Origin: Hymenobacter monticola
Lineage (GTDB): Bacteria; Bacteroidota; Bacteroidia; Cytophagales; Hymenobacteraceae
NCBI RefSeq assembly: GCF_022811645.1
Contig: NZ_CP094534.1
Location: 3,038,001 to 3,102,000 of the forward strand
Direction of reading: 5' to 3'
DNA length: 64,000 nt
Positions 1 through 64,000 of this stretch are shown here, in pieces (positions within the stretch are counted from its first letter, which is position 1; each line of letters opens with the position of its first letter). A model generated the notes under the pieces. The model searched no databases. It was not told the origin of the DNA and was given only the letters and a program-made list of their open reading frames with translations. Position numbers and translations under genes: made by a program.

Positions 1-86
1 AACGCCTGGAGGTAGAATAAAGCTGAAACGCTTCAAGCAGCAGCCTCTGCCAACATATATTAGCTCATCTTTTTCTCCCTATCCCT

Positions 87-2795
87 ATGAAATATTTACT
101 GCTACTGCTCGTGTGGCTGAGCACCTTCCGCCCGGCCCGGGCCACGGCCCCGCCCGCTACCGGCCGTTCCCTGGCCGAGGCCCTCACCCCCGACGGCACC
201 CTGAAAATGGGCCTGAACGGTTCCTTCGACGCCCGGCAGTTTCGGATGGGTACCGCGCCCGACGGGCGACCGGTGTTTCGGCCGGCCGGTACCACCGGCG
301 CCGGCGACGAGCGTTGGGCAGATGGATTTGAGCGGCCGGGGGTGGATGGCACCCTGGTAGCCGTGGCGCGAGCCGGAACCAATATCTACATTGGGGGCAG
401 CTTCACAATGGTAGGCAACGTGCCGGCCCAACGGGTGGCCCGTTGGAATGGCACGGTTTGGAGCTCGCTCGGCACGGGTATTAGCAAAGGCACGCAATAC
501 GCTATAGTCAACGCCCTGGCCGTTGCCGGCAACGGGGACGTATACGCCGGTGGCGAATTCACCACGGCCGGTGGGGTAGCCGCCAATAATGTAGCCAAAT
601 GGAATGGCACGACCTGGAGTCCCCTCGGCAGTGGCGTAGCCAGCAATGCCCTCACCGTGATTCCAAAAATCACTGCGTTGGCAGTGGCTGGCAATGGCGA
701 TGTATATGCGGGCGGCAACTTTGGTTTGGCGGGAGGAGTAGCTGCCAACTATGTGGCTCGCTGGAACGGTACGGCCTGGAGTGCGCTCGGCACGGGGGCA
801 GCCAACGGGGTGAGCGGCGGGAGAGGTTTCAGCATGGGTGGTTCGAGGTACTCAACCGTCTACGCCTTGGTGGTAGCTGGCAACGGCGATGTGTATGTGG
901 GCGGCGATTTTACCGCCGCCGGTGGGGCCGCTGCCAACCAGATAGCCCGCTGGAACGGCACGGCTTGGAGCGCCCTCGGCACGGGCGTCAGCGGCGGCTT
1001 CACTAGCGTCGGCGCCACGGTATATGCGCTGGGCATCTCCAGTGCCGGCGACGTATATGCGGGCGGTGATTTCACCCAGGCCGGCGGCGCAGTGGCCAGT
1101 GGCATTGCCCGTTGGAATGGTTCGGCTTGGAATTCGATGAACACCGGGGCGGCCAACGGGGTGAACAGCACCGTTTCGACCCTGGCCTTGAGCGGAACCG
1201 ATGTGTACGTCGGCGGGAGCTTCTCCCAGGCCGGCGGGGTGGGCGTCGGCTACGTAGCTAAATGGAACGGCACGGTATGGAACAGCCTGGGCACGGGCGC
1301 CGCCAACGGAATGAACTATCGTGTTGACGCGTTGCTGGTGGCCGGCAACGGCCAGGTGTATGCGGGTGGCTCCTTCGACCGGGCCGGTGGGGTGAGTGCG
1401 ACCGGGCTGGCTAAGTGGGATGGCACTGCCTGGAGCCGGGCCGCAGCGGGGGCGGGCAATTATCACGGCGGTATTAAAGTGCTGGCCGTGGCCCCTAACG
1501 GCGATGTGTACGTAGGAGGCACCTTCGTCGAGGCAGGTGAAGGTGCCGCCAACCGGGTGGCCAAATGGAACGGCACCACGTGGAGCAGCCTGGGCACCGG
1601 GGCGGCCAATGGCTTGAACTGGTCAGTGACTGCCTTGGCGGTGGCCGCCAACGGCGATGTATATGTGGGCGGCAACTTCACCCAGGCAGGTGGGATAACC
1701 GCCAACCGGGTGGCCAAATGGAACGGCACGGCCTGGAGTAGCCTGGGCACCGGGGCGGCCAACGGTGTTGGTGTTAGTCTTAGCACCGAAATTGTCAATG
1801 CCCTGGCCGTGGCCCCCAACGGCGATGTGTACGTGGGCGGCTATATCTCCCAGGCGGGTGGCGTAGCCGCTAACTACGTGGCCAAATGGAACGGCACCAC
1901 GTGGAGTGCACTCGGCACCGGCATAACCAATCCGGGGGGAATGAATACCGTTGTGCAGGCGTTGGCCGTAGCCCCCAACGGGGACGTATACGCCGGCGGC
2001 AATTTTACGCAGGCAGGAGGCGTGCCCGCCAACTGCGTAGCCAGGTGGAACGGCACCACCTGGAGCAGTCTCGGCACGGGAACTGCCAACGGCATAGTGG
2101 CCGACCTCAATAGCTTCGGCAATACCGTTTTCGCGCTGGCCGTAGCCCCCAACGGCGACGTGTACGTGGGCGGAATCTTTGCACAGGCGGGCGGCATAAC
2201 CGTTAACCACGTAGCAAAATGGAACGGCACGACCTGGAGTGCGCTCGACACAAGTGTGAGCTCTAGTGGTTTGGGAGGAGCGGTGGTCTACACGCTGGCC
2301 GCGGCCGCCAACGGCGACGTGTACGTGGGCGGCTACATCACCCAAGCGGGCAGCATCTCGGCCAAAAATGTAGCCAAATGGGACGGTAGGGCCTGGACTG
2401 GCCTCGGCACGGGGTTAAACGCGTCTGTGAACACACTCGCCTCCGCCCCCAATGGAAACATTTATGCCGGCGGTCCTTTCACGGCCACCGGCGATGGCAG
2501 CAAAATCACGGTTGGATTCGCCCTCTACGACCCGGCCGCCCCGCTGGCCAACAAAGCTGCCAAAGCCGCGCCCGCCGCGCAACTCTACCCCAACCCGGCC
2601 CACGGCACGGCCACGCTGCGCCTGCCCGCCGGTGCCCCCCGCCTGCCACTGACGCTGTTGGACGCGCAGGGCCGCACCGTGCGCCGCTACCCCGCCCCGG
2701 CTACGGCCGAGGCCGCGCTGGACCTGCGCGGCCTGCCCACCGGCGCCTACGTGGTACGCTGCGGCGAGTTCAGCCAGCGCCTAGTGGTGGAGTAA
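87..2795 (+). CDS. T9SS-exported protein with thirteen WNG-type repeats
   Basis: This 902-residue protein is probably secreted or surface-attached; no enzymatic motif is visible. It starts with a Sec signal peptide (Leu-rich run, likely cleavage after PARA near residue 19). From about residue 90 to 800 it is built from roughly 55-residue repeats. Each pairs a strand like NGDVYVGGNF with a strand like VAKWNGTTWSSLGTG, and the WNG element occurs thirteen times. This is the look of a beta-propeller or similar all-beta repeat fold. The last 75 residues, from LYPNPAHG to QRLVVE, are a type A T9SS sorting domain. The ATG at 87 is the only start that leaves a complete signal peptide. Ligand and role are unknown. 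Confidence 0.85.
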   Translation: MKYLLLLLVWLSTFRPARATAPPATGRSLAEALTPDGTLKMGLNGSFDARQFRMGTAPDGRPVFRPAGTTGAGDERWADGFERPGVDGTLVAVARAGTNIYIGGSFTMVGNVPAQRVARWNGTVWSSLGTGISKGTQYAIVNALAVAGNGDVYAGGEFTTAGGVAANNVAKWNGTTWSPLGSGVASNALTVIPKITALAVAGNGDVYAGGNFGLAGGVAANYVARWNGTAWSALGTGAANGVSGGRGFSMGGSRYSTVYALVVAGNGDVYVGGDFTAAGGAAANQIARWNGTAWSALGTGVSGGFTSVGATVYALGISSAGDVYAGGDFTQAGGAVASGIARWNGSAWNSMNTGAANGVNSTVSTLALSGTDVYVGGSFSQAGGVGVGYVAKWNGTVWNSLGTGAANGMNYRVDALLVAGNGQVYAGGSFDRAGGVSATGLAKWDGTAWSRAAAGAGNYHGGIKVLAVAPNGDVYVGGTFVEAGEGAANRVAKWNGTTWSSLGTGAANGLNWSVTALAVAANGDVYVGGNFTQAGGITANRVAKWNGTAWSSLGTGAANGVGVSLSTEIVNALAVAPNGDVYVGGYISQAGGVAANYVAKWNGTTWSALGTGITNPGGMNTVVQALAVAPNGDVYAGGNFTQAGGVPANCVARWNGTTWSSLGTGTANGIVADLNSFGNTVFALAVAPNGDVYVGGIFAQAGGITVNHVAKWNGTTWSALDTSVSSSGLGGAVVYTLAAAANGDVYVGGYITQAGSISAKNVAKWDGRAWTGLGTGLNASVNTLASAPNGNIYAGGPFTATGDGSKITVGFALYDPAAPLANKAAKAAPAAQLYPNPAHGTATLRLPAGAPRLPLTLLDAQGRTVRRYPAPATAEAALDLRGLPTGAYVVRCGEFSQRLVVE

Positions 2796-2807
2796 GAAGG
2801 AGCTAAT

Positions 2808-2851
2808 AACGAAAAAGCCCGCTGGCCAATTGGCCAGCGGGCTTTTTCGTT
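2808..2851. terminator. Perfect-palindrome bidirectional terminator
   Basis: A 44-base perfect palindrome centred on CCAATTGG has a T-run on either strand. It lies between the convergent ends of the T9SS gene and the CDGSH gene and should terminate both. Confidence 0.85.
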
Positions 2852-2862
2852 GAAATGTGAAC

Positions 2863-3093
2863 CTACACGGCCGGCTTGGGCGCGGGCAGGTCAAACGCCG
2901 TGGCGTCGTGCTCGAAGTGGCCTTTGTGCGAGCCGTCACAAAAAGGCTTCTGGCTCGAAAGCCCGCAGCGACAGATGCTGATGCGCTGCCGGCCGCCGAG
3001 GCCGTAGGGGTTGCCCTGGGCGTCTACCAGTTCGATGTTTTCGCCCTCCACGCGGAGGGAGCCATTGGAAAGGACGGTGAGTTTGGTGGCCAT
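2863..3093 (-). CDS. CDGSH iron-sulfur domain protein
   Basis: This 76-residue protein carries the CDGSH signature CRCGLSSQKPFCDGSH. The three Cys and one His expected to bind a 2Fe-2S cluster are Cys41, Cys43, Cys52 and His56. Family members are redox-active or cluster-transfer proteins related to mitoNEET; the bacterial ones are soluble and poorly characterised. There is no signal peptide or membrane segment, so it should be cytoplasmic. The length is normal for a single-domain bacterial member. It is a stand-alone gene convergent with the upstream T9SS gene. Family assignment is firm; the cellular role is not known. Confidence 0.9.
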   Translation of the reverse strand: MATKLTVLSNGSLRVEGENIELVDAQGNPYGLGGRQRISICRCGLSSQKPFCDGSHKGHFEHDATAFDLPAPKPAV

Positions 3094-3202
3094 TTTAGAA
3101 GGGTTGAGTTTTGAGAGTTGAATGTTGAGTGGGAAGAAAGCAGGGTTAAATGTAGCGGGTCAAATGTTGAGGTAAGAATCAAACAACTCGACCCAGAGCC
3201 CT

Positions 3203-3730
3203 TTACAGCGCCTTCCGCATGATGTAATCGTTCATGAAGTACGGCCCGATGGGCACGTCCACCTCGCGCTGGCGCTCGAAGCCACGCCGCTCATAGAAGG
3301 CAATGGCGGGGTTGTAGCGGTTCACGTTCAGGTCCAGGAAACGGCCGCCGGCGTTGCGGGCGGCGTTTTCCACCGCTTCGATGAGGTGCACGCCCAAGCC
3401 CTGGCCCTGGCGCGTGGGCAGCACATAAATCTTGTGCAGCTTGTAGCCGGCGTGGCCGTCTTCCTCCACCGGCAGGGGGCTGAAAGACGCAAAACCAGCC
3501 GGCTCGCCCTCCACATACGCCAGCAGAAACGAGTGCTGCTGTTCAGTCATCTGCCGCTTGAGCGAAGCCGAGGTGTAAATCACGCGGTACATGTACTCCA
3601 GCTGCTCGCGCGAGATGATGAAGCGGTAGGTAGGCTCCCAGGTGGCTTCGGCCAGGCCGATGATGGTGGGAATGTCCTGGAGCGTGGCGGGCTCGATGCG
3701 CGGCGGCGCGAGTTGGGCGTCAGAAGTCAT
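3203..3730 (-). CDS. GNAT family N-acetyltransferase
   Basis: This is a 175-residue GCN5-related acyltransferase that would move an acetyl group from acetyl-CoA to an unknown amine. The acetyl-CoA pyrophosphate-binding loop is RQGQGLG at residues 107-113. It is followed by the typical closing region with N-x6-FYERRGF at about 142-151. The ATG at 3730 is preferred over an upstream TTG that adds only three residues. The gene stands alone, and its neighbours give no hint of the substrate. Confidence 0.85.
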   Translation of the reverse strand: MTSDAQLAPPRIEPATLQDIPTIIGLAEATWEPTYRFIISREQLEYMYRVIYTSASLKRQMTEQQHSFLLAYVEGEPAGFASFSPLPVEEDGHAGYKLHKIYVLPTRQGQGLGVHLIEAVENAARNAGGRFLDLNVNRYNPAIAFYERRGFERQREVDVPIGPYFMNDYIMRKAL

Positions 3731-3843
3731 AAGCAGCAAAACACGAAATTGCGGCGAAAAAACCGAACCGGCCGCCCGCTTTGATACGGTTGGCGCGCTC
3801 CTTGCGTTAAAAGGCCGGTTACCGTTTCAAAAAGAACTCTTCT

Positions 3844-4299
3844 ATGAAAGCTTCTGCCTTCGTTTTGCTGCTCTCGGGCCTGGCCCTGGCCGCGCATGCC
3901 CAGCCCAACACCGCCCAGGGCGAGCTGCTGCGCCGCGGCGAGCTCACCGGCGCCCGCCCTTCGGCCAAAGCCCAAATGCAAGCGGCCACGCGCCCCGCCA
4001 ACCACGCCTCCGACCCCGCCCAGCAGCACCTGCTGCAAACCGACGTGAACCTGGCCCAAACCCGCGCCGAGGAACTGCCCAACCTCTACGAGCGGTTCAT
4101 TGCCACCACCCGCGAGGAGCGCCGCACCTGGAACGACCAGCAGTGGGACGTCGCCGGGCAAGTGCTGGCCCGCCTCAACCAGCGCTACGAGCAAGTCCGT
4201 ACCGAGCTGCCCCTGGAAGACCGCCTGCTCGTCCGCAGTTTTCAGGGCGAATTCCATACCCTGCGCGGCGCCCGCAACGTCAAAGAAAAACTCGACTAA
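3844..4299 (+). CDS. Exported protein of unknown function
   Basis: This 151-residue protein has a clear Sec signal peptide (MKASAFVLLLSGLALAAHA, cleavage near residue 19). The rest is a charged, largely helical domain with no motif I recognise. It is periplasmic or envelope-associated by inference. Its TAA stop overlaps the TAG stop of the convergent downstream gene by three bases, so the two genes end in the same 4-base CTAA. Confidence 0.7.
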   Translation: MKASAFVLLLSGLALAAHAQPNTAQGELLRRGELTGARPSAKAQMQAATRPANHASDPAQQHLLQTDVNLAQTRAEELPNLYERFIATTREERRTWNDQQWDVAGQVLARLNQRYEQVRTELPLEDRLLVRSFQGEFHTLRGARNVKEKLD

Positions 4300-4751
4300 T
4301 CGGCCTGCCCGGGCGTGGGCGGCGGGGCTTGCTGCACCAGCCACTTCATGGCCGATGCCGGGTCGTCGAACTGCTCGATGGCAATGTGGGGCCGCAGGGC
4401 GGCGATGAACTCGTGGCTGGCGAACTGGTTTTCGCGGTCGGGCGAAAACAGGTAAGCCATGGCCCGCACGCCCACTTTCACCGCCTGGGGCAGCCATTCG
4501 TATTGCAGCCAGGGCAGGGCGTCACTCCAGTCGCCGCTGGTATCGCTTTTGTCGTTCAATATCAACGGGTAGTCGAGCTGCCCGCGCCACTGCGCGCCCT
4601 GCTGCACGCCCCGCACTACCTCCGCACCGGTGAGGTGGCCGTGCCAGCGCACGTACAGGATGCGCTGTTCGGGGTAATACAGGTATTCGGCCAGCGGGGC
4701 ACCATGGGCGTCGGTCAGGCTGAGCAGTTGGGTAGCAGGAGAGAACGGCAT
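4296..4751 (-). CDS. Small SpoIIAA/STAS-like cytoplasmic protein
   Basis: This 151-residue protein has no signal peptide or membrane segment. Its start, with alternating strands (ILYVRWHGHLTGAEV) and a later YPLILNDKS strand-loop, resembles the SpoIIAA-like/STAS fold common in Hymenobacter relatives, where such proteins have no assigned role. Fold assignment is by pattern only. It converges on the exported protein at 3844-4299 and shares stop-codon bases with it. Confidence 0.6.
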   Translation of the reverse strand: MPFSPATQLLSLTDAHGAPLAEYLYYPEQRILYVRWHGHLTGAEVVRGVQQGAQWRGQLDYPLILNDKSDTSGDWSDALPWLQYEWLPQAVKVGVRAMAYLFSPDRENQFASHEFIAALRPHIAIEQFDDPASAMKWLVQQAPPPTPGQAD

Positions 4752-4879
4752 GGCAGGAAATTACGATAATCTCGCAGGGGTTTTCAAATATAGTTGGCTT
4801 CGCATAAAAGGCAAGTAATTGCGTGGCCCTGCTACCTTTGGGGTTCTGCTTTTCCCTCGCCTTTACACGTTCGTAGCGC

Positions 4880-5503
4880 ATGCACATTGCCATCGTCGGC
4901 AACATTGGAGCCGGTAAAACCACCTTGGCGCACAAGTTGGCCCAGCATTTTCGGTGGGAAGTTTTTCTCGAAGACGTGGACGACAATCCCTACCTGAAGG
5001 ATTTCTACCACGACATGCCCCGCTGGGCCTTCCACCTGCAGGTGTACTTCCTCAACGGCCGCTTCCGCCAGACGCAGCGCATCAAGGAGCTGCAGAAGGC
5101 CGGCCGCGGCATCATTCAGGACCGCACCATCTACGAAGACGCCCACATCTTCGCGGCCAACCTGCACGAGTCGGGCCTGCTCGAAACCCGCGACTACAAC
5201 AACTACTACGCGCTGTTTGAGTCGATGATAGACCTCGTGGCGCCACCTGACCTGCTGCTTTATCTGCGCGCCGACCTGCCCAAACTGGTGAGCCAGATTG
5301 AAAAGCGCGGCCGCGACTACGAAAACAGCATCAGCATTGAGTACCTTAAAAGCCTCAACGAGCACTACGAGAAGTGGATTAGCGGCTACACGGCCGGCCG
5401 CCACCTCATCGTCGACGTGAGCGAGCTGGACTACGTGCGCAACCCCGAAGACCTCGGCACCATCATCGACAAAATCAATAATACCCTGTTCGGCCTGTTT
5501 TAA
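4880..5503 (+). CDS. Deoxynucleoside kinase
   Basis: This 207-residue kinase phosphorylates a deoxynucleoside with ATP for the salvage of DNA precursors in the cytoplasm. The P-loop is GNIGAGKTT (residues 7-15). The substrate-site ED dipeptide is at 31-32, the DRTIYED motif is at 81-87, and a lid region rich in Arg and Lys (EKRGRDYENS) follows near 141-150. Length and motif order fit the dNK/dGK family. Whether it prefers deoxyadenosine, deoxyguanosine or another nucleoside cannot be read from the motifs. A large inverted repeat follows the stop codon directly. Confidence 0.88.
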   Translation: MHIAIVGNIGAGKTTLAHKLAQHFRWEVFLEDVDDNPYLKDFYHDMPRWAFHLQVYFLNGRFRQTQRIKELQKAGRGIIQDRTIYEDAHIFAANLHESGLLETRDYNNYYALFESMIDLVAPPDLLLYLRADLPKLVSQIEKRGRDYENSISIEYLKSLNEHYEKWISGYTAGRHLIVDVSELDYVRNPEDLGTIIDKINNTLFGLF

Positions 5504-5517
5504 GCAGGCAACGCGTG

Positions 5518-5603
5518 GCACGAATACCCCGAAGCGCCGCTTCGGCCCGTCAGAACATCAATCGTTCAGCGCGGGCCGAAGCGGCGCTTCGGGGTATTCG
5601 TGC
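5518..5603. repeat. 32-bp perfect inverted repeat (REP-like dyad)
   Basis: The arms 5518-5549 and 5572-5603 are perfect 32-base complements around a 22-base loop. The arms contain CGAAGCGCCGCTTCG, itself a short palindrome. The right border reads CTACAC, which is GTGTAG on the other strand and supplies the TAG stop of the DUF2461 gene. It has no T-run, so it is more like a dispersed repeat than an ordinary terminator, although it lies between converging genes. Confidence 0.85.
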
Positions 5604-6292
5604 TACACGGCTTTCGAATCCGCGCCCGGCAGCGCCGCATTGAAAAAATCGACCAATGGCCGCGCCGCCGCAATAGCCGCCACCAACTGGTCCACAAAGT
5701 CCGGGGCCAGCACCTCCGCATCGGTATAAAACCGGCCCGCCCCAAACGTCTTCAAGCGCAGCCAGGTCAGGTCCGGGTCGTCGGCGGTGTAGCCGCGCGG
5801 CGGCCTGGTCAGCTGCGGGCCCGTGGTGTCGAGCCCGTGGGGAAAGTAGCGCAGCAGCTCCGGCCCCTGCCGCAGCCGGTGAAACTCATCCGAATTGTAG
5901 TGAATTTCCTGCCGGATGGCCGCCAGCATTTCCGGAGCAGGGTGGAAGGTGCCAGCCCCCAGCCAACTCTGGCCCTCGGGCTGAATGGCGATGAAATACC
6001 CTGCCCGCGGCGCGTGGCGCCCGCCTAGCTTCAGGCCAGCACCCATGCGGCGCTTGTAAGGCTCGGGGTCGCGGTGGGCGCGGTCATTTTTGTGCAGCCG
6101 AAACATCACGTCGGCGGGCGTCAGATTCGCCAGGTCGGGGTCGGTGGCGGCCACTCGGGTGAGCACCTGGCGCACCAGTTCGGTGCAGGCGGCGCGGGCA
6201 CGCTGGTAGTCGGGGCGGTGCTCGGCCATCCAGGCCGTGGTGTTGTTGGCCGCCAGCCGGGCCATAAATTTCAACAGGTAGTCCAGTTCCAT
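5603..6292 (-). CDS. DUF2461 family protein
   Basis: This 229-residue protein matches the DUF2461 family pattern: an N-terminal segment with NNTTAWMAEHRPDYQRAR, then DVMFRLHKNDRAHRDPEPYKRRMGAG, and GYFIAIQPEGQSWLGAG. The family has no established biochemical function. It is cytoplasmic, of usual length, and starts at the ATG at 6292. Its stop codon TAG is the first triplet of the adjoining inverted repeat, one of several such cases in this window. Confidence 0.8.
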   Translation of the reverse strand: MELDYLLKFMARLAANNTTAWMAEHRPDYQRARAACTELVRQVLTRVAATDPDLANLTPADVMFRLHKNDRAHRDPEPYKRRMGAGLKLGGRHAPRAGYFIAIQPEGQSWLGAGTFHPAPEMLAAIRQEIHYNSDEFHRLRQGPELLRYFPHGLDTTGPQLTRPPRGYTADDPDLTWLRLKTFGAGRFYTDAEVLAPDFVDQLVAAIAAARPLVDFFNAALPGADSKAV

Positions 6293-6372
6293 GCAGCTAG
6301 GCGGGCATTGAGCCCGGTCCAGCAGAACGCCGCCGTTGAGCCAAGAGTTGCGTAGGCTGCCGGCAACCCCCG

Positions 6373-7197
6373 CTACTTGGCGTGAAGTACCGTCACGGCG
6401 TCGCCCACGCGCAGGCGGCCGTGGCCGGGCCCGGTCACGTTTTGGCCAAAGAGCGTGCTGTTTTCCACTTTGCGGTAGGTCGCCAGCGTGCGCAACGGGT
6501 CACCCACGGGGCTTTTTTGCGCGGTGGTTTGGTCAATGGTGGTCAGCACGCAGCGGCCGCAGCCGCGCACCGCCCGAAATGGCAGTCCACCGATTTCGAA
6601 CTGCTCCCACCGGTCGTCCTCGTACGCCTCGCCGCCACTGAATACCAGGTTGGGCCGGAAGCGGTTCATGGGCACGGGCTGGGCCAGGCGGGTATTCAAA
6701 TCAGCTAAAGCAGCCTCGCCCACCAGCAGAAACGGGTAGCCGTCGGCAAAGCTTACTAATTGCCCTTCTGGGTTAAACTCCGGCTCCACATCGCGCCGCA
6801 CCATGTCGGACATGTAGACCAGCCGGCAGGGACGCCCCAGGGCTTCGGCCAGCCATTCATCGGCCTCCGCCGTGCCCCGCCAAGCCCACAGAATATCGTC
6901 CCACACGGTCACAAACAGCGTGCGGTCGGGCGTGGCCTCAAAGGGGATGTAAAGCGGCAGCAAATTGGGCCGCTGCCGGTGGCTGATGAGGAAGCCATTG
7001 TAAGCCGGGGCCACAGTCAGCAAGGCCAGTTCGGGCTGTTGCCGCTGCGTCATGAAGCGGTTGCGCTCGTCTACCAGCAGCCAGCGCCGGTCGTAGCGCA
7101 GGCCACGAGCCGTCACCTCGGCCTCCGGCACAGCGTAGCCGCCCAAGGACTTAACAGGGTAGATAAATAAGCCGGAAAGCGTAAGCGGTGCAGACAT
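6373..7197 (-). CDS. MOSC-domain oxidoreductase (YcbX type)
   Basis: This 274-residue protein has an N-terminal MOSC beta-barrel domain (IYPVKSLGG) followed by a MOSC domain. The likely molybdenum-cofactor-ligating Cys is in RGCGRCVLTTID near residue 214. In E. coli the YcbX branch reduces N-hydroxylated compounds with the molybdenum cofactor, so a similar reductase role is expected here. There is no C-terminal 2Fe-2S ferredoxin domain, so an external electron donor would be needed. The ATG at 7197 is preferred to the GTG two codons upstream. A second, shorter MOSC protein is encoded at 49221-49736. Confidence 0.85.
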   Translation of the reverse strand: MSAPLTLSGLFIYPVKSLGGYAVPEAEVTARGLRYDRRWLLVDERNRFMTQRQQPELALLTVAPAYNGFLISHRQRPNLLPLYIPFEATPDRTLFVTVWDDILWAWRGTAEADEWLAEALGRPCRLVYMSDMVRRDVEPEFNPEGQLVSFADGYPFLLVGEAALADLNTRLAQPVPMNRFRPNLVFSGGEAYEDDRWEQFEIGGLPFRAVRGCGRCVLTTIDQTTAQKSPVGDPLRTLATYRKVENSTLFGQNVTGPGHGRLRVGDAVTVLHAK

Positions 7198-7221
7198 GGG
7201 CACAAAAGTACCGCGCCCTGC

Positions 7222-7959
7222 CTACTCTACCACCAGCAAATCCGACGCCCGCACGAATGCCACCTTGCGCTGCCACTCCACTCGGCACCAAATGTCTTGC
7301 CGCCCCAGCACCAGCAGCCGGTCGCCCAGCGCGGCCGTACTCAGCCAAGACGCGCCCGCGCTGGGCCCGGCCATCAGCGCCGCCCCCGAGTGGGCCACTA
7401 GCCCCACCGGCGCCGGCCGCAGCAGGTGCAGGTAGGCCCCCAGCAGCGCCACGTAGGCCGCGTAGCCCAGCCAGGCACTTCGGGGCCCGCGCCGCCACAG
7501 CAGCCAAATAGCGCCCACCACGGCGCCGCCCAGCAGCGCCTGCAAGCCGGGGTAGTAGTAGCGCTGGGCCTGCACCCGTAACTCTTGCTGCCAGGTAACC
7601 GGGTAGCCCACCAGCCGGTGCCGGGCCGCGAGCGTGGCCATTTGCTGCCAGGTGCGCACCCGCGGCTGCCGGGCCTGCGCCATGCTCAGGTACAGCAGCG
7701 CGGCTGGGGCGTGCCCCAGTTGCTGTTGCGCGTAAGCCATTTTGAGCAGCAGCCCGGTCGAAACCTGTCTTTTTTGCCATACCTGCGCCCGGTAAGCAGG
7801 AAATGCCGCGGCGTATTGCCCCACGGCGAAAAGGGAATCGGCCCGATTGAGGTCAATAGGGCGGGCAAAGGAGCCGGAGATTAATTTTTTTTTAACGGGT
7901 AGCTGCGAACCCAAGCCACAGATAGGCAGGAAGATTAGAAGAAGGTAAAGGGTCCGCAC
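7222..7959 (-). CDS. BatE-like membrane protein with TPR and SH3-like domains
   Basis: The product of about 245 residues has an N-terminal signal or membrane segment, a TPR-like helical region (ADSLFAVGQYAAAFPAYRAQV), two membrane segments in the middle, and a C-terminal beta-rich SH3-like stretch ending SDLLVVE. This order resembles BatE of Bacteroidota aerotolerance operons, but no other bat gene is nearby. The GTG at 7959 is chosen because an upstream TTG (8052) would place the start beyond the promoter of the divergent tRNA gene. The start is uncertain. Confidence 0.6.
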   Translation of the reverse strand: MRTLYLLLIFLPICGLGSQLPVKKKLISGSFARPIDLNRADSLFAVGQYAAAFPAYRAQVWQKRQVSTGLLLKMAYAQQQLGHAPAALLYLSMAQARQPRVRTWQQMATLAARHRLVGYPVTWQQELRVQAQRYYYPGLQALLGGAVVGAIWLLWRRGPRSAWLGYAAYVALLGAYLHLLRPAPVGLVAHSGAALMAGPSAGASWLSTAALGDRLLVLGRQDIWCRVEWQRKVAFVRASDLLVVE

Positions 7960-7991
7960 AGTAAGTAGAACGACTTTTTTTTGGAGTCGTG

Positions 7992-8023
7992 TTTGTGTAG
8001 TTCGGGAGGCTGTAGTACTTTTG
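7992..8023 (+). promoter_or_regulatory. Bacteroidota promoter of tRNA-Lys
   Basis: A -33 box TTTG (7992-7995), a 20-base spacer and a consensus -7 box TACTTTTG (8016-8023) predict a start near 8030, about 35 bases before the tRNA. Confidence 0.8.
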
Positions 8024-8065
8024 TACCACCAAAGCAGGAAACGCCTCGCCAAGGTAAAGATAACT

Positions 8066-8138
8066 GATTCTGTAGCTCAGCTGGTAGAGCAGTACACTTT
8101 TAATGTACGGGTCCTGGGTTCGAATCCCAGCGGGATCA
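8066..8138 (+). tRNA. tRNA-Lys (anticodon TTT)
   Basis: This 73-base cloverleaf has acceptor GATTCTG pairing with CGGGATC. Its D-arm is GCTC-AGCTGGTA-GAGC, its anticodon stem GTACA/TGTAC surrounds CTTTTAA with TTT at the centre, and its T-arm is CTGGG-TTCGAAT-CCCAG. The discriminator base is A, and CCA is not encoded. It is a single tRNA with its own promoter and terminator. Confidence 0.95.
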
Positions 8139-8142
8139 CAGC

Positions 8143-8178
8143 AAAGCGCCCCATTCTGGAAACAGGATGGGGCGCTTT
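8143..8178 (+). terminator. Terminator after tRNA-Lys
   Basis: AAAGCGCCCCAT (8143-8154) pairs perfectly with ATGGGGCGCTTT (8167-8178) and is followed by a T-rich stretch. Confidence 0.85.
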
Positions 8179-8302
8179 CGTTTTGGTGGGTCCAGCTGCT
8201 GCCAGCTGCTGGGCAGTTGGTTTTGAAAATCAGCCAAACGCAAAAAGGCCTCGCAGAAGCTAGTGCTGCGAGGCCCCCGGGGACTTGGATAGCGGCTGAT
8301 AG

Positions 8303-9247
8303 CTACTTCAGCAGCTCGTGCAGCACGGTTTGCATGGAGATGGTGCGGTTGCCAGCTTCCTGGATAATGAGCGAGCCGGGCGCGTCGAGCACGGCGTCGG
8401 ACACTTCCACGTTGCGGCGCACGGGCAGGCAGTGCAGGAATTTGGCACCGTCGGTCAGGGCCATGTGCTCGGGGGTGAGCATCCAGGCGGGGTCGTTTTG
8501 CAGCACCTGGCCGTAGTCGAGGTAGCTGCTCCAGTTTTTGGCCTGCACGTAGTCGGCGCCTTCCAGTGCTTTTTTCTGGTCGTATTCGATGCGGGCGCCT
8601 TTGGTGAACTTGGGGTCCAGCTCGTAGCCCTCGGGGTGGGTGATGACGAAGTCGACCCAGTCGATTTCCGAAAACCAGTCGCAGAAGGAATTGGGCACGC
8701 ACTGGGGCAGGGCGCGCACGTGGGGGGCCCAGGTGAGCACCACTTTCACGCGCTCCTTTTGCTTGGTTTCGGCCACGGTGATGAGGTCGGCGAAGGACTG
8801 CAGCGGGTGCAGCGTGGCGCTTTCCAGGCTGATGACGGGCACGGTGGCGTACTGCAGAATCTTGTTGAACACGACTTCGCCGTAGTCCTCGGCCTTGTCC
8901 TTGAGGGTGGGGAAGGTGCGCACGCCCAGCACGTCGCAGTATTGGCTCATCACCGCAATGGCGTCCTTGATGTGCTCCTGGGTGCCGCCGTTCATCACCG
9001 CGCCATCGGCCATTTCCAGGGTCCAGGAGTCGGCGCCGGCGTTCAGCACCCAGGCTTGCGCGCCGAGGTTGTAGGCCGCTTTCACCGAGCTGAGGCGGGT
9101 GCGCAGGCTGGGGTTGAAGAAGATGAGGCCGACGGTTTTGTTGCGCCCGATGTGCTGGTAGCCGTAGGGGTTGGCTTTGATTTCCAGCGCTTGCTTCAGG
9201 AGGGCCTGGTAGTCGCCGGCGTCGGCGAAGGAGGTGAAGTTTTTCAT
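8303..9247 (-). CDS. argF': N-acylornithine carbamoyltransferase (ArgF')
   Basis: The product is 314 residues. It transfers the carbamoyl group of carbamoyl phosphate to an N-acylated ornithine, the Bacteroidota variant of the arginine pathway. The carbamoyl-phosphate loop is SLRTR (residues 47-51) instead of the STRTR of classical ornithine carbamoyltransferase, and HCLPVRR is present near the C-terminus. The surrounding pathway, in which the acyl group is removed late by ArgE, also fits. Acetyl and succinyl forms exist in the phylum, and I cannot decide between them. A terminator-like hairpin lies 32 bases upstream of the start codon, and the gene is the last of the minus-strand arginine series. 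Confidence 0.9.
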   Translation of the reverse strand: MKNFTSFADAGDYQALLKQALEIKANPYGYQHIGRNKTVGLIFFNPSLRTRLSSVKAAYNLGAQAWVLNAGADSWTLEMADGAVMNGGTQEHIKDAIAVMSQYCDVLGVRTFPTLKDKAEDYGEVVFNKILQYATVPVISLESATLHPLQSFADLITVAETKQKERVKVVLTWAPHVRALPQCVPNSFCDWFSEIDWVDFVITHPEGYELDPKFTKGARIEYDQKKALEGADYVQAKNWSSYLDYGQVLQNDPAWMLTPEHMALTDGAKFLHCLPVRRNVEVSDAVLDAPGSLIIQEAGNRTISMQTVLHELLK

Positions 9248-9272
9248 TTGGTCTTTGTAGTTAAATCAATTC

Positions 9273-9310
9273 AAAAAACAAGGGGCCAAACCCTACGGCT
9301 CAGCCCCTTG
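9273..9310 (-). terminator. Terminator or attenuator just upstream of argF'
   Basis: Read on the minus strand, CAAGGGGC (9310-9303) pairs with GCCCCTTG (9286-9279) and is followed by six T. It ends the small gene at 9317-9466 and lies within 32 bases of the argF' ATG, with no consensus promoter between. It may therefore act as an attenuator. Confidence 0.7.
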
Positions 9311-9316
9311 CACCCG

Positions 9317-9466
9317 CTAGCTTATCCAGTGTCGGGCCGCAGCGGCTAATGCCACTTTGACCGTTTCCAGAACCAGCCACCACCAGAAACCTTTTTCAGG
9401 TACCGATGGTATGGGTTTACGAAGTATGGCTTTTCGCCGTACCTTCGCCGCACGTTTCTTGCTCAT
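9317..9466 (-). CDS. Small basic protein of 49 residues
   Basis: An ATG at 9466 opens a 49-residue frame. Its N-terminus is very basic (MSKKRAAKVRRKAILRK), a Trp-rich centre (GFWWWLVLE) follows, and the C-terminal helix is amphipathic. It ends at TAG just ahead of an intrinsic terminator, and a 13-bp hairpin precedes it. The composition (Lys/Arg cluster, then a hydrophobic helix) suggests a membrane- or nucleic-acid-binding microprotein. I recognise no family, and it could still be non-coding. Confidence 0.5.
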   Translation of the reverse strand: MSKKRAAKVRRKAILRKPIPSVPEKGFWWWLVLETVKVALAAAARHWIS

Positions 9467-9504
9467 CTGACCGAGAAGTTAGGTGCTCTTCCACCTTCTT
9501 CTTC

Positions 9505-9543
9505 GAAGCCCTTGGTATTCCCGTACCAAGGGCTTCACCTTTT
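9505..9543 (+). terminator. 13-bp hairpin with T-run
   Basis: GAAGCCCTTGGTA (9505-9517) and TACCAAGGGCTTC (9524-9536) pair perfectly around a 6-base loop. CCTTTT follows on the plus strand. No plus-strand gene ends here, so it either terminates an unseen short transcript or forms part of the 5' region of the minus-strand small gene. Confidence 0.65.
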
Positions 9544-9613
9544 CAGGGGTAGCCGTGTGGTGAGGTGGAAAAACCGTGCGGTAGGGCGAAGGTAATTGGC
9601 TGCTAGGCCTATT

Positions 9614-9982
9614 CTACTTACTTAAGAGATGCTTGCGGTATTCTTCCGCAATCATTCCAAATGCTACAAACCTGTTAGCAGAGGCGCCATAGTTTTGAAC
9701 AGCAAAAGCAACAGCTGCTTCTACTGTGTTAAAAACATGGTTTATACCCAAAGGAGCATCTTCTGGGTCAATTACACTGAACTCGTGAACATCGTAAAAA
9801 TCTTCTTCGCCTTCATCGAATGATTCGAAGTAGGTTAAGCCAAATTGCTTTTCTTCGCGGTTAAGCGCAATCCATTTAATGACCGTATAATCCGCCTTAT
9901 GAACATGGGAAAGCCACTGTTCAACAGGCTTTCCCATGTTCACACGAGCCACTAATTCTTGAGGAGAAAGGTATAAGGTCAT
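9614..9982 (-). CDS. Hypothetical protein inserted in the arginine cluster
   Basis: This is a 122-residue acidic cytoplasmic protein without a recognised domain. A Tyr/Phe- and Asp/Glu-rich centre (YFESFDEGEEDFYDVHEF) is its most distinctive part. It is visibly more AT-rich than the arginine genes on either side. It sits between carB and the small gene upstream of argF', all on the same strand. Its presence among biosynthetic genes looks like insertion of accessory DNA rather than a pathway component. Confidence 0.7.
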   Translation of the reverse strand: MTLYLSPQELVARVNMGKPVEQWLSHVHKADYTVIKWIALNREEKQFGLTYFESFDEGEEDFYDVHEFSVIDPEDAPLGINHVFNTVEAAVAFAVQNYGASANRFVAFGMIAEEYRKHLLSK

Positions 9983-10000
9983 TGTGCCGTTTGCTGTGAA

Positions 10001-10032
10001 TGATACGCGGACTCGCAGAGTCCACGCTACAT
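10001..10032. repeat. REP-like hairpin at the carB stop codon
   Basis: GCGGACTC-GCA-GAGTCCACGC forms a short imperfect hairpin (10006-10026). On the minus strand the element begins TGTAGCGTGGACTC, and this TAG is the carB stop codon. It resembles one arm of the element at 36190-36269 (TGTAGCGCGGACTTTTAG). Confidence 0.65.
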
Positions 10033-13000
10033 CGCCTTATACTCGTTCCAGCTCTTAATCTTCAAATCCTTCATCTCCAGCGTGCAGAAAGCCTGAATAA
10101 ACGCTTTTGCGAGGCGCGCATTCGTTAGCAGCGGCACGCCGAAGTCGATGGCCGTGCGGCGAATTTTGTAGTCATTATCCAGCTCGCCTTTCGACAGGTT
10201 TTTGGGAATATTAATTACCAGGTCAATTTTCTTGTCCTTCAGGTACGTCAGCACGTTGGGCTCCTGCATTTCGTCGGGCCAGTAGAGCAGGCTGCTGGGG
10301 ATGCCGTTTTCGGCGAAGAAGCGGTGCGTGCCCTGCGTGGCGAAAATGGTGTAGCCTTTCTTCACCAGCAGCTCCGTGGCCGACAGCAGGGCGACTTTGG
10401 AGGTGAGGGGACCGCCGGAAATCAGCACCGTTTTCTGCGGGATTTTGTAGCCCACGCTCAGCATCGATTTCAGCAGGGCTTCCTCGGCGGTGTCGCCTAG
10501 GCAGCCCACTTCGCCGGTGCTCACCATATCCACGCGCAGCACCGGGTCGGCGCCGGGCAGGCGGGTGAAGGAGAACTGCGGGGCCTTCACGCCCACGTAG
10601 GGCAGGTCGTATACTCGCTCGCTGTCGTCGCGCTCCACTTTCTTGCCCAGCAGCACCTGCGTGGCCTTCTGAATCAGGTTGTGGCCCGATACTTTCGACA
10701 CGAAGGGGAAGCTGCGCGAGGCGCGGATGTTGCACTCAATCACCCGGATTTCGCCGTTTTTGTCCAGAAACTGAATGTTCAGCGGGCCGCTGATTTCGTA
10801 GCGCCGGGCAATTTTCTCGGCGATGACTTTCAGCTTGCGGATGGTGCGCACGTACACTTTCTGAGGCGGGTAGTACATGGTGGCGTCGCCGGAGTGCACC
10901 CCGGCAAATTCCACGTGCTCGGAAATAGCGTAGCTCACGATTTCGCCCTTGTCGGCCACCGCGTCCAGCTCAATTTCCTTGGCGTCCTGAATGAACTCGG
11001 ACACCACCACCGGGTATTCGGCGCTCACCTCCACAGCCGTTTGCAGGAAAGCGTCCAACTCGTGGGGATTCGACACCACGTTCATGGCCGCACCCGACAG
11101 CACGTAGCTCGGCCGAATCAGCACCGGGAAGCCCACTTCCTGCACGAATTCGTGCATGGCTTCCAGCGAAGTCAGCTCCTTCCAGCGGGGCTGCGCAATG
11201 CCCAGCTCGTCCATGATGCTGGAGAACTTGTGGCGGTTTTCGGCCTCGTCGATGCGGGCCGGCGCGGTGCCCAGGATGGGCGCTTTGGCCTCGGCCAGGC
11301 GGGTGGCGAGGTTGTTCGGAATTTGCCCGCCGGTGGAGAGGATGACACCTTCCGGCTGCTCAAACTCCAGGATGTCCATCACCCGCTCGAAGCTCAGCTC
11401 TTCGAAATACAGCCGGTCCGACACGTCGTAGTCGGTCGAAACGGTTTCGGGGTTGTAGTTGATAATGATGGTTTTGTAGCCTTCGGCGGCGGCCGTTTGC
11501 ACGGCGTTCACGCCGCACCAGTCAAACTCCACCGACGAGCCGATGCGGTACACGCCCGAGCCCAGCACCAGCACCGACTTGTCGGTTTCGGGTTCCAGGT
11601 CGTTTTCGGTGCCATGGTAGGTGCTGTAGAGGTAGTTGGTTTTGGCCGGGAACTCGGCCGCCAGCGTGTCAATCTGCTTGATGACGGGCAGCACGCCCAG
11701 CGCCTTGCGGCGGGCGCGCACCCGCAATTCGTCGGCCTTCACGTCGCCCTCGCCCAGCAGCTGCACGGCAATCTGCTGGTCGGAGAAGCCAGCCTTCTTG
11801 GCCTCGCGCAGCAGGCTGGTTTCCAGCCCGTCCACGCCCGCGCTGCGGCCGGCGCTCAGCTGCTTGCCCAGCCGGAAGATGGTGAGTAAACGCTGCAAAA
11901 ACCAGTGGTCGATTTTGGTGAGCTCGTGCACCTGCTCCAGCGTGTAGCCGGCCTCAAACGCTAGGTTGATGGCGAAGATGCGCTCCTCGTTGGGCTCGCT
12001 CAGCAGCTGGTCAATCGTCGCATTATCAACGGTTTCGGGCTTGTTGGCCACGAAGCCGCGCTTGCCGGTGTCCAGCATCCGCAGGCCTTTCTGGATGGCT
12101 TCCTCGAAGGATTTGCCGATGGCCATAACTTCGCCCACGCTTTTCATGGCCGAGCCAATCTGTCGGTTTACGCCCTCGAACTTGCCCAGGTCCCAGCGCG
12201 GCAGCTTCACCACCACATAGTCCAGGGCCGGCTCGAAAAACGCCGAGGTCGTCTGCGTCACGCTGTTTTTCAACTCCGACAGCGAGTAGCCCAAACTCAG
12301 CTTGGCCGCCACAAACGCCAGCGGGTAGCCCGTGGCTTTCGAGGCCAGCGCCGACGAGCGGGAGAGACGTGCATTCACCTCAATCACGCGGTAATCTTCC
12401 GACACGGGGTCGAGGGCGTACTGAATGTTGCACTCGCCTACGATGCCCAGGTGGCGGATGGTCTTGATGCCGATGCTGCGCAGCTTGTGGTACTCGCGGT
12501 TGCTCAGCGTCTGCGACGGGGCCACTACGATGCTCTCGCCGGTGTGAATGCCGATGGGGTCGAAGTTCTCCATGTTGCAGACCGTGATGCAGTTATCGTA
12601 CTGGTCGCGCACCACTTCGTACTCCACTTCCTTCCAGCCCTTCAAGGATTCCTCCACCAGAATCTGGTCGGAAGTGGTGAAGGATTTTTGGGCCAGGGCC
12701 CGCAGCTCGTCCATGTTGTTGGCGAAGCCGCTGCCCAGGCCGCCCAGCGCAAACGCCGCCCGCACAATGATGGGGAAGCCGATTTTCTCGCCCGCCGCCA
12801 GGGCGTCTTCCATCGTCGTCACGGCCACGCTGCGGGCCGTGAACACGCCAATCTGGTCGAGCTTGTCTTTGAAAATATCCCGGTCTTCGGTGTCGATGAT
12901 GCTCTGCACGGGCGTGCCCAGCACCTTCACGTTATACTTCTCAAACACGCCGGCGCGGTACAGGGCCACGGCGCAGTTCAGCGCCGTTTGGCCGCCAAAG

Positions 13001-13257
13001 GCCACCAGAATGCCATCGGGCTGCTCTTTCTTGATGACTTCCTCCACGAAGAAGGGCGTCACGGGCAGGAAGTACACGTCGTCGGCAATGTTGTCCGACG
13101 TCTGCACGGTGGCAATGTTGGGGTTGATGAGGATGGTGCGGATGCCTTCCTCCTTCAGCGCCTTGAGGGCCTGCGAGCCGGAATAATCGAACTCCCCGGC
13201 CTCGCCAATTTTCAGCGCGCCGGAACCAAGGATGAGAACTTTGTTGGGTTTGTTCAT
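10027..13257 (-). CDS. carB: Carbamoyl-phosphate synthase large subunit
   Basis: The 1076-residue large subunit makes carbamoyl phosphate from bicarbonate, ammonia delivered by CarA, and two ATP; it serves both arginine and pyrimidine synthesis. Two homologous ATP-grasp halves are visible (KVLILGSGALKIGEAGEFDYSG near the N-terminus and VLVLGSGVYRIGSSVEFDW in the second half). A C-terminal MGS-like allosteric domain (KTVLISGGPLTSKVALLSAT) follows. The ATG at 13257 starts the conserved MNKPNKVLILGSGALKIG; the frame is open 45 codons further upstream, but that part lacks family character. A small gene separates it from carA. Confidence 0.96.
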   Translation of the reverse strand: MNKPNKVLILGSGALKIGEAGEFDYSGSQALKALKEEGIRTILINPNIATVQTSDNIADDVYFLPVTPFFVEEVIKKEQPDGILVAFGGQTALNCAVALYRAGVFEKYNVKVLGTPVQSIIDTEDRDIFKDKLDQIGVFTARSVAVTTMEDALAAGEKIGFPIIVRAAFALGGLGSGFANNMDELRALAQKSFTTSDQILVEESLKGWKEVEYEVVRDQYDNCITVCNMENFDPIGIHTGESIVVAPSQTLSNREYHKLRSIGIKTIRHLGIVGECNIQYALDPVSEDYRVIEVNARLSRSSALASKATGYPLAFVAAKLSLGYSLSELKNSVTQTTSAFFEPALDYVVVKLPRWDLGKFEGVNRQIGSAMKSVGEVMAIGKSFEEAIQKGLRMLDTGKRGFVANKPETVDNATIDQLLSEPNEERIFAINLAFEAGYTLEQVHELTKIDHWFLQRLLTIFRLGKQLSAGRSAGVDGLETSLLREAKKAGFSDQQIAVQLLGEGDVKADELRVRARRKALGVLPVIKQIDTLAAEFPAKTNYLYSTYHGTENDLEPETDKSVLVLGSGVYRIGSSVEFDWCGVNAVQTAAAEGYKTIIINYNPETVSTDYDVSDRLYFEELSFERVMDILEFEQPEGVILSTGGQIPNNLATRLAEAKAPILGTAPARIDEAENRHKFSSIMDELGIAQPRWKELTSLEAMHEFVQEVGFPVLIRPSYVLSGAAMNVVSNPHELDAFLQTAVEVSAEYPVVVSEFIQDAKEIELDAVADKGEIVSYAISEHVEFAGVHSGDATMYYPPQKVYVRTIRKLKVIAEKIARRYEISGPLNIQFLDKNGEIRVIECNIRASRSFPFVSKVSGHNLIQKATQVLLGKKVERDDSERVYDLPYVGVKAPQFSFTRLPGADPVLRVDMVSTGEVGCLGDTAEEALLKSMLSVGYKIPQKTVLISGGPLTSKVALLSATELLVKKGYTIFATQGTHRFFAENGIPSSLLYWPDEMQEPNVLTYLKDKKIDLVINIPKNLSKGELDNDYKIRRTAIDFGVPLLTNARLAKAFIQAFCTLEMKDLKIKSWNEYKAM

Positions 13258-13349
13258 TCTAAGGATTGGGTAACAGACCGTTGAGGTCGTGTTAAAAGGC
13301 AGTCGTTTGAAGTCTGCTGAAGCGTAGAGCCTACGTGGCAGGGTAAGAT

Positions 13350-13721
13350 TTATTTGCTGATAAAGAGGGTGTCGCTTTTCACGATTTCCCACTTGTTGGA
13401 CGCCCGTTTGGTCATCCAGATTTTGATGGTGGCATCTGCCCGCTCGCCGTCCAACAGAAAGCGATAAATGAGCGTGTCTTTCGTCGCACTCATGTTTTCA
13501 ACCTTGAAGTGCCGGGCAGTTATTTCGCCCGTTCGGTCGGTTATTCTGGGAGAGTCCCGCGCCGAATTCATGGCCGCGTTAATTAAATCGCCTGGCTCCC
13601 CCAACACGGCTCTTAAAATGGTTTGCTGGCCCATATTCCGGATGAAAATGAACGCGGCGAAAGCCAGAATTCCCACCAGCAAGTACCCCCAGTATCGGAA
13701 CCCCCGGCTTTCGGTTTGCAT
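13350..13721 (-). CDS. Membrane-anchored hypothetical protein between carA and carB
   Basis: This 123-residue protein has one N-terminal membrane segment (YWGYLLVGILAFAAFIFI). A soluble domain of about 90 residues follows, rich in beta strands (EITARHFKVENMS, DTLIYRFLLDGE). The arrangement resembles small membrane-anchored assembly factors, but no family can be named. It is one of several short genes interleaved with the arginine and carbamoyl-phosphate genes on the minus strand. Confidence 0.7.
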   Translation of the reverse strand: MQTESRGFRYWGYLLVGILAFAAFIFIRNMGQQTILRAVLGEPGDLINAAMNSARDSPRITDRTGEITARHFKVENMSATKDTLIYRFLLDGERADATIKIWMTKRASNKWEIVKSDTLFISK

Positions 13722-13754
13722 AAGAATGGCGCGTTGAGGACAGTGAAAGGCAAG

Positions 13755-14837
13755 TTATCGATTCTTGTGCTCCGCCACCGACTTCAGAAACTCATCAAAC
13801 AGATACTCGGTATCCTCCGGGCCACCGGCAGCTTCGGGGTGGAACTGGGTGGAAAAGAACGGCTTGGTTTTGTGCTTGATGCCTTCGCAGGTGCCGTCGT
13901 TCAGGTTCTCAAACAGCATTTCCCACTCGGCGGGCAGCGTAGCGGTATCTACCGCGAAGCCGTGGTTTTGGCTGGTGATGAAGCTGCGCTTGGTGCCCGT
14001 GAGCAGCACCGGCTGGTTGTGGCTGCGGTGGCCGTATTTTAGCTTGAAGGTGTCGCCGCCAGCGGCCAAACTCATGAGCTGGTTGCCGAGGCAGATGCCG
14101 AAAATGGGCTTGTCCTGCTGCAGGGCGGTTTGGAGGTGGGCTATGGTGGCGGTGCACATCTTGGGGTCGCCGGGGCCGTTGCTCAGGAACAGGCCGTCGT
14201 AGTCGATTTTGGTGAAATCGTAGTCCCAGGGCACGCGAATCAGCTCCACGTCGCGCTCCAGAAAGCAGCGAATGATGTTGGTTTTGGTGCCGCAGTCCAC
14301 CAGCACGATTTTGTGCTGGCCACTGCCGTAGTGTTGCACGCCGGGCTGGCTCACCTGGGCCACGAGGTTGTCCTGGTTGGGGTCGTGCAGCGGAATGTCT
14401 TCGCCGGCCACTATTTTGCCCAGCATGGCGCCTTTCTCGCGCAGCTTCTTGGTGAGCATGCGGGTATCGACGCCGAAAATGCCGGGGATGTTGTACTCGG
14501 CCAGCCAGTCGCCGAGGCTTTTGGCGGCGTTCCAGTGGCTATGCTCCTCCGAGTAGTAATTGACCACCAGCCCGGCAATGTGGATTTTGTCGGACTCGAA
14601 AATCTTCGAAATCGACTCGTACAGCTCCTCGCCGGGCACGCCGTAGTTGCCCACCATGGGGTAGGTGAGCACCAGAATCTGGCCGGCGAAGGAGGGGTCC
14701 GTCAGGTTTTCGGGGTAGCCGGTCATGGCCGTGCTGAACACCACTTCGCCCGCCACCGACGTGTAGGCGCCAAAGGAAGTGCCCTCGATTTCGGTGCCGT
14801 CTTCGAGGATGAGTTTAACCTGTTTCGTGTTTTCCAA
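13755..14837 (-). CDS. carA: Carbamoyl-phosphate synthase small subunit
   Basis: The 360-residue glutaminase subunit releases ammonia from glutamine and channels it to CarB. The N-terminal CPSase domain (LILEDGTEIEGTSFGA) is followed by a class I glutamine amidotransferase domain with catalytic Cys249 in GICLGNQ and a His-x-Glu (FHPEAAGG) near the end. The start appears to be TTG at 14837, because no in-frame ATG or GTG lies near. A T-tailed hairpin ends only about 15 bases before this start, which suggests control by transcription attenuation. The rare start codon would also limit translation. Confidence 0.94.
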   Translation of the reverse strand: MENTKQVKLILEDGTEIEGTSFGAYTSVAGEVVFSTAMTGYPENLTDPSFAGQILVLTYPMVGNYGVPGEELYESISKIFESDKIHIAGLVVNYYSEEHSHWNAAKSLGDWLAEYNIPGIFGVDTRMLTKKLREKGAMLGKIVAGEDIPLHDPNQDNLVAQVSQPGVQHYGSGQHKIVLVDCGTKTNIIRCFLERDVELIRVPWDYDFTKIDYDGLFLSNGPGDPKMCTATIAHLQTALQQDKPIFGICLGNQLMSLAAGGDTFKLKYGHRSHNQPVLLTGTKRSFITSQNHGFAVDTATLPAEWEMLFENLNDGTCEGIKHKTKPFFSTQFHPEAAGGPEDTEYLFDEFLKSVAEHKNR

Positions 14838-14852
14838 TCTAGTAGGAGTGTT

Positions 14853-14889
14853 AAAAAAAACGGCTGAACGCTAAGCGCTCCAGCCGTTT
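14853..14889 (-). terminator. Terminator or attenuator immediately upstream of carA
   Basis: On the minus strand AAACGGCTG (14889-14881) pairs with CAGCCGTTT (14866-14858), with further pairing inside, and eight T follow. It lies between the small lipoprotein-like gene and the TTG start of carA. It either ends the upstream transcript or regulates read-through into carA. Confidence 0.75.
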
Positions 14890-14891
14890 CC

Positions 14892-15197
14892 CTATTGTTG
14901 ATATTTTACTGACCGTACGCTGTCGTCACGCAGCTTTATTAGTATCTGGCTACCATCGGTATCGGGTAGCTCGTAGGCCATTACCAGCAAGGAATCGTCC
15001 TTTGATTTTTCCCAATAAGAGGAATCGGGCGTTGATAAGGTATTTAAAACCTGCTGCCTCGTCATGCCTTCTTTCGTCTGGCTCATCCGGGTGATGCGAT
15101 TGATAGTGCTGTAGGCCCCGACGTAGAGTTTCAAATAAAGCCCGTATCCGACCGACAAGCAGCAGCAGATAATGATGGCGATAGTTGAGAGTTTCAT
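14892..15197 (-). CDS. Small BamE/OmlA-like envelope protein
   Basis: This 101-residue protein has an N-terminal signal or membrane segment (LSTIAIIICCCLSVGYGLYL). It then carries the pattern MTRQQVLNTLSTPDSSY, characteristic of the SmpA/OmlA (BamE-like) fold used by many small periplasmic proteins. It is not expected to be the true BamE. It lies between argD and carA, upstream of a strong terminator-like hairpin. A link to arginine synthesis is not evident. Confidence 0.65.
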   Translation of the reverse strand: MKLSTIAIIICCCLSVGYGLYLKLYVGAYSTINRITRMSQTKEGMTRQQVLNTLSTPDSSYWEKSKDDSLLVMAYELPDTDGSQILIKLRDDSVRSVKYQQ

Positions 15198-15261
15198 CGG
15201 GTCAACATCCTAAATCGAATTCGACTTCACGCCACAAAGATGCGGCACAACGGCAAAAAAA

Positions 15262-16425
15262 TTAGTCAAGTGCCGAGGCTTGTTGGATAATTTCTACCGA
15301 TTTCTCTGTCAGCGCATACAGCGCCTTCAAGAACTGGTCGACTTCTACCTGGCTGATATTCAGCGGTGGCAGCAGCCGGAGAACGGTCGGGTCGGAGGCG
15401 TTGCCCACGAAAATGTGGTAGTCGCTCAGCAGTTTGTCGCGCACGTCCTTGATGGGGAAGTCGTACTTGATGCCCACCATCAGGCCCCGGCCGCGGATTT
15501 CTTCGGCGCCGGCGTGGGCCAGCAGTTCGCGGCGCAGGTAGTGGCCCATCTCGGCGGCGTGGGCGAGCAGGTTCTCATCTTCAATGACTTCGAGCACGGC
15601 CAAGGCGGCGGCGCAGGCCAGGTGGTTGCCGCCGAAGGTGGTGCCCAGCAGGCCGTAGGAGGCTTTCAGCTCCGGTGCAATCAGGATGCCGCCGATGGGG
15701 AAGCCGTTGCCCATGCCCTTAGCCACGGAAATGATGTCGGGCCGGATGCCGGCGTGCTGGTGGGCGAAGAACCTGCCACTGCGGCCGTAGCCGCTCTGCA
15801 CCTCGTCAGCAATCAGGATGACGCCATATTGCTTGCACAGCGCCGCCAGTCCCTGCAGGAATTCATCGGAAGGCATAATGATGCCGCCCACGCCCTGAAT
15901 CGGCTCGATGATGACGGCGCACACGTCGCCGCCTTGCAGCGTGGTTTCCACCGCCGCCAGGTCGTATTCGAGAAAGCTGATGGCGTGGCCCGCGTTGAAG
16001 GGCGCGACGATTTTCGGGTTGTCCGTAGCCGCCACCGCGCCCGAGGTACGGCCGTGAAACGCGCCTCTAAACGCTACCACGCGGGTTTTGCCGGTGTGGA
16101 AGGAGGCCAGCTTCAGCGCGTTCTCGTTGGCCTCGGCCCCCGAGTTACATAGAAACAGCGCGTAGTCCTCGTAGCCCGACACCTGGCCCAGCTTGTGCGC
16201 CAACTGCGTCTGAATCGGAATCTGCACCGAGTTGGAGTAGAAGCCGATGTTTTGCAGCTGTTCGGTGAGGCGCTGCACGTAGTGCGGGTGGCTGTGACCG
16301 ATGGAAATAACAGCGTGGCCGCCGTAGAAATCCAGGTATTCCTGGCCCTGGTCGTCCCATAGCTTCGCGCCGAGCGCCTTCACGGGCGTGATGTTGACGA
16401 GGGGATAAACGTTGAAAAGCTCCAT
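15262..16425 (-). CDS. argD: Acetylornithine aminotransferase
   Basis: The product is a 387-residue class III PLP-dependent aminotransferase. It converts N-acyl-glutamate semialdehyde to N-acyl-ornithine with glutamate as amino donor. Visible landmarks are NSGAEANENALKLA (cofactor phosphate site), IIEPIQGVGG, LIADEVQSGYGRSG, and the Schiff-base lysine in SVAKGMGNGFPIGG. The cluster context decides for argD over other ornithine or GABA transaminases. It starts at the ATG at 16425 and is separated from argC by a lipoprotein gene. Confidence 0.93.
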   Translation of the reverse strand: MELFNVYPLVNITPVKALGAKLWDDQGQEYLDFYGGHAVISIGHSHPHYVQRLTEQLQNIGFYSNSVQIPIQTQLAHKLGQVSGYEDYALFLCNSGAEANENALKLASFHTGKTRVVAFRGAFHGRTSGAVAATDNPKIVAPFNAGHAISFLEYDLAAVETTLQGGDVCAVIIEPIQGVGGIIMPSDEFLQGLAALCKQYGVILIADEVQSGYGRSGRFFAHQHAGIRPDIISVAKGMGNGFPIGGILIAPELKASYGLLGTTFGGNHLACAAALAVLEVIEDENLLAHAAEMGHYLRRELLAHAGAEEIRGRGLMVGIKYDFPIKDVRDKLLSDYHIFVGNASDPTVLRLLPPLNISQVEVDQFLKALYALTEKSVEIIQQASALD

Positions 16426-16451
16426 GTTATTTAGCTGTTAGTCGTTACCAA

Positions 16452-16940
16452 TTAGTCTCGCAACTCAGTGATTCGATGGTAAACAGTATCTGATTTTATA
16501 TCAAAAATTAAGTAGTGCATGAAAGGAGGCTTTAAACACTTGTAAACTTTTGAGCTTTTCAATTTCTCGTATCGCCAAAAAAAGGAATTTCGCTCGTTTT
16601 TTTCTTCGGGGGCGATTCTCAGTGGGCCGCTAGATTCTACAACGTGGCACGCATCTGATGTGTAATAACTCAGTTTAGTGTCAGGTTTAATTGCTTCAAC
16701 TCCGGCCAAAACCTTCTGCCGAGGTGCAGTATATACATAGTAGTCAACGTATAACATGGCCTGTGTATCGATTCGCACTCCATGCACCTCGTGAATAGTA
16801 GAATCCTTGATGAAAGATGGAACAAAGTTTCGAACGGAAGCCTGCTGAATAGTTTCAGATTCAATTACTTTTCCGTGGCATGCAACTAAAAAACAGTTTA
16901 ACAGACACAATCGCCACTTCGTCCAAATTTGAGTAGTCAT
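16452..16940 (-). CDS. Hypothetical lipoprotein between argC and argD
   Basis: The 162-residue product has a short basic start, a hydrophobic stretch and a lipobox LVAC with Cys21 as the likely lipidated residue. The mature part has no recognised domain. The ATG at 16940 is preferred to an upstream TTG next to the argC stop. The gene is clearly more AT-rich than its neighbours, consistent with accessory DNA placed within the arginine cluster. Confidence 0.65.
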   Translation of the reverse strand: MTTQIWTKWRLCLLNCFLVACHGKVIESETIQQASVRNFVPSFIKDSTIHEVHGVRIDTQAMLYVDYYVYTAPRQKVLAGVEAIKPDTKLSYYTSDACHVVESSGPLRIAPEEKNERNSFFWRYEKLKSSKVYKCLKPPFMHYLIFDIKSDTVYHRITELRD

Positions 16941-16964
16941 AATCCGGAGCCAATTAATTCGCAA

Positions 16965-17945
16965 TTAAAAAAACGAAGCCTTACTCATCAACCCCGCAGT
17001 TTCCGGCAGACCAAACAGCAAGTTCATATTCTGCACCGCTTGGCCCGAGGCGCCTTTTACCAGATTATCAATAACCGAGGTAATTAATAATTGCTTGCCC
17101 TGCTTCTGCACGTGCAGCAGGCATTTGTTGGTATTCACCACCTGCTTGAGGTGGATTTCCTTGTCCGAAGCCGTGGTGAACGGTGCGTCAGTATAGAACT
17201 GCTTGTACAGCTCCCGCGCCTCGTCCTGCGTCAACTCCGACGGCGTGTAAACGCTGGCGAAAATGCCCCGCGAGAAATTGCCGCGGTAGGGGATGAAGTG
17301 CATCTCGGCGTCCGAATGCGGCTGCAGCTGCGCCAGGCTCTCACCGATTTCGCCAAGGTGCTGGTGCGTGAAGGGCTTGTAGATGGACACGTTGTTGGTG
17401 CGCCACGAGAAATGCACCGTTTCCGACAGGCTCTGCCCTGCGCCGGTCGAGCCGGTGATGGCCGACACGTGGATGTCGTCGGTGAGCCGGCCGGCCTGCG
17501 CCAGCGGCAGCAGCGCCAGTTGAATGGCCGTGGCGAAGCAGCCCGGGTTGGCGATGCTCTGGGCTTGTTGGATGCGGCTTTTGTTCAGCTCCGGCAGGCC
17601 GTACACGAACTCGCGGCCTTCAAACTCGGCGTCCGCATTCAGGCGGAAGTCGTTGCTCAGGTCGATGACGTGCGTGGTTTCGGGCAGGGCGTTTTTGTGC
17701 AGCCACGCTTTCGAATTGCCGTGGCCGAGGCACAGAAACACCACGTCCTCGTCGCCGGCCAATTCGGAGGCAAACACCAAATCGGTTTCGCCTACCAGGT
17801 CATCGTGCACCTGATAAACGGGGTTGCCCGCGTTCGAGGAGCTGACGATGCCGCCCAGCTCTACGAACTCGTGGTGCAGCAGAATGCGGATGAGCTCGCC
17901 GGCCGTGTAGCCGGCGCCGCCCACGATGCCGGCCTTAATTTTCAT
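16965..17945 (-). CDS. argC: N-acyl-gamma-glutamyl-phosphate reductase
   Basis: The 326-residue enzyme reduces N-acyl-glutamyl phosphate to the semialdehyde with NADPH. The dinucleotide-binding loop GGAGYTAGELIRIL is at the N-terminus and the catalytic Cys136 lies in NPGCFAT. The length is typical of the shorter ArgC type. Its first 11 bases overlap the end of argG, which indicates translational coupling. Confidence 0.95.
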   Translation of the reverse strand: MKIKAGIVGGAGYTAGELIRILLHHEFVELGGIVSSSNAGNPVYQVHDDLVGETDLVFASELAGDEDVVFLCLGHGNSKAWLHKNALPETTHVIDLSNDFRLNADAEFEGREFVYGLPELNKSRIQQAQSIANPGCFATAIQLALLPLAQAGRLTDDIHVSAITGSTGAGQSLSETVHFSWRTNNVSIYKPFTHQHLGEIGESLAQLQPHSDAEMHFIPYRGNFSRGIFASVYTPSELTQDEARELYKQFYTDAPFTTASDKEIHLKQVVNTNKCLLHVQKQGKQLLITSVIDNLVKGASGQAVQNMNLLFGLPETAGLMSKASFF

Positions 17946-19125
17946 CGTGCAGGCTGTTGCTGATTTTCAACTGGTTGCCGAAAATCTTGATGAATCCCCG
18001 AGCATCGCGCGAATCCCAGGCGTTGTTTTCCTCGCCATAGGTGGCCACTTTCGACTGCATCATGTCGTACTTCGATTCCACGCCGAGCAGGTCGAACTGG
18101 TAGGGCTTGAGCTGCACGAACACCTTGCCCGATACGTGGTTTTGCGACGACGTGAGGAAGGCTTCCATGTCGCGCATCACCGGGTCGAGGTACTGCGCCT
18201 CGTGCAGCAGCGTGCCGTACCAGTTGGCGATGTAGTCCTTGTGCAGCAGCTGCCAGCGGGTGCTGGTGTGCTTTTCCAGCAAGTGGTGCGCCTTGATAAG
18301 AATGAGTGGCGCGGGCGCCTCAAAACCTACCCGGCCTTTGATGCCGAGAATGGTATCGCCCACGTGAATGTCGCGGCCCACGGCGAAGGCCGCGCCCAGC
18401 TCGTTCAGCTTCTGAATCAGGGCCACGGGCTCCAGCGTTTCGCCATTCAAAGCCACGGGCTCGCCTTTTTCGAAGGTGATTTCCACGCGCTCCGAATCCT
18501 GCCGCTGCAGCTGCGACGGATAAGCGCTTTCGGGTAGCGCCTCGTGCGAGGTCAGCGTTTCGACGCCGCCCACGCTGGTGCCCCAGATGCCTTTGTTGAT
18601 GGAATATTTTGCTTTCTCCCAGCTCATTTCGAAGCCCTGTTTTTGCAGGTACTCAATCTCGGCCTGGCGCGACAGTTTCAGGTCGCGGATGGGCGTGAGG
18701 ATTTCCGTTTTCGGCGCAATCACGGCGAAAGCCACATCAAAGCGCACCTGGTCGTTGCCGGCGCCGGTGCTGCCGTGCACGATGTAGTCGGCCTCGTTGG
18801 CGCGGGCGTATTCGGCAATGGCCAGCGACTGAAACATGCGCTCGGCGCTCACGCTCAGCGGGTAAGTGTCGTTCTTCAACACGTTGCCGAACAGCAGGTA
18901 GCGCAGGCAGTCCTGGTAGAAGCGCGTCGTTACGTCAATCACCTCGTGTTTCACCGAGCCCAACTCGTAGGCGCGCTTCTCGATGGCGGCCAACTCCTCG
19001 GCCGTGAAACCACCGGAATTGACGATGACGGTGTGGACTTCCAAATCAAGCTCGCGCGACAAATAGACGGCGCAAAACGAGGTGTCGAGGCCGCCGCTAT
19101 AGGCGAGAATGGCTTTTTTCTTCAT
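17935..19125 (-). CDS. argG: Argininosuccinate synthase
   Basis: The 396-residue enzyme joins citrulline and aspartate with ATP to give argininosuccinate. The N-type ATP pyrophosphatase loop AYSGGLDTS is at residues 8-16, and further conserved stretches include HGSTGAGNDQVRFD and KYSINKGIWGTSVGG. Its ATG directly follows the stop codon of the GNAT gene without a gap and its end overlaps argC, so GNAT-argG-argC form a tight operon. Confidence 0.95.
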   Translation of the reverse strand: MKKKAILAYSGGLDTSFCAVYLSRELDLEVHTVIVNSGGFTAEELAAIEKRAYELGSVKHEVIDVTTRFYQDCLRYLLFGNVLKNDTYPLSVSAERMFQSLAIAEYARANEADYIVHGSTGAGNDQVRFDVAFAVIAPKTEILTPIRDLKLSRQAEIEYLQKQGFEMSWEKAKYSINKGIWGTSVGGVETLTSHEALPESAYPSQLQRQDSERVEITFEKGEPVALNGETLEPVALIQKLNELGAAFAVGRDIHVGDTILGIKGRVGFEAPAPLILIKAHHLLEKHTSTRWQLLHKDYIANWYGTLLHEAQYLDPVMRDMEAFLTSSQNHVSGKVFVQLKPYQFDLLGVESKYDMMQSKVATYGEENNAWDSRDARGFIKIFGNQLKISNSLHDEN

Positions 19126-19758
19126 TTATTGTGCAGAATCGGTTTCAGAGGGAGTAGGAGCGGGGTCGGTGCCGATGGGCAGGGGCGGCGTGATGTGCGC
19201 GGCAAAGTCGGGCACTTGCACCTGCACTAGCTGCTTCTCGGGCGTGTCGTAGAGCATACCGGTGCAGAGGCACATTTTGCGCTCGTTCTCCATCAGAATG
19301 CTATAGTTTTTGCAGCTTTTGCAGCCCTTCCAGAAGTCTTCGCTGGTGGTGAGCTCCGAGAAGGTGACGGGTTCGTAGCCCAGGTCGGTGTTGATTTTCA
19401 TCACGGCCAGGCTGGTCGTGATGCCGAAAATCTTGGCCTGCGGGTACTTGGTGCGCGACAGTTCAAACACAGCCTGCTTGATGGCCCGGCCCACGCCGCC
19501 CTTGCGGATTTCGGCGTTTACAATCAGGCCCGAATTGACGACAAAAGTCTTGTCGTCAAAGGTTTCGATGTAGCAAAAACCGGCCAGCTCGTCATCGACA
19601 AAAGCAATGATGCCGTCGCCGCTGGCCATTTTTTGCGCCACGTAGGCTGGCTCGCGCTTGGCGATGCCCGTGCCCCGCGTTTTGGCCGACTCGACGTACC
19701 ATTGGCATAATAGTTCAGCGTACTGTGCGTCCGCTGCCGTTGCAACCCGAATTGTCAT
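19126..19758 (-). CDS. GNAT acyltransferase heading the arginine operon (putative glutamate N-acyltransferase)
   Basis: This 210-residue GNAT protein has its acetyl-CoA loop around IRKGGVGRAIKQAV (84-97). A four-Cys cluster follows (Cys146, Cys149, Cys163, Cys165), suggestive of a metal site. No classical ArgA or ArgJ is present in the window, yet the rest of the acylated pathway is. This gene is first in the operon and abuts argG with no gap. I infer that it acylates glutamate as the committed step. The inference rests on position and fold, not on known substrate residues. A peptide-coding leader precedes it. Confidence 0.75.
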   Translation of the reverse strand: MTIRVATAADAQYAELLCQWYVESAKTRGTGIAKREPAYVAQKMASGDGIIAFVDDELAGFCYIETFDDKTFVVNSGLIVNAEIRKGGVGRAIKQAVFELSRTKYPQAKIFGITTSLAVMKINTDLGYEPVTFSELTTSEDFWKGCKSCKNYSILMENERKMCLCTGMLYDTPEKQLVQVQVPDFAAHITPPLPIGTDPAPTPSETDSAQ

Positions 19759-19921
19759 TGATTTTAAAAAACTTAGGGATAGATGCGCGGCTTTTCTGGG
19801 TACCCGTTTCGAATGTTCTACGGGAAACTCCGGCGAAAGCCCAAACCTGTCTGTAAGTTGAGCGGATACTGGCCCGGCTCAAAGGGCTGGCCAAGGGGCC
19901 AACATGCGGCTGCTGAAGCCG

Positions 19922-20023
19922 CTAGGGTCGTCGCACAAGAGCGCACGTCATTTCGCGCACGTCGGCCACCACCGGCTGGAAGGCCGGAGCGGGCATCAGG
20001 GACGTGGAAACGAGGAGGGGCAT
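19922..20023 (-). CDS. Putative arginine leader peptide (33 residues)
   Basis: In the roughly 320-base leader between the divergent promoter and the GNAT gene, an ATG at 20023 opens a 33-codon frame. It starts MPLLVSTSLM and ends TCALVRRP with codons CGA CGA CCC TAG. Two consecutive Arg codons and a Pro just before the stop are the classical design of a ribosome-stalling leader peptide that reads charged arginyl-tRNA. A 6-bp hairpin (19906-19922) begins at the stop codon, and a T6 run lies just ahead of the GNAT start. No canonical terminator is obvious, so control could act on translation as well. Confidence 0.6.
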   Translation of the reverse strand: MPLLVSTSLMPAPAFQPVVADVREMTCALVRRP

Positions 20024-20086
20024 GGCGAAAAGCAAAGTCGATTCGGCGCTCTAACGAAGCCGCGAACCAAGAGGTTCAATTCTGCC

Positions 20087-20112
20087 GCAAAGGTAGAAGT
20101 ACCTACTTTTGC
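20087..20112. promoter_or_regulatory. Divergent, nearly palindromic promoter pair of the arginine operons
   Basis: The 26-base element begins GCAAAGGTAG and ends CTACTTTTGC. It gives a consensus -7 box on each strand: TACTTTTG (20104-20111) for argBEH and TACCTTTG (20095-20088, minus strand) for the GNAT-argG operon. The two boxes face away from each other within one dyad, so the transcripts should compete or be repressed together. No exact -33 TTTG is present on either side. Confidence 0.65.
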
Positions 20113-20186
20113 TCACAACATTTCCCGCATTATTTTTGAATGAAGCGCCGCCGGCCTCCGGGTAGGCGCCAGCAGGTGAAGCCGTG

Positions 20187-20969
20187 ATGAAGCCCGAATT
20201 ACACGTATTTAAAATTGGCGGTGGCATAATTGATAACGAATCCGATTTGATGGAATTCGTACGATTATTTGCCGAGATAAATGGCCCGAAAATTCTCGTG
20301 CACGGCGGCGGCAAAGGCGCCAGCGAGATGCTCCAACATCTGGGCATTGCCCCCCGCATGGTCAACGGCCGCCGCATCACCGACGCGGCCACGCTGGATT
20401 TGGTAACCATGTTCTACGCCGGCAAAACCAACAAACAAATTGTGGTGGCGCTGCAAAGTCGCGGCGTCAACGCGCTGGGCCTCAGCGGCGCCGATGGTAA
20501 CGTGATTCAGGCCACGAAGCGCCCGGTGCGCGAAATCGACTACGGTTTTGTGGGAGATTTGAGCGAGGCCAGTGTGAATACGAACCTTATTCATCAGTTC
20601 ATAACGCTGGGACTGACGCCGGTGTTCTGCCCGATTAATCACGACGGCCAAGGGCAATTATTAAATACCAACGCCGATACCATTGCAGCTTCGGTAGCGA
20701 AGGCTCTGAGTAAAGAATATGCCGTTGCGCTGCATTTTTGCTTTGAAAAGCGCGGCGTGCTGACCGACGTTAGCGACGGCAATTCAGTAATTGCAAAAAT
20801 TAATCTGGCGAATTACGCCGAGTTAAAAGAAAGCGGCATCATTGCCGATGGCATGCTGCCAAAATTAGAGAATGCTTTTGATGCGCTGCAATTTGGCGTC
20901 GAAAAAGTAATTATTGAGCACGCGCTGCATATCAACGACCCGCTGAAAACAACGCTATGCCTGACTTGA
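20187..20969 (+). CDS. argB: N-acylglutamate kinase
   Basis: The 260-residue amino acid kinase phosphorylates the N-acyl-glutamate side chain with ATP. It shows the fold's glycine loops (FKIGGGIIDNESD, ILVHGGGKGASEM), the substrate segment MVNGRRITD, and INHDGQGQLLNTNADTIAA. The ATG at 20187 is preferred to the adjacent GTG at 20184. It is first in the plus-strand operon argB-argE-argH and overlaps argE by 13 bases. Confidence 0.95.
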   Translation: MKPELHVFKIGGGIIDNESDLMEFVRLFAEINGPKILVHGGGKGASEMLQHLGIAPRMVNGRRITDAATLDLVTMFYAGKTNKQIVVALQSRGVNALGLSGADGNVIQATKRPVREIDYGFVGDLSEASVNTNLIHQFITLGLTPVFCPINHDGQGQLLNTNADTIAASVAKALSKEYAVALHFCFEKRGVLTDVSDGNSVIAKINLANYAELKESGIIADGMLPKLENAFDALQFGVEKVIIEHALHINDPLKTTLCLT

Positions 20970-22024
20970 TAACCCGGCTGAGCGATGAAGCCGTTGAGCT
21001 ATTAATTCGGCTGATTAATACGCCGTCCTTTTCTCGCGAAGAAGCCGGTACAGCCACGCTGATTGAGGAGTTTCTGACGGTGCACGGCGTGACGGCAAAG
21101 CGCCAGCAGAACAACGTATGGGCCATTTCGCAGCACTTCGATGCCAGCAAGCCCACAATACTGCTCAACTCTCACCACGACACCGTGAAGGCCGGTGCGG
21201 GCTGGCAATACGACCCTTTTGGCGCGGTGCTGGAAGGCGATAAATTAATTGGGCTGGGTAGTAACGACGCGGGCGCTTCGGCAGTAAGCTTGCTGGCAAC
21301 CTTCCTGTATTTCCAGGACAAGCCTAGCGCGTTCAATTTAATTTGTGCTATTACCGCCGAGGAAGAAATTTCGGGCGCTAACGGCATTCGTAGCGTATTA
21401 CCGGAGTTTGGAAAAATTGACCTAGGAATTGTGGGCGAGCCCACCGGCATGAACATGGCCATTGCCGAAAAAGGCTTAATTGTGCTCGACTGCACAGCTC
21501 ATGGCAAAACCGGCCACGCTGCCCGCGATGAAGGTGAAAATGCCCTTTACAAGGCGCTGGATGATATTCAATGGCTGCGGCAGTTTCAGTTTCCTGAGGT
21601 GTCGGCGCTGCTGGGGCCCGTGAAGACGACGGTGACGCAGATAAGCGCCGGTGCGCAGCACAACGTGGTGCCGGACAGGTGTCAGTTTGTAATTGACGTG
21701 CGGACGAATGAGCTGTACCAGAACCAGAAAATTGTTAATTTCCTGCGTGAGAAATTACAGTCGGAAATTGTGCCACGCTCCACGCATTTAAATTCATCAA
21801 GCATTGGCGAAACGCATCCGCTGATTCAGAAGGGAATGGCAATGGGCAAGACGACCTATGGCTCGCCCACGTTGTCGGACCAGGCGATGATGCCGTTTGC
21901 AACGCTGAAAATGGGGCCGGGCGAAAGCGCCCGCTCGCACACGCCGGACGAATTTATTTTACTAAGCGAGATTAAATCGGGCATCCGGGATTACATCGAA
22001 TTGCTAACGGACTTGCAATTCTAA
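20957..22024 (+). CDS. argE: Acylornithine deacylase
   Basis: This is a 355-residue M20-family metallo-amidase. In the ArgF' pathway the substrate is expected to be N-acyl-citrulline, deacylated to citrulline after carbamoylation, rather than N-acetylornithine. Zinc-site residues are visible in NSHHDTV (His74), GSNDAGAS (Asp104) and AEEEISG. A dimerisation-domain histidine follows in GKTGHAARDEGENALY. It overlaps argB and precedes argH, so the operon order supports the role. Confidence 0.9.
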   Translation: MPDLITRLSDEAVELLIRLINTPSFSREEAGTATLIEEFLTVHGVTAKRQQNNVWAISQHFDASKPTILLNSHHDTVKAGAGWQYDPFGAVLEGDKLIGLGSNDAGASAVSLLATFLYFQDKPSAFNLICAITAEEEISGANGIRSVLPEFGKIDLGIVGEPTGMNMAIAEKGLIVLDCTAHGKTGHAARDEGENALYKALDDIQWLRQFQFPEVSALLGPVKTTVTQISAGAQHNVVPDRCQFVIDVRTNELYQNQKIVNFLREKLQSEIVPRSTHLNSSSIGETHPLIQKGMAMGKTTYGSPTLSDQAMMPFATLKMGPGESARSHTPDEFILLSEIKSGIRDYIELLTDLQF

Positions 22025-22094
22025 AGCATTGCCGTGGCATAAATGCCAGCCGCACGTTGCACAACTTTATTTAAACCCTGCGAAACTTCGCGCT

Positions 22095-23408
22095 ATGAAA
22101 ATCTGGGAGAAAGGCATTGCCGTTGATAAGAAAATTGAGCAGTTTACCGTAGGCCACGACCGGGAGCTGGACCTGTATCTGGCTAAGTTCGACGTGCAAG
22201 CCTCTAAGGCGCAGGCCAACATGCTGGCCAAAGCAGGACTACTGAGCGCGGCAGAGAACCAACAGCTGCAGCAGGGCTTGGAAGAGCTGGCTGCTGAAAT
22301 TGAGGGTGGCACCTTCACCATCGGCGAGGAATTTGAGGACGTGCACTCCAAGATTGAGCACTACCTGACCGAGAAGTTTGGCGACGCGGGCAAGAAAATC
22401 CACACGGCCCGCTCGCGCAACGACCAGGTGCTGACGGCCATTCAGCTGTTTATTAAAGACTACACCGAGCGCACGGCTGCCCGGATGTTGGCGCTAACCG
22501 AAGTGCTTTTGCAAAAAGCCGAGGCCCACCAAAACGACTTGCTGCCGGGCTACACGCACTTTCAGGCGGCCATGCCGAGCAGCTTTGGGCTGTGGTTTTC
22601 GGCCTATGCCGAGCATTTGCTGCTGGATTTGGCCTTGTTCGAGGCAGCGCACACGGTGGCCGACCAGAACCCGCTGGGTTCGGGCGCCGGCTTCGGCAGC
22701 AGTTTCCCCATCGACCGTGAGATGACAACGCGCGAAATGGGGTTCGGCAGCGTGGCCGTAAGCAGCGTGGGCGCCCAAATGCTGCGCGGCAAAACCGAGA
22801 AAACGCTGGCCTTCGCCATTGCCGGGGCGGCGGGCACACTGGGCAAGCTGGCGTACGACCTGGTGCTGTACAACAGCCAGGATTTGGGCTTCGTGACGCT
22901 GCCGAAGGAGTTCACGACGGGCTCCAGCATCATGCCGCACAAGAAAAACCCCGACGTGTTTGAGCTGGTGCGCGGCCACGCCAACCGCTTGCAGGCGCTG
23001 CCCAACGACATCATTCTGGCCACCAGCAACCTGCCTAGCGGCTACCACCGCGACTTTCAGCTGCTGAAGGAACTACTGTTTGGGCCCATGATGCAATTCT
23101 CCGATTTGCTGGACATGCTGCTGTTTGCGCTGCCCGAAATCAAGATTAATGCCGGCGTAATTGAACAGGGGAAATACGACCCGATTTTCTCGGTGGAGAA
23201 TATCAATCAATTAATTATCGCCGGGGTGCCGTTTCGCGACGCGTACCAGCAGGTGGGCCGGGCCGTGGAAGACGGCAGCTACGTGCCGCACCGCACGTTT
23301 CAAACCACCCATCTGGGCAGCGTTCACAACCTGGGGCTAGCGAAAATTGCGGAGAAAGTGGAGAACTTGAAAAGCAAAAGCCCCTTGCTGAATGGATTGA
23401 TTGCCTAA
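22095..23408 (+). CDS. argH: Argininosuccinate lyase
   Basis: The product is 437 residues. It splits argininosuccinate into arginine and fumarate, the last step of the pathway. The fumarase/aspartase superfamily signature GSSIMPHKKNP is at 276-286, preceded by HTARSRNDQV and the TGYTHFQ-like LPGYTHFQAAMPSS. The ATG at 22095 begins the conserved region; the frame upstream to a TTG at 22029 lacks family similarity. A strong terminator follows. Confidence 0.95.
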   Translation: MKIWEKGIAVDKKIEQFTVGHDRELDLYLAKFDVQASKAQANMLAKAGLLSAAENQQLQQGLEELAAEIEGGTFTIGEEFEDVHSKIEHYLTEKFGDAGKKIHTARSRNDQVLTAIQLFIKDYTERTAARMLALTEVLLQKAEAHQNDLLPGYTHFQAAMPSSFGLWFSAYAEHLLLDLALFEAAHTVADQNPLGSGAGFGSSFPIDREMTTREMGFGSVAVSSVGAQMLRGKTEKTLAFAIAGAAGTLGKLAYDLVLYNSQDLGFVTLPKEFTTGSSIMPHKKNPDVFELVRGHANRLQALPNDIILATSNLPSGYHRDFQLLKELLFGPMMQFSDLLDMLLFALPEIKINAGVIEQGKYDPIFSVENINQLIIAGVPFRDAYQQVGRAVEDGSYVPHRTFQTTHLGSVHNLGLAKIAEKVENLKSKSPLLNGLIA

Positions 23409-23466
23409 CTCCGGCAAATAGGGGCAGTATTGGCCGCTAATTCTCCAATGCTTTACCATCATAAAA

Positions 23467-23497
23467 AAAGCCGTTCCTGACTGGCAGGAACGGCTTT
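23467..23497. terminator. Bidirectional terminator after argH
   Basis: AAAGCCGTTCCTG (23467-23479) pairs perfectly with CAGGAACGGCTTT (23485-23497). T-rich tails are present on both strands between the convergent argH and T9SS genes. Confidence 0.85.
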
Positions 23498-23525
23498 CTG
23501 ATTATTTAGCTAACTCATTAGCCCG

Positions 23526-24824
23526 TTACTGGGCGATGCGCTGGCTGAAGGTGCCGGCCACGGTAATGAGGCGCACAATGTACACGCCCGTGGGCAGCGA
23601 GCCCAGGTCGAGCGCCCAACGGCCGGTTTGGCTGGCGTCGGCCACGGGCGTGGCCTTTTGCAGGCGGCCCACGGCGTCGAACACCTGCACGGTGGCGGGC
23701 GCTACCAGTGCCTCGGCGGGCAAGGTGCTGAGCACCGTCCACTGGCGAGCCGTGCCGCCGGGGTACACGGCCAAGGTATGGCTGCTGGCACTGCCCAGCT
23801 TCACGGTGCGTACGGACGAGTAGTTAGCGGTGCCATCCAAATCGACTTGGCGCAGGCGGTAGTAGCTGGTACCGGGCAGCGGCTGTTCATCGGTGAAATC
23901 GTACACTTTCTGGGTTTGGGAGGAGCCGGCGGCCTCTACGGTGGCGAAGTCGCGGAAGGTTTTGCCGTCCATCGAGCGTTCTACCACGAAGTTGCGGCTG
24001 TTCTTTTCCGATGCTGTCACCCAGTGCAGGGCCACTTGTTTTTTGTCGGTGGCCGTGGCCGAGAAGATGACTAGTTCGACGGGCAGCGGCCTGGGGCAGG
24101 CTGTGACCAACGCATCGCAGGCCCGCTCGTTGGCGTTGGCACCGGCCACGGGGCCGGGGCAGCCGGTGGTGGCCTGCTGGGCGCACACGGTGGTCACGAG
24201 CGAGGCCGCGCAGTTATTGGCCAGCTTGTTCACCGCCCCGTTGCCGCCATACACGCAGCCCGTGATGCGCACGCTGCCGGTGCCGCAGAGGGTGTTGTTG
24301 GCCCCGCCGCCGGTCACGTCCACGTTGCCGTTAATTATCACGCGGCTGTTGTCGGTGATGTTGGAGTTCATGAGCACCAGGTTGCAATCGGTGGCCAGCG
24401 TGGTGGGGGCAGCAGCGTTGAGCGGAGCGTCGACGGTGACGGTGGCTTTGTTGACGGTAAGCTGCGCCACCCGTACGGTACTGCCGGGCGCCACCGTGAG
24501 CCGGGTACTGACCTGAGCGCCGGTGCCATCGCCGAGCCGCAAATCGGACCCACCTACCAAGGAGCCGCCGCCCAGCACGCTAATCGACCCATTTTTGCCT
24601 ACTTGGTAGTTGACGTCGAGCGAGACGTTAAATCCCTCGATGATGATAATGTCATCGCTGCCGGGGGTGGGGGCACCGCCGCAGGTTGAGCTCCAGGTGC
24701 TGGCGCTGGAGAAGGAACCACTGTTAATGGCACGATAAGTACACTGGCTCTGCGCAAAGGCATTAATAGAAACAAGGCTATTAAATGTCATTGCTAATGT
24801 AAGGAGCGAAAAAATCTTTTTCAT
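23526..24824 (-). CDS. T9SS-sorted surface protein
   Basis: This 432-residue exported protein has a signal peptide (MKKIFSLLTLAMTFNSLVSINAFA). A beta-solenoid-like domain follows, rich in Gly, Asn, Val and Thr (FSSASTWSSTCGGAPTPGSDD, typical of G8-like or polymer-binding repeats). It contains several Cys. Next come the linker LPVELVIFSATATDKKQVALHW and a fibronectin-like module (ERSMDGKTFRDFATVEA). The C-terminus is a type A sorting domain ending GTFSQRIAQ. Many Bacteroidota surface proteins use this LPVEL-module-plus-sorting-domain ending. Cargo function is unknown. Confidence 0.85.
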   Translation of the reverse strand: MKKIFSLLTLAMTFNSLVSINAFAQSQCTYRAINSGSFSSASTWSSTCGGAPTPGSDDIIIIEGFNVSLDVNYQVGKNGSISVLGGGSLVGGSDLRLGDGTGAQVSTRLTVAPGSTVRVAQLTVNKATVTVDAPLNAAAPTTLATDCNLVLMNSNITDNSRVIINGNVDVTGGGANNTLCGTGSVRITGCVYGGNGAVNKLANNCAASLVTTVCAQQATTGCPGPVAGANANERACDALVTACPRPLPVELVIFSATATDKKQVALHWVTASEKNSRNFVVERSMDGKTFRDFATVEAAGSSQTQKVYDFTDEQPLPGTSYYRLRQVDLDGTANYSSVRTVKLGSASSHTLAVYPGGTARQWTVLSTLPAEALVAPATVQVFDAVGRLQKATPVADASQTGRWALDLGSLPTGVYIVRLITVAGTFSQRIAQ

Positions 24825-25081
24825 AGTAAAAACTGGATTATTGCGATAAAAAGCTGCAACCCTCCTTCTACAATGAAATGCAGAGAAAAATTCTCTAATT
24901 ATATAATAAGTGTATAAAGTGCAAAATCTGGCTCGCTCACAATTAACATGGTGCTGTTATATAAAGCGGCCATGTTTCTGGCATCACACCCAAGCCAAAC
25001 AAAATTGCAAAGCTGTTCATTTGGCCTTTCAAAGTCTAGCAACCACCTTATAAGACTTGGTTCTGCCCTGCCCGAGGCCGG
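24825..25081. other. AT-rich intergenic region
   Basis: No gene or convincing hairpin was found. It should hold the promoter of the minus-strand T9SS gene, but no exact TAnnTTTG box with a -33 TTTG was seen. Confidence 0.4.
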
Positions 25082-25498
25082 TCAGGACCACGCCAGCACC
25101 ACGGTGCCGGCTAAAATCAGTCCAGCACCCAGCGCGCCGCGCAGGGAAAGCGATTCACCTAAAAATGCCACGGCCAATATCAGCGCCAACGCCACGCTGA
25201 GTTTGTCGACGGGCGCCACCCGGCTCACGGGGCCCAACTTGAGGGCGCGGAAGTAGCACAGCCACGACGCCCCCGTGGCCAGCCCCGACAGCACCAGAAA
25301 CAGCCAGGTGCGCTGCGTGAGGGCGGGCAGCCCAGCCGTGGCCCCGCGCGCGATGGCAATGCCCCAGGCCAGGAGGAGAATGACGACCGTGCGAATGGCA
25401 GTGGCGAGGTCGGAGTCGACCCCTTTGATGCCGATTTTGGCAAAGATGGCAGTGAGGGCGGCGAAGAAGGCGGAAAGCAGCGCGTAGGGAAGCCACAT
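25082..25498 (-). CDS. Half-size EamA/DMT transporter
   Basis: The 138-residue protein consists of one EamA unit with about five hydrophobic segments (WLPYALLSAFFAALTAIFAKIGI, LATAIRTVVILLLAWGIAIA, and so on to GAGLILAGTVVLAW). Typical EamA permeases have two such units, so this must dimerise, as proposed for other half-size members. The substrate is unknown; drug/metabolite transport is the superfamily theme. The start codon is immediately preceded on its mRNA by a long pyrimidine tract. Confidence 0.82.
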   Translation of the reverse strand: MWLPYALLSAFFAALTAIFAKIGIKGVDSDLATAIRTVVILLLAWGIAIARGATAGLPALTQRTWLFLVLSGLATGASWLCYFRALKLGPVSRVAPVDKLSVALALILAVAFLGESLSLRGALGAGLILAGTVVLAWS

Positions 25499-25854
25499 GG
25501 TGAGTGAGGGAGAGAAAGGGGAGTGGGGGAGGGAGGGAGAAGCCGAAAGCTGGATTCAACTCCAGCGACAGGGGGGGAAACCGGCTACGGAGGCGTTGGG
25601 ATGGTCGATGTTCGTTGTCGGTTCGGGAAGCGAAAGCGTCATCTGGGATGAAACGGGTGAGGCCAGAGCGACGGGCAGCTGGTGCCCGGCGGCCTGGGGC
25701 GCACCGAAAATTGCCTGCAGCCGGGGCTGTATTTTCTTACGCAATAGGTGGCCGGTTGAACGAATAGCAGGTGCTGTCTGCTCTTAGGCAGACTCCAGCA
25801 CTTTTCTTGTGAGTCCTCGCGCCACCAATTGCGGGGTTTTGCTGTTTAAGGCTT
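25499..25854. other. Gene-free region with a G-rich tract and a hairpin
   Basis: Next to the EamA start, 25508-25537 contains five runs of three or more G on the plus strand (a potential G-quadruplex, pyrimidine-rich in the EamA 5' leader). Frames that read through this region have biased composition and look non-coding. The remainder leads to the terminator-like hairpin at 25771-25806 and the start of the nuclease gene. Confidence 0.5.
25771..25806 (+). terminator. Bulged hairpin with T-run
   Basis: GTGCTG/CAGCAC (25771-25776 with 25796-25801) encloses TCTGC/GCAGA around TCTTAG, with a 3-base bulge, followed by TTTTC. It would end a plus-strand transcript coming from 25.5-25.77 kb, for which no gene was recognised. 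Confidence 0.5.
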
Positions 25855-26571
25855 ATGCCTACCCCGTCTGCTTCTCGCCCCGACCTCCTCCGCCTCGACT
25901 ACGACACTTACCGCGCCATGCCTGCCGTGGCCAACTCGGACCTCTCGCGCTTGCGCGACGCCCTCGACGGGCGCCCGCCGCGCGCCCACAGCACTTCCAA
26001 CGACGGCGCCTTAAGCTTTGGTACCGCTTTCCACACGGCCCTGCTGGAGCCCGACGACTACGTGCCCGGCCAGCCCGGCTTGAATGATACCCTGGTCTGG
26101 TGGCTGGTGGACGGCGTAAAAATGGACGCCCGGCTGAACGAGCTGCTGGCCGTGGGCCGCTCCGAAATGAGCGCCCTGTTCACCGAGCCCGTAACTGACA
26201 CGCTCTGCAAGCTGCGCGCCGACCTCATTGTGGATGACCCGGCCCAGCCCTTTACCATCATCGACTTCAAAACCACCATGGCGCGCGACGCCGACCATTT
26301 CCTCTGGCAATGCTCGGCCTACGACTACGACCGGCAGGCCGCTTTCTACACCGATGCGCTGCGCGCCGAACGGTTTCTGCTGGTAGGGGTGCAGAAGGTG
26401 GAGCCCTTCGGCGTGTTCACCATCGAAGTAAGCGAGCAGATGCTGGCCGAAGGCCGCCAGAAATACCAGCGCCTGCTGCGCCTGCTGAAAGCACCCGCCT
26501 CCGCCCCCGCCTATCGGGCCGAGGCCGTGCAGGCCGCGGTTGATTCCCTGGGACTCGGGGCCGGGGAGTAG
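25855..26571 (+). CDS. Solitary RecE-like PD-(D/E)XK exonuclease
   Basis: The 238-residue product matches the exonuclease VIII/PDDEXK-like (DUF3799) pattern. It has FGTAFHTALLEPDDY with the conserved His, then CKLRADLIVDDPAQPFTIIDFKTT containing the Asp and Asp-x-Lys of the metal site, and YDYDRQAAFYTDAL with the Gln-x3-Tyr motif. Such nucleases resect double-stranded DNA in phage recombination systems together with a RecT annealing protein. Here no RecT or other phage gene is nearby, so it is probably a domesticated remnant or has a new role. The ATG at 25855 is used; the N-terminus NSDLSRLRDAL also fits the family. Confidence 0.78.
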   Translation: MPTPSASRPDLLRLDYDTYRAMPAVANSDLSRLRDALDGRPPRAHSTSNDGALSFGTAFHTALLEPDDYVPGQPGLNDTLVWWLVDGVKMDARLNELLAVGRSEMSALFTEPVTDTLCKLRADLIVDDPAQPFTIIDFKTTMARDADHFLWQCSAYDYDRQAAFYTDALRAERFLLVGVQKVEPFGVFTIEVSEQMLAEGRQKYQRLLRLLKAPASAPAYRAEAVQAAVDSLGLGAGE

Positions 26572-26879
26572 GGGGCGGGCAGTGGTGGCGTGAGGTATTC
26601 CGGAAGCCAGGTTCATGCTGTTCAAGTGCACTGGTTTTCTATTGACCTCCGGATACGTGCCCTGATGCTGGCACCAAGACAACTTGGGCAGATGCCATCA
26701 GTTTATTTATAAATACAATATTTTTGAAATGACGCTAGTTTTATAAATATTTTTATTAAATAAGGTAATTTTTGGCATAGTAATATAAATTTATGCGGAA
26801 AGTGTGTTCGAGGGTTTAACTTTGTGCCACCTGTTTTGCAGGCATAATGCAATAAGCGTACTCAACAACTCATTCCGCT
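26572..26879. promoter_or_regulatory. Intergenic region with -7 promoter box for the next T9SS gene
   Basis: This AT-rich stretch contains no gene. A consensus -7 box TAACTTTG at 26817-26824 predicts a start near 26831, about 50 bases ahead of the T9SS gene; the -33 box is weak. Confidence 0.55.
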
Positions 26880-29300
26880 ATGCGTAAAACCTCTATTTTC
26901 TATGGCCTGGGTGTGTGGGTTGCCAGCCTGCTGGCTTTGCCTGCCCAAGCCCAGTATCTTTTCACGGATTCCAACCTAGGGTCATACAGCCAGAACTTTG
27001 ATGGACTGGCCAACACCAAGGCCATTTTTACCAGCAACTCGACCCTGACGGGCGTGTATGCCAAGTATACTCTGGACACCGGCATGTTTGCGGGTCAGGA
27101 GCTGGAATCGTCGCAGCGAAACGGCACCGCGGCGAAAATGGCCCCCGATGATGGCTCGGAAGGCTCTACTGCCGCGGGCACCGTGGATGCCGACGGCACG
27201 CCCCACGGCCCGTCGTGGTACCATTTCGGCATTGTCGGCGACCCGGACCGGGCCCTGGGGGGCATTGCCGGTACCACGCTCACCTCGGGCAAGGGCTACG
27301 TGGGCATTCGCCTGAAAAACAGCTCGACCAAAACCATCGTGAACCTCGAAATCCGCTACGCCATGGAGCAGTGGTACAATTCGAGCCAGACCCAGGCCGC
27401 CAACGTGACGGTGGACTACCAGCGCAGCGCCGCCAACGTGGCCATCAACTCGCTCATCGCGGGCACTTGGCTGCCCATTACCGACCTGGGGGTGCCGGCG
27501 CCGTCCACCTCCACCGCCATTGCCCCGCGCAACGGCAACGCCGCCACCAACCGCCGCGTGAAGCAAACCACCCTGATGGGCCTGAACCTGCTGCCCAACC
27601 AGGAAATCATGATTCGCTTCGGCTACGTGTTCAATTCGGCCACCAACGGCAACGGCCTGAGCGTGGACGACATCGTGATTACGCCGCAAACCAACATCTT
27701 TTACTCCTCGACCGACGGCAATAAAAACCTGGATGCCAAGGGCAACTGGAGCACGAATACTTCCGGCACCGGCGGCACCTCACCCGCCAACTTCACGGCT
27801 CCTAACACGACTTACTACGTGCAGGGGAACACCGGCACCGCCGACCGCATCAACGGCACGTGGGCGGTGAGCGGAGCCAACTCCAAGATTATAGTGGGCA
27901 CGGCCGCTTCGCCGGCCACGCTTTATGTGAATTCCACCGACTTCATTCAGGGCACGGTGGATGTAGGCGCGGGCTCAACGCTGCAAATAAACCAGGTGAA
28001 CAACAACATCAGCCTGGGCACGGTACACCCCACCAGCACCGTTGAGTACGTGAACACGGGTACTACTACCCAGAACATCAAAAGCGCGAGCTACGGCACG
28101 CTCAAACTGACGGGCGCTGGGCCTAAAACGCTGACCGGCAATGTGCTGATAAATTCTGGATTCGCCTTTAACACGCCTTCGACGGCTGCGCTGAGCCTGA
28201 ACGACTACGACCTGCTGCTGCTGAAAGGCGCGACGCTGACCGGCCTGAACGGCGCCAGCACGATTTTCGTGACCAACGGCAAAGGCAGCCTGCAGCGCAC
28301 GGTGACCAACGACGGGGCGGAAGTGCTGTTTCCGGTCGGTACGTCGGCCACTTCCTACACGCCGGCCCTGCTGAGCCAGACGCAGGCGCAGTCGGAAGAT
28401 ACCTACGGCGTGCGGGTGGCCCCGAATACTTATACCAGCTACACGGCCGCTGAAGTTGGCGTGGCGGGCACGGAAGTGGCCTCTAGGAATGTGAAAAAGA
28501 CCTGGTTTGTGGACGAGGAAGTGAGCGGCAACTCCAACATTACTTTGAAACTGCAATGGAACACGGCCGACGCCACGGCCAACTTCAATAACACCCAAGC
28601 CCACATCAACCACTACACCGGCGGCGCCTGGGATAAGTACACGGCTACCGGGGGCGCCACCACGGGCAGCATCGCTGGGTCCAGCGTGGTTTCGCGGCCG
28701 GGCATCACCAGCTTTTCGCCGTTTGGCGTGTCGTCGCTGCCCAACGGTGCGCTGCCGGTTGAGCTGACTGCGTTTGCCGCCCGCCGGGCCGGTGCAGCCG
28801 TGGCCTGCACCTGGAGCACCGCCAGCGAGAAAAACAGCCGCGAATTCACGGTGGAGCGCAGCCGCGACAGCTTCACGTTCGGGCCGTTGGGCTCGGTACC
28901 AGCCGCCGGCAATAGCAGCACTGCGCGCAGCTACCAGTTTGCCGATGAGCACCCGCTGAACGGGCTGGCTTACTACCGCCTGCGTCAGACCGACCTCGAC
29001 GGTACGCAGTCCTTCTCGCCGGTTGTGGCGGTCAATGGGGTTGAATCTGAGGTGGTGCCGGTGGTGGTGCCCAACCCGGGCACCGGCCACTTTGCCATCG
29101 TGAGTGGCTCCGGGCAGCGCGTGGTCGGGCCAGCTGTGGTGCGCAACGCCTTGGGTGCCGTGGTGCGGCGGGTTGCCGCTTCCGACGCTGATGATGCACA
29201 AGCCGGCACCTTTGATTTGAGCGACCAGCCAGTTGGTTTGTACCTGGTGCAGGTACAAACGGCGAACGGGGTTCGTACCCTGCGGGTGCTTAAGAACTAA
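26880..29300 (+). CDS. Large T9SS-sorted surface protein
   Basis: This 806-residue exported protein has a Sec signal peptide (MRKTSIFYGLGVWVASLLALPAQAQ). Its N-terminal part (SYSQNFDGLANTKAIF, SWYHFGIVGDPDRALGG) resembles domains found at the start of Bacteroidota autotransporter-like or nuclease-associated surface proteins. A repetitive Asn/Thr/Gly-rich beta region follows. Then come the LPVELTAFAARRAGAAVACTW module with ERSRDSFTFGPLGSVPAAG, and a C-terminal type A sorting domain (VVPNPGTGHFAIVSGSG to TLRVLKN). No catalytic motif is seen. Confidence 0.82.
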   Translation: MRKTSIFYGLGVWVASLLALPAQAQYLFTDSNLGSYSQNFDGLANTKAIFTSNSTLTGVYAKYTLDTGMFAGQELESSQRNGTAAKMAPDDGSEGSTAAGTVDADGTPHGPSWYHFGIVGDPDRALGGIAGTTLTSGKGYVGIRLKNSSTKTIVNLEIRYAMEQWYNSSQTQAANVTVDYQRSAANVAINSLIAGTWLPITDLGVPAPSTSTAIAPRNGNAATNRRVKQTTLMGLNLLPNQEIMIRFGYVFNSATNGNGLSVDDIVITPQTNIFYSSTDGNKNLDAKGNWSTNTSGTGGTSPANFTAPNTTYYVQGNTGTADRINGTWAVSGANSKIIVGTAASPATLYVNSTDFIQGTVDVGAGSTLQINQVNNNISLGTVHPTSTVEYVNTGTTTQNIKSASYGTLKLTGAGPKTLTGNVLINSGFAFNTPSTAALSLNDYDLLLLKGATLTGLNGASTIFVTNGKGSLQRTVTNDGAEVLFPVGTSATSYTPALLSQTQAQSEDTYGVRVAPNTYTSYTAAEVGVAGTEVASRNVKKTWFVDEEVSGNSNITLKLQWNTADATANFNNTQAHINHYTGGAWDKYTATGGATTGSIAGSSVVSRPGITSFSPFGVSSLPNGALPVELTAFAARRAGAAVACTWSTASEKNSREFTVERSRDSFTFGPLGSVPAAGNSSTARSYQFADEHPLNGLAYYRLRQTDLDGTQSFSPVVAVNGVESEVVPVVVPNPGTGHFAIVSGSGQRVVGPAVVRNALGAVVRRVAASDADDAQAGTFDLSDQPVGLYLVQVQTANGVRTLRVLKN

Positions 29301-29323
29301 CTTCAGCGCTTCATTAAACCCCT

Positions 29324-29359
29324 AAAAAGACCCTTCTCTATACTGAGGAGGGTCTTTTT
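29324..29359 (+). terminator. Terminator after the T9SS gene
   Basis: AAAAAGACCCTTCTC (29324-29338) pairs with GAGGAGGGTCTTTTT (29345-29359) with one G-U, followed by GTTT. Confidence 0.85.
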
Positions 29360-29375
29360 GTTTAAAGTCGAAAAA

Positions 29376-29406
29376 CTTACTAATTAGTAAGTAAGTGTTA
29401 TCTTTG
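29376..29406 (+). promoter_or_regulatory. TetR operator dyad and promoter
   Basis: The perfect 16-base palindrome CTTACTAATTAGTAAG (29376-29391) overlaps the expected -33 position of a promoter with -7 box TATCTTTG (29399-29406). Its place directly ahead of the TetR gene suggests autorepression. Confidence 0.7.
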
Positions 29407-29413
29407 TGCCGTA

Positions 29414-30007
29414 ATGACAAGTCCAACTTCTCAAGCGGCCCTGGCGCCGGACACCCGCACGCGTATTCTCGACTTGGCCGAAGCACTGCTACTGGAGCGC
29501 GGCTTTAATGCCTTTAGCTACCAGCACCTGGCCAAGGAGCTGGGCGTGAAACCGGCCGCAATTCACTACCACTACCCCAGCAAGGACGACCTGGGCACTG
29601 CCCTGGTGACGCGCCAGCTGCGCCGCCTGCGCAAGTGGCGCGACCTGCCCCGCGTGGCCGACCTGCCGCCCGCCGCGCAGTTTGAAGCGCTGCTGGCCGT
29701 GTATGACAACCACCTGGCTCACGACCGGCGGGTGTGCCTGTTCGGCGCGCTGGCGGCCGACTTCCGCACCTTGCCGCCGCCCATGCAGGCCGAGCTGCGC
29801 ACCTTCAACCGGGAGCTGACCGAGTGGCTGGCGCAGGTGCTGGCCGTGGGCCGCGCCACGGGCAGCCTGCGCTTTGTGGGCAGCCCGGCAGCCAAGGCAG
29901 CGCAGGTGCTCACCACCCTGGCCGGGGCGCTGCAGGTTGCCCGCGTGCATGACGAAACCCCGTTCCAGGTCATTGTGGCCCAGTTGCGGCTGGAGCTGCT
30001 GGCCTGA
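29414..30007 (+). CDS. TetR/AcrR family transcriptional regulator
   Basis: This 197-residue repressor has an N-terminal helix-turn-helix: TRTRILDLAEALLLERGFNAFSYQHLAKELGVKPAAIHYHYPSK, with the HYHYPSKDDLG signature of the family. A ligand-binding helical domain follows (residues 70-195). The gene is preceded by a perfect palindrome and followed after 45 bases by an alpha/beta hydrolase gene, the likely co-regulated target. Its inducer is unknown. Confidence 0.9.
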   Translation: MTSPTSQAALAPDTRTRILDLAEALLLERGFNAFSYQHLAKELGVKPAAIHYHYPSKDDLGTALVTRQLRRLRKWRDLPRVADLPPAAQFEALLAVYDNHLAHDRRVCLFGALAADFRTLPPPMQAELRTFNRELTEWLAQVLAVGRATGSLRFVGSPAAKAAQVLTTLAGALQVARVHDETPFQVIVAQLRLELLA

Positions 30008-30052
30008 AAGGGCTGAATGATGCTGGTTTTACACCCTTTCAAAAGCTGAGTT

Positions 30053-30979
30053 ATGACGAACACCTTCTCGCCCGCCCACGACTATTTTCCGCTTGAAGCG
30101 CCGGCCCGCAGTGCGGCTCCGCGGGTACGCTACCCGTCGCCGCCGGCGGGCCTGCGCCTGTTGCGCGGGCAGTTGAAGGTGCTCTCGCTTCTGGCGCCAG
30201 GCCTGGCTTTCCGGCGGGCCTGGGAGGTGTTTTGCACGCCGCGCCGGCTGCCGCAAAAGGATTGGGAGGCGCCCGCGTTGGCCGATGCCCGGCGCCGCAC
30301 GGTGACTTACGAAACCGGTCCGGTGGCCGTGTACGAGTGGGGGAAGGCCGCGGCGCCCGCCGTGGTGCTGGTGCACGGCTGGGAGCACCGCGCTAGCTTC
30401 TGGCGGGCCTGGGTGCAGGCCCTGCTGGCGGCGGGCTACCGCGTGGTGGCCCTGGACGGGCCGGCTCACGGCGCCTCGGCTGGCAAAATGACAACGCTGA
30501 CGGACTTCGGTGGGGCCGTGCAAGCAGTCGTCGATACGGTAGGGGAGGTGCGCGCCATTGTGGCCCATTCGTTCGGTGGGGCGTCGGTGGCGGGGCTGCC
30601 GGTGCGGCTGGCGGGCGGGCAGCCGCTGCCGCGTTTGGTGCTGCTGAGCACGCCCATCGGGCCGCGGGCCGTGGCCGGCCGGTTTGCCGATTTTCTGCAC
30701 CTGCCCAAAACGTTCGTGGAGCAGTTTGCCCAGTATGTGCAGCAGGCCACGGGCCGCACGGCCGAGTCCTTCGGCGCGGCCGTGGCGGGCCCCACGGCCG
30801 GCACCGAGCGGGTGCTGGTGCTGCACGACGAGGATGACGAAATCATTCCCTTTGCCGAAGGCCGGCAGATTGCCGCGGCTTGGCCCGGGGCGGTGCTGCA
30901 CGCCACCAAGGGGCTGGGGCACAACCGTATTTTGCGCGATGCGGCCGTGGTGCAGGCCGGCGTGGCCTTCATTGGTTAA
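30053..30979 (+). CDS. Alpha/beta hydrolase
   Basis: This 308-residue serine hydrolase has the nucleophile elbow AHSFGG near residue 170, the oxyanion motif VLVHGWEHRASFW, and a C-terminal catalytic pair suggested by DEDDEIIPF (Asp) and GLGHNRIL (His). It is cytoplasmic with a helical cap. The substrate is unknown. Proximity to the TetR gene suggests induction by a small molecule. Confidence 0.85.
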   Translation: MTNTFSPAHDYFPLEAPARSAAPRVRYPSPPAGLRLLRGQLKVLSLLAPGLAFRRAWEVFCTPRRLPQKDWEAPALADARRRTVTYETGPVAVYEWGKAAAPAVVLVHGWEHRASFWRAWVQALLAAGYRVVALDGPAHGASAGKMTTLTDFGGAVQAVVDTVGEVRAIVAHSFGGASVAGLPVRLAGGQPLPRLVLLSTPIGPRAVAGRFADFLHLPKTFVEQFAQYVQQATGRTAESFGAAVAGPTAGTERVLVLHDEDDEIIPFAEGRQIAAAWPGAVLHATKGLGHNRILRDAAVVQAGVAFIG

Positions 30980-31051
30980 GGACCGAAAAGGCATCTTAGC
31001 GCCGGCTGCGCCGTAAGCGGAAGTATTTCATTCACGCTTACCTGCTTTGTT

Positions 31052-31996
31052 TTGACCGAACCGCAAGCTTCCACGCCTCGCCGCCCATCTGCTGAAAAGG
31101 CTGTCATTGTATTGGCTGGCGCCACCGGCGACCTGGGCCTGCGCATTGCCCGACACCTGGCGCAGCGCGGGGCCACGGTGCGGGCGTTGGTGCGGCCGGG
31201 CAATGCCAGCCCGGCTGTGGCCGCCTTGCGTGAGCTGGGCGCGACAATAATAGACGCCGATTTCAACAGTGTAACGGCTTTGACCAAGGCCTGTGCCGGC
31301 GCCGACTGCGTGGTGTCGGCCCTGTCGGGGCTGCGCGAGGTGATTGTGGAAACCCAAAAGCGGCTGCTTGACGCGGCCGTGGCGGCGCAGGTGCCGCGCT
31401 TCATCCCGTCGGACTATTGCATTGACTACACCAAGCTGCCCGCCGGCAGTAACCGCAACCTCGACCTGCGCCGCGAGTTCAACCAGCGCCTCGACCAAGC
31501 CCCCATTGCGGCCACGTCGGTGCTCAACGGCATGTTCACCGACTTGCTGACCGGGCAGGCCCCGGTGGTCCTTTTTGGCTTGAAGCGCGTGGTGTACTGG
31601 GGCGATGCCGACCAGCCGCTGGACTTTACCACCATTGAGAACACCGCGGAGTTTACGGCCGCTGCGGCCCTCGACCCCGGCACGCCGCGCTACCTGCGCG
31701 TGGCCGGCGAAGTGGCCAGCATCCGCGACGTGCAGCGGGCGGCCAGCGCCGCCTCCGGCCAGCCGTTTGGGCTGCTGTGGGCCGGCAGCGTGGGGGTGCT
31801 GGGTGCCCTCAGCAAGCTCACCAAAGCCCTGATGCCCGAAAGCGACGACGTATTTCCGCCCTGGCAGGGCATGCAATACCTCCACAACATGTTCACCGGC
31901 CTGCCCAAGCTGGCCCCGCTCGACAACGCGCGCTACCCGGAAATCCGATGGACGTCGGTGCAGGATGTGCTGGCCACACGCCCGCTGGGGGAATAG
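31052..31996 (+). CDS. NmrA-like NAD(P)-binding protein
   Basis: The product of about 314 residues has a Rossmann start VIVLAGATGDLGLRIARHL (GATGxLG) and an atypical-SDR body (ADCVVSALSG, VPRFIPSDYCIDY). This is typical of NmrA/isoflavone-reductase-like proteins, which act as redox sensors or reductases. The first codon appears to be TTG at 31052, as no nearby in-frame ATG or GTG exists. Function is unknown beyond dinucleotide binding. Confidence 0.75.
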   Translation: MTEPQASTPRRPSAEKAVIVLAGATGDLGLRIARHLAQRGATVRALVRPGNASPAVAALRELGATIIDADFNSVTALTKACAGADCVVSALSGLREVIVETQKRLLDAAVAAQVPRFIPSDYCIDYTKLPAGSNRNLDLRREFNQRLDQAPIAATSVLNGMFTDLLTGQAPVVLFGLKRVVYWGDADQPLDFTTIENTAEFTAAAALDPGTPRYLRVAGEVASIRDVQRAASAASGQPFGLLWAGSVGVLGALSKLTKALMPESDDVFPPWQGMQYLHNMFTGLPKLAPLDNARYPEIRWTSVQDVLATRPLGE

Positions 31997-32011
31997 TGGG
32001 CGGTTGAGCCG

Positions 32012-33037
32012 CTACACGCTCGTCAGTCCTTTGGCAGCCAGCTGACGCAATACCTCCCGCAATCCTTCCGCCTCGCTTATCATGCGCCCCACGTGCTGCA
32101 CGTACTCCGCCTCGGCCCGCAGGTCGCGTTTGATTTGGCGTAGCTCCAGCTCCTGCTTGCGGCCCAAGCCCGTGACGAAGCCATTGGGACCGTATTTCAG
32201 CTCATTCATCTGCTGTTTTAGCTGGGTTTGCTGCTGAAGCAGGGCGCGGGTGTAGCGGGCCAGCACGTCGTCGGCTTCGGCATCGGCGGGGCCCGATTCG
32301 GCCAGCAGCTGCAGCAGCGTGCACAGGTCATCAGCCTCGTAGGCTTCGGTGATGCGCTGCATCAGGGCCGTGCGGGCGGCTTGCTTTTCGGGGTCGCGCT
32401 CCAGGTCGGGGTGGTGCTGGCGGGCGAGCTGGCGGTAGATGGTTTTGGCGTTGGATTCGAGCTGCTGCTGGTCGGCCCGGGCGGCCTGCTCGATGGCTTC
32501 CTGCTGGCGCTGGGCTTTGGTTTTGCGGCGCGCCTTGGCGGCTTGGGCAGCTTGCTCGTGCAGTGGCAGCGAAGGGTCGGGGATGAACTCAGGCGCGGCT
32601 TTGGCTTCGGCATTGCCAGCTTTTTCCTCACGGTCCTTGGGCATTTGACCACGCCCGCCCGGAGCATATTTTCGAATGATTTCGCCCTCGTCCTCTCCAA
32701 ACCGGTTTTCCAGCGCCCGCGCATTGCCCAGAATCAAGTCCACAATCTGCTGCTCTTCCAAGCGGCTGAAGTAGCCCAGCAGCATCGCTTCCTCCAGCGC
32801 CGGAAACAGGTCGCGCCGGGCCGTTACCACGGCCGCGGCCGCTGGGCCCACCTGCTGCCAGTAGCGCCGCCGGGCCTCGGCCTGCTCGGCGCGCAGGTCG
32901 CGCAGCCGCTCCCGCAGGTTTTCCACGTCCAGAATGGCCTGCCGAAAAGCTTGCTGCGCCGGCGTGCCGGTGGGCTGCTCGTCGGTTCGAACGGGGACGG
33001 TAATGCGGTCGGGATGCGCGGAATCGGGGTTTTTCAT
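32012..33037 (-). CDS. J-domain protein (DnaJ-like co-chaperone)
   Basis: This 341-residue cytoplasmic protein is mostly helical and charged. It has coiled-coil-prone segments at residues 30-75 and 275-335. A J-domain-like segment carries the His-Pro-Asp tripeptide (TIYRQLARQHHPDLERD, near residue 210) followed by LMQRITEAYEADD. That motif activates DnaK ATPase in the family. The J-domain is unusually placed in the middle, between helical arms, without a G/F or zinc-binding region. It is a specialised J-protein of unknown client. The ATG at 33037 is used. Confidence 0.75.
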   Translation of the reverse strand: MKNPDSAHPDRITVPVRTDEQPTGTPAQQAFRQAILDVENLRERLRDLRAEQAEARRRYWQQVGPAAAAVVTARRDLFPALEEAMLLGYFSRLEEQQIVDLILGNARALENRFGEDEGEIIRKYAPGGRGQMPKDREEKAGNAEAKAAPEFIPDPSLPLHEQAAQAAKARRKTKAQRQQEAIEQAARADQQQLESNAKTIYRQLARQHHPDLERDPEKQAARTALMQRITEAYEADDLCTLLQLLAESGPADAEADDVLARYTRALLQQQTQLKQQMNELKYGPNGFVTGLGRKQELELRQIKRDLRAEAEYVQHVGRMISEAEGLREVLRQLAAKGLTSV

Positions 33038-33061
33038 CGGTGGCAAAGGTACAGCCCGTGC

Positions 33062-33964
33062 TTACGGCCACAGTTCAAACGCCACCCGAAAGGTGTTGCA
33101 GTGCGCGTCCACGATGTCGGCCAGCCGCTCGGAGTAGCCGCCGCCCATGCTCACGGCCACCGGCAGGCCCCGCGCCCGGCACAAGCCCAGCACCAGTTCG
33201 TCGCGCTGCCGGCTGCCGGCCGCTGTCAGCGCCAGCTTGCCCAGCTTGTCGGTCGCCAGCACATCCACGCCGGCCTGGTAGAAGATGAAATCGGGTTGCA
33301 CGCGCTTCACTAGCGGGTCCAGCGTGGCGGACAACAGCTTGAGGTACTCAACATCACCGGTGCCCAACGCCAGCGCCACATCCAGGTCCGACTGCTCTTT
33401 GCGCAACGGATAGTTAGCCCCCGCGTGCATCGAAAACGTGAACACGCGCGGCTCATCCCGAAAAATGCTGGCGGTGCCGTCGCCCTGATGCACGTCCAAA
33501 TCCACTATCAGAATCTGGCGGGCCAGCCCGTGCGCCAGCAGGTGCGCGGCGGCAATGGCCTGGTCGTTGAGCACGCAAAAGCCCTCGCCCCGGTCGGCAA
33601 AGGCGTGGTGCGTACCGCCCGCCAGGTTCAGCCCGACGCCATCGCGCAGGGCCCGCAAGGCCGATTGCAGCGTGCCTGCGCTGCTGCTCAGCGAGCGGCG
33701 CACCAGCTGCGGGCTTTGCGGCAAGCCCAGGTTGCGCACCTCGCGGGCCGACAGCTGTAAGTCGCGCACCTTGTGCCAGTACTCGGCGGTGTGCACCCGC
33801 AGCACGTCTTCCTCGGCGCACAGCCCCGGCTCGTAAAAATCCTCGGGCGCCGCAATGCCCTGCCACATCAGCTGCTCCCGAATCAGGGCGTACTTGGCGA
33901 TGGGGAAGCGGTGGTCGGCAGGTAGGTCGAGGGTGTAGTGGTCGGAAGTGGCAAGGCAGGGCAT
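33062..33964 (-). CDS. Histone-deacetylase-family deacetylase
   Basis: This 300-residue arginase/deacetylase-fold enzyme has zinc-site landmarks: GGTHHAFADRGEGFC (catalytic His pair), LIVDLDVHQGDGT (Asp and His ligands), FSMHAGANYPL and YQAGVDVLATDKLG. Bacterial members deacetylate small molecules or lysines, including acetyl-CoA synthetase in acetoin systems. No acetoin gene is near, so the substrate is open. The length is normal. The start at 33964 gives MPCLATSDHYTLDLPADHRFP, which matches the family start. Confidence 0.88.
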   Translation of the reverse strand: MPCLATSDHYTLDLPADHRFPIAKYALIREQLMWQGIAAPEDFYEPGLCAEEDVLRVHTAEYWHKVRDLQLSAREVRNLGLPQSPQLVRRSLSSSAGTLQSALRALRDGVGLNLAGGTHHAFADRGEGFCVLNDQAIAAAHLLAHGLARQILIVDLDVHQGDGTASIFRDEPRVFTFSMHAGANYPLRKEQSDLDVALALGTGDVEYLKLLSATLDPLVKRVQPDFIFYQAGVDVLATDKLGKLALTAAGSRQRDELVLGLCRARGLPVAVSMGGGYSERLADIVDAHCNTFRVAFELWP

Positions 33965-34100
33965 GTAGGCGTAATACCAGAAAGCACGAGTTAGGGTTCT
34001 TATTTGTGATTAAGCGAACGAAAATATTTATTGATAAAATCTGCTTAATTCGTTTGAATTCGCAGTTTGGAAAAATATTTAACAATTTATTTGAAAATAA

Positions 34101-34132
34101 TTTGCTTGATAAAAATTAATTATAAACCTTTG
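34101..34132 (+). promoter_or_regulatory. Promoter of a small transcript
   Basis: A -33 TTTG (34101-34104), exactly 20 bases of spacer and a -7 box AACCTTTG (34125-34132, one base off consensus) predict a start near 34139. Confidence 0.7.
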
Positions 34133-34138
34133 TCGCAC

Positions 34139-34289
34139 CAAAAGCAAACAACCATGTACCGCCACACATTCCTCACCAGCAATTCGGATAAGATGCAGTC
34201 AGAACGACTGCTTCCGCTCGGTACGTTTGCCTGATTTCACCTCTCTGCTGAAACCTGACACCGCCCGAGCCCGTAAGCTCGGGTTTTTT
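34139..34289 (+). ncRNA. Putative structured small RNA with a 26-codon frame
   Basis: The segment runs from a good promoter to an intrinsic terminator (CCCGAGC/GCTCGGG, 34264-34283, then six T). It can fold with GTACCG pairing CGGTAC around the perfect hairpin GCAGTC-AGAAC-GACTGC. It also contains a 26-residue frame from the ATG at 34154 (MYRHTFLTSNS... ending LPLGTFA), which may or may not be translated. It lies upstream of the RNA-repair island, on the same strand. Confidence 0.55.
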
Positions 34290-34296
34290 GTTGCTA

Positions 34297-34495
34297 GCCG
34301 GTTATCAACCGCTTACCTCATTCCATCCATGCGCAATATCCGCCCCAGTTACCTGCCCAAACAATTCCAGCTCCGGCCCAATGGCGGCTTGTTGGATGGG
34401 TGCGGCCGTGCTTTTCTTCTTTGTTGGAAACGCTGATAACTTCGGCGTAAACTTCCGCGAAATTGAAAAGCCCGGCCCTGAAAAGCCGGGCTTTT
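34297..34495 (+). ncRNA. Second putative structured small RNA
   Basis: GCCG-GTTATCA (34297-34307) pairs with TGATAAC-CGGC (34434-34446, 2-base bulge), closing a domain of about 150 bases. This is followed by a strong terminator AAAAGCCCGGC/GCCGGGCTTTT (34466-34495). A 35-codon frame from 34329 is embedded but looks non-coding. No promoter of its own was found, so it may be read through from the preceding small transcript. Confidence 0.45.
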
Positions 34496-34842
34496 TCGTG
34501 TAATTAATTCCCAAATAAAATCTTGTTTTTATTTGAACGGAAGAGGTGCGTATAATTCAAATAGAATTAACGAATGCTTTCTGTTTAATTAATTGCTACT
34601 CGCTAATTCATCTGCAAATCTCTGCACTTCCACCTTTCTAATTCCTTTTTTCACCGTGCGTTTCTTAGCTCCACCCCCCGCATATCGGCCCCTTGCAGCG
34701 GGCCGGCTGCTCCAGCCAGCAGCCCATTGGTTGCGCCCTGCGCGAACCCGAAAACGGCTGAAATCGGGCCGCTCACTGCGGGCGCCCACTTCTCCATATC
34801 GAAAACCTAGCTAGGCACTGTCTGCGGGCAGGCCGCCGCTTT

Positions 34843-36135
34843 ATGGCAAACCGTAACAAACCCCTTTCGGCGGAAGCTTACCGCCGGAAACAGGCCGGTG
34901 CCGCCCTCGCGCGGCACGTCGACTGGCGCAATTGGCCCCAGTCCAAGCAAGTAGAATACATGTTTTCCTTCGGCTCGCCGCACGCACTGTACGAAGAATT
35001 GGGCGTCGATTCGGCCCTGGCGCAGCTTTATGCAGCGTGCGTGGCAGGCCGCACCGGACCGGAGCAGGGCAGCGCGCTCGGCGCCTTGCGGGCGCTGGCA
35101 ACCAAACGCACCGGCCTGCTGCACCGCCCCGAACTGGCCCCAAACGTGGCCGCGCTGGCCAGCCGCTACGCCAAGCGAGTGCGCGAAGTGGCCGACTGGA
35201 AACCCAGGAGCAACAACGTGTTCCGGCAACTGGCCAGCTTGGTTCGGCACTTGTTCGACCGATACGGCAACGCGCCGGACTGGCTGATTGAGTCCTGGAC
35301 GCGGCCAACGCTGGCCCAGGACGGCGTGTCCCTGCCCGATTTGACTTTGCACCTCGGGCAGGGACACTCGCTGCGCAGCTTCCCTCGGCTGCCCGTGCCC
35401 ATCAGCAAACGGCTGGAGCACGGCATGCGGGAAGCGCCCGCCGGTTGCACCTTCCGCGAAGCCCTGCGCTACGCCCAGCTCGCCGCCCGCGGCGCATTGG
35501 AGTGGTGGGGCGTGGTGATGGAGTCGCGCCTGGGCCGCGCGGCTTTGGTCGATGATGGCTTCTGGCTGAGCGTGGTGGACTTTTTCGTCGCTTCGCCCAT
35601 GGTCGACCCGCGCCATTTTGGCCCCGTCTGCGACTGGATTCATCAGAAGCGCAGTGTCGGCATCGGGCCCGAGCCAGCCCAGCCGGGCTTCACCCTCAAG
35701 GGCCGCAGCATGGCCTCCGTGCTGGCCCAAACCGAGCAGTGGCACAATGGCCAAGCCCGGACGCGTCGCCAATCGGGAGGCGCTAATGTGGCCAGCAGCT
35801 GGCCGGGCCTGCCGGTGGATAATTTTCTGGACGGCCCGGTGCGCATCGAACAGCTCACCACCGGCGCGCAGCTGCAGAAAGAGGGCAACGCGCAGCGCAA
35901 CTGCGTGGCCACCTACCTGCAATCGTGTCTGGCGGGCCGCTGCGGCATCTTTTCGCTGACCGTGGACGGCACCCGCGGCCTGACCATCGAGGTAAACGCC
36001 CACCGCACCGTGGTGCAGGTGCGCGGCCGCTACAACCGCTGGATGACGCCGCAGGAACACGCCTGGATAATCCAGTGGCTCAGCCAGTCCCGCCTGGTGC
36101 TGTCGAAGCACGTCGGCGTGGATTGGCAGGACTAA
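34843..36135 (+). CDS. PcfJ-like protein
   Basis: This 430-residue cytoplasmic protein has a C-terminal region (about 343-412) that matches the PcfJ-domain pattern: LQKEGNAQRNCVATY with the Asn/His-Cys-Val-x2-Tyr core, then CGIFSLTVDGTRGLTIEV and VVQVRGRYNRWMT. PcfJ was named from a conjugative plasmid; its biochemical activity is not established to my knowledge. The N-terminal two thirds is helical and basic without known motifs. It is the first gene of the island ahead of the Ro60-like protein, separated from it by a nested dyad repeat. A role in RNA handling is inferred from this context only. Confidence 0.7.
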   Translation: MANRNKPLSAEAYRRKQAGAALARHVDWRNWPQSKQVEYMFSFGSPHALYEELGVDSALAQLYAACVAGRTGPEQGSALGALRALATKRTGLLHRPELAPNVAALASRYAKRVREVADWKPRSNNVFRQLASLVRHLFDRYGNAPDWLIESWTRPTLAQDGVSLPDLTLHLGQGHSLRSFPRLPVPISKRLEHGMREAPAGCTFREALRYAQLAARGALEWWGVVMESRLGRAALVDDGFWLSVVDFFVASPMVDPRHFGPVCDWIHQKRSVGIGPEPAQPGFTLKGRSMASVLAQTEQWHNGQARTRRQSGGANVASSWPGLPVDNFLDGPVRIEQLTTGAQLQKEGNAQRNCVATYLQSCLAGRCGIFSLTVDGTRGLTIEVNAHRTVVQVRGRYNRWMTPQEHAWIIQWLSQSRLVLSKHVGVDWQD

Positions 36136-36145
36136 TGCGGGAAAT

Positions 36146-36321
36146 CTCACCCCCGGCCCCTCTCCCCAGGAGAGGGGAGCCTAACGATTTGTAGCGCGGA
36201 CTTTTAGTCCGCGAGCCTCTGAATTTTTAAAAGACGCATTTCACTCGCGGACTAAAAGTCCGCGCTACATCACCCACGCCGCTGTGGCTCCCCTCTCCTG
36301 GGGAGAGGGGCTGGGGGTGAG
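36146..36321. repeat. Nested double inverted repeat
   Basis: An outer pair of 36-base arms (36146-36181 and 36286-36321, one mismatch; contains CCCCTCTCCCCAGGAGAGGG) encloses an inner perfect 26-base pair (36190-36215 and 36244-36269; TGTAGCGCGGACTTTTAG). The inner element has the TGTAG/CTACA borders shared by other dyads in this window. It looks like one REP-like element inserted in another. Confidence 0.85.
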
Positions 36322-36369
36322 GTTCCGCCGGCTGCACCAATAGAAAAATCAACTCAAAATCCTACCACT

Positions 36370-37893
36370 ATGCGCTTCAACTTCTTCTCTCGAAATACCG
36401 CTCCGACGGTAAACCACGAAGGCGCACCCGCCTTCACGCTCACGCCGCAGGTGGAGCTGTACGCCGCCGTGGCCACCGCCGCGCTCAGCGACCAGTTCTA
36501 TGAAAAAGCCGACACCCGGCTGGCGCGTTTGCGCGAGTTGGTGGCGAAGAACGAGCCGCGGTTCGTGGCGCAGTTGGCGGTGTATGCCCGTGAGAGCCTG
36601 AACCTGCGCTCGGTGCCGCTGGTGCTGTGCGTGGAGCTGGCCCGCCTGCACCGCGGCGACAGCCTCGTGAGCCGCCTGGTGGCCCGCGTGGTGCAGCGCC
36701 CCGATGAAATCACGGAATTGCTGGCCTTCTACGCCCAAGCCAACGGCCGGAGCGGGACCAAAATCCTCAACCGCCTCTCCAAGCAGCTGCAAAAAGGCCT
36801 GGCGCTCAGCTTCAACCGTTTCGATGGCTACCAGCTGGCCAAGTACGACCGCGACGGGGCGGTGCGCCTACGCGATGCCCTCTTCCTCGTTCACCCGAAT
36901 GCGAAAGATGAGGCCCAGCAAGCCCTGTTCGACCAGTTGGTGCGCGGCGAATTGCCCACGCCCTACACTTGGGAAACCGAGCTGTCGGCGGTAGGGCAGG
37001 AGACCTTCGCCACCGAGGCGGACCAGCAAACGGCCGTCCGCCAGACCTGGGAAACGCTCATTGACAGCGGCAAGCTGGGTTACATGGCCTTGCTCCGTAA
37101 CCTGCGCAACATCATAGAAGCCAACGTTTCGGCTGCGGTGATTGAAAAAGTGTGCGACACGCTGGCCGACCGGTTTGCGGTGGCGCGCAGCAGGCAGTTG
37201 CCGTTCCGCTTCCTGGCCGCTTACCGTGAGGTGAAAGCCTTGCCAAGCGGCCACGTGGCCGGCGTGCTGGCGGCCCTGGAAACGGCCATTGCACACAGCG
37301 CCGTGAACCTGCGCGGTTTCGGGCACGACACCCGCGTGGTGCTGGCCTGCGACGTGTCGGGCTCGATGCAACAGCCCATTTCGGCCCGCAGCAAAGTGCT
37401 GCTCTACGACGTGGGCCTGGTGCTGAGCATGTTGCTGCAAAGCCGCTGCCAGAACGTGGTTACCGGCATGTTCGGCAACATCTGGAAGCGCATCAGCCTG
37501 CCCCGCGGCCCGGTGCTGCGCAACGTGGACGAGCTCTACCAGCGCGAAGGCGAGGTGGGCTACGCCACCAACGGCCACTTGGTGGTAGAGGAGCTGTTGT
37601 TGCGCCGAGAAGTGGTGGACAAGGTGATGATTTTCACCGACTGCCAGCTCTGGAACAGCACCGGCGACGGCGGGGTGTTCGGCCGCATCTGGGCCGACTA
37701 CCGCCGCACCGTGGCGCCCCACGCCCGCCTCTACCTCTTCGACCTGGCCGGGCACGGCACCGCCCCGCTGGAAGTGCGCCCCGAAACGGGCGTGGCCCTC
37801 CTCGCCGGCTGGTCCGACAAGGTGTTCGACGTGCTGAGCGCGCTGGACAACGGCGGCTCGGCGCTGACGGAAATCGAGAAAATTGAATTGTAA
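36370..37893 (+). CDS. rsr: TROVE-domain Ro60 orthologue (Rsr)
   Basis: This 507-residue protein is an RNA-binding ring of HEAT-like helices (TROVE module, residues about 20-310: FYEKADTRLARLRELVAKNEPRFVAQLAVYARE, LNRLSKQLQKGLALSFNRFDGYQLAKYDRDG). A von Willebrand A domain follows, with MIDAS motif DVSGSM at 328-333. Ro60 proteins bind Y RNAs on the outer surface and misfolded RNA ends in the ring. Bacterial Rsr works with exoribonucleases in Deinococcus and lies beside rtcBA in Salmonella. Here two Y RNA genes follow directly and five more lie downstream. Length and domain order are typical. Confidence 0.93.
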   Translation: MRFNFFSRNTAPTVNHEGAPAFTLTPQVELYAAVATAALSDQFYEKADTRLARLRELVAKNEPRFVAQLAVYARESLNLRSVPLVLCVELARLHRGDSLVSRLVARVVQRPDEITELLAFYAQANGRSGTKILNRLSKQLQKGLALSFNRFDGYQLAKYDRDGAVRLRDALFLVHPNAKDEAQQALFDQLVRGELPTPYTWETELSAVGQETFATEADQQTAVRQTWETLIDSGKLGYMALLRNLRNIIEANVSAAVIEKVCDTLADRFAVARSRQLPFRFLAAYREVKALPSGHVAGVLAALETAIAHSAVNLRGFGHDTRVVLACDVSGSMQQPISARSKVLLYDVGLVLSMLLQSRCQNVVTGMFGNIWKRISLPRGPVLRNVDELYQREGEVGYATNGHLVVEELLLRREVVDKVMIFTDCQLWNSTGDGGVFGRIWADYRRTVAPHARLYLFDLAGHGTAPLEVRPETGVALLAGWSDKVFDVLSALDNGGSALTEIEKIEL

Positions 37894-37906
37894 ATAATAC
37901 GCGGAA

Positions 37907-37937
37907 CGGCCGGGCAATAAAGCGGAACCCCCGGCCG
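37907..37937 (+). other. Hairpin between rsr and the first Y RNA
   Basis: CGGCCGGG (37907-37914) pairs with CCCGGCCG (37930-37937). There is no T-run, so it may stabilise the rsr mRNA end or mark a processing point ahead of the first Y RNA. Confidence 0.5.
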
Positions 37938-37947
37938 CCTCAGAAAT

Positions 37948-38060
37948 AAAACCGGCGCCGTAGCTGCGCCCTACTTCGTCCTGAAAACACGCTAGAAGCT
38001 TAAGTGCTTCGCTGTGCCTTGGGCACAGTACCGTGGGTGCCGCGACAGTTGCCCGGTTTT
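37948..38060 (+). ncRNA. Y RNA 1 (no tRNA-like domain)
   Basis: Perfect outer stem AAAACCGG/CCGGTTTT (37948-37955 with 38053-38060). The internal loop has GGCGCCGTAG on the 5' strand and ACAGTTGCCC on the 3' strand. The inner stem is GCTGCGCCC/GGGTGCCGC (37963-37971 with 38035-38043, one mismatch) and the ACTTCG motif follows it. The apical part folds into two simple hairpins, GAAGC-GCTTC and CTGTGCC-TTG-GGCACAG, with no T-loop. It lies directly downstream of rsr, like bacterial Y RNA genes. The call rests on the core shared by all seven elements. Confidence 0.8.
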
Positions 38061-38068
38061 AGCTGCCT

Positions 38069-38210
38069 CCGGTTGGGTGCCGTAGGCAGGCGCTACTTCG
38101 TGGTAAAGTTCTCGGTTGAAATACGTTTCATCTCGCGGGTTCGAATCCCGTTTCCGCTTCGGGCGGAAGACGAAAACATTGCGCCTGTCGCTTGTTGCCC
38201 CAACCTTTTT
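38069..38210 (+). ncRNA. Y RNA 2 with T-arm and capped acceptor-like stem
   Basis: Outer stem GGTTGGG/CCCAACC (38071-38077 with 38199-38205) followed by five T. The internal loop is GGGTGCCGTAG opposite CTTGTTGCCCC. The inner stem is GCAGGCGC/GCGCCTGT and the ACTTCG motif is present. The apical module has a canonical T-arm CGGG-TTCGAAT-CCCG (38136-38150). It is followed at once by the stem TTCCGC/GCGGAA capped by a short loop, as in a tRNA acceptor whose ends are joined. No D-arm consensus was found. It starts 10 bases after Y RNA 1. Confidence 0.82.
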
Positions 38211-38236
38211 AGCTGCTGAAAAGCAGGTTAATAAAC

Positions 38237-38287
38237 CCCGGGAATAATATTCTTCAACAATAAAGCGGCCGTTATTCCCGGGCCGCT
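38237..38287 (+). promoter_or_regulatory. Mutually exclusive hairpins upstream of the PARG gene
   Basis: Stem A pairs CCCGGGAATAA (38237-38247) with TTATTCCCGGG (38272-38282). Stem B pairs AGCGGCC (38264-38270) with GGCCGCT (38281-38287). They compete for 38281-38282 and cross each other, so this 5' leader could switch between two shapes before the ATG at 38313. Confidence 0.45.
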
Positions 38288-38312
38288 GCCCACTAAGCTC
38301 TACCCTTTTGCC

Positions 38313-39170
38313 ATGACGCCTAATACCATCAACCGCGACGTTCGCACCCGCATTGCCCTCAGCACGCTGGCCGCGCTGGAGCAGGGCGGCTACCAAACCG
38401 CCGCCGGCCAGCCGGTTTCCCTGGCGGCCAGCCAGAAAGCCGCCGAAACCGGCAGCCGCCTCTACCGCCCCGCCGATGCCGAAAGTCTCCTAAAGGAGTT
38501 CGACCAGCCCGGTGGCGCCCCGGCTGCAGTGCGCGTGTACCACGCCACCACGCTGGAGGCGGCGGCCGCTTTGGTAGCTGATGGCGGCCGGATGGGCTGC
38601 CTGAACTTCGCCTCGGCGCGCAACCCGGGCGGCGGTTTCCTGGGCGGCAGCCAGGCGCAGGAGGAAAGCCTGGCGCGGTCGTCAGGCCTGTACCCGTGCC
38701 TGCTGCAGTTCCGGGAGATGTACTCGTACAACGCCCGGCCCGACAGCACGGCCCTCTACAGCGACTACTTCAGCTATGCGCCGGGCGTGCCGGTGTTTCG
38801 CGGCGAAGCAGGGGAGTGGCTGCCCGAGCCGTTTCTATTGGACATCATCACGGCGCCGGCCGTGAACGCCGGGGCGCTGCAACGCAACAACCCGGAACTG
38901 CTGCCCGAACTGGTGCCCACCATGCGCCGGCGTACTCGCCTGGTGCTGGCCGCGGCCGCCCGCCACGGCATCGACCACCTGATTCTCGGGGCCTGGGGCT
39001 GCGGCGTGTTTGGCAACGACCCGGCCCAGATTGCCGAGCTGTTTGCCGAAGTGCTGGCCGAGCCCAACATCCGGGGCCGGTTCCGCCGGCTCGATTTTGC
39101 GGTGTTCGACCCGAAGCCGCCGCAAGCCACGCTGCAAACCTTCGAACGCATACTAAAACCACTTTTCTAA
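38313..39170 (+). CDS. Bacterial PARG-type macrodomain hydrolase
   Basis: The 285-residue protein is of the TIGR02452 type. It carries the poly(ADP-ribose) glycohydrolase signature GGGFLGGSQAQEE (106-118), in which the second Glu of the QEE is the catalytic residue in characterised PARGs. NFASARNPGG precedes it, and HLILGAWGCGVFGNDP is typical of the C-terminal macrodomain half. It would remove ADP-ribose from protein or, given this island, from RNA ends; the RNA role is inference. It lies between two groups of Y RNA genes and starts at the ATG at 38313 after a structured leader. Confidence 0.88.
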   Translation: MTPNTINRDVRTRIALSTLAALEQGGYQTAAGQPVSLAASQKAAETGSRLYRPADAESLLKEFDQPGGAPAAVRVYHATTLEAAAALVADGGRMGCLNFASARNPGGGFLGGSQAQEESLARSSGLYPCLLQFREMYSYNARPDSTALYSDYFSYAPGVPVFRGEAGEWLPEPFLLDIITAPAVNAGALQRNNPELLPELVPTMRRRTRLVLAAAARHGIDHLILGAWGCGVFGNDPAQIAELFAEVLAEPNIRGRFRRLDFAVFDPKPPQATLQTFERILKPLF

Positions 39171-39191
39171 CCGTTTAACCCTTAATTCTAC

Positions 39192-39276
39192 TTGCCGACA
39201 TGAGGAAGACGGCTGCCCACTTGGGGCAGTCGCCGACCGGGACGGCGCCACTGCGTGTGCCGTCCCAACCCGGCAG
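39192..39276 (+). ncRNA. Three-way structured element ahead of Y RNA 3
   Basis: A closing pairing TTGCCG/CGGCAG is possible. It encloses hairpin GGCTGCCC-x5-GGGCAGTC and the perfect hairpin GGGACGGC-x12-GCCGTCCC. It lacks the Y-core motifs. It could be a separate small RNA, a processing signal, or the remnant of another member of the array. Confidence 0.4.
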
Positions 39277-39285
39277 AATCCGCAT

Positions 39286-39418
39286 GGTTCGGGTGCCGTA
39301 GGCGGGCGTTACTTCGCTTGGTGAAAGAAGGGCCCTTCGGGACCTTTCTCGGGTTCGATTCCCCCTCCGTAGCCCCGGCTGCGGTTGACACGCCTGCCGC
39401 TTTTTGCCCCGAATTTCC
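39286..39418 (+). ncRNA. Y RNA 3 with T-loop and 7-bp capped acceptor stem
   Basis: Outer stem TTCGGG/CCCGAA (39288-39293 with 39408-39413). The 5' loop is GGGTGCCGTAG and the 3' loop is CCGCTTTTTGCCCC. The inner stem is GGCGGGCG/CGCCTGCC and the ACTTCG motif is present. The apical module has GGG-TTCGATT-CCC (39351-39363) and, after three bases, a stem of seven pairs CCGTAGC/GCTGCGG (39367-39384) capped by CCCG. Seven pairs is the length of a tRNA acceptor stem. The D-arm is missing or reduced. Confidence 0.82.
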
Positions 39419-39438
39419 GGACAAAGCCGGGTGAAATA

Positions 39439-39484
39439 TGTTTCCGGACGGGTGCCATAGCAGGGCCTTTCTTATCTGGAAACA
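39439..39484 (+). ncRNA. Truncated Y-like hairpin
   Basis: A 46-base hairpin with perfect stem TGTTTCC/GGAAACA contains GGGTGCCATAG, one base off the 5' Y-core motif, but no 3' partner motif. It is probably a degenerate or minimal copy between Y RNAs 3 and 4. Confidence 0.4.
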
Positions 39485-39490
39485 AAAGCT

Positions 39491-39646
39491 TGCATTGGGT
39501 GCCGTAGGCGAGTGTTCCTTCGTTTATGTTGTTCCAATTGGAATCGGGGGTTCGAATCCCTCCTTCAGCTGGCAATGGCTGAGGTGGCTGAGTGGTCGAA
39601 AGCGCAATACCGTTCTAGTCACTCGCCGCTTTTTTGCCCCAATGCA
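39491..39646 (+). ncRNA. Y RNA 4 with permuted tRNA-Ser/Leu-like domain
   Basis: Perfect outer stem TGCATTGGG/CCCAATGCA (39491-39499 with 39638-39646). Core loops are GGGTGCCGTAG and CGCTTTTTTGCCCC. The inner stem GGCGAGTG/CACTCGCC is perfect. The apical domain reads, in order: T-arm GGGGG-TTCGAAT-CCCTCC (around 39546-39563), 7-bp acceptor CTTCAGC/GCTGAGG (39563-39569 with 39578-39584) capped by eight bases, then TGGCTGAGTGGTCGAAAGCGC (39585-39605 region), the D-arm style of class II tRNAs. Order T-arm, acceptor, D-arm is the reverse of a tRNA gene, so the Y stem stands where the anticodon arm would be. Confidence 0.88.
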
Positions 39647-39652
39647 TTGATT

Positions 39653-39814
39653 TCAACTCCTGTCCGGGTGTCGTAGCCCGGCCATACTTCGCACCCTTAA
39701 TGCCCAGGTCGCGGGTTCGAACCCCGCCGGAAGCCATCCAAAGACGGTTGCCGTAGCTCAGTTGATAGAGCAGGACTAGAAGGCCGGGCGTTTGTTGCCC
39801 CGGGCAGGGATTGA
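39653..39814 (+). ncRNA. Y RNA 5 with permuted tRNA-like domain
   Basis: A long outer stem runs from TCAACTCCTGTCCGGG (39653-39668) to CCCGGGCAGGGATTGA (39799-39814), followed by a T-run. Core loops are GGGTGTCGTAG and GTTTGTTGCCCC. The inner stem GCCCGGCC/GGCCGGGC is perfect and the ACTTCG motif is present. The apical domain has a perfect T-arm GCGGG-TTCGAAC-CCCGC (39711-39727), acceptor-like CGGAAGCC/GGTTGCCG (one mismatch, capped by ten bases), TA, and a perfect D-arm GCTC-AGTTGATA-GAGC (39756-39771). AGGTC before the T-arm looks like a tRNA variable loop. Confidence 0.9.
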
Positions 39815-39818
39815 TTTT

Positions 39819-39921
39819 TGTGTAGAGACGCGACACTTCGCGTCTTGGCGTCCGTGCCGTTCGCCGGTCAGTTCGCCCAAATCGTTCAGCGTGGAGACAC
39901 GAAGTGTCGCGTCTCCACACA
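39819..39921. repeat. REP-like dyad between Y RNAs 5 and 6
   Basis: Arms 39819-39840 (TGTGTAGAGACGCGACAC...) and 39900-39921 match at 21 of 22 positions as complements. Each arm can also form its own small hairpin. The left border carries the GTAG end common to several dyads here. It interrupts the Y RNA array and may be a later insertion. Confidence 0.8.
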
Positions 39922-39927
39922 CCTCAC

Positions 39928-40013
39928 GGCCGGATGCCGTAGTCTTGCGCTACTTCGACCTGTCACGTCGGCCCCTGGGCCAATACGCAGGACGCCTGTT
40001 GCTCCGGTTTTTT
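39928..40013 (+). ncRNA. Y RNA 6 (short form)
   Basis: Outer stem GGCCGGA/TCCGGTT (39928-39934 with 40003-40009) is followed by T. Core loops are GGATGCCGTAG and GCCTGTTGCTCC. The inner stem is GTCTTGCG/CGCAGGAC (one G-U) and the ACTTCG motif is present. The apical part is a single small hairpin GGCC-CCT-GGGCC with no tRNA-like features. At 86 bases it is the smallest complete member and resembles Y RNA 1. Confidence 0.8.
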
Positions 40014-40020
40014 CTGAATT

Positions 40021-40166
40021 AAAACGGGCTGGTGCCGTAGCACCGCCTTACTTCGTTAGGGACGATGGGGTCGCCGGTTCGATTCCGGCTCGTGGGTTCC
40101 GGCCCATGGTAGCTCAGTTGGTAGAGCACACATGCAGGCGTTGCGCCTTGTTGCCCGGTCCGTTTT
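40021..40166 (+). ncRNA. Y RNA 7 with complete permuted tRNA-like domain
   Basis: Outer stem AAAACGGGCTGG/CCGGTCCGTTTT (40021-40032 with 40155-40166, wobble pairs only). Core loops are TGGTGCCGTAG and CTTGTTGCCCG. The inner stem is GCACCGCC/GGCGTTGC (one mismatch) and the ACTTCG motif is present. The apical domain has a perfect T-arm GCCGG-TTCGATT-CCGGC (40073-40089), seven-pair acceptor TCGTGGG/CCCATGG (40090-40096 with 40103-40109) capped by six bases, TA, and a perfect D-arm GCTC-AGTTGGTA-GAGC (40112-40127). Only the anticodon arm is absent, replaced by the Y stem. The RtcB start lies 67 bases on. Confidence 0.92.
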
Positions 40167-40233
40167 ATTTCTTTTTCATCATCAACGAATGAGGCTCAAA
40201 TATTCGCCTCAACCTCGTGCAACGACCATGCTC

Positions 40234-41634
40234 ATGGCCAATTCATTACGCGGCAACGACCTCCGAAACCTCGGTTTCCCCGAAGGTCGGGCCATCGGGC
40301 TCGCGCTGGCTCAATTGCAGCGCAAGCACCTCAAAAAACTCTCCCAAACCGACCAGCTGGCCTTGCTAGGTCAGCTCTTAGCCAATCCCAACGACTACCT
40401 CATGCACCTCGATTGGAGCCACACGGCCGCGGCCCTGCTGCCCCCGCCTAACCGCCACATCGGCCTGGTCGAGCGCAAAGACTACGCTGTGTTCGGGGCC
40501 GAGCATATCGACCCCAGCGCCATCCACCAAATGGAAACGGCCATGAAACTGCCCGTGACCGTGGCCGGCGCGCTCATGCCCGACGCCCACCACGGCTACG
40601 GCCTGCCCATCGGCGGCGTGCTGGCCACGGACAACGCCGTGATTCCCTATGCCGTGGGCGTTGACATTGGCTGCCGTATGGCGCTGTCGGTGTTCGATTT
40701 ACCGCCCAAGTACCTCACGCAGCGCACCCAGGAGTTGCGCAGCCTGCTGCTCGAAAACACCCGTTTCGGCAGCGGCCGGGGCTGGGAGCGGGGCCAGCGC
40801 CTCGACCACGCCGTGCTCGACCGGCCCGAGTTTCAGGAAATTCCTTTCCTGCGCAACAAGCTCGACAAAGCTGCCGAGCAAGTGGGGACTTCCGGCTCCG
40901 GCAACCACTTCGTGGAGTTCGGCATTGTCGAAATCACCGAAGCGGAAAACGAGCTGGGTGTGCCCGTGGGCCAGTACCTGGGCGTGCTCTCGCACTCCGG
41001 CTCGCGGGGCCTGGGCGCGGGCATTGCCGAGCGCTACACCAAGCTCGCTAAGGACGTGTGCCAGCTGCCCGGCGAAGCCCAGCACCTCGCCTGGCTCGGC
41101 CTCGACACCGAAGCCGGCCAGGAATACTGGGCCGCCATGACGCTGGCCGGCGACTACGCCTCGGCCTGCCACGAGCAGATTCACCGTCGCCTGGCCAAAG
41201 CCCTCGGCGAGAAGCCCCTGGCGAAGGTGGAAAACCACCACAACTTCGCCTGGAAAGAACGCCTGGCCGATGGCCGCGAGGTTATCACCCACCGCAAGGG
41301 GGCCACGCCGGCCGGCGCGGGCGTGCTCGGCATCATTCCCGGCTCGATGACGGCCCCCGGCTTCATCGTGCGCGGCCGGGGCGTGGCCGAGTCGCTGGCT
41401 TCGGCTTCGCACGGGGCCGGGCGGCTGATGTCGCGCACCCGGGCCAAGGCCGAATTGGGCGAAGGCCAGGTGCGCAAGTACCTCGCCGAGCACGGCATCG
41501 AGCTCATCGGCGGCGGGCTGGATGAGGCCCCGCAGGCCTACAAGGACATCCGCGCCGTGATGGCCAGCCAGCGCGAGCTGGTGGATGTGCTGGGCTCCTT
41601 CACGCCGAAAATCGTGCGCATGGACGGGGCGTGA
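40234..41634 (+). CDS. rtcB: RNA 3'-phosphate/5'-OH ligase RtcB (copy 1)
   Basis: The product is 466 residues. RtcB joins RNA 2',3'-cyclic phosphate or 3'-phosphate ends to 5'-OH ends with GTP and manganese, repairing cut tRNA and other RNA. Metal- and GMP-binding features are visible: Cys147 in DIGCRM, SGNHFVEFG, HSGSRGLG, GSMTAPGFIVRGRG, and the histidine that carries GMP, His393 in SHGAGR. The ATG at 40234 gives MANSLRGNDL, matching the start of copy 2; longer starts would run into Y RNA 7. It follows the Y RNA array and is followed by a terminator. No RtcA or RtcR is present in the window. Confidence 0.95.
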   Translation: MANSLRGNDLRNLGFPEGRAIGLALAQLQRKHLKKLSQTDQLALLGQLLANPNDYLMHLDWSHTAAALLPPPNRHIGLVERKDYAVFGAEHIDPSAIHQMETAMKLPVTVAGALMPDAHHGYGLPIGGVLATDNAVIPYAVGVDIGCRMALSVFDLPPKYLTQRTQELRSLLLENTRFGSGRGWERGQRLDHAVLDRPEFQEIPFLRNKLDKAAEQVGTSGSGNHFVEFGIVEITEAENELGVPVGQYLGVLSHSGSRGLGAGIAERYTKLAKDVCQLPGEAQHLAWLGLDTEAGQEYWAAMTLAGDYASACHEQIHRRLAKALGEKPLAKVENHHNFAWKERLADGREVITHRKGATPAGAGVLGIIPGSMTAPGFIVRGRGVAESLASASHGAGRLMSRTRAKAELGEGQVRKYLAEHGIELIGGGLDEAPQAYKDIRAVMASQRELVDVLGSFTPKIVRMDGA

Positions 41635-41954
41635 GCCCTGACTATGAGGCAACAAACAGTGTTACCAAACTTCATCAAAAAAAGGAAAGCAGCCCCAGCT
41701 TGTTGGCCGGGGCTGCTTTTTGCGTTGGTGCCAGGTGGTTATTGTGCAAGCTGCTGGTGGCATAATGGCCGACATTGTGCCGCCGCCGCGTGCCGTATTG
41801 GTGGCCACGTCCTACATTCATAGGCTGATTGCACGTCGCACCTTTGGCGGGCAGCAGCAGCCGGATAATCAGCTAAGCGAAAACACCCAGACATCTGGCT
41901 GCCGGCATTGGCTTTCGCGGCCATTTTTCCCCAAACTCTCTACAACAACGAAGT
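41635..41954. other. Intergenic region with terminator after rtcB copy 1
   Basis: AAAGCAGCCCC (41686-41696) pairs with GGGGCTGCTTT (41709-41719) and a T-run follows, a good intrinsic terminator. The remaining 230 bases have only a weak promoter-like CACCTTTG at 41839-41846 and no recognisable gene. Confidence 0.6.
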
Positions 41955-42851
41955 ATGTCAGCAAATGCACCGGCGGGTTCGGCCGGAAGAAGCGCAAAAT
42001 ACGCGGGCGGCCCGGTGACGGGGCGGCCCGGCATCGGCAACCAGCACGGCACCGTCCGGTCGAAGCGGAAGGAAGAGGACTGGACCGTTTTCGACGCGCT
42101 CAAGCAGGGCTTGCTGCGGGAAGAGTTTCCGGCCGAAATAGACCACCGGAAGGACGAGGCCGACTGGAACGACATCATGTGGCAAGGCGACACCAGCTCG
42201 TGCGTGGGCTGGGCCTCGACGGATTCGCTGTTGCGGTGGCATTTTATAAAAGCCAACCTATTGGATAAGAGCCTGTCGCTTTCGGCACGCTTCACTTGGA
42301 TGGCGGCCAAGGAGACGGACAAAGAAGTTGCCTTTCCCGAAACGTTTATCGAAAGCGCGGGCACGCCGCTGAAAGCAGCGTTGAATGTGCTGAAAAAATA
42401 CGGTTGCGTGCTCGAGGATGACTTTCCGTTTTATAGCTCCCCCCAGGACGGCACCACCGGCCTCTTCATGGTGCGCGGAATGGATACGCAGGAGTTTTAC
42501 GCCAAAGCCGCGCAGTACCGCCTGAAGAGCTACTACAGCCTGGTGATAGATGAGAAGCCCAACATAGACCACCTGCGCATGTGGATTTCCCAGCAGGGCC
42601 CCATCCTGGTAATGTCTGACCTGGATGCCAACTTTCGGGAACTGTACCACGGCAAAACGACCCTTGACACCTACGATACGTCCACGGTAGTGGTGGACCG
42701 GGGGCATGCTTTTGCGCTGGTAGGGTATACCCCCGACCACTTTATCATTCGCAATACGTGGGGCACCGCGTGGGGCGACAAGGGCTATGCCTACGCCACC
42801 AACGCGTATGTGGCAGCCGCCATTTGCGAAGGATACGGCATCTGCATCTGA
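41955..42851 (+). CDS. Papain-like (C1) cysteine peptidase
   Basis: The 298-residue protein has the C1 peptidase triad in order: Cys83 in QGDTSSCVGWAS, His251 in DRGHAFALVGY, and Asn267 in IRNTWGTAWGDKGY. The oxyanion Gln lies a few residues before the Cys. No signal peptide is visible, so it is probably cytoplasmic, unlike most secreted papain homologues. There is no obvious propeptide inhibitor domain. It sits between two rtcB genes on the same strand and may be a toxin-like or regulatory protease of the island; that is inference. It has a terminator upstream and therefore probably its own promoter. Confidence 0.85.
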   Translation: MSANAPAGSAGRSAKYAGGPVTGRPGIGNQHGTVRSKRKEEDWTVFDALKQGLLREEFPAEIDHRKDEADWNDIMWQGDTSSCVGWASTDSLLRWHFIKANLLDKSLSLSARFTWMAAKETDKEVAFPETFIESAGTPLKAALNVLKKYGCVLEDDFPFYSSPQDGTTGLFMVRGMDTQEFYAKAAQYRLKSYYSLVIDEKPNIDHLRMWISQQGPILVMSDLDANFRELYHGKTTLDTYDTSTVVVDRGHAFALVGYTPDHFIIRNTWGTAWGDKGYAYATNAYVAAAICEGYGICI

Positions 42852-43324
42852 CCCCGCAAAGGCAGCTTTGCAGCCCGCGCGGGCCGTTGCGCGCCGGTTG
42901 ATGATGGATGAAACAGCGTTTAAGAAAAAAGATAAGCTGCTACATTAAGACCATCCAATAATCTGGTTCACCCAAGCCTGCCCGGAAGCAGGTGCGGCAG
43001 TAGCAAAATAGCTTAACACGGAAACCTGGCCATGCCGCGCCGAAAGCGTGAACTGAGGGCTTCGAAACAACGTATCAGTAGCAGATAGCAGGCAATGCTG
43101 GTCGGCCCAAGCGCCAATCACAACGGCCGTGCCTGCTATGGGGGCGCCGCGCCACGGCCCCAAGGATGCGAACACCAGCTACTGGCCAAGCTGAGGAAAC
43201 CCCAGACACATCAAAAAAAGCCCCGTTGGCCGTGCGCTGGCGGGGCTTTTTGCTGCTTAACGCGGCCATAACATCGGCTTTTGGGTGCCCGTAAACGGTA
43301 GCCTCACCCTTTCCCACTCTCGCT
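42852..43324. other. Intergenic region between peptidase and rtcB copy 2
   Basis: A strong terminator (AAAAAGCCCCG at 43215-43225 with CGGGGCTTTTT at 43241-43251) ends the preceding transcript. A 76-codon minus-strand frame at 42945-43175 has no family character and may be a decayed gene. A short GGGTG...CACCC hairpin lies just before rtcB copy 2. Confidence 0.5.
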
Positions 43325-44725
43325 ATGGCAAACCAACTTCGCGGCAACGACCTCCGCAAAATCGGCTTCCCCGAAGGCCCGGCCATCAACCGCGCCCTCA
43401 ATGTGCTGGCTCAAAAGGAATTTAAAAAGATGGACAAAGGGAGCGCCCTGGCCCTGCTCAAGCAAATCAAGGACGACCCGTTCAAGTACGTGCGCGATGA
43501 AAACTGGCGCCCGGTGGCCGAGCAACTAGTGCCCCAGCCCAGCCGCGACGTGGCCCTGAACCCCGCCATCAAAGACTACCGCCGCTACGGCAACGACTTC
43601 ATCGAGGACGGCGCCCGGCGGCAGATGGACGTGGCCATGCAGCTGCCCATCACCCTCGACGGCGCGCTCATGCCCGATGCCCACCAGGGCTACGGCCTGC
43701 CCATTGGTGGGGTGCTGGCGGCCGACAACGCCGTAATTCCCTACGGCGTGGGCATGGACATTGGCTGCCGCATGGCGCTGTCGGTGTTCGAGCTGCCGCC
43801 CAAGTACTTGGAGCAGCGCCGCGACGAGCTGCGCAAGCTGCTGCTGCACCACACCAAGTTCGGCAACAAGGAGGTCTTCAAAAAGGTGAATATGGACGAC
43901 CCCATTTTCGACCGGCCAGAATTCCGGGAAATTGCCGTGGCGCGCCAGAAGCGCGAGTCGGCCGTGAAGCAGCTGGGCTCCTCCGGCTCCGGCAACCACT
44001 TCGTGGAGTTCGGCCTGGTAGATATTACCGAGGTAAAAAACGACCTGGGCCTACCCGTGGGACAGTATATGGGTGTGCTTTCGCACAGCGGCTCGCGCGG
44101 CCTGGGTGCGGCCATTGCGCAACACTACACCAAAGTGGCCATGGACAAGTGCCCGCTGCCGCATGAGGCGCGGCACCTGGCCTGGCTCTCGCTCGACTCG
44201 CAGGAGGGGCAGGAGTACTGGGCCGCCATGAATCTGGCCGGCGACTACGCCTCGGCCTGCCACCACGACATTCACCGCCGCCTCAGCCAGGCGCTGGGCG
44301 AGAAGCCACTGGCGCAGGTCGAAAACCACCACAACTTTGCCTGGAAGGAAGTGCTGGCCGACGGCCGCACGGCCATCGTACACCGCAAGGGCGCCACGCC
44401 GGCCGGCGCGGGTGTGCTGGGCATCATCCCCGGCTCGATGACGGCCCCCGGCTTCATTGTGCGCGGCCGGGGCGAGCGGGAGTCGCTCAACTCGGCTTCG
44501 CACGGGGCCGGGCGGCGCCTCTCGCGCACGCAGGCCAAGGCCAAAATCACCGAAGGCGAATTACGCCGCGAGCTGCGCGACCACGGCGTGGACCTCATGG
44601 GCGGCGGCCTCGACGAAGCGCCCGCCGCTTACAAAGACATCCGGCAGGTGATGGCCCACCAGCAGGATTTGGTGGACGTGTTGGGCTCCTTCACTCCCAA
44701 AATAGTGCGCATGGATGGCGCCTAA
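43325..44725 (+). CDS. rtcB: RNA 3'-phosphate/5'-OH ligase RtcB (copy 2)
   Basis: This 466-residue second RtcB is closely similar to copy 1 throughout (both end GSFTPKIVRMDGA). The same active-site features are seen: Cys148 in DIGCRM, SGNHFVEFG, HSGSRGLG, and His393 in SHGAGR. Differences concentrate in the N-terminal 120 residues and the segment after DEL(R)KLLL, where copy 2 has an added charged loop (NKEVFKKVNMDD). Both copies look intact, so division of labour by RNA end or by expression is likelier than decay. It is followed by a structured element and terminator. Confidence 0.95.
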   Translation: MANQLRGNDLRKIGFPEGPAINRALNVLAQKEFKKMDKGSALALLKQIKDDPFKYVRDENWRPVAEQLVPQPSRDVALNPAIKDYRRYGNDFIEDGARRQMDVAMQLPITLDGALMPDAHQGYGLPIGGVLAADNAVIPYGVGMDIGCRMALSVFELPPKYLEQRRDELRKLLLHHTKFGNKEVFKKVNMDDPIFDRPEFREIAVARQKRESAVKQLGSSGSGNHFVEFGLVDITEVKNDLGLPVGQYMGVLSHSGSRGLGAAIAQHYTKVAMDKCPLPHEARHLAWLSLDSQEGQEYWAAMNLAGDYASACHHDIHRRLSQALGEKPLAQVENHHNFAWKEVLADGRTAIVHRKGATPAGAGVLGIIPGSMTAPGFIVRGRGERESLNSASHGAGRRLSRTQAKAKITEGELRRELRDHGVDLMGGGLDEAPAAYKDIRQVMAHQQDLVDVLGSFTPKIVRMDGA

Positions 44726-44755
44726 AATCCAAATTCGGCAAACCGACTACCTGAG

Positions 44756-44842
44756 TTCTAGCGTAAATGGCTCTATGTCTTCTACAGGAGACAGTTGTTT
44801 TCATAGCTAGGAAAGCCTTCCGCCACTGGCGGAAGGTTTTTT
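44756..44842 (+). ncRNA. Structured 3' element with terminator after rtcB copy 2
   Basis: TTCTAGC (44756-44762) pairs with GCTAG-GAA (44806-44813, one bulge) and encloses TGTCT-x8-AGACA. It is followed by the perfect terminator CCTTCCGCC-ACT-GGCGGAAGG (44816-44836) and six T. It may be just the 3' end of the rtcB mRNA or a small RNA released from it. Confidence 0.5.
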
Positions 44843-44908
44843 AGTGCTTACCGCAGGCGCCACCGTACCAGTTGGCTTTGCGCTATTATCGTGACATATC
44901 CGCAGCAA

Positions 44909-44938
44909 AAAGCCCCACCTGATTTCAGGCGGGGCTTT
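44909..44938. terminator. Terminator for the minus-strand T9SS gene
   Basis: AAAGCCCCACCTG/CAGGCGGGGCTTT (one mismatch) with T-rich flanks on both strands lies just beyond the stop of the T9SS gene. Confidence 0.8.
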
Positions 44939-44966
44939 CTATTAATATGCTTGTTGAAGCGGGGCT

Positions 44967-47900
44967 TTATTCCACCACCAGACGCTTCACCACCAAGCCG
45001 GAGGCCGTGCGGGCCTGCACCGAGTACACGCCCGTGGCCAGACCGCCCAAGGGCAGCTCCAGCGTTTCGGCAGCACCGGCGGCCAGCGTACGGGTCAGCA
45101 CGGTGCGGCCCAGGTTGTCGACCACCGACACGGCCGTGGCCTGGGTGCCGCGCAGGGCCACCGGCAGCAGCAGCGTGGCCGAGCCGTGGGCCGGGTTGGG
45201 GTACACATTGGCCAGCTTGGCCAGGGCGGCCGGCGCCGTAGCCAGCACACGAGCCTGCGTGGTGAACACCACGGCGTAGCGGCCACCGGGGGCGGCGTTG
45301 GCAGCCAGCGTCAGGCTCACCGTGGGCGTGGTGCCCAGGTCGGTGTAGGTGCCGGCGAGGGCGTCGCGCAGGTAGGCGTGGTAGCCGGCGGGCAGGTTGT
45401 CGAGGTCATCCACGGCCAGGGTGTAGGTGCCGGCGGTGGCCACAGCCAGTTGCAGGGGCAGCACCACGTCGGCGCCGGTCAGGGCCGGCTGGCCGCTGAT
45501 GGAAAGGTGCTCGCCCGTGGGCGTTTCGATGGCCAGCGTCAGGCCGTTGGTGGCCGGCAGGTAGTGAGCGTCAAAGGCGGCGTCGAAGGCGGCGGTAGCG
45601 CCGGCCTCAAAGTACGTCACGGTTTGTGCGCGCAGGCTGGCCGTGCCCAGCGACAAGGTCAGGCGCGGGCGGGTGTCGGCGGTAGTGCGCTGGAAGAGCG
45701 TGTTGTCGTACGTGGTGAGGCGGCTGCTATTGGTGAAATTCACCGTGCCGGTTTGCCCGGCAGCCACCCGCACAAAGAAGCCCTGGGCCACCGGCAGCAC
45801 GTTGGTGCCGGTGTTGGTGCTTTGGCCGTTCACATAGCTGGTGTAGGAGCCCGTGTACTGGCCGTTGCTTTTGAACACATACAGCGCGTTTTCTATCCCA
45901 GTCGAGTTGGTACGCACCACGTCGTAGTTGATGGCCGACGGGTAGGGGTTGCCCAGGAACTGCCAGCCGGCCGTGGCCTGCGGGCCCCGGGCCAAGCCGG
46001 TGCGCGGGTAGGTGCCCGTATTAAGCGTGCCAGTGAAATCGACCAACGCCGAGGCGGCGATGTTTACCGTGTAGCCGGTAGCTACCGCAATGGGGTCGCT
46101 GGTGTTATTCGGCGACTGGAAGCCCTTATCAAATTCCGGCGAGGTGTTGGTGAGGTTCAGGCGCGACTGGTCATAGGTGAAGATATTGGGGAAGGTCGGC
46201 ACCAGGGGCGGGGTGGGGCTGGTGTTGTAGGGCGGATAGACCACCGGGGTGAAGCCCGCAGTGGCGAAGTCGGCCACCGTGTTGCCGCTCACCGGCGAAC
46301 TGTAGTGGCGGTAGCCGGGTCCGGCGTTCAAGTTGGAGGTAATGTAGCGCTGTACAGTAGCCGTGCCGTTCACCGCACCGCCGGCGTTATCTACGATGGC
46401 CGTGCCCGCGGCCGACGACAGCAGCGTCAGGGCCTGGCTGTTGGTATTGAGGTTGCCGGCTTGCAGGCGCAGTACCTGCGTCAAGCTCAAGGCCTGGCTC
46501 AGCGTGAGGCCGGCCGGGTTGGCCACCACCAGGTTGAGCACACGACTCGGCAAGCCCGAGCCCGTCACCTGGGCGGTGCCGGGGTTGTTGTAGGCATAGC
46601 TGGCATCGGGGCTGAAGCTACGGGGGCTCAGTTGAATGGCGCCCGTTGCGCCCGAGGCCGTGATGCCGGCCGGGTCGCAAATCACGAGGTTAGCGCCGGC
46701 CTGCAGCACGAAGCTACCGGTGCCCGTCACCAACTGGCAGTTCTGCACTAGGCCGCCGCCGGTTTGTACGGTCAGGGTGCCGGCCACATTCAGGGTGCCG
46801 GTCAGGTTGGCAATGCCGGTGCTCGTCACGGTCACGTTGTTGTAGCTGCCCTGCACGTTTTGCGGCGTGTTCACGGTCAGGTCGGTCAGCGGCGCGGCGC
46901 TGGTCGTGAAGCTAGTCGTGGCAGCGCTGGAAGTAGCACCGGCTGCGCAGTTGCTCACAATGCTCACGGTGTAAGCCGTGCTGGGCGTGAGGCCGGTGAA
47001 GTTCACCGAGGTAGCCCCGGCCGGCAGCGTTTGGGGCGTCGTGGCCGGCGAAGTCGTGACGGTGTAGCCCGTAGCCGTGCCGCTGCCCGTGAAGGTTACC
47101 GTGGCCGAGGTGCTGGTTACGTTGCTGGAGGCCAGGCCCGAGGGTGCGTTGCAGACTGCTGGCGCATTCACGATGAACGTGGCCGGGGCCGACGTGCCAC
47201 CGCCCGGGGCGGGCGTGGTCACGGTCACATTGTAGGTGCCGGGCGTGGCCTGGTCGGCCGCCGTGAGTTGAATGGTAAGCTGCGTGGCCGACACCAACGT
47301 GGTAGCCCGCGTATTGCCGTTGAAGCTCACCGTCGAGCTGCTGATGAAGCCCGTGCCGTTCACGGTCAGCGTTTGGGCAGCGGCCCCGGCCGTCACCGAG
47401 GCCGGTGAAAGGCTGGTGATGGTGGGCGCGGCGTTGGTGGTGGTGAAGCTCACCGTGGCCGGGGCGGTGGTGCCGCTGGGGCAGGTAGTAGTAATGCTCA
47501 CCGTGTAGCCGGTGCCAGGCGTGAGGCCGGTGAGGTTCACCGAGGTGGCCGTGGCGGGCAGGGTTTGGGTAGTGGTGACCGGCGAAGTCGTCACGGTGTA
47601 GCTCGTGGCCGAGCCATTGCCCGTAAACGAAACCGTGGCCGAGGTGCTGGTCACGTTGCTGGCCGCCAGGTTGGTGGGGGCCGCGCAGGGCGGCGTCACG
47701 TTGAAGATGGCTGGTGCCGACGGCGGCTCGTTGGGGAACGGCGGGTTGGTCACGGTCACGTTGTAGGCGCCCACCGTGGCCAGGTCGGCGGCCGTCAGCG
47801 TCACCGTCAGCTGTTGCACCGACACGAAGGTGGTCGGGCGGTCGGACCCGTTAAACTGCACCGTGGCCCCCTGGATAAAGGCCGTGCCGTTCACGGTCAG

Positions 47901-49037
47901 CGTTAGGCCCGGCGTGCCCACCTCGGCCGAAGGAGGCGAAAGGCTGACGATGGTAGCCCGCGGAGCAATGGCAAAATCGATAATATTCAAAGGCCGGAAA
48001 GGGCTGTTATCAACCAGCAACCGCTTGCTCGTGGCCGAGCCGGGCGGATAAGTGTTGGCCGGGTCGTTGGGCGAAGTCAGGCTGGCGGGCAGCGAGAAAT
48101 CATACAGGTTGGTGCCCGACTGGCCGCTGGTGTTGGGCGAAGTCACTTCCACCAAATAGCCCTTGTTGTAGGTGCCGTTCCAGTAAGTGTCGATGCTGAT
48201 AAGCGAGGCCGGGGTAATGCCAAAAAAGTTGCCATTGTTCTGAATCCGCACCGAATCGATGGTATTCAAAGTGCCCACGTTCGGCGGGTTCTGGCTCGAT
48301 AGTATGCCGAAGGGCGCACTGGGCTGGTTGCGCACGTCCACGTCGTAGAGCACCGTGCTGGTGCTGCCCCGGAAGGCGTTGGTGTAAGCTACGGTTTGGA
48401 TGCGCGGGTCGGTGCTGGCCCGGGGGTCGCCGGCCGCGTAGGCGAGCGGGCCGTCGGCCCCGCCGGTGGTCACCACGGCGCCGTTGGTGGGGCTGAGGCG
48501 GTAGTTGGCGTTGTTGGTGCTCACCACCCGGACCAAATCAGCCACCGGGTTGAAGCTGAACGACACCCGTTCGGTCGGCCCGCCCAGCGCCAGGGAGGTG
48601 CGGGGCGCCGTAACCGGATTCACCGGGGTCACCTGCGCGTCGTACTGCTGCGCCGTGCCCGGTGCCCCCGACGCGTAGGTGTTCACAATGTAGAGTTGAA
48701 CTTCGTCGGTGCTGGTACGGGCCAGGCCATACAGTTGCCCGGTGCTGGGGCGAAACGCAATGCCCACCAGCTTTTCATCGCTCCGCAGTCCCACGAAGCG
48801 CAGGGGAAAGGCAATCGGGCTGCCCGAGACCGGGTCAAAGGTGGTCAGGCCCTGGTCGCCCACAACGCCCCCCGGAGGAAAGAAGGGGTTGCCTGCGGAT
48901 ACGTTTCGGGTCAGGGTTCCCAGCCCGTAGAGGGTGGTTTGGGCCCGCGCAGCCAGGCCCGTCAGCAAAAGCACCGCCCCCAGGGCGAAGCTTACCAATC
49001 GACTTGCTCGCCGGGGCGAAAGTAGGGGTGTGTACAT
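44967..49037 (-). CDS. Giant T9SS-sorted protein with DUF4394-like, IPT/TIG and fibronectin domains
   Basis: The 1356-residue exported protein starts with a signal peptide (LVSFALGAVLLLTGLAARAQ). Residues about 35-370 match the DUF4394 pattern (TLYGLGTLTRNV, LVGIAFRPSTGQLYGLAR, RVSFSFNPVADLVRVVSTNNANYRLSPTNG). Alternating IPT/TIG-like (ITSLSPASVTAGAAAQTLTVNGTGF) and fibronectin type III-like (SNVTSTSATVTFTGSGTATGYTV) units follow. Then come a beta-rich region with Trp/Gly-rich loops and a type A sorting domain (NVYPNPAHGSATLLLP to VKRLVVE). Such modular proteins are adhesins or polymer-binding surface proteins; no catalytic motif is seen. Confidence 0.85.
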   Translation of the reverse strand: MYTPLLSPRRASRLVSFALGAVLLLTGLAARAQTTLYGLGTLTRNVSAGNPFFPPGGVVGDQGLTTFDPVSGSPIAFPLRFVGLRSDEKLVGIAFRPSTGQLYGLARTSTDEVQLYIVNTYASGAPGTAQQYDAQVTPVNPVTAPRTSLALGGPTERVSFSFNPVADLVRVVSTNNANYRLSPTNGAVVTTGGADGPLAYAAGDPRASTDPRIQTVAYTNAFRGSTSTVLYDVDVRNQPSAPFGILSSQNPPNVGTLNTIDSVRIQNNGNFFGITPASLISIDTYWNGTYNKGYLVEVTSPNTSGQSGTNLYDFSLPASLTSPNDPANTYPPGSATSKRLLVDNSPFRPLNIIDFAIAPRATIVSLSPPSAEVGTPGLTLTVNGTAFIQGATVQFNGSDRPTTFVSVQQLTVTLTAADLATVGAYNVTVTNPPFPNEPPSAPAIFNVTPPCAAPTNLAASNVTSTSATVSFTGNGSATSYTVTTSPVTTTQTLPATATSVNLTGLTPGTGYTVSITTTCPSGTTAPATVSFTTTNAAPTITSLSPASVTAGAAAQTLTVNGTGFISSSTVSFNGNTRATTLVSATQLTIQLTAADQATPGTYNVTVTTPAPGGGTSAPATFIVNAPAVCNAPSGLASSNVTSTSATVTFTGSGTATGYTVTTSPATTPQTLPAGATSVNFTGLTPSTAYTVSIVSNCAAGATSSAATTSFTTSAAPLTDLTVNTPQNVQGSYNNVTVTSTGIANLTGTLNVAGTLTVQTGGGLVQNCQLVTGTGSFVLQAGANLVICDPAGITASGATGAIQLSPRSFSPDASYAYNNPGTAQVTGSGLPSRVLNLVVANPAGLTLSQALSLTQVLRLQAGNLNTNSQALTLLSSAAGTAIVDNAGGAVNGTATVQRYITSNLNAGPGYRHYSSPVSGNTVADFATAGFTPVVYPPYNTSPTPPLVPTFPNIFTYDQSRLNLTNTSPEFDKGFQSPNNTSDPIAVATGYTVNIAASALVDFTGTLNTGTYPRTGLARGPQATAGWQFLGNPYPSAINYDVVRTNSTGIENALYVFKSNGQYTGSYTSYVNGQSTNTGTNVLPVAQGFFVRVAAGQTGTVNFTNSSRLTTYDNTLFQRTTADTRPRLTLSLGTASLRAQTVTYFEAGATAAFDAAFDAHYLPATNGLTLAIETPTGEHLSISGQPALTGADVVLPLQLAVATAGTYTLAVDDLDNLPAGYHAYLRDALAGTYTDLGTTPTVSLTLAANAAPGGRYAVVFTTQARVLATAPAALAKLANVYPNPAHGSATLLLPVALRGTQATAVSVVDNLGRTVLTRTLAAGAAETLELPLGGLATGVYSVQARTASGLVVKRLVVE

Positions 49038-49220
49038 AAGAGAAAGGAAAAAAATGATGCAGTAACCGAGCAGACCGGGCAGGTTCTTGCCCGTTCCGCC
49101 TTTGGCGGCTCATACGCTGACGCCCCGTTTTAGGATGAAAATAAGCGAAAAAAGCGCATGCGCTGCCGCCAGCAGGTACTTCTAATATATCGGTTAAATG
49201 CCTAAAATCCGCTCAAATAA

Positions 49221-49736
49221 TCAGGCCAACACCCGCACCACATCGCCCACCCGAATGATGCCGCCCTGAGCGATGTGGGCCGTAAGGCCGCCGTGGCCGC
49301 GCATGGCGTTGTACCCGCCCGGGCCCAGCTCTTCTTCCATGCGCGAGCAGGGGTGGCACTCGCCGGTGATGTCGAGAATGACTTCCTCGCCGATTTGAAT
49401 CTGGCGGTTTTTCAGGGCTAGCAGGTTGAGGCCGCTCACCACCAGGTTGCGCCGCAGGCGGGCCGGGTCGAGCGGCGCCGGCAGCCCCAGAAACCCGGCC
49501 ACCGCCGCCAGGTGCTCGTGCTGAATGAGCGTGACCTGCCGCTTGCCGCCAGTCTTGGGCCGGGCGTGGTCGCCGAGCAGGTGCGAGTCGGTTTTCAGCT
49601 CGGCTTCGGCCACCGACACCAATGCCTGTCGGCGCACGGGGCGTTGCCCAATCCACTCCAGGCGGCCGGTTTGGGGCAGGGTGGCCAGCAGGCGGGCCAC
49701 GGTCGACTTATCATCGCCAAAAAAAGGGAATGCCAT
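49221..49736 (-). CDS. Short MOSC-domain protein
   Basis: This 171-residue single-domain MOSC protein has the conserved Cys in ECHPCSRMEEELG, the RRNLVVSGLNLLALKNRQIQIG core and a C-terminal GDVVRVL. MOSC domains bind the molybdenum cofactor and transfer sulfur or reduce N-hydroxylated substrates. The small YiiM-like group is the nearest by pattern. It is cytoplasmic and has no partner gene adjacent. It is distinct from the two-domain MOSC protein at 6373-7197. Confidence 0.82.
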   Translation of the reverse strand: MAFPFFGDDKSTVARLLATLPQTGRLEWIGQRPVRRQALVSVAEAELKTDSHLLGDHARPKTGGKRQVTLIQHEHLAAVAGFLGLPAPLDPARLRRNLVVSGLNLLALKNRQIQIGEEVILDITGECHPCSRMEEELGPGGYNAMRGHGGLTAHIAQGGIIRVGDVVRVLA

Positions 49737-49813
49737 TGGATGTTGGTTGCTGGGTTTGGGATATGCTTACGATAAAGCCCGTAAACCAATAACGAAAACG
49801 AGGAGCAGAATCC

Positions 49814-50278
49814 TCACAGCTGAACGGGCCTGTCATGACCTTCCCGGATTTCGGGATGCCCGATGAGGCCGCCCAGGCTGCCGGCCCGCGCCAGCAGCCC
49901 AAAGCTGAGCAGCGCCGCCCCCAGCGTGACCCAGGCCAGCAGTGGGGCTTTGGGCGAAGCATTCTTGAGCAGCAGCAGCCCAAACAGCGCCAGCGCCGCC
50001 GCGCCTTCCAGCGCCCAGAATCCTAGTTCGGCCGCGGCCGCGTGCGCCAGGATGAGGCGTCGGCCAATACCATGTGGGTCTTGCATGACAAACGCCGCGC
50101 CTTCGCCGGTGAGCTGGGCGGGCAGGCACAGCAGGCCCGCCACCAGCACGGCCACCAGCCCGGCCTTCGTCAGCGAAACGTTGCGCTTCAGCAGCCCCGC
50201 CCCCAGCAGCACGGCGGCAAACAGGCTGCCCACAATGGGCAAGTGGTTGACGAGCAGGTGAAGGTGAGCTTGGTTCAT
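49814..50278 (-). CDS. Four-helix membrane protein (DUF2231-like)
   Basis: This 154-residue inner-membrane protein starts NQAHLHLLVNHLPIVGSLFAAVLLGAGLL, a motif with conserved His residues typical of DUF2231-like proteins. Three more membrane segments follow (AGLVAVLVAGLLCL, ALEGAAALALFGLLLL, AWVTLGAALLSFGLLARAG). The histidines near the membrane surface could bind heme or metal. Function is unknown. Confidence 0.72.
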   Translation of the reverse strand: MNQAHLHLLVNHLPIVGSLFAAVLLGAGLLKRNVSLTKAGLVAVLVAGLLCLPAQLTGEGAAFVMQDPHGIGRRLILAHAAAAELGFWALEGAAALALFGLLLLKNASPKAPLLAWVTLGAALLSFGLLARAGSLGGLIGHPEIREGHDRPVQL

Positions 50279-50618
50279 GAGACTGATTCGGGTAGGCGCC
50301 TCGGGCAGGCGGCCGCGGCCACAAAGTTACTGCGGGGCTCCGCAGCAGCGCCGGCAAAGCAACCGTATGGCCCCTCGCACGACTCTTGGAAATTGAACTG
50401 CGACGGCCGCGAAATCGTTATTTCAGCAGCCTCCGACGCGCTGCGCGAAACGGCCGTGGGAGGAAACATCTGCAATGAAAAGCCTTGCTTGCCCGTTGTG
50501 ACAAAAATAAGGCGCATGCACCGTTGCGGCGTGAAAATGCAGGGTGCATTTTCACATTTCTGGCATCACGCTTGCCTTAGGTTTCGCCAGTAGTCATTCA
50601 CTTTTTCGATTGCCTGTT

Positions 50619-51587
50619 ATGACTTTGTTCTCACGTCTTCTGAGCCGGCTGGCTGCTCCGCTGCTGGCCCTTCCCCTGGCCCTGGCAACGCCCGCCGCGC
50701 AGGCCCAATCCGCTCCGGCGCCCACCGACGTCATCCGCGAAATCACGGACGCCGTTGGTCTCAAGGCCCGCTTCGAGCTGCGCTCCACCCGCGAGGTCGA
50801 CAACGCCGCGGCCGTGGTGTACAACGGCAAGCGCTACCTGCTCTACAACCCCGATTTCCTGAACGAAATCAACCGCGCCGGCCACACCGACTGGGCCGGC
50901 ATCAGCATCCTGGCCCACGAAATGGGCCACCACCTCAACGGGCACACCCTGCGCGGCGGCGGCTCGCAGCCGGCCGATGAGTTGGAAGCCGACGAGTTTT
51001 CGGGCTTTGTGCTGCGCAAGCTGGGCGCCAGCCTGGCGCAGGCGCAGGCCGCCATGGCCACCGTGCCTGACGACGGCGGCTCGGCCACGCACCCCGGCCG
51101 GGCGCCGCGCCTCGTGGCCATCGGTCAGGGCTGGCAGCGGGCCAATGGCCAGATTGTGGCCAGCACCCAGGCCAAAGCCCCTTCGGCCGCGCCGGCCGTG
51201 GTGGCGGCCAGCCAGCCGAAGCCCGCGGCGCGTCCTAGCTACGATAACACCTCGGTGCGCCTGTTTCCGACCGCGCAAACCGATAGCGACAACTCGCGCG
51301 AAATGGTGGCCGTCAGCCAAACCAGCGGCGACGCGGTGCGCTTGGTGGGCCAGCTCACGTTCCGCAACGACCCCAGCCGTCGCTACTACCTCACCAACGC
51401 CCTGAAAGTGGTGCGCGTCGACGACGAGGACAACGCCGAGGTGGTGGGCCGCATCAGCCGCACCGGCAGCGAAACCTTCCCCTTCGTGCTCACCGATAGC
51501 CAGCAGCGCCGCCTGTTCATCACCGCCCGCGGCGATGTGTACGACAAAGCCGGCCAGCGCGTAGCCAAAGTGCACGACACCATCTAA
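50619..51587 (+). CDS. Exported M48-like zinc metalloprotease
   Basis: The 322-residue product has a Sec signal peptide (cleavage near AAQA, residue 29). Its zinc-binding HEMGHH lies at residues 100-105 and the third ligand is probably Glu121 or Glu123 in ADELEADEFSGF, the M48 pattern. The C-terminal 150 residues form an extra beta-rich domain (LFPTAQTDSDNSREMVAVSQ). It is soluble and periplasmic, unlike membrane-bound HtpX. The ATG at 50619 starts the signal peptide. It probably takes part in envelope protein turnover. Confidence 0.82.
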   Translation: MTLFSRLLSRLAAPLLALPLALATPAAQAQSAPAPTDVIREITDAVGLKARFELRSTREVDNAAAVVYNGKRYLLYNPDFLNEINRAGHTDWAGISILAHEMGHHLNGHTLRGGGSQPADELEADEFSGFVLRKLGASLAQAQAAMATVPDDGGSATHPGRAPRLVAIGQGWQRANGQIVASTQAKAPSAAPAVVAASQPKPAARPSYDNTSVRLFPTAQTDSDNSREMVAVSQTSGDAVRLVGQLTFRNDPSRRYYLTNALKVVRVDDEDNAEVVGRISRTGSETFPFVLTDSQQRRLFITARGDVYDKAGQRVAKVHDTI

Positions 51588-51608
51588 AACCCGCCAAGCC
51601 TTGTTTGC

Positions 51609-51643
51609 AAAGCCGGCCCACTGCGTAGTGGGCCGGCTTTTTT
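51609..51643 (+). terminator. Terminator after the M48 protease gene
   Basis: AAAGCCGGCCCACT (51609-51622) pairs perfectly with AGTGGGCCGGCTTT (51627-51640), followed by T. Confidence 0.9.
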
Positions 51644-51719
51644 GTGCCGCAATGGGTTGGGTTCTGGTGGGCTGTTGTTCCTTCGTGGTCGGTTTCCCAT
51701 CTCACTGTTCCCTTCAAAC

Positions 51720-52634
51720 ATGCCCCATTTGCCTTTCCTGCTGGTCGATGCCTTTACCACCGAGCCTTTGCGCGGCAACCCCTGCGCTGTGGTGCTCGAT
51801 GCCGACGACCTCGCCCCGAGCTTGCGCCAGCGCCTGGCCCGCGAGTTCAACCAGTCGGAAACGGCTTTCGTGAACCGCGCCGCGCCGGGCAGCACCGAGT
51901 TCACGGTGCGCTTCTTCACGCCGGCCGAAGAGATTCCGCTGGCCGGCCATCCCACCATTGCCACCGTCACGGCCCTGCTGCACGCCGGCCGGGTGGCGCT
52001 GCCGGCAGCCGGCGGGGCCCTCGCACTCACCTTGCACCTGCTGCACGGCCCCATTCGGGTAGATGTGCTGCCGGGCGTGGCCGGTGCGCCGGGCCTGGTG
52101 TGGATGACGCAGCGCCAACCCGTTTTCGGCGCCACGCATGCCCCGGAAGCGGTGCTGCCGCTCTTCGGCCTCACGCCCGACGACCTGCTGCCCGGCGCGC
52201 CCATCCAGACGGTGAGCACCGGCACGCCGCAGCTCATGATACTGCTGCGCGACCACGCCGCCCTGCGCCGCGCCCACGTAGCCGATGCCGCCGCCCTGGG
52301 CCGCTACCGCGCCGGCAGCGATTTCTTCAGCCCGCACTTGTTTTGCCTGGGCGGGGCCACGCCGGCCGGCCACACCTTCGCCCGCCACTTCGGCACCCCG
52401 CCCGACGTGTCGGAAGACCCCGTGACGGGCTCGGCCACGGGCGGCATGGCGGCCTACCTCTGGCACCACGGCTATATTGATTCGGCCGATTTCATTGCCG
52501 AACAGGGCCACGACATGGGCCGCGCCGGCACCGTGCAGGTGCGGGTGCACGGCCCGCGCGAGGCCATCGAATCGGTGCAGATTGGCGGCACGGGCGTGGT
52601 GGTGCTGGAAGGCGGGCTGCGGGCGGATTTGTAG
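51720..52634 (+). CDS. PhzF-family isomerase-like protein
   Basis: The 304-residue product has the PhzF/diaminopimelate-epimerase-like two-domain fold, recognised by DAFTTEPLRGNPCAVVL, the catalytic-Glu segment FNQSETAFV (Glu47), FTPAEEIPLAGHPTIATV, and SEDPVTGSATGGMAAYLW. PhzF itself acts in phenazine synthesis, but most bacterial homologues, including this one without phenazine neighbours, are enzymes of unknown substrate. The ATG at 51720 fits the family start. Its TAG stop lies within TGTAGCGCG, the border motif of repeats in this genome. Confidence 0.88.
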   Translation: MPHLPFLLVDAFTTEPLRGNPCAVVLDADDLAPSLRQRLAREFNQSETAFVNRAAPGSTEFTVRFFTPAEEIPLAGHPTIATVTALLHAGRVALPAAGGALALTLHLLHGPIRVDVLPGVAGAPGLVWMTQRQPVFGATHAPEAVLPLFGLTPDDLLPGAPIQTVSTGTPQLMILLRDHAALRRAHVADAAALGRYRAGSDFFSPHLFCLGGATPAGHTFARHFGTPPDVSEDPVTGSATGGMAAYLWHHGYIDSADFIAEQGHDMGRAGTVQVRVHGPREAIESVQIGGTGVVVLEGGLRADL

Positions 52635-52686
52635 CGCGCAAGTGCAACTCCGGCCGAAGCCGGGCTGTTAAAGAGCGAAAAGAGAA

Positions 52687-52787
52687 CGTCATGCCGAGCG
52701 CAGCTGAGGTATCTGGCTCGTGGTAATAATCCACTCATAAGAACTGTGTTGCACAGGCGAGATGCCTCGGCTGCGCTCGGCATGACG
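52687..52787. repeat. 28-bp inverted repeat (REP-like dyad)
   Basis: Arms 52687-52714 (CGTCATGCCGAGCGCAGC...) and 52760-52787 are complementary at 26 of 28 positions around a 45-base spacer. There is no T-run. It lies between the PhzF and mutM genes, which run in the same direction, so it is not needed as a terminator of convergent genes. Confidence 0.8.
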
Positions 52788-52825
52788 GCCTTTCTCAGAT
52801 ACTCTTAACCTCTAGCATTCCGCCA

Positions 52826-53656
52826 GTGCCTGAATTACCCGAAGTCGAAACCTACCGCCGATTTATTGACGAGCTGGCCGTGGGCCAAACCATTGCTGCC
52901 GTGCAGGTGAACGATGCCCACGTGCTGGCAACGCCCGAAGCCGAGCTGCGCGCTGGCCTGGTGGGCCGCACCATCACGGGCACCTCGCGCCTGGGCAAAA
53001 ACTGCTTTCTGGAGCTGGAAAACGGCAAAGTGTTGGTGCTTCACTTCGGCATGACCGGCGACGTGGGCGCTTACCGCGACGAGCCCGACGCCCCGCGCTT
53101 CACCCGCGTGGCCCTGCACCTCGCCGATTCCGGCTTACGCCTAGCCTTCATCGACCCGCGCAAGTTTGGTCGCATCCGGCTGGCCGACAGCGCCGCCGCG
53201 CACCAAGCTGCCAAAAAAATCGGCCCCGATGCGCTGGCCATCAGCGCCGCCGAGCTGCACCAGAAGCTCAGCCGCCGCAAGACCCTGCTCAAACCGCTGC
53301 TGCTCGACCAGGGCATCACCGCCGGCCTCGGCAACTGGATTGTGGATGAGGTGCTTTTCCAGGCCAAAATTCACCCCGAGCGCATCGGCGCCTCACTCAC
53401 CGAAAAGGAAGGCAAAGCCCTGCACGACGCCGTGCAGCTGGTGCTAAACACCGCCATCAATCAGGAAGCCAACTACCGGCATTTTCCGGCCTCTTTCCTC
53501 ATCCATGCCCGTGAGTGGGACACTTCGCCCACACCCGCCAGCGACGACGCCCACACCTTCTGCCCGCGCCACCCCAAGGTGAAAATCGACAAGTACTACG
53601 TGGGCGGCCGGGCCACCTACGTATGCCCCAAGTGCCAACCCGCGCCGCAGGTCTGA
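52826..53656 (+). CDS. mutM: Formamidopyrimidine-DNA glycosylase (Fpg/MutM family)
   Basis: The 276-residue repair enzyme excises oxidised purines and cuts the abasic strand. Mature Pro2-Glu3 of PELPEVET is the catalytic N-terminus, with LGKNCF around Lys57 and FHPERIG-like KIHPERIGAS in the helix-two-turn-helix. The C-terminal zinc site reads Cys246-x2-His249 ... Cys267-x2-Cys270, so one of the usual four Cys is His. The start codon is GTG at 52826. The length is as usual. Confidence 0.88.
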   Translation: MPELPEVETYRRFIDELAVGQTIAAVQVNDAHVLATPEAELRAGLVGRTITGTSRLGKNCFLELENGKVLVLHFGMTGDVGAYRDEPDAPRFTRVALHLADSGLRLAFIDPRKFGRIRLADSAAAHQAAKKIGPDALAISAAELHQKLSRRKTLLKPLLLDQGITAGLGNWIVDEVLFQAKIHPERIGASLTEKEGKALHDAVQLVLNTAINQEANYRHFPASFLIHAREWDTSPTPASDDAHTFCPRHPKVKIDKYYVGGRATYVCPKCQPAPQV

Positions 53657-53717
53657 AGAGACGACAGAGGTGAAGCCCGTCCCGATATCAACCCTGACGT
53701 GTTAACAATTAAAGTCA

Positions 53718-53752
53718 AAAAGCCCCGCTGGCGCATTGCCAGCGGGGCTTTT
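53718..53752. terminator. Bidirectional terminator between mutM and a T9SS gene
   Basis: AAAAGCCCCGCTGGC (53718-53732) pairs perfectly over 15 bases with GCCAGCGGGGCTTTT (53738-53752), with A/T-rich flanks for both strands. Confidence 0.9.
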
Positions 53753-53777
53753 CTATGAATGAAACTACTCCAAAACG

Positions 53778-56700
53778 CTACTCCCGCACCACCCGCTGCG
53801 TGAGGACACCCGCGGCCGTGAGCACCCGCACCGTGTACACGCCGGCCGCCAGGTTGCTCAGGTTCAGAGTGGCGGAGCCGGCGGTCGTGCTGGCATGCAC
53901 TACTTGCCCCAAGGCGTTGAGCACGGTCAGGGGAGCCGTTTTGGCCGAGAGGCCGCGCAGCTCCACCGTAAGATGGCCGTCGGCGGAAGGCGTGGGGTAC
54001 ACGCGCAGCGTCACACCGTTGCGTGTGGCTGTGGCGGCAGACGTCACCACCGAAGCCACCGAAGTAGCCGAGCAGCCCGAGGCGCCCGTGACGACCACCG
54101 TGTAGCCGCCGCTCAGGCCGGCGGGCAGCGTCAGGGTATTGCTGCTGCTGGCTGGGCCCACCGACGTGCCGCCGTGGAAAAACTGGTACGTGGCCCCTGC
54201 TACGGCCGTAGCCGTAAGCTGCACCCCGCCACCGGGCAGCGCCACGGCCGTGAGGGTGGGCGTGACCACGCCCGCTTGCACGGTGATGGTGGTGGAAGAC
54301 GTGACGCTGCCGCACACGCCGCTGGTGGCTACCGTATTAATAACGGTATACGTGCCGTCGATGGTGGTGCGCGACAGGTCAATGACGCCCGTCACTGGGT
54401 CGATGCGCAGGCCCACGCTGGGGCTGCTGAACGTACCGGCCACCGCGCCTGTGGCCAGCACGGGTGCCACAGGTGCGGCCGCGCCGGTGCAGTACAGCCC
54501 CACCGGATAGCTAAAGGCCGCGACGGGCGGCGCCGTGAGCGTGAGCACCACCCGGCCCGTGGAGGTGCAGGGCGAGGCAGGGCCGGTGGGCGTCAGGGTC
54601 AGCGTCACGGTGCCGGCGGCCACGTCGGCGGCCGAGGGCGTGTAGGTGGCGTTGAGGGTGGTGGCGTTGGGCGAGAAGGTGCCCGTGCCATTGCTGGTGT
54701 AGGTAGCGCCCGTGGCCGCGCCGGCAATGGTACCGGCCAGCGCGTAGGGCGTCTGGCCGCAGCTGGCGGCCGTGGCGGCGGGCAGCGCTGCCACCAGGCC
54801 CGGCGTCACGTTCACCTGAATGGGCGTGCGGGCGTTGCTCACACATTCATTCCGGAAGGTCAGGTTGAAGAAGCTGTTGTAGGTGGTGTTGGCGTATGAG
54901 GGGGAAATCGACAGCGTGTAGGAACCCCGCACAATGAGCACGCCGCCCGGCGCCACCAGCGGGTAGGTGCCCACGTAGGTGCTGTAGCGCCCCAGGCCGC
55001 CCACGGTGGTGGCCAGCTTGTATTCGCCCGGCGCCAGCGCGTAGTTCAGCGGCACCGTCACGCGCGTGCCTACCTGGGCCGCCGTCACGTTGATGGTTAC
55101 GTCGGAGCCGGCCACGGCCGTGGCATTCCCCGAGGGTTGGCTGCCGCTCACCGAGAACAGGCGGATGGTGAGCGTGCCCGCCGCCGTGGGGTAAACATCA
55201 GTTGAAGCCAGTACCCCGGCCTGCGTCACGGCAAAGCCCAGCGCATAGTCGGTAAACGTCGACTGCGAGAAGGTGCCGTTGCCGGAGTTGTTGTCGGTAA
55301 GGCCGCCCACGCTGGTGGTGGAAGCGAAAGCTTCGGCATAGTAGGTGGTGCTGGCCGTGAGGGCCGGCGTCACGTAGGGGTTGCCCGTGCCCAGGGCCGT
55401 GCCGCCGATGGCCGCCGCAAAGTAGCGCACCGAAATGCCCGCCGGCACCGTGGCCGAAAGCGAGGCCGTGCCCCCCGTGCAGGCGCTCAGAGGTGAAGGT
55501 GCCGCCGAAATCACCGGGTTGTTCACCGTCACGGTTACCACGTTGCTGTAGGCGGTGTTGGCGTTGCAGGTGGCGCGCACGCGGTAGTAGGTGGTGCTGG
55601 TGAGCACCGGCGTGGTGTAGGTGGCCGCCGTGGCCCCGCTGATGTCGGTAAACGTCACGTTGTCGGGGCTGCTTTGCAACTGGGTGTTGCCGCCGGCCGC
55701 GGCCGCCAGCGCCAGCGTGGTAGTGCCGCTTCCGCACAGACTGGTCACCCCGGCTATGGCCAGCGTGCCGGCCACGGGCTGGATAGCCGTGCGCGTGGTA
55801 GCCGTGGGCAGCGTGTTGTTGGCCGCGTTGAGGTCGCCGGTGACCGTGGCCGTCACGGCAAACGAGTAGTTGCCCAGCGCCGTCATGTCGAGCGTGCCGC
55901 CCAGCGTCACGGTCTGGGTGGCGCCGCTGGCCAGCGTGCCCGTGCTCACGGTGCCTGTGAAAGTCTGGGTGTTGCCATTGGGCCGCATGGCAGTCACCGT
56001 CACTGTGGCCGGATTGGTGGCGAAGTTCAGCGGGGCGGTGCCGTTGTTGCGCAGCTGCACCACCACGGCCTCGGCCGGGCCGAAGCAGTTAGAGGTGGCG
56101 GCCGGGCTTACCAGACTCACCGGGGCCACATCAATGGCCTGGGCCGTGAATTCATAAGCGCCCAGGTCTGGCGCCGCGCCGCGTGGGGCACCCGTAATGT
56201 CTTCTGTGACGCGGGCCAGCGGCGTGCCGGCGTTGTTGAGCAGCACGTTGTCGGGGGTGAGGTTGCCGGTAGCGGCTCCGTTCAGCACCGGGTCGGCCGA
56301 GACGCTGTTCTGGTCGAAGGCCGCGGCGTTGGCCGTTTGCCAGTTGGCCAGCGTGGCGTAGGTCGTTGTGTTGTAGATGCCCACGCTGCCGCTGGGCACG
56401 TAGATGTCGTTGTAGTTGCTGGTGGTGGCCACGGTGTAGTACAAGCCAACCTTGGCGCCGGGCCCCGACCGCGTGATGCTCACGACGTTGTTTTTGACGT
56501 CGGCACTGGCGCCGGTGCTGGTGTTGTAAATGCCATAAGTAACAGCCGACGTAGTGGCCGCTTGGTTGTCGGAGAGAATGGTGTTGTGATAAATCCGGGT
56601 ATTAGCAGCCCCTGAATTATAAATCAGGTACTGCAGGCCGTTGCCATTCAGGTTGTAGAACGCGTTGTTCACGATGTCATTAGGCAGGGCGGCCGTGGCC

Positions 56701-58193
56701 CCGGTGCTGGTTGCCACGTAAATGCCGTACACCAGATTGGTTGAGCCTGGCGCGGACGTGTAAGGGTCGTGCATTCGGTTTTTCTCAATGGCCTGGCCCC
56801 GCGAGCCGCCGAACGTGTAGAGCCCGTAAAACGCGCCAGGGCTGGTGCGCAGCGGCCGGCTCAAGTCGTTGCCCACGAACTGGGCCCCATCCTGGTAGCC
56901 CGTGTAAATGCCGTAGCTGTAGAAGTCGCGCAAAGTGTTGTTGCGCACAATATTGCCCGTATTCAGCGACGTGGTGCTGTTGCCGAACATCGAAATGCTG
57001 TAGTAGCCGCCGTTGATGGTGTTGCCCTCCAGCAGCAGGTTGTTGGCCGAGTTGCCAGTGAGGGCGGCGCTGCTGGTCGAGCCGTTCACCACCACGCCCG
57101 CGTAGCTGGTCGATGTTGAGCTCAGGGTGGCGTTGATGACGTTGTTGGTCAGGCGGTTGTTGTCGGCCGCGTTGGTCAGCAGCACCCCGTAGCCGTAGGT
57201 GCCCAGCGTGCCGCCGGGCACGCCCGTCGCGTCAATCACCAGGTTGTCGAGGGTGACGTAGTCGCTGCCGTTGAGCTGCACCACGGCGCGCCGGAAGGCG
57301 TTGTCCGGCGCAAACCGCAGGGTGGTGCCCCCGCCGTTCAGCACCACCCTATTGGCGGCGCTGGTGCCCGGAATCTGCCCCAGCAGCAACTGCTCAGTAT
57401 ACGGCCCGTTGCTGACCGCCAAGGTCACCGGGCCGCTCACCCCGTCCAGGTTCAGCCGGGCGGCCGCGTCGGCGAAGCTGGCGAAGTTGGTGCCCGCCGT
57501 GGCCAGGTTCTTGTTGATGGTGTAGGCGCCGCTCAGGGGCTCGGCCGCGCGGGTAGTCACCGTCACGTTGTCGAGTGCTACCGGGGGCTGGGTGCCGCCC
57601 CCCGCGTCGTTGCGCCACGTGAACACCAGGCGTTGGGTGGTGCCCGCCACGCTGGCCGGCACCGGCAGGGTGAGGCGCCCGAACGAGGTCTGGAAATTGA
57701 GGTTGTCGCCGATTTGCACCGCGCCGCCCGCGCCATTCACCAGCGCCGTGCCCGCCACGGGCGCGGTCGCCGTCGGCATCACGAACACCTGCAGGTAGTC
57801 GAAGGTGCTTTCGCCGCCCGCCTGCCAGTCGAAGCTCAGCTGCACCGCGCCCTCGCCCGCCGGAAACGTCACGTCGCGGTACAGGTGTGTTACCGAGGCC
57901 GTGCCCAGCGCGTAGGCATTCGTCGTCCCGTTGTCGTTGCTGATGAAGGCCGACCTGGTGCCGACCGTGCTGGGGCCGTTGCCGCCCGCCGGGCCCACCA
58001 CCCACTGGTTGGGCTGGGTGCCGTTCGCGGCCGTGAAGCTGGAGGTGGCCCCCTCAAAAGTTTCGGTGAACACCGTGGTTTGCGCCTGCGCCGCCAGGCC
58101 GCTCAGCAGCAGGCCGGCCCCGAAAAGTCGTCCCGCGGACCGAACTAACGCCCGTACGAATGGCTGTGGTTGACCGTGTAAGAATGTTTGCAT
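53778..58193 (-). CDS. Giant T9SS-sorted protein with right-handed beta-helix
   Basis: The 1471-residue exported protein has a signal peptide (LFGAGLLLSGLAAQAQ). A jelly-roll-like N-terminal domain follows (FTETFEGATSSF to LVFTWRNDAGG). A right-handed parallel beta-helix covers about 210-500, with repeated Asn-rich turns such as ADNNRLTNNVINATL and TGNIVRNNTLRDF. Then come several Ig-like or CARDB-like modules and a type A sorting domain (LRVYPTPSADGHLTVEL to LTQRVVRE). Beta-helix domains often bind or cleave polysaccharide, but no catalytic residues can be pointed out. The ATG at 58193 is used; upstream in-frame sequence lacks signal-peptide character. Confidence 0.85.
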   Translation of the reverse strand: MQTFLHGQPQPFVRALVRSAGRLFGAGLLLSGLAAQAQTTVFTETFEGATSSFTAANGTQPNQWVVGPAGGNGPSTVGTRSAFISNDNGTTNAYALGTASVTHLYRDVTFPAGEGAVQLSFDWQAGGESTFDYLQVFVMPTATAPVAGTALVNGAGGAVQIGDNLNFQTSFGRLTLPVPASVAGTTQRLVFTWRNDAGGGTQPPVALDNVTVTTRAAEPLSGAYTINKNLATAGTNFASFADAAARLNLDGVSGPVTLAVSNGPYTEQLLLGQIPGTSAANRVVLNGGGTTLRFAPDNAFRRAVVQLNGSDYVTLDNLVIDATGVPGGTLGTYGYGVLLTNAADNNRLTNNVINATLSSTSTSYAGVVVNGSTSSAALTGNSANNLLLEGNTINGGYYSISMFGNSTTSLNTGNIVRNNTLRDFYSYGIYTGYQDGAQFVGNDLSRPLRTSPGAFYGLYTFGGSRGQAIEKNRMHDPYTSAPGSTNLVYGIYVATSTGATAALPNDIVNNAFYNLNGNGLQYLIYNSGAANTRIYHNTILSDNQAATTSAVTYGIYNTSTGASADVKNNVVSITRSGPGAKVGLYYTVATTSNYNDIYVPSGSVGIYNTTTYATLANWQTANAAAFDQNSVSADPVLNGAATGNLTPDNVLLNNAGTPLARVTEDITGAPRGAAPDLGAYEFTAQAIDVAPVSLVSPAATSNCFGPAEAVVVQLRNNGTAPLNFATNPATVTVTAMRPNGNTQTFTGTVSTGTLASGATQTVTLGGTLDMTALGNYSFAVTATVTGDLNAANNTLPTATTRTAIQPVAGTLAIAGVTSLCGSGTTTLALAAAAGGNTQLQSSPDNVTFTDISGATAATYTTPVLTSTTYYRVRATCNANTAYSNVVTVTVNNPVISAAPSPLSACTGGTASLSATVPAGISVRYFAAAIGGTALGTGNPYVTPALTASTTYYAEAFASTTSVGGLTDNNSGNGTFSQSTFTDYALGFAVTQAGVLASTDVYPTAAGTLTIRLFSVSGSQPSGNATAVAGSDVTINVTAAQVGTRVTVPLNYALAPGEYKLATTVGGLGRYSTYVGTYPLVAPGGVLIVRGSYTLSISPSYANTTYNSFFNLTFRNECVSNARTPIQVNVTPGLVAALPAATAASCGQTPYALAGTIAGAATGATYTSNGTGTFSPNATTLNATYTPSAADVAAGTVTLTLTPTGPASPCTSTGRVVLTLTAPPVAAFSYPVGLYCTGAAAPVAPVLATGAVAGTFSSPSVGLRIDPVTGVIDLSRTTIDGTYTVINTVATSGVCGSVTSSTTITVQAGVVTPTLTAVALPGGGVQLTATAVAGATYQFFHGGTSVGPASSSNTLTLPAGLSGGYTVVVTGASGCSATSVASVVTSAATATRNGVTLRVYPTPSADGHLTVELRGLSAKTAPLTVLNALGQVVHASTTAGSATLNLSNLAAGVYTVRVLTAAGVLTQRVVRE

Positions 58194-58447
58194 AGGGAAA
58201 GGATGGGAGTGAAAGGGTGTGGTGCTGCCAAACGCTCCGCCTGGAGCGGTTTGAAAACATTCCAAGAAAAGTAAGGACTTCCTTTGCGGAAACCAAATCA
58301 ACCGGATGTCGAAACAGGGTTTCATTCGCCAGCGGCTAACTCCCTGCCACGCACACCCTTTCTGCGCCTTTCGGCGATGAAGCCGCGGCAGATGCTGCGC
58401 TGTGCCCATGGTCTCGTCGGCGCCCTCCAAGCAGCCGCTAAAACCCG

Positions 58448-58984
58448 CTATTTTCCCGGCTTTACATCCAGCGTTTGGGTGATGAGGGCAAAACCTTTCC
58501 TGTTCTTCACCGAATCCTCGTCGGCCTGCTGGCGCAGCACCATAAAGGTGTGGTTTTTATAGTGAAATGCGTCGAGCCAGCCGGTGTGCGGCACTCCCAG
58601 CATCGACATACTAAACTGGCTTTGCAGGGTATGGTGCGGCCCAAAGCGCCCTGGCCCAGCCGAAGAGAATTTTACCCCGGCCAACTTGTACAAGCTGGTA
58701 GAATCCAGTTGGTTGTGAAAAATATTCTGAACCTCGTCCAGGTCCAGGCTGTCGTTGAAGCACGAAACGGTAATCAGGCCGCTCTCGTCGAGGCCGGACT
58801 TCTGGCAGGTCACCGTCACCGCGTTGGGGCCGGCCCGGTCGGCATCGTCGGCCGACCAGTTGCCGGGGTGTTGAAACGTAATACCGGCCTGATTGAACAC
58901 CTCGATTTTTTGCGATTGGGTTGAATCGCAGCTTGTCAGCATGGCCATCCCCAGCAATAGGGCGCTAAAAGTCAGGTGTTTCAT
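58448..58984 (-). CDS. Lipoprotein of unknown function
   Basis: This 178-residue protein has a lipoprotein signal ending LTSC (Cys19 lipidated). The mature domain (KIEVFNQAGITFQHPGNWSADD, SGLITVSCFNDSLDLDEV, LGVPHTGWLDAFHYKNHTFMVL) resembles small PsbP/MOG1-like folds of Bacteroidota lipoproteins, by pattern only. The ATG at 58984 is the only start that gives the signal. The 250 bases upstream, toward the T9SS gene, hold nothing recognisable. Confidence 0.7.
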   Translation of the reverse strand: MKHLTFSALLLGMAMLTSCDSTQSQKIEVFNQAGITFQHPGNWSADDADRAGPNAVTVTCQKSGLDESGLITVSCFNDSLDLDEVQNIFHNQLDSTSLYKLAGVKFSSAGPGRFGPHHTLQSQFSMSMLGVPHTGWLDAFHYKNHTFMVLRQQADEDSVKNRKGFALITQTLDVKPGK

Positions 58985-59082
58985 GAGGGAAAGGAAGATA
59001 AAGTGTCGTATTCGGCAGACGCGCAAACGCTAACACCGCGTGCGTTTGAGCCCATGAGAAGGCGCGCCAGCAATGTGGAGCC

Positions 59083-59382
59083 TCAGTGCATGTTGGCGAG
59101 GGCCCCGGCCGAGATGAGAATGCCGGAGCACGCCCCAAAGCCCACGATGAGCACCAGCAGCATGCTCACGAAATAAGGCGCGGCGCCCACATCTTCCGGC
59201 CCCCGGCCAAGGTGCGCCAGGGCCAGAATCAGGTTGTACAAGGCTTGGCCCAGGTAGAAAAACCCAAACAGAAAAATGCCAGCGTCGACGCCCATATTCG
59301 CCGCCAGCCCCAGCACGACGGCCGCGCCCAGCACCACGAGCAGGTTGTTGCGAACGATGCGGCCAAAAGTGGGCTTGTCCAT
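59083..59382 (-). CDS. Tiny membrane protein C of the radical SAM operon
   Basis: This 99-residue protein has three hydrophobic helices (LLVVLGAAVVLGLAANMGV, GIFLFGFFYLGQALYNLILAL, FVSMLLVLIVGFGACSGILI). The last contains GFGACS, closely like GFGMCS in the neighbouring 106-residue protein and GWSMCG in the 46-residue protein. It is the fourth and last gene in line after the radical SAM enzyme. No known family was recognised. Confidence 0.72.
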   Translation of the reverse strand: MDKPTFGRIVRNNLLVVLGAAVVLGLAANMGVDAGIFLFGFFYLGQALYNLILALAHLGRGPEDVGAAPYFVSMLLVLIVGFGACSGILISAGALANMH

Positions 59383-59399
59383 GAGCGAAATATAAGGTT

Positions 59400-59720
59400 T
59401 TAGGAATTGCTTACCGGCACGATTATTTCCGTTCCCCGGCGGTGGTTCTCGGCCTCTTTCGAGCACATACCGAATCCAATGAGCAGCAGTAGCAGAAAGG
59501 AAAGAAAAAAGCCACCGGCGTAGCCCGAGTCTCGCCGCCGCTCAAACAGCAGAAACCCAAAACCTAGCAAGCCATTGACAAGGGCCAGCAGTAGCAAAGC
59601 CAGGCCATTGCCATACAAATGGGGCCAGCTAAGCCCGGCCAGCAGTAGCAGCAGCGCCAGGTTAAAGCCTAGCGGCCATGCATAAAGATGCTGGCCCTTT
59701 TCAGGCGGGTCGGTAGCCAT
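59400..59720 (-). CDS. Tiny membrane protein B of the radical SAM operon
   Basis: This 106-residue protein has three hydrophobic helices (LGFNLALLLLLAGLSW, GLALLLLALVNGLLGFGFLLF, GGFFLSFLLLLLIGFGMCS). The last ends in GFGMCS, a motif shared with its two small neighbours. It starts 3 bases after the stop of the 46-residue gene and ends 17 bases before the next one. Together with the radical SAM gene they form one transcription unit. Function is unknown. Confidence 0.72.
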   Translation of the reverse strand: MATDPPEKGQHLYAWPLGFNLALLLLLAGLSWPHLYGNGLALLLLALVNGLLGFGFLLFERRRDSGYAGGFFLSFLLLLLIGFGMCSKEAENHRRGTEIIVPVSNS

Positions 59721-59723
59721 GGC

Positions 59724-59864
59724 TTATTGCTGAGATACTTCGTACCCGCCGCCGCACATGCTCCAGCCAATCAGCAGCAACACCAAGCAAATGAGCACGG
59801 CAATGAGGCAGCCATTAGAATTGGGTGGCTTGGTCGGGGGCGGCAAGGGCTTGCGCGGCTCCAT
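59724..59864 (-). CDS. 46-residue membrane protein A, coupled to the radical SAM gene
   Basis: The ATG at 59864 overlaps the TGA stop of the radical SAM gene (TGATG), a classic translational-coupling arrangement. The product has a Pro-rich cytoplasmic start (MEPRKPLPPPTKPP) and one membrane helix ending in a Cys/Gly motif (LLLIGWSMCGGGYE). Its brevity, the coupling and the shared Cys/Gly motif with the next two proteins argue that it is real. Confidence 0.65.
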   Translation of the reverse strand: MEPRKPLPPPTKPPNSNGCLIAVLICLVLLLIGWSMCGGGYEVSQQ

Positions 59865-61270
59865 CACACGATGCCCACCCGCTCGGCCCGCAGTTCTTCC
59901 AGCCGCGCCAGCTTTTCCTGGTCGCGGTAGAAGATGTTCATCGTCTCAAACGGGATGATTTTCAAATCTTTGCTCACGATGTGCACGCAGGACTTTTTCA
60001 CCGCCCGCACGTCGAAATTCCACGGGTCCATGAATTGCAGGATGATGATGCGGAACAGGTTTTCGTAGCTCAGGTTGGGGGCCGACACCTGTGGCAGGCA
60101 GCACAGCAGCTGGTTGATTTCGGGCACCACCGTGTCAACCGTATTGGCCGTGCTGAAGAGCTTGAGCATGTGCTGGCGCAGGCGCGGGTCGCGCTCATAT
60201 ACGATGGTGTTGCCGGCGTTGGTGAGCAGGTCGGCGGGGTCGACGTAGCGGGTGAGGGGGAACACCTCGCCGTCGAGCTTGAGGGCGTAGGCCATGGCCA
60301 GCGCGTCAGGGTTGCAGGGCACGGGCAGCAGGTCGTCAGCCGTGAACACCGGGCTTTGGTCGATGATGCCCTGGCGCACTTCCGTCAGCGAAAACGAGTC
60401 GGTTTCGGGGTTGAAGTTGTCGAGCCGCCCGGCTGCCTGCGTGGGCTGAAACGTGACGCCGCGGATGCACTTCTGCTTGAGCGCGTAGTCAATGATGGCG
60501 CCCATCTCGTCGTCGTTCAGGCCCTTTTGCAACGTCACCACCAGCGTGGTGCTCAGGTTGTACTTGTTCAGGTTCTCGATGGCCTGCCGGCGCACCTCGC
60601 GCAGGTCGCGGCCGCGCATGGTCAGCAGCACGTCCTCCCGGAAAGAGTCGAACTGCAGGTACACCTCGAACGCGCCCGAATACGTGGCCAGCCGCGCCAC
60701 AAAAGCTTCGTCCTTGGCCAGGCGCACGCCGTTGGTGTTCACCATCAGGTGCTTGATGGGCTTGCGCTTGCACATGTCCAGAATTTCCCAGAACTGCGGG
60801 TGCAGCGTGGGCTCCCCGCCCGAAATTTGCACCACGTCGGGCTCGCCCTCGTTGGCCACCACCAGGTCCACCATGGCTTCCACCTCGTCGAGGGAGCGGT
60901 GGCGGCCGTGGGTGGGGCTGCTTTCGGCGTAGCAGGTGGGGCAGGTGAGGTTGCAGCGGTCGGTTATCTCGATGACGGTGAGGCAGCTGTGCTGCTCGTG
61001 GTCGGTGCAGAGGCCGCAGTCGTAGGGGCAGCCGAAGTGCGTGGCGGCGTTGAAGCGGCGTGGCGTCTCGCTGGGCTTCACGTAGTTGCGAATGCTCTTG
61101 TAATACTCCACATCAGTGGCGATGCGCACTTTCTGCCGCCCGTGCTCCGGACAGCGCTTGAGCATAAACACGTTGCCGTCCTCAAAAACGATTTTGGCCT
61201 CGATGCGGCGCAGGCACTGTGGGCAGAGGCTGAGGGTGAAGTCGTAGTAGGTGTAGGGCCGTTCGGGCAT
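59864..61270 (-). CDS. Radical SAM enzyme of the Tes/MJ0619-like family
   Basis: The 468-residue protein has the radical SAM cluster motif CNLTCPTC (Cys106, Cys110, Cys113). An N-terminal Cys-rich region precedes it, with CPQC (16-19), CPEH (40-43) and GCPYDCGLC (80-88), which probably binds further metal. This layout is that of the MJ0619-like group, which includes pterin methylase and archaeal tetraether lipid synthase. Related bacterial enzymes are linked to unusual membrane lipids. A C-C bond-forming reaction on lipid or cofactor is a reasonable but unproven guess. The ATG at 61270 begins the conserved region. Three tiny membrane proteins are coupled downstream. Confidence 0.85.
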   Translation of the reverse strand: MPERPYTYYDFTLSLCPQCLRRIEAKIVFEDGNVFMLKRCPEHGRQKVRIATDVEYYKSIRNYVKPSETPRRFNAATHFGCPYDCGLCTDHEQHSCLTVIEITDRCNLTCPTCYAESSPTHGRHRSLDEVEAMVDLVVANEGEPDVVQISGGEPTLHPQFWEILDMCKRKPIKHLMVNTNGVRLAKDEAFVARLATYSGAFEVYLQFDSFREDVLLTMRGRDLREVRRQAIENLNKYNLSTTLVVTLQKGLNDDEMGAIIDYALKQKCIRGVTFQPTQAAGRLDNFNPETDSFSLTEVRQGIIDQSPVFTADDLLPVPCNPDALAMAYALKLDGEVFPLTRYVDPADLLTNAGNTIVYERDPRLRQHMLKLFSTANTVDTVVPEINQLLCCLPQVSAPNLSYENLFRIIILQFMDPWNFDVRAVKKSCVHIVSKDLKIIPFETMNIFYRDQEKLARLEELRAERVGIV

Positions 61271-61307
61271 GGCAGGCGTAGGGAAAGGAATTGAACGGCG
61301 GAAGATA

Positions 61308-61395
61308 GTAGGGGCGGGGCTTGCCCCCGCCCGGTCGACTGCGTTTATTTCAACGATTTCGTTCAACGATGGGCGGGGGCGAGCCCCGCCCCTAC
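61308..61395. repeat. 25-bp inverted repeat (REP-like dyad)
   Basis: Arms 61308-61332 (GTAGGGGCGGGGCTTGCCCC...) and 61371-61395 are complementary at 24 of 25 positions. The right arm lies within the 3' end of the TPR gene and encodes the GAGLAPA stretch of its C-terminus. The borders again carry GTAG/CTAC. Confidence 0.85.
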
Positions 61396-62238
61396 ATCGT
61401 TTTTTAGTGCCTGCGTCACTTCGTACTCCGTTATTTGCTCCGGGTAGTTGGCGTAGAAAATATTGTCCTCGTTCAGCCGGTAGCCGCCAATCAGGGCGCG
61501 CTGCGCGGTTTCCAGGTGCTGCCGCGCCAGCGCGGGCTGTCCCTGCGCCTGGTAGTTCAGGGCCAGGTAATAGTTGGCCTCCGGGTGCTGCGGGTAGGCC
61601 TTCAGGCACTGCTGCAGGTAGGCCTGGGCTTGCGCGTACTGCTTGAGGCGGGCCGCTGCCACACCGGCATACCACAGCGTATTGAAATGAATGGAGCCCT
61701 GCCCGTCGGCGCCGCGCTGCAGGGCCATGTCAGCGGCAAAGGCTTTTTCGGCCAACTTGTAGTGGCCCAGCTCCAACTCGCAAGCACCCTCAAAAAAGGC
61801 GAAGGTGTGGTCCATCTCGCGGCCGTTGGGCTTGAGCTTGGCCACGCGCTGGAAATCTGTTATGGCCCCGGTGTAGTCCTTCGTGAAAATGCACTTCAGA
61901 AAGCCCCGGTACGCCAGGTAGCGGGTTTCATCAAGTGCCACGGCTTTGTCTATCAGCGGCATGGACTTGGCGTAGTCGCCGCATTTAATCAGCGGCATGG
62001 CCTTCTGCTGGTAGGCGTAGGCGATGTTGGGGCAAGCGGCAATCAGGCTGTCGCAGTACTGCGCCCAGCGCGGGTCGAGGTAGCTGATGCGGTGCGCGCC
62101 CCGGTCGAGGTAGCGGGCCACTAGCGTGTCCTGGTAGGCTTTGCTGGCGCAGTCGCCAGCTGTTTTACCGCTGGCCGGCTGGCCGTAGCCACAAGCCGGC
62201 GCCAATAGGCTAAGGAATAACGGCCACCACTTTCCCAT
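61363..62238 (-). CDS. TPR-repeat periplasmic protein
   Basis: The 291-residue product has a signal peptide (MGKWWPLFLSLLAPACGYG) and about five TPR-like units (AYAYQQKAMPLIKCGDYAKSM, YAQAQAYLQQCLKAYPQHP, EANYYLALNYQAQGQPALAR). TPR domains bind proteins, so it is likely an adaptor in the envelope. The last dozen residues (VGAGLAPAHR) are encoded by the inserted inverted repeat, so the original C-terminus has been replaced. It overlaps the preceding gene by 29 bases. Confidence 0.8.
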   Translation of the reverse strand: MGKWWPLFLSLLAPACGYGQPASGKTAGDCASKAYQDTLVARYLDRGAHRISYLDPRWAQYCDSLIAACPNIAYAYQQKAMPLIKCGDYAKSMPLIDKAVALDETRYLAYRGFLKCIFTKDYTGAITDFQRVAKLKPNGREMDHTFAFFEGACELELGHYKLAEKAFAADMALQRGADGQGSIHFNTLWYAGVAAARLKQYAQAQAYLQQCLKAYPQHPEANYYLALNYQAQGQPALARQHLETAQRALIGGYRLNEDNIFYANYPEQITEYEVTQALKNDVGAGLAPAHR

Positions 62239-62698
62239 CGGTCAGCTTGAAGGTTAAATAAGTGAAGTAGCTGAAGGCCTGGCCCCTGTACGTGGCCGCC
62301 CGCCAGTCTTTCAGCGTTTTCAAAAAAGCATACAATTCGCTTACCAACTCCGGGCGGAAGTGGGTGGACACGTAGTTGGCATCGGTTTGCAGCACCTGCG
62401 TCATCGGCTGCCGAAACCCCGCACAATCAATCATAAACCGAAACGTGACGTAGCCGCTGCCGCTGAATTTGCGGCCTCCGCGCTGCAAAAAGGCCGTTGC
62501 CTCCTGCACCAGTGTGGCCGAGCTGCGCGGGTATTTCCCATCCACGTTGAAATAGTGTGCAGTTGGTGCCTTCACGCAGGCGGGGTTGCGGACGGTGGTG
62601 GTGTCGAGGTATTCGCCACCACGTAGGGGAATGTATTGGGCACGAGCTGAGGTACTGAAAAGCAAGGATATGAGCCCGGGGAGAAGCAGGTGTTTCAT
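62210..62698 (-). CDS. Exported protein with TonB-C-terminal-like domain
   Basis: This 162-residue protein has a signal peptide (MKHLLLPGLISLLFSTSARA). Its domain (GYVTFRFMIDCAGF, LKDWRAATYRGQAFSYFTYLTFKLTDGKVVAVIP) resembles the C-terminal fold of TonB-like proteins used as a stand-alone periplasmic module in Bacteroidota. It lacks the membrane anchor and Pro-rich linker of true TonB. Overlap with the TPR gene suggests a shared envelope function. The start at 62698 is fixed by the signal peptide. Confidence 0.7.
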   Translation of the reverse strand: MKHLLLPGLISLLFSTSARAQYIPLRGGEYLDTTTVRNPACVKAPTAHYFNVDGKYPRSSATLVQEATAFLQRGGRKFSGSGYVTFRFMIDCAGFRQPMTQVLQTDANYVSTHFRPELVSELYAFLKTLKDWRAATYRGQAFSYFTYLTFKLTDGKVVAVIP

Positions 62699-62787
62699 GC
62701 CGGTTCTAAGGTTTCGGCATGTTGTAGGCGGCGCCAACATGGGACATCTGGCAATGGTGGACTTCGATTAACATCTGTTAAGCCGGT

Positions 62788-63162
62788 TTATTTTTTCTCC
62801 TCCCAACAGTCAATATTGAGGGCAATGCCACTTGCTCCAAGCCGCAACAGTTCTTGAGCATTAAAGCCTAATGAACATTGATGTTCATAATTGTATAGCA
62901 GCCAAAAGGTGATGTTATCACGGAAGATGCCTAGCTTTTCCAGAGCATCAAACTTCGTTTCTAATAAATCAAGAAACACATTGATGAAGTCAAAGTAAGG
63001 TTGATTGTCTTCTGTTCCAACAGCATAGGTCCACACGCTGTATTCGGATTTCGAAAACGCGCGGCCTTCATCTTCCAGCGGGGCAACGCCCAGGATTTTA
63101 GTTATTGCTTGATAGGTTTCAGCAGTGTTATCACCGAAGATTGATAAGTGATGATACTTCAC
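62788..63162 (-). CDS. Small DUF4279-like cytoplasmic protein
   Basis: The 124-residue acidic protein (IFGDNTAETYQAITKILGVAP, then SVWTYAVGTEDNQPYFDFINVFLDLL) resembles the DUF4279 pattern. That family is frequent among small immunity-like or orphan proteins. The start is GTG at 63162. It is more AT-rich than neighbouring genes. Family assignment is tentative and the function unknown. Confidence 0.6.
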   Translation of the reverse strand: MKYHHLSIFGDNTAETYQAITKILGVAPLEDEGRAFSKSEYSVWTYAVGTEDNQPYFDFINVFLDLLETKFDALEKLGIFRDNITFWLLYNYEHQCSLGFNAQELLRLGASGIALNIDCWEEKK

Positions 63163-63191
63163 GTACTACGAATTTAAATAACACTTGAAAA

Positions 63192-63980
63192 TTACTTGGC
63201 AGAACGTAACGGGGCGTTATCAAGCTGGTTTTGAGGACGCGGCGGCTGTCGCATCCATCCCCAAACATAATACCCCAGCCCCGCTACGCACGCCCACTGA
63301 ATGGCCGTGAGGCCCAACCCTGGCAGCGCCGCCGTGGGCTTGATGAACTCCACCAGCAGCCGAAACAACAGGTAGCTGCTCAGAAATAGCTGGAACCGCC
63401 GCCCATTGGCCAGCGGGCCGCGTTGCCGCTCCAGGGCCCACAGCCCCAGCCCCAGCGCCCCCAGAAACAGGATTTCGTAGAGGTTGGTGGGGTGGCGGCG
63501 CACGCCATCGCCGAAGTTGATGCCCCAGGGCAGGGCCGTGGCCGTGCCGTAGGTGCCGTCTTCCAGCCCGCTGAAGAAGCAGCCGAGGCGGCCGATGGCC
63601 AGGCCGAGAATAATGGGAAACACCATGAGGTCGCCGCTGCTGGCCGTCACGCCCAGGCGCTTTTTGGTGATTTCCACGCCAATGAGGCCGCCCAGGAAGC
63701 CGCCCACGATGGTTTTGTTGGTGAAGTAGTAGAGCGAGCCGCCGGGCGGGTGCACCAGCAGCTCGGGGTGTTCCAGCAGGCCCAGCAGGCGCGAGCCCAG
63801 CAGCGCTCCGGCCGCGGCGCCCACGAAAATCCACTGCCGGTGCGCGTCGCTGATGCGGTCGGGGTGGCCGGCACGCAGGCGTTGGTAGAGGCGGTAGCCC
63901 AGGGCGTAGGCCAACACCTCGCACAGCAGGTGCACGGGCAGGCGGGCGGGGCCCAGGGCTAGCTCGACGGGAAAATGCAT
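63192..63980 (-). CDS. Lgt-family prolipoprotein diacylglyceryl transferase-like protein
   Basis: The 262-residue polytopic inner-membrane protein has about seven helices and the Lgt-family segments GRLGCFFSGLEDGTYG and RRHPTNLYEILF. Lgt attaches diacylglycerol to the lipobox Cys of prolipoproteins. The signature differs from the GRxGNFxNxExxG of characterised Lgt, so this may be a paralogue with a different acceptor; many Bacteroidota carry both. It starts at the ATG at 63980, 20 bases from the window edge. Confidence 0.75.
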   Translation of the reverse strand: MHFPVELALGPARLPVHLLCEVLAYALGYRLYQRLRAGHPDRISDAHRQWIFVGAAAGALLGSRLLGLLEHPELLVHPPGGSLYYFTNKTIVGGFLGGLIGVEITKKRLGVTASSGDLMVFPIILGLAIGRLGCFFSGLEDGTYGTATALPWGINFGDGVRRHPTNLYEILFLGALGLGLWALERQRGPLANGRRFQLFLSSYLLFRLLVEFIKPTAALPGLGLTAIQWACVAGLGYYVWGWMRQPPRPQNQLDNAPLRSAK

Positions 63981-64000
63981 GTCGCAAAGATGCGCGCAGT

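What the first reader, a model, noticed from the sequence alone, without database searches (positions are those of the whole stretch)
37948..40166. Seven clustered bacterial Y RNA genes next to the Ro60 (rsr) gene
Seven non-coding elements on the plus strand share one architecture. An outer stem of 5-16 pairs leads to an asymmetric internal loop with GGGUGCCGUAG on the 5' side and UUGUUGCCCC on the 3' side. An inner stem of 8-9 pairs follows, then an ACUUCG motif and a variable apical module; several end in T-runs. This is the layout of Ro60-binding Y RNAs, and they flank rsr, the Ro60 orthologue. Outer and inner stems differ in sequence between copies while pairing is kept, which is strong covariation evidence. 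Best-studied bacteria have one or two Y RNAs, so an array of seven is unusual.
Basis: partly seen in the sequence, partly recalled or inferred. Interest (0 to 1): 0.95.

Follow-up and report, generated by a model that had tools for sequence, protein, structure and literature searches.

The report
Y RNA array with tRNA mimics
A Hymenobacter-like bacterium carries seven small RNA elements beside its Ro60 gene; they are predicted to bind the Ro60 protein, and two of them spell out a tRNA cloverleaf in rearranged order, with an anticodon-type loop, which would let the protein catch enzymes that act on tRNAs.

Summary
Seven elements, all on the + strand downstream of rsr, share one chassis: outer stem, UGCCGUAG / UUGUUGCCC internal loop, inner stem, YACUUCG. 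Covariance models find these seven and nothing comparable in the window (46.9-139.9 bits, next 20.1). Covariation is strong. In 150 family genomes the model hits all 65 with near-full-length Rsr, one with Rsr fragments, and none of 81 without Rsr. Seven is not unusual: 49 related loci carry 3-9.

Y6 and Y8 are whole cloverleaves, circularly permuted: opened between nt 28 and 29 of the anticodon stem, closed by a loop at the acceptor end, with an anticodon-type loop. Y7 carries the exact tRNA-Asp anticodon loop. Y5 has a tRNA-Ser-type cap, replaced in relatives by a tRNA-Leu-type cap on the same chassis. Y1-Y3 are not cloverleaves. Similar arrays occur in phages.

Best reading: Rsr-bound tRNA-shaped handles beside the RNA ligase RtcB, possibly baits for anticodon nucleases. 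Expression and Rsr binding are untested. A new variant of bacterial Y RNA.

The parts
36370..37893 (+). rsr, Ro60 orthologue (TROVE protein)
   Evidence: Pfam PF05731, 104.9 bits; 96% identical to the Hymenobacter properus record; aligns over residues 12-497 with PDB 9l5y/9kop, E 6.5e-28
37947..38063 (+). Y1 (class L): Y chassis with a cap without T or D arm
   Evidence: R2 46.9 bits; R1 33.5 bits; score 52.2
38069..38209 (+). Y2 (class B): chassis, hairpin in the variable region, T-arm, acceptor hairpin, no D-arm; T-run follows
   Evidence: R2 52.2 bits; R3 77.2 bits; T-arm and acceptor parsed; hairpin
38313..39170 (+). Microbial-type PARG gene inside the array
   Evidence: PF10021 145.6 bits; found in 22 of 49 related loci
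39285..39418 (+). Y3 (class B): chassis with a T-loop-like motif on a weak 3-bp stem; in relatives (L082, L083, L087) class B elements carry a 5-bp tRNA-Asn anticodon arm
   Evidence: R2 47.4 bits; R3 63.6 bits; fold
39440..39484 (+). Remnant of an eighth element (class D): 5' side up to the ACUUC position and the 3' end of the outer stem are left; cap, 3' inner strand and 3' loop are missing
   Evidence: sequence, compared with class D and its 3' flank in L085 and L087; not counted by the scan
39491..39648 (+). Y5 (class E): tRNA-Ser-type cap (variable-arm hairpin, T-arm, acceptor hairpin, Ser-type D-arm); the same slot holds a Leu-type cap in L082, L086, L087 and L127
   Evidence: R3 145.8 bits, in its training set; R2 71.8 bits; isotype score Ser 35 against 21 for the next amino acid
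39660..39809 (+). Y6 (class A): circularly permuted tRNA cloverleaf, opened between nt 28 and 29; pseudo-anticodon loop 39694-39700 (CCCUUAA; CUUUUAA, the tRNA-Lys loop, in many relatives)
   Evidence: R2 139.9 bits, in its training set; R3 84.4 bits; rotated cap called tRNA-Lys(CTT) by ARAGORN
39819..39921 (.). 27-nt inverted repeat between Y6 and Y7
39926..40013 (+). Y7 (class C): cap is an anticodon-arm hairpin, UCGAC-CUGUCAC-GUCGG, loop 39960-39966 identical to the host tRNA-Asp(GUC) loop, then a second hairpin; no T-arm; T-run follows
   Evidence: R1 101.3 bits, in its training set; R2 48 bits
40024..40165 (+). Y8 (class A): circularly permuted tRNA cloverleaf; pseudo-anticodon loop 40056-40062 (UUAGGGA, Pro-like)
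   Evidence: R2 126.4 bits, in its training set; R3 78.4 bits; rotated cap called tRNA-Pro(AGG) by ARAGORN
40234..41634 (+). RtcB RNA ligase directly downstream of the array
   Evidence: PF01139 272.9 bits; downstream of rsr on the same strand in 49 of 49 Hymenobacter-type loci
43325..44725 (+). second RtcB paralogue
   Evidence: PF01139 281.8 bits
34843..36135 (+). PcfJ-like gene upstream of rsr
   Evidence: PF14284 46.9 bits; found in 29 of 49 related loci

Best explanation
The locus encodes seven Y RNA-like elements on one shared chassis that is predicted to hold the neighbouring Rsr (Ro60) protein, and their interchangeable caps, of which two are circularly permuted tRNA cloverleaves, one is tRNA-Ser-like and one bears a tRNA-Asp anticodon loop, would serve as tRNA-shaped handles that bring tRNA-acting enzymes to Rsr beside the RNA ligase RtcB. 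Shown by sequence and statistics: the chassis, its covariation, the co-occurrence with rsr, the permuted cloverleaf with an anticodon stem closed across the insertion point, and cap exchange on one chassis. Inferred: transcription with rsr and rtcB, binding of Rsr to the chassis (as published for other bacterial Y RNAs), recognition of the caps by tRNA-binding proteins (PNPase, tRNA-modifying enzymes, anticodon nucleases), and cooperation with RtcB.
For: Chassis: seven hits clear of background in the window and none elsewhere in the genome above 30 bits. Covariation: 30 of 36 pairs changed on both sides in 35 class E/G/H elements, 23 of 33 in 83 class A elements, 12 of 20 in 37 class C elements. 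Link to rsr: 65 of 65 genomes with near-full-length Rsr and 0 of 81 without a match. RtcB downstream in 49 of 49 loci. Cloverleaf: a 7-nt-loop hairpin exactly 15 nt before the T loop in 66 of 88 class A elements with a T-arm (5.3 expected; 1 at 14 nt, 0 at 16 nt), U33 in 62 and purine 37 in 63 of the 66; nt 27-28 pair with nt 42-43 in 62 of 65 (36.6 with partners swapped), in 13 of 13 in other Bacteroidota (3.1) and 5 of 5 in phages (2.6); rotated caps called tRNA by ARAGORN in 63 of 65. Isotypes: class E Ser 14 of 14, G Leu 10 of 10 parsed, H Leu 7 of 7 parsed. Cap swap: chassis identity 0.93 and cap identity 0.61 between Leu and Ser holders, against 0.92 and 0.82 within a type, with at least 6 switches on an rsr+rtcB tree. 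Published precedent: Y RNA ties Rsr to PNPase (PMC7790460, PMC8394870; passages).
Against: No expression or binding data. The chassis differs from the Rfam YrlA stem, and RF02553 reaches only 31.5 and 29.6 bits against a gathering score of 69. The genome has no match to the RtcR and RtcA families, so the Salmonella regulation cannot apply as such. Four of the seven caps (Y1, Y2, Y3, Y7) are not cloverleaves. Only 13 of 54 T-arm elements in other Bacteroidota and 5 of 16 in phages carry the anticodon hairpin; in Hymenobacter class D (3 of 18) and F (5 of 13) the hairpins found lack U33, and for F swapped partners pair as well (4 of 5 against 4.0). Class A also shows other 7-nt-loop hairpins, at 10 nt (33) and 8 nt (24) before the T loop. 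Pseudo-anticodons drift (22 kinds in 63), so no single tRNA is copied strictly, and Y6 of the window lacks U33. The ARAGORN control with mismatched halves is also high (37.5 of 65). The variable-arm statistic is weak.
Confidence: 0.6

Rival explanations
1. Bait or sensor panel: the caps present anticodon loops and tRNA shapes on Rsr to draw anticodon nucleases, and the neighbouring RtcB reseals the cut baits.
For: U33 and purine 37 are kept while anticodons drift; anticodon-type loops in Y6, Y7 and Y8; RtcB adjacent in 49 of 49 loci; Leu and Ser caps are exchanged; PMC7790460 (passages) suggests that YrlA's tRNA-like domain, which the anticodon nuclease does not cut, could act as its competitive inhibitor; some phage elements have the same architecture.
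Against: No nuclease was identified in this host (not searched for). None of the 35 Ser/Leu caps (classes E, G, H) holds a host anticodon loop. Cleavage and resealing are untested.
Confidence: 0.2
2. Ordinary tether and gate only: the caps all bind PNPase, as in the RYPER complex, and their variety is neutral drift after duplication.
For: The only published mechanism that I saw (PMC8394870 and PMC7790460, passages); arrays arise easily by tandem duplication.
Against: Anticodon-stem pairing and U33/R37 are kept through compensatory change, and the Ser/Leu slot changes between two long-variable-arm isotypes, which drift does not predict.
Confidence: 0.15
3. Permuted tRNA genes: the chassis is cut off and RtcB joins nt 28 to nt 29, giving usable tRNAs.
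For: Order (3' half before 5' half) and the break at 28/29 with an adjacent RtcB are what such a gene would need.
Against: Anticodons drift between orthologues, one read as Stop(tta) by ARAGORN; the commonest class A acceptor loops are short (AAG, UUCG) without CCA; the host has 45 tRNA matches of its own.
Confidence: 0.03
4. Decaying tRNA-derived repeats without function.
For: One remnant element (39440-39484) and drifting anticodons.
Against: Covariation in chassis, acceptor and anticodon stems and co-occurrence with rsr.
Confidence: 0.02

Closest known systems
YrlA / bacterial Y RNAs (Rfam RF02553; described from Deinococcus, Salmonella, Mycobacterium)
   Same: Encoded beside rsr; ends pair into a stem with an asymmetric internal loop; tRNA-like module in the order T-arm, acceptor hairpin, D-arm; about 90-160 nt.
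   Different: Chassis motif UGCCGUAG and an inner stem plus YACUUCG; RF02553 scores below threshold. Y6/Y8 add an anticodon arm, closed by 27:43 and 28:42, for which the RF02553 structure line shows no hairpin. 3-9 copies per locus with exchangeable Ser, Leu and class I caps.
rsr-yrlBA-rtcBA RNA repair operon of Salmonella (PMC7790460, passages read)
   Same: rsr, then Y RNAs, then rtcB on one strand.
   Different: No RtcA and no RtcR family match in the genome; two RtcB genes; PARG and PcfJ-like genes; seven Y RNA-like elements instead of two.
Phage TROVE loci (Caulobacter phage CcrColossus, Xanthomonas phage 10KY502B, Brevundimonas phage Gurke)
   Same: Arrays of R2-positive elements next to the TROVE gene, with YACUUC or a close variant, class I caps and, in CcrColossus, a Ser-type and a Leu-type cap.
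   Different: Another chassis motif (UGGCGUAG / UUCCCC in CcrColossus); Rsr identity 28-39% in the 25 of 94 phage records listed; some elements are annotated as tRNAs.

Membership tests
bacterial Y RNA (broad sense) | encoded near a Ro60 orthologue | tested here: met
   rsr at 36370-37893; co-occurrence 65 of 65 against 0 of 81
bacterial Y RNA (broad sense) | 5' and 3' ends pair into a conserved stem with internal loop | tested here: met
bacterial Y RNA (broad sense) | at least one copy with T, acceptor and D arms | tested here: met
   Y5, Y6, Y8
bacterial Y RNA (broad sense) | bound by Rsr in the cell | not testable with these tools
   needs pull-down or CLIP
Rfam RF02553 YrlA | covariance score at or above gathering (69 bits) | tested here: not met
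   31.5 and 29.6 bits in the window; no match over the cut-off in the genome
rsr-yrl-rtcBA RNA repair operon | RtcB downstream on the same strand | tested here: met
rsr-yrl-rtcBA RNA repair operon | RtcA cyclase and RtcR activator in the genome | tested here: not met
   (the E. coli control rings in both)
RYPER (Rsr-Y RNA-PNPase) | cap binds PNPase | not testable with these tools
   needs biochemistry
tRNA gene | called as tRNA in genomic order | tested here: not met
   ARAGORN and gathering-threshold Rfam call none of the seven in the window; rotated Y6 and Y8 are called

The most novel reading that the evidence does not exclude
The array is a panel of mendable molecular baits: Ro60 rings display whole-tRNA copies with anticodon loops, so that anticodon nucleases of phages, rivals or toxin systems cut the baits instead of, or before, the tRNAs, and the adjacent RtcB reseals them; cap swapping follows an arms race, and phages carry the same panels against the host.
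Probability: 0.18. Interest if true: 0.93.

Novelty: new variant of a known kind. Interest (0 to 1): 0.74.

Why it matters
What the caps of bacterial Y RNAs are for is open; in the passages that I could read only a PNPase tether is described as shown. A natural series of 3-9 Y RNAs per locus, on one chassis, with caps that copy tRNA-Ser, tRNA-Leu, class I tRNAs and isolated anticodon arms, turns that into a comparative experiment. The permuted cloverleaf with an anticodon loop makes a concrete prediction, recognition by anticodon-loop enzymes, that the RF02553 shape does not make. The R2 model also scores higher than RF02553 on the same phage elements (for example 94.4 against 46.7 and 94.2 against 38.8 bits) and may recover Y RNAs that annotation pipelines call tRNAs.

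Tried and rejected
Rfam at gathering threshold finds only the tRNA-Lys gene in the window. In evalue mode YrlA appears only at Y6 and Y8, below threshold. ARAGORN finds no tRNA in the array, although it of 94 padded class A elements of the set in genomic order. A Bacteroidota-type promoter pattern (recalled) gives 3 matches in the window, none near the array. The variable-arm test is only suggestive (hairpins of 4 bp or more: class E 14 of 14 against 6.1 expected, G 10 of 11 against 5.7, H 5 of 7 against 3.3, A 49 of 88 against 37.5). Best-isotype assignment for class A is scattered over 12 amino acids, so no single tRNA is claimed for Y6 or Y8. Some of the exact anticodon-loop matches in class A (Pro and others) may be chance. 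T-runs do not follow most elements (class C 21 of 37, B 13 of 51, A 20 of 94), so separate terminators are not claimed. Phylum-wide counts with R2 (46 of 296 genomes) scored only 10 candidates per genome, and many of the matches are partial (such as model 33-118), probably neighbouring tRNA genes, so they are not used as array counts.

Papers: Chen 2013, Chen 2014, Wang 2018, Sim and Wolin 2018 and Burroughs and Aravind 2016 are not held; what I say of them is recalled or comes from passages of other papers. Passages only were seen of PMC7790460, PMC8394870, PMC12282133, PMC4726728, PMC8058203, PMC7824862 and PMC11090510. I therefore cannot exclude that multi-copy arrays or anticodon arms in Y RNAs are in print. 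Searches returned no paper; the listings of searches (8 papers; 8 of 124 shown) show no title that describes it.


Full report
What is there. The window lies in a 6.12-Mb genome (G000:C1:3038001-3102000); its Rsr is 96% identical to that of a Hymenobacter properus record. On the + strand stand a PcfJ-like gene, rsr (TROVE), Y1, Y2, a PARG-type gene, Y3, a remnant, Y5, Y6, Y7, Y8, rtcB, a C1 peptidase gene and a second rtcB. I number the remnant as the fourth element, so the seven intact ones are Y1-Y3 and Y5-Y8.

Is it real? A scan with the two loop motifs and two stems gives seven places at 52-81 in the window, the next at 38.9. Over 80 Rsr loci it gives 364 places on the rsr strand and 2 on the other strand at a score of 40 or more; its weights were learned from these loci, window included. 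Covariance models are less circular: R2 was built from class A elements (of the window only Y6 and Y8), yet it finds Y1, Y2, Y3, Y5 and Y7 at 46.9-71.8 bits with the next match at 20.1; R1, built from class C (of the window only Y7), lists all seven and nothing else. R2 finds no other place above 30 bits in the genome; the six weaker matches overlap tRNA genes (150 of 4768 candidates scored).

Covariation. Class E/G/H (35 sequences): 89.5% of cells paired, 30 of 36 pairs with changes on both sides, covariation score 0.596 against 0.215 in shuffles and at most 0.147 when slid. Class A (83): 96.0%, 23 of 33 pairs, 0.569 against 0.165 and at most 0.127. Class C (37): 92.5%, 12 of 20 pairs, 0.343 against 0.141. 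Y8 orthologues alone (16): 6 of 36 pairs, a number that 12 of 500 shuffles reach, because they are similar. Shuffles do not remove relatedness; the slid controls keep it.

Link to rsr. Of 150 family genomes 69 have an Rsr match; in four of them only fragments (G031, G036, G060, G087), and two of the other 65 hold stop codons in the frame. R2 at E 1e-8 or better hits 66 of 150: those 65 and G036 (the same handles as far as both lists show, 20 candidates scored per genome). None of the 81 genomes without an Rsr match is hit.

How unusual is seven? In the 49 Hymenobacter-type loci (48 Hymenobacter, one Solirubrum) the counts are 3 (2 loci), 4 (5), 5 (9), 6 (12), 7 (15), 8 (5) and 9 (1). In the 31 other loci, one of them a further Hymenobacter (L132), R3 at E 1e-5 or better gives 111 matches, all on the rsr strand, two of them partial, 1-8 per locus, median 4. 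Arrays are the rule in this part of the Bacteroidota.

The caps: classes. Unsupervised clustering of 304 elements gives recurrent classes in a largely conserved order. Scored against the host's own tRNAs outside the acceptor stem, class E is nearest tRNA-Ser in 14 of 14, class G tRNA-Leu in 10 of 10 parsed (11 in all), class H tRNA-Leu in 7 of 7 parsed (10 in all); class A is scattered, Lys leading with 20 of 87 parsed (94 in all). In the window Y5 is the Ser type.

The caps: exchange. The slot of Y5 holds Ser in the window and L084, L085, L097 and L126, and Leu in L082, L086, L087 and L127, with nearly the same outer stem and flanks. Between types the chassis is 0.93 identical and the cap 0.61; within a type 0.92 and 0.82 (20 and 16 pairs). 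On an rsr+rtcB tree of 50 loci at least six Leu/Ser switches are needed among the 26 loci that hold either in the place just before the first class A element; the window (Ser) and L082 (Leu) are sisters. Outside the window's clade that place need not be the same slot, and recombination of rsr and rtcB themselves could inflate the count. By a strict motif none of the 111 elements in the other 31 loci is of Ser or Leu type, but Caulobacter phage CcrColossus has one of each.

The caps: a whole tRNA, permuted. In class A (Y6, Y8) a hairpin with a 7-nt loop ends exactly 15 nt before the T loop, the spacing of a class I tRNA, in 66 of 88 elements with a T-arm (94 in all); 5.3 are expected from shuffles, and 1 and 0 are seen at 14 and 16 nt, though other hairpins appear at 10 nt (33) and 8 nt (24). 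U33 is present in 62, a purine at 37 in 63, both in 59; 27 loops equal a host anticodon loop (0.015 expected). The three local pairs occur as GCA/UGC (35), UCG/CGA (16), CGA/UCG (7), GCG/CGC (6) and UCG/CGG (2). The two remaining anticodon-stem pairs join the two sides of the insertion: nt 27-28 after the D-stem pair with nt 42-43 in 62 of 65 (GG/CC 44, CA/UG 16), against 36.6 with partners swapped. In other Bacteroidota 13 of 54 elements with a T-arm have the hairpin, and all 13 keep both pairs in seven combinations (3.1 expected); in phages 5 of 16, all 5 (2.6 expected). Hymenobacter classes D and F do not show it: 3 of 18 and 5 of 13 have a hairpin there, none with U33. So in class A the RNA is a cloverleaf opened between nt 28 and 29, where the Y chassis is inserted, and closed by a loop at the acceptor end. 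Put back in tRNA order, 63 of 65 caps are called tRNAs by ARAGORN: Y6 Lys(CTT), Y8 Pro(AGG). The control with halves of different elements gives 37.5, so this check is weak alone; of four phage caps parsed, three are called.

Y7 and class B. Class C caps (Y7) hold a solitary anticodon arm, in 20 of 37 exactly the tRNA-Asp(GUC) loop. Five of 51 class B elements, among them L082, L083 and L087, carry a tRNA-Asn loop. Over all 304 elements 71 hold an exact host anticodon loop in a hairpin of 3 bp or more against 2.5 expected; related elements are counted many times, so the number of independent cases is a handful.

How it likely works. Published work: Rsr binds the Y stem, the cap tethers PNPase, the tRNA-like domain is modified by DusA and TruB (PMC8394870, PMC7790460; passages). 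By analogy each chassis here would hold Rsr, and each cap would present a tRNA surface. Keeping anticodon-loop geometry (U33, R37, stem) while the anticodon drifts suggests recognition of the loop's shape. The acceptor end is closed, so charging is not expected. RtcB next door joins ends with cyclic phosphate, the kind that such nucleases leave; a cut bait could be resealed. This last step is inference only.

Known and new. These RNAs are Y RNAs in the broad sense, not members of Rfam RF02553 as it stands (31.5 and 29.6 bits against 69). New as far as my searches go (the main Y RNA papers were not held): arrays of 3-9, the anticodon arm with the 28/29 opening, and exchange of isotype caps.

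Noticed in passing
L174:1839-2948 (Caulobacter phage CcrColossus), L173:2368-2963 (Xanthomonas phage 10KY502B), L176:2334-2940 (Brevundimonas phage Gurke): Phage TROVE genes are preceded by 6, 3 and 4 full-length R2 matches; genes annotated tRNA-Gln (L174 2161-2228), tRNA-Thr (L173 2831-2898) and tRNA-Ser (L176 2802-2876) overlap them and look like misannotated Y RNAs.
   Followed up: partly
window 39819-39921 and 36143-36324: Inverted repeats (27-nt arms between Y6 and Y7; nested 39- and 26-nt arms between the PcfJ-like gene and rsr), possibly mobile intergenic palindromes.
   Followed up: partly
window 34843-36135 and 38313-39170: PcfJ-like and PARG-type genes recur in 29 and 22 of 49 related loci, on the rsr strand wherever found, some inside the Y array; their role is unknown.
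   Followed up: partly
window 40234-41634 and 43325-44725: Two RtcB paralogues (cross-matches of about 63-68% identity in related loci) with a C1-type cysteine protease gene between them; no RtcA or RtcR family match in the genome.
   Followed up: partly
304 Hymenobacter-type elements and 111 elsewhere, motif YACUUC after the inner stem: [AC]CUUC is found just after the inner stem in 274 of 304 elements, and [AC]CUYC in the first 75 nt of 103 of 111 elsewhere; its role, protein contact or part of the pseudo-anticodon stem, is unclear.
   Followed up: partly
G146:C16:76779-78185: One relative has a second, distant TROVE protein (36% identity) on another contig.
   Followed up: no
G036:C30:92209-92507: A relative with only Rsr fragments still has one R2 match at E 4.7e-9, a possible stage of locus loss.
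   Followed up: no
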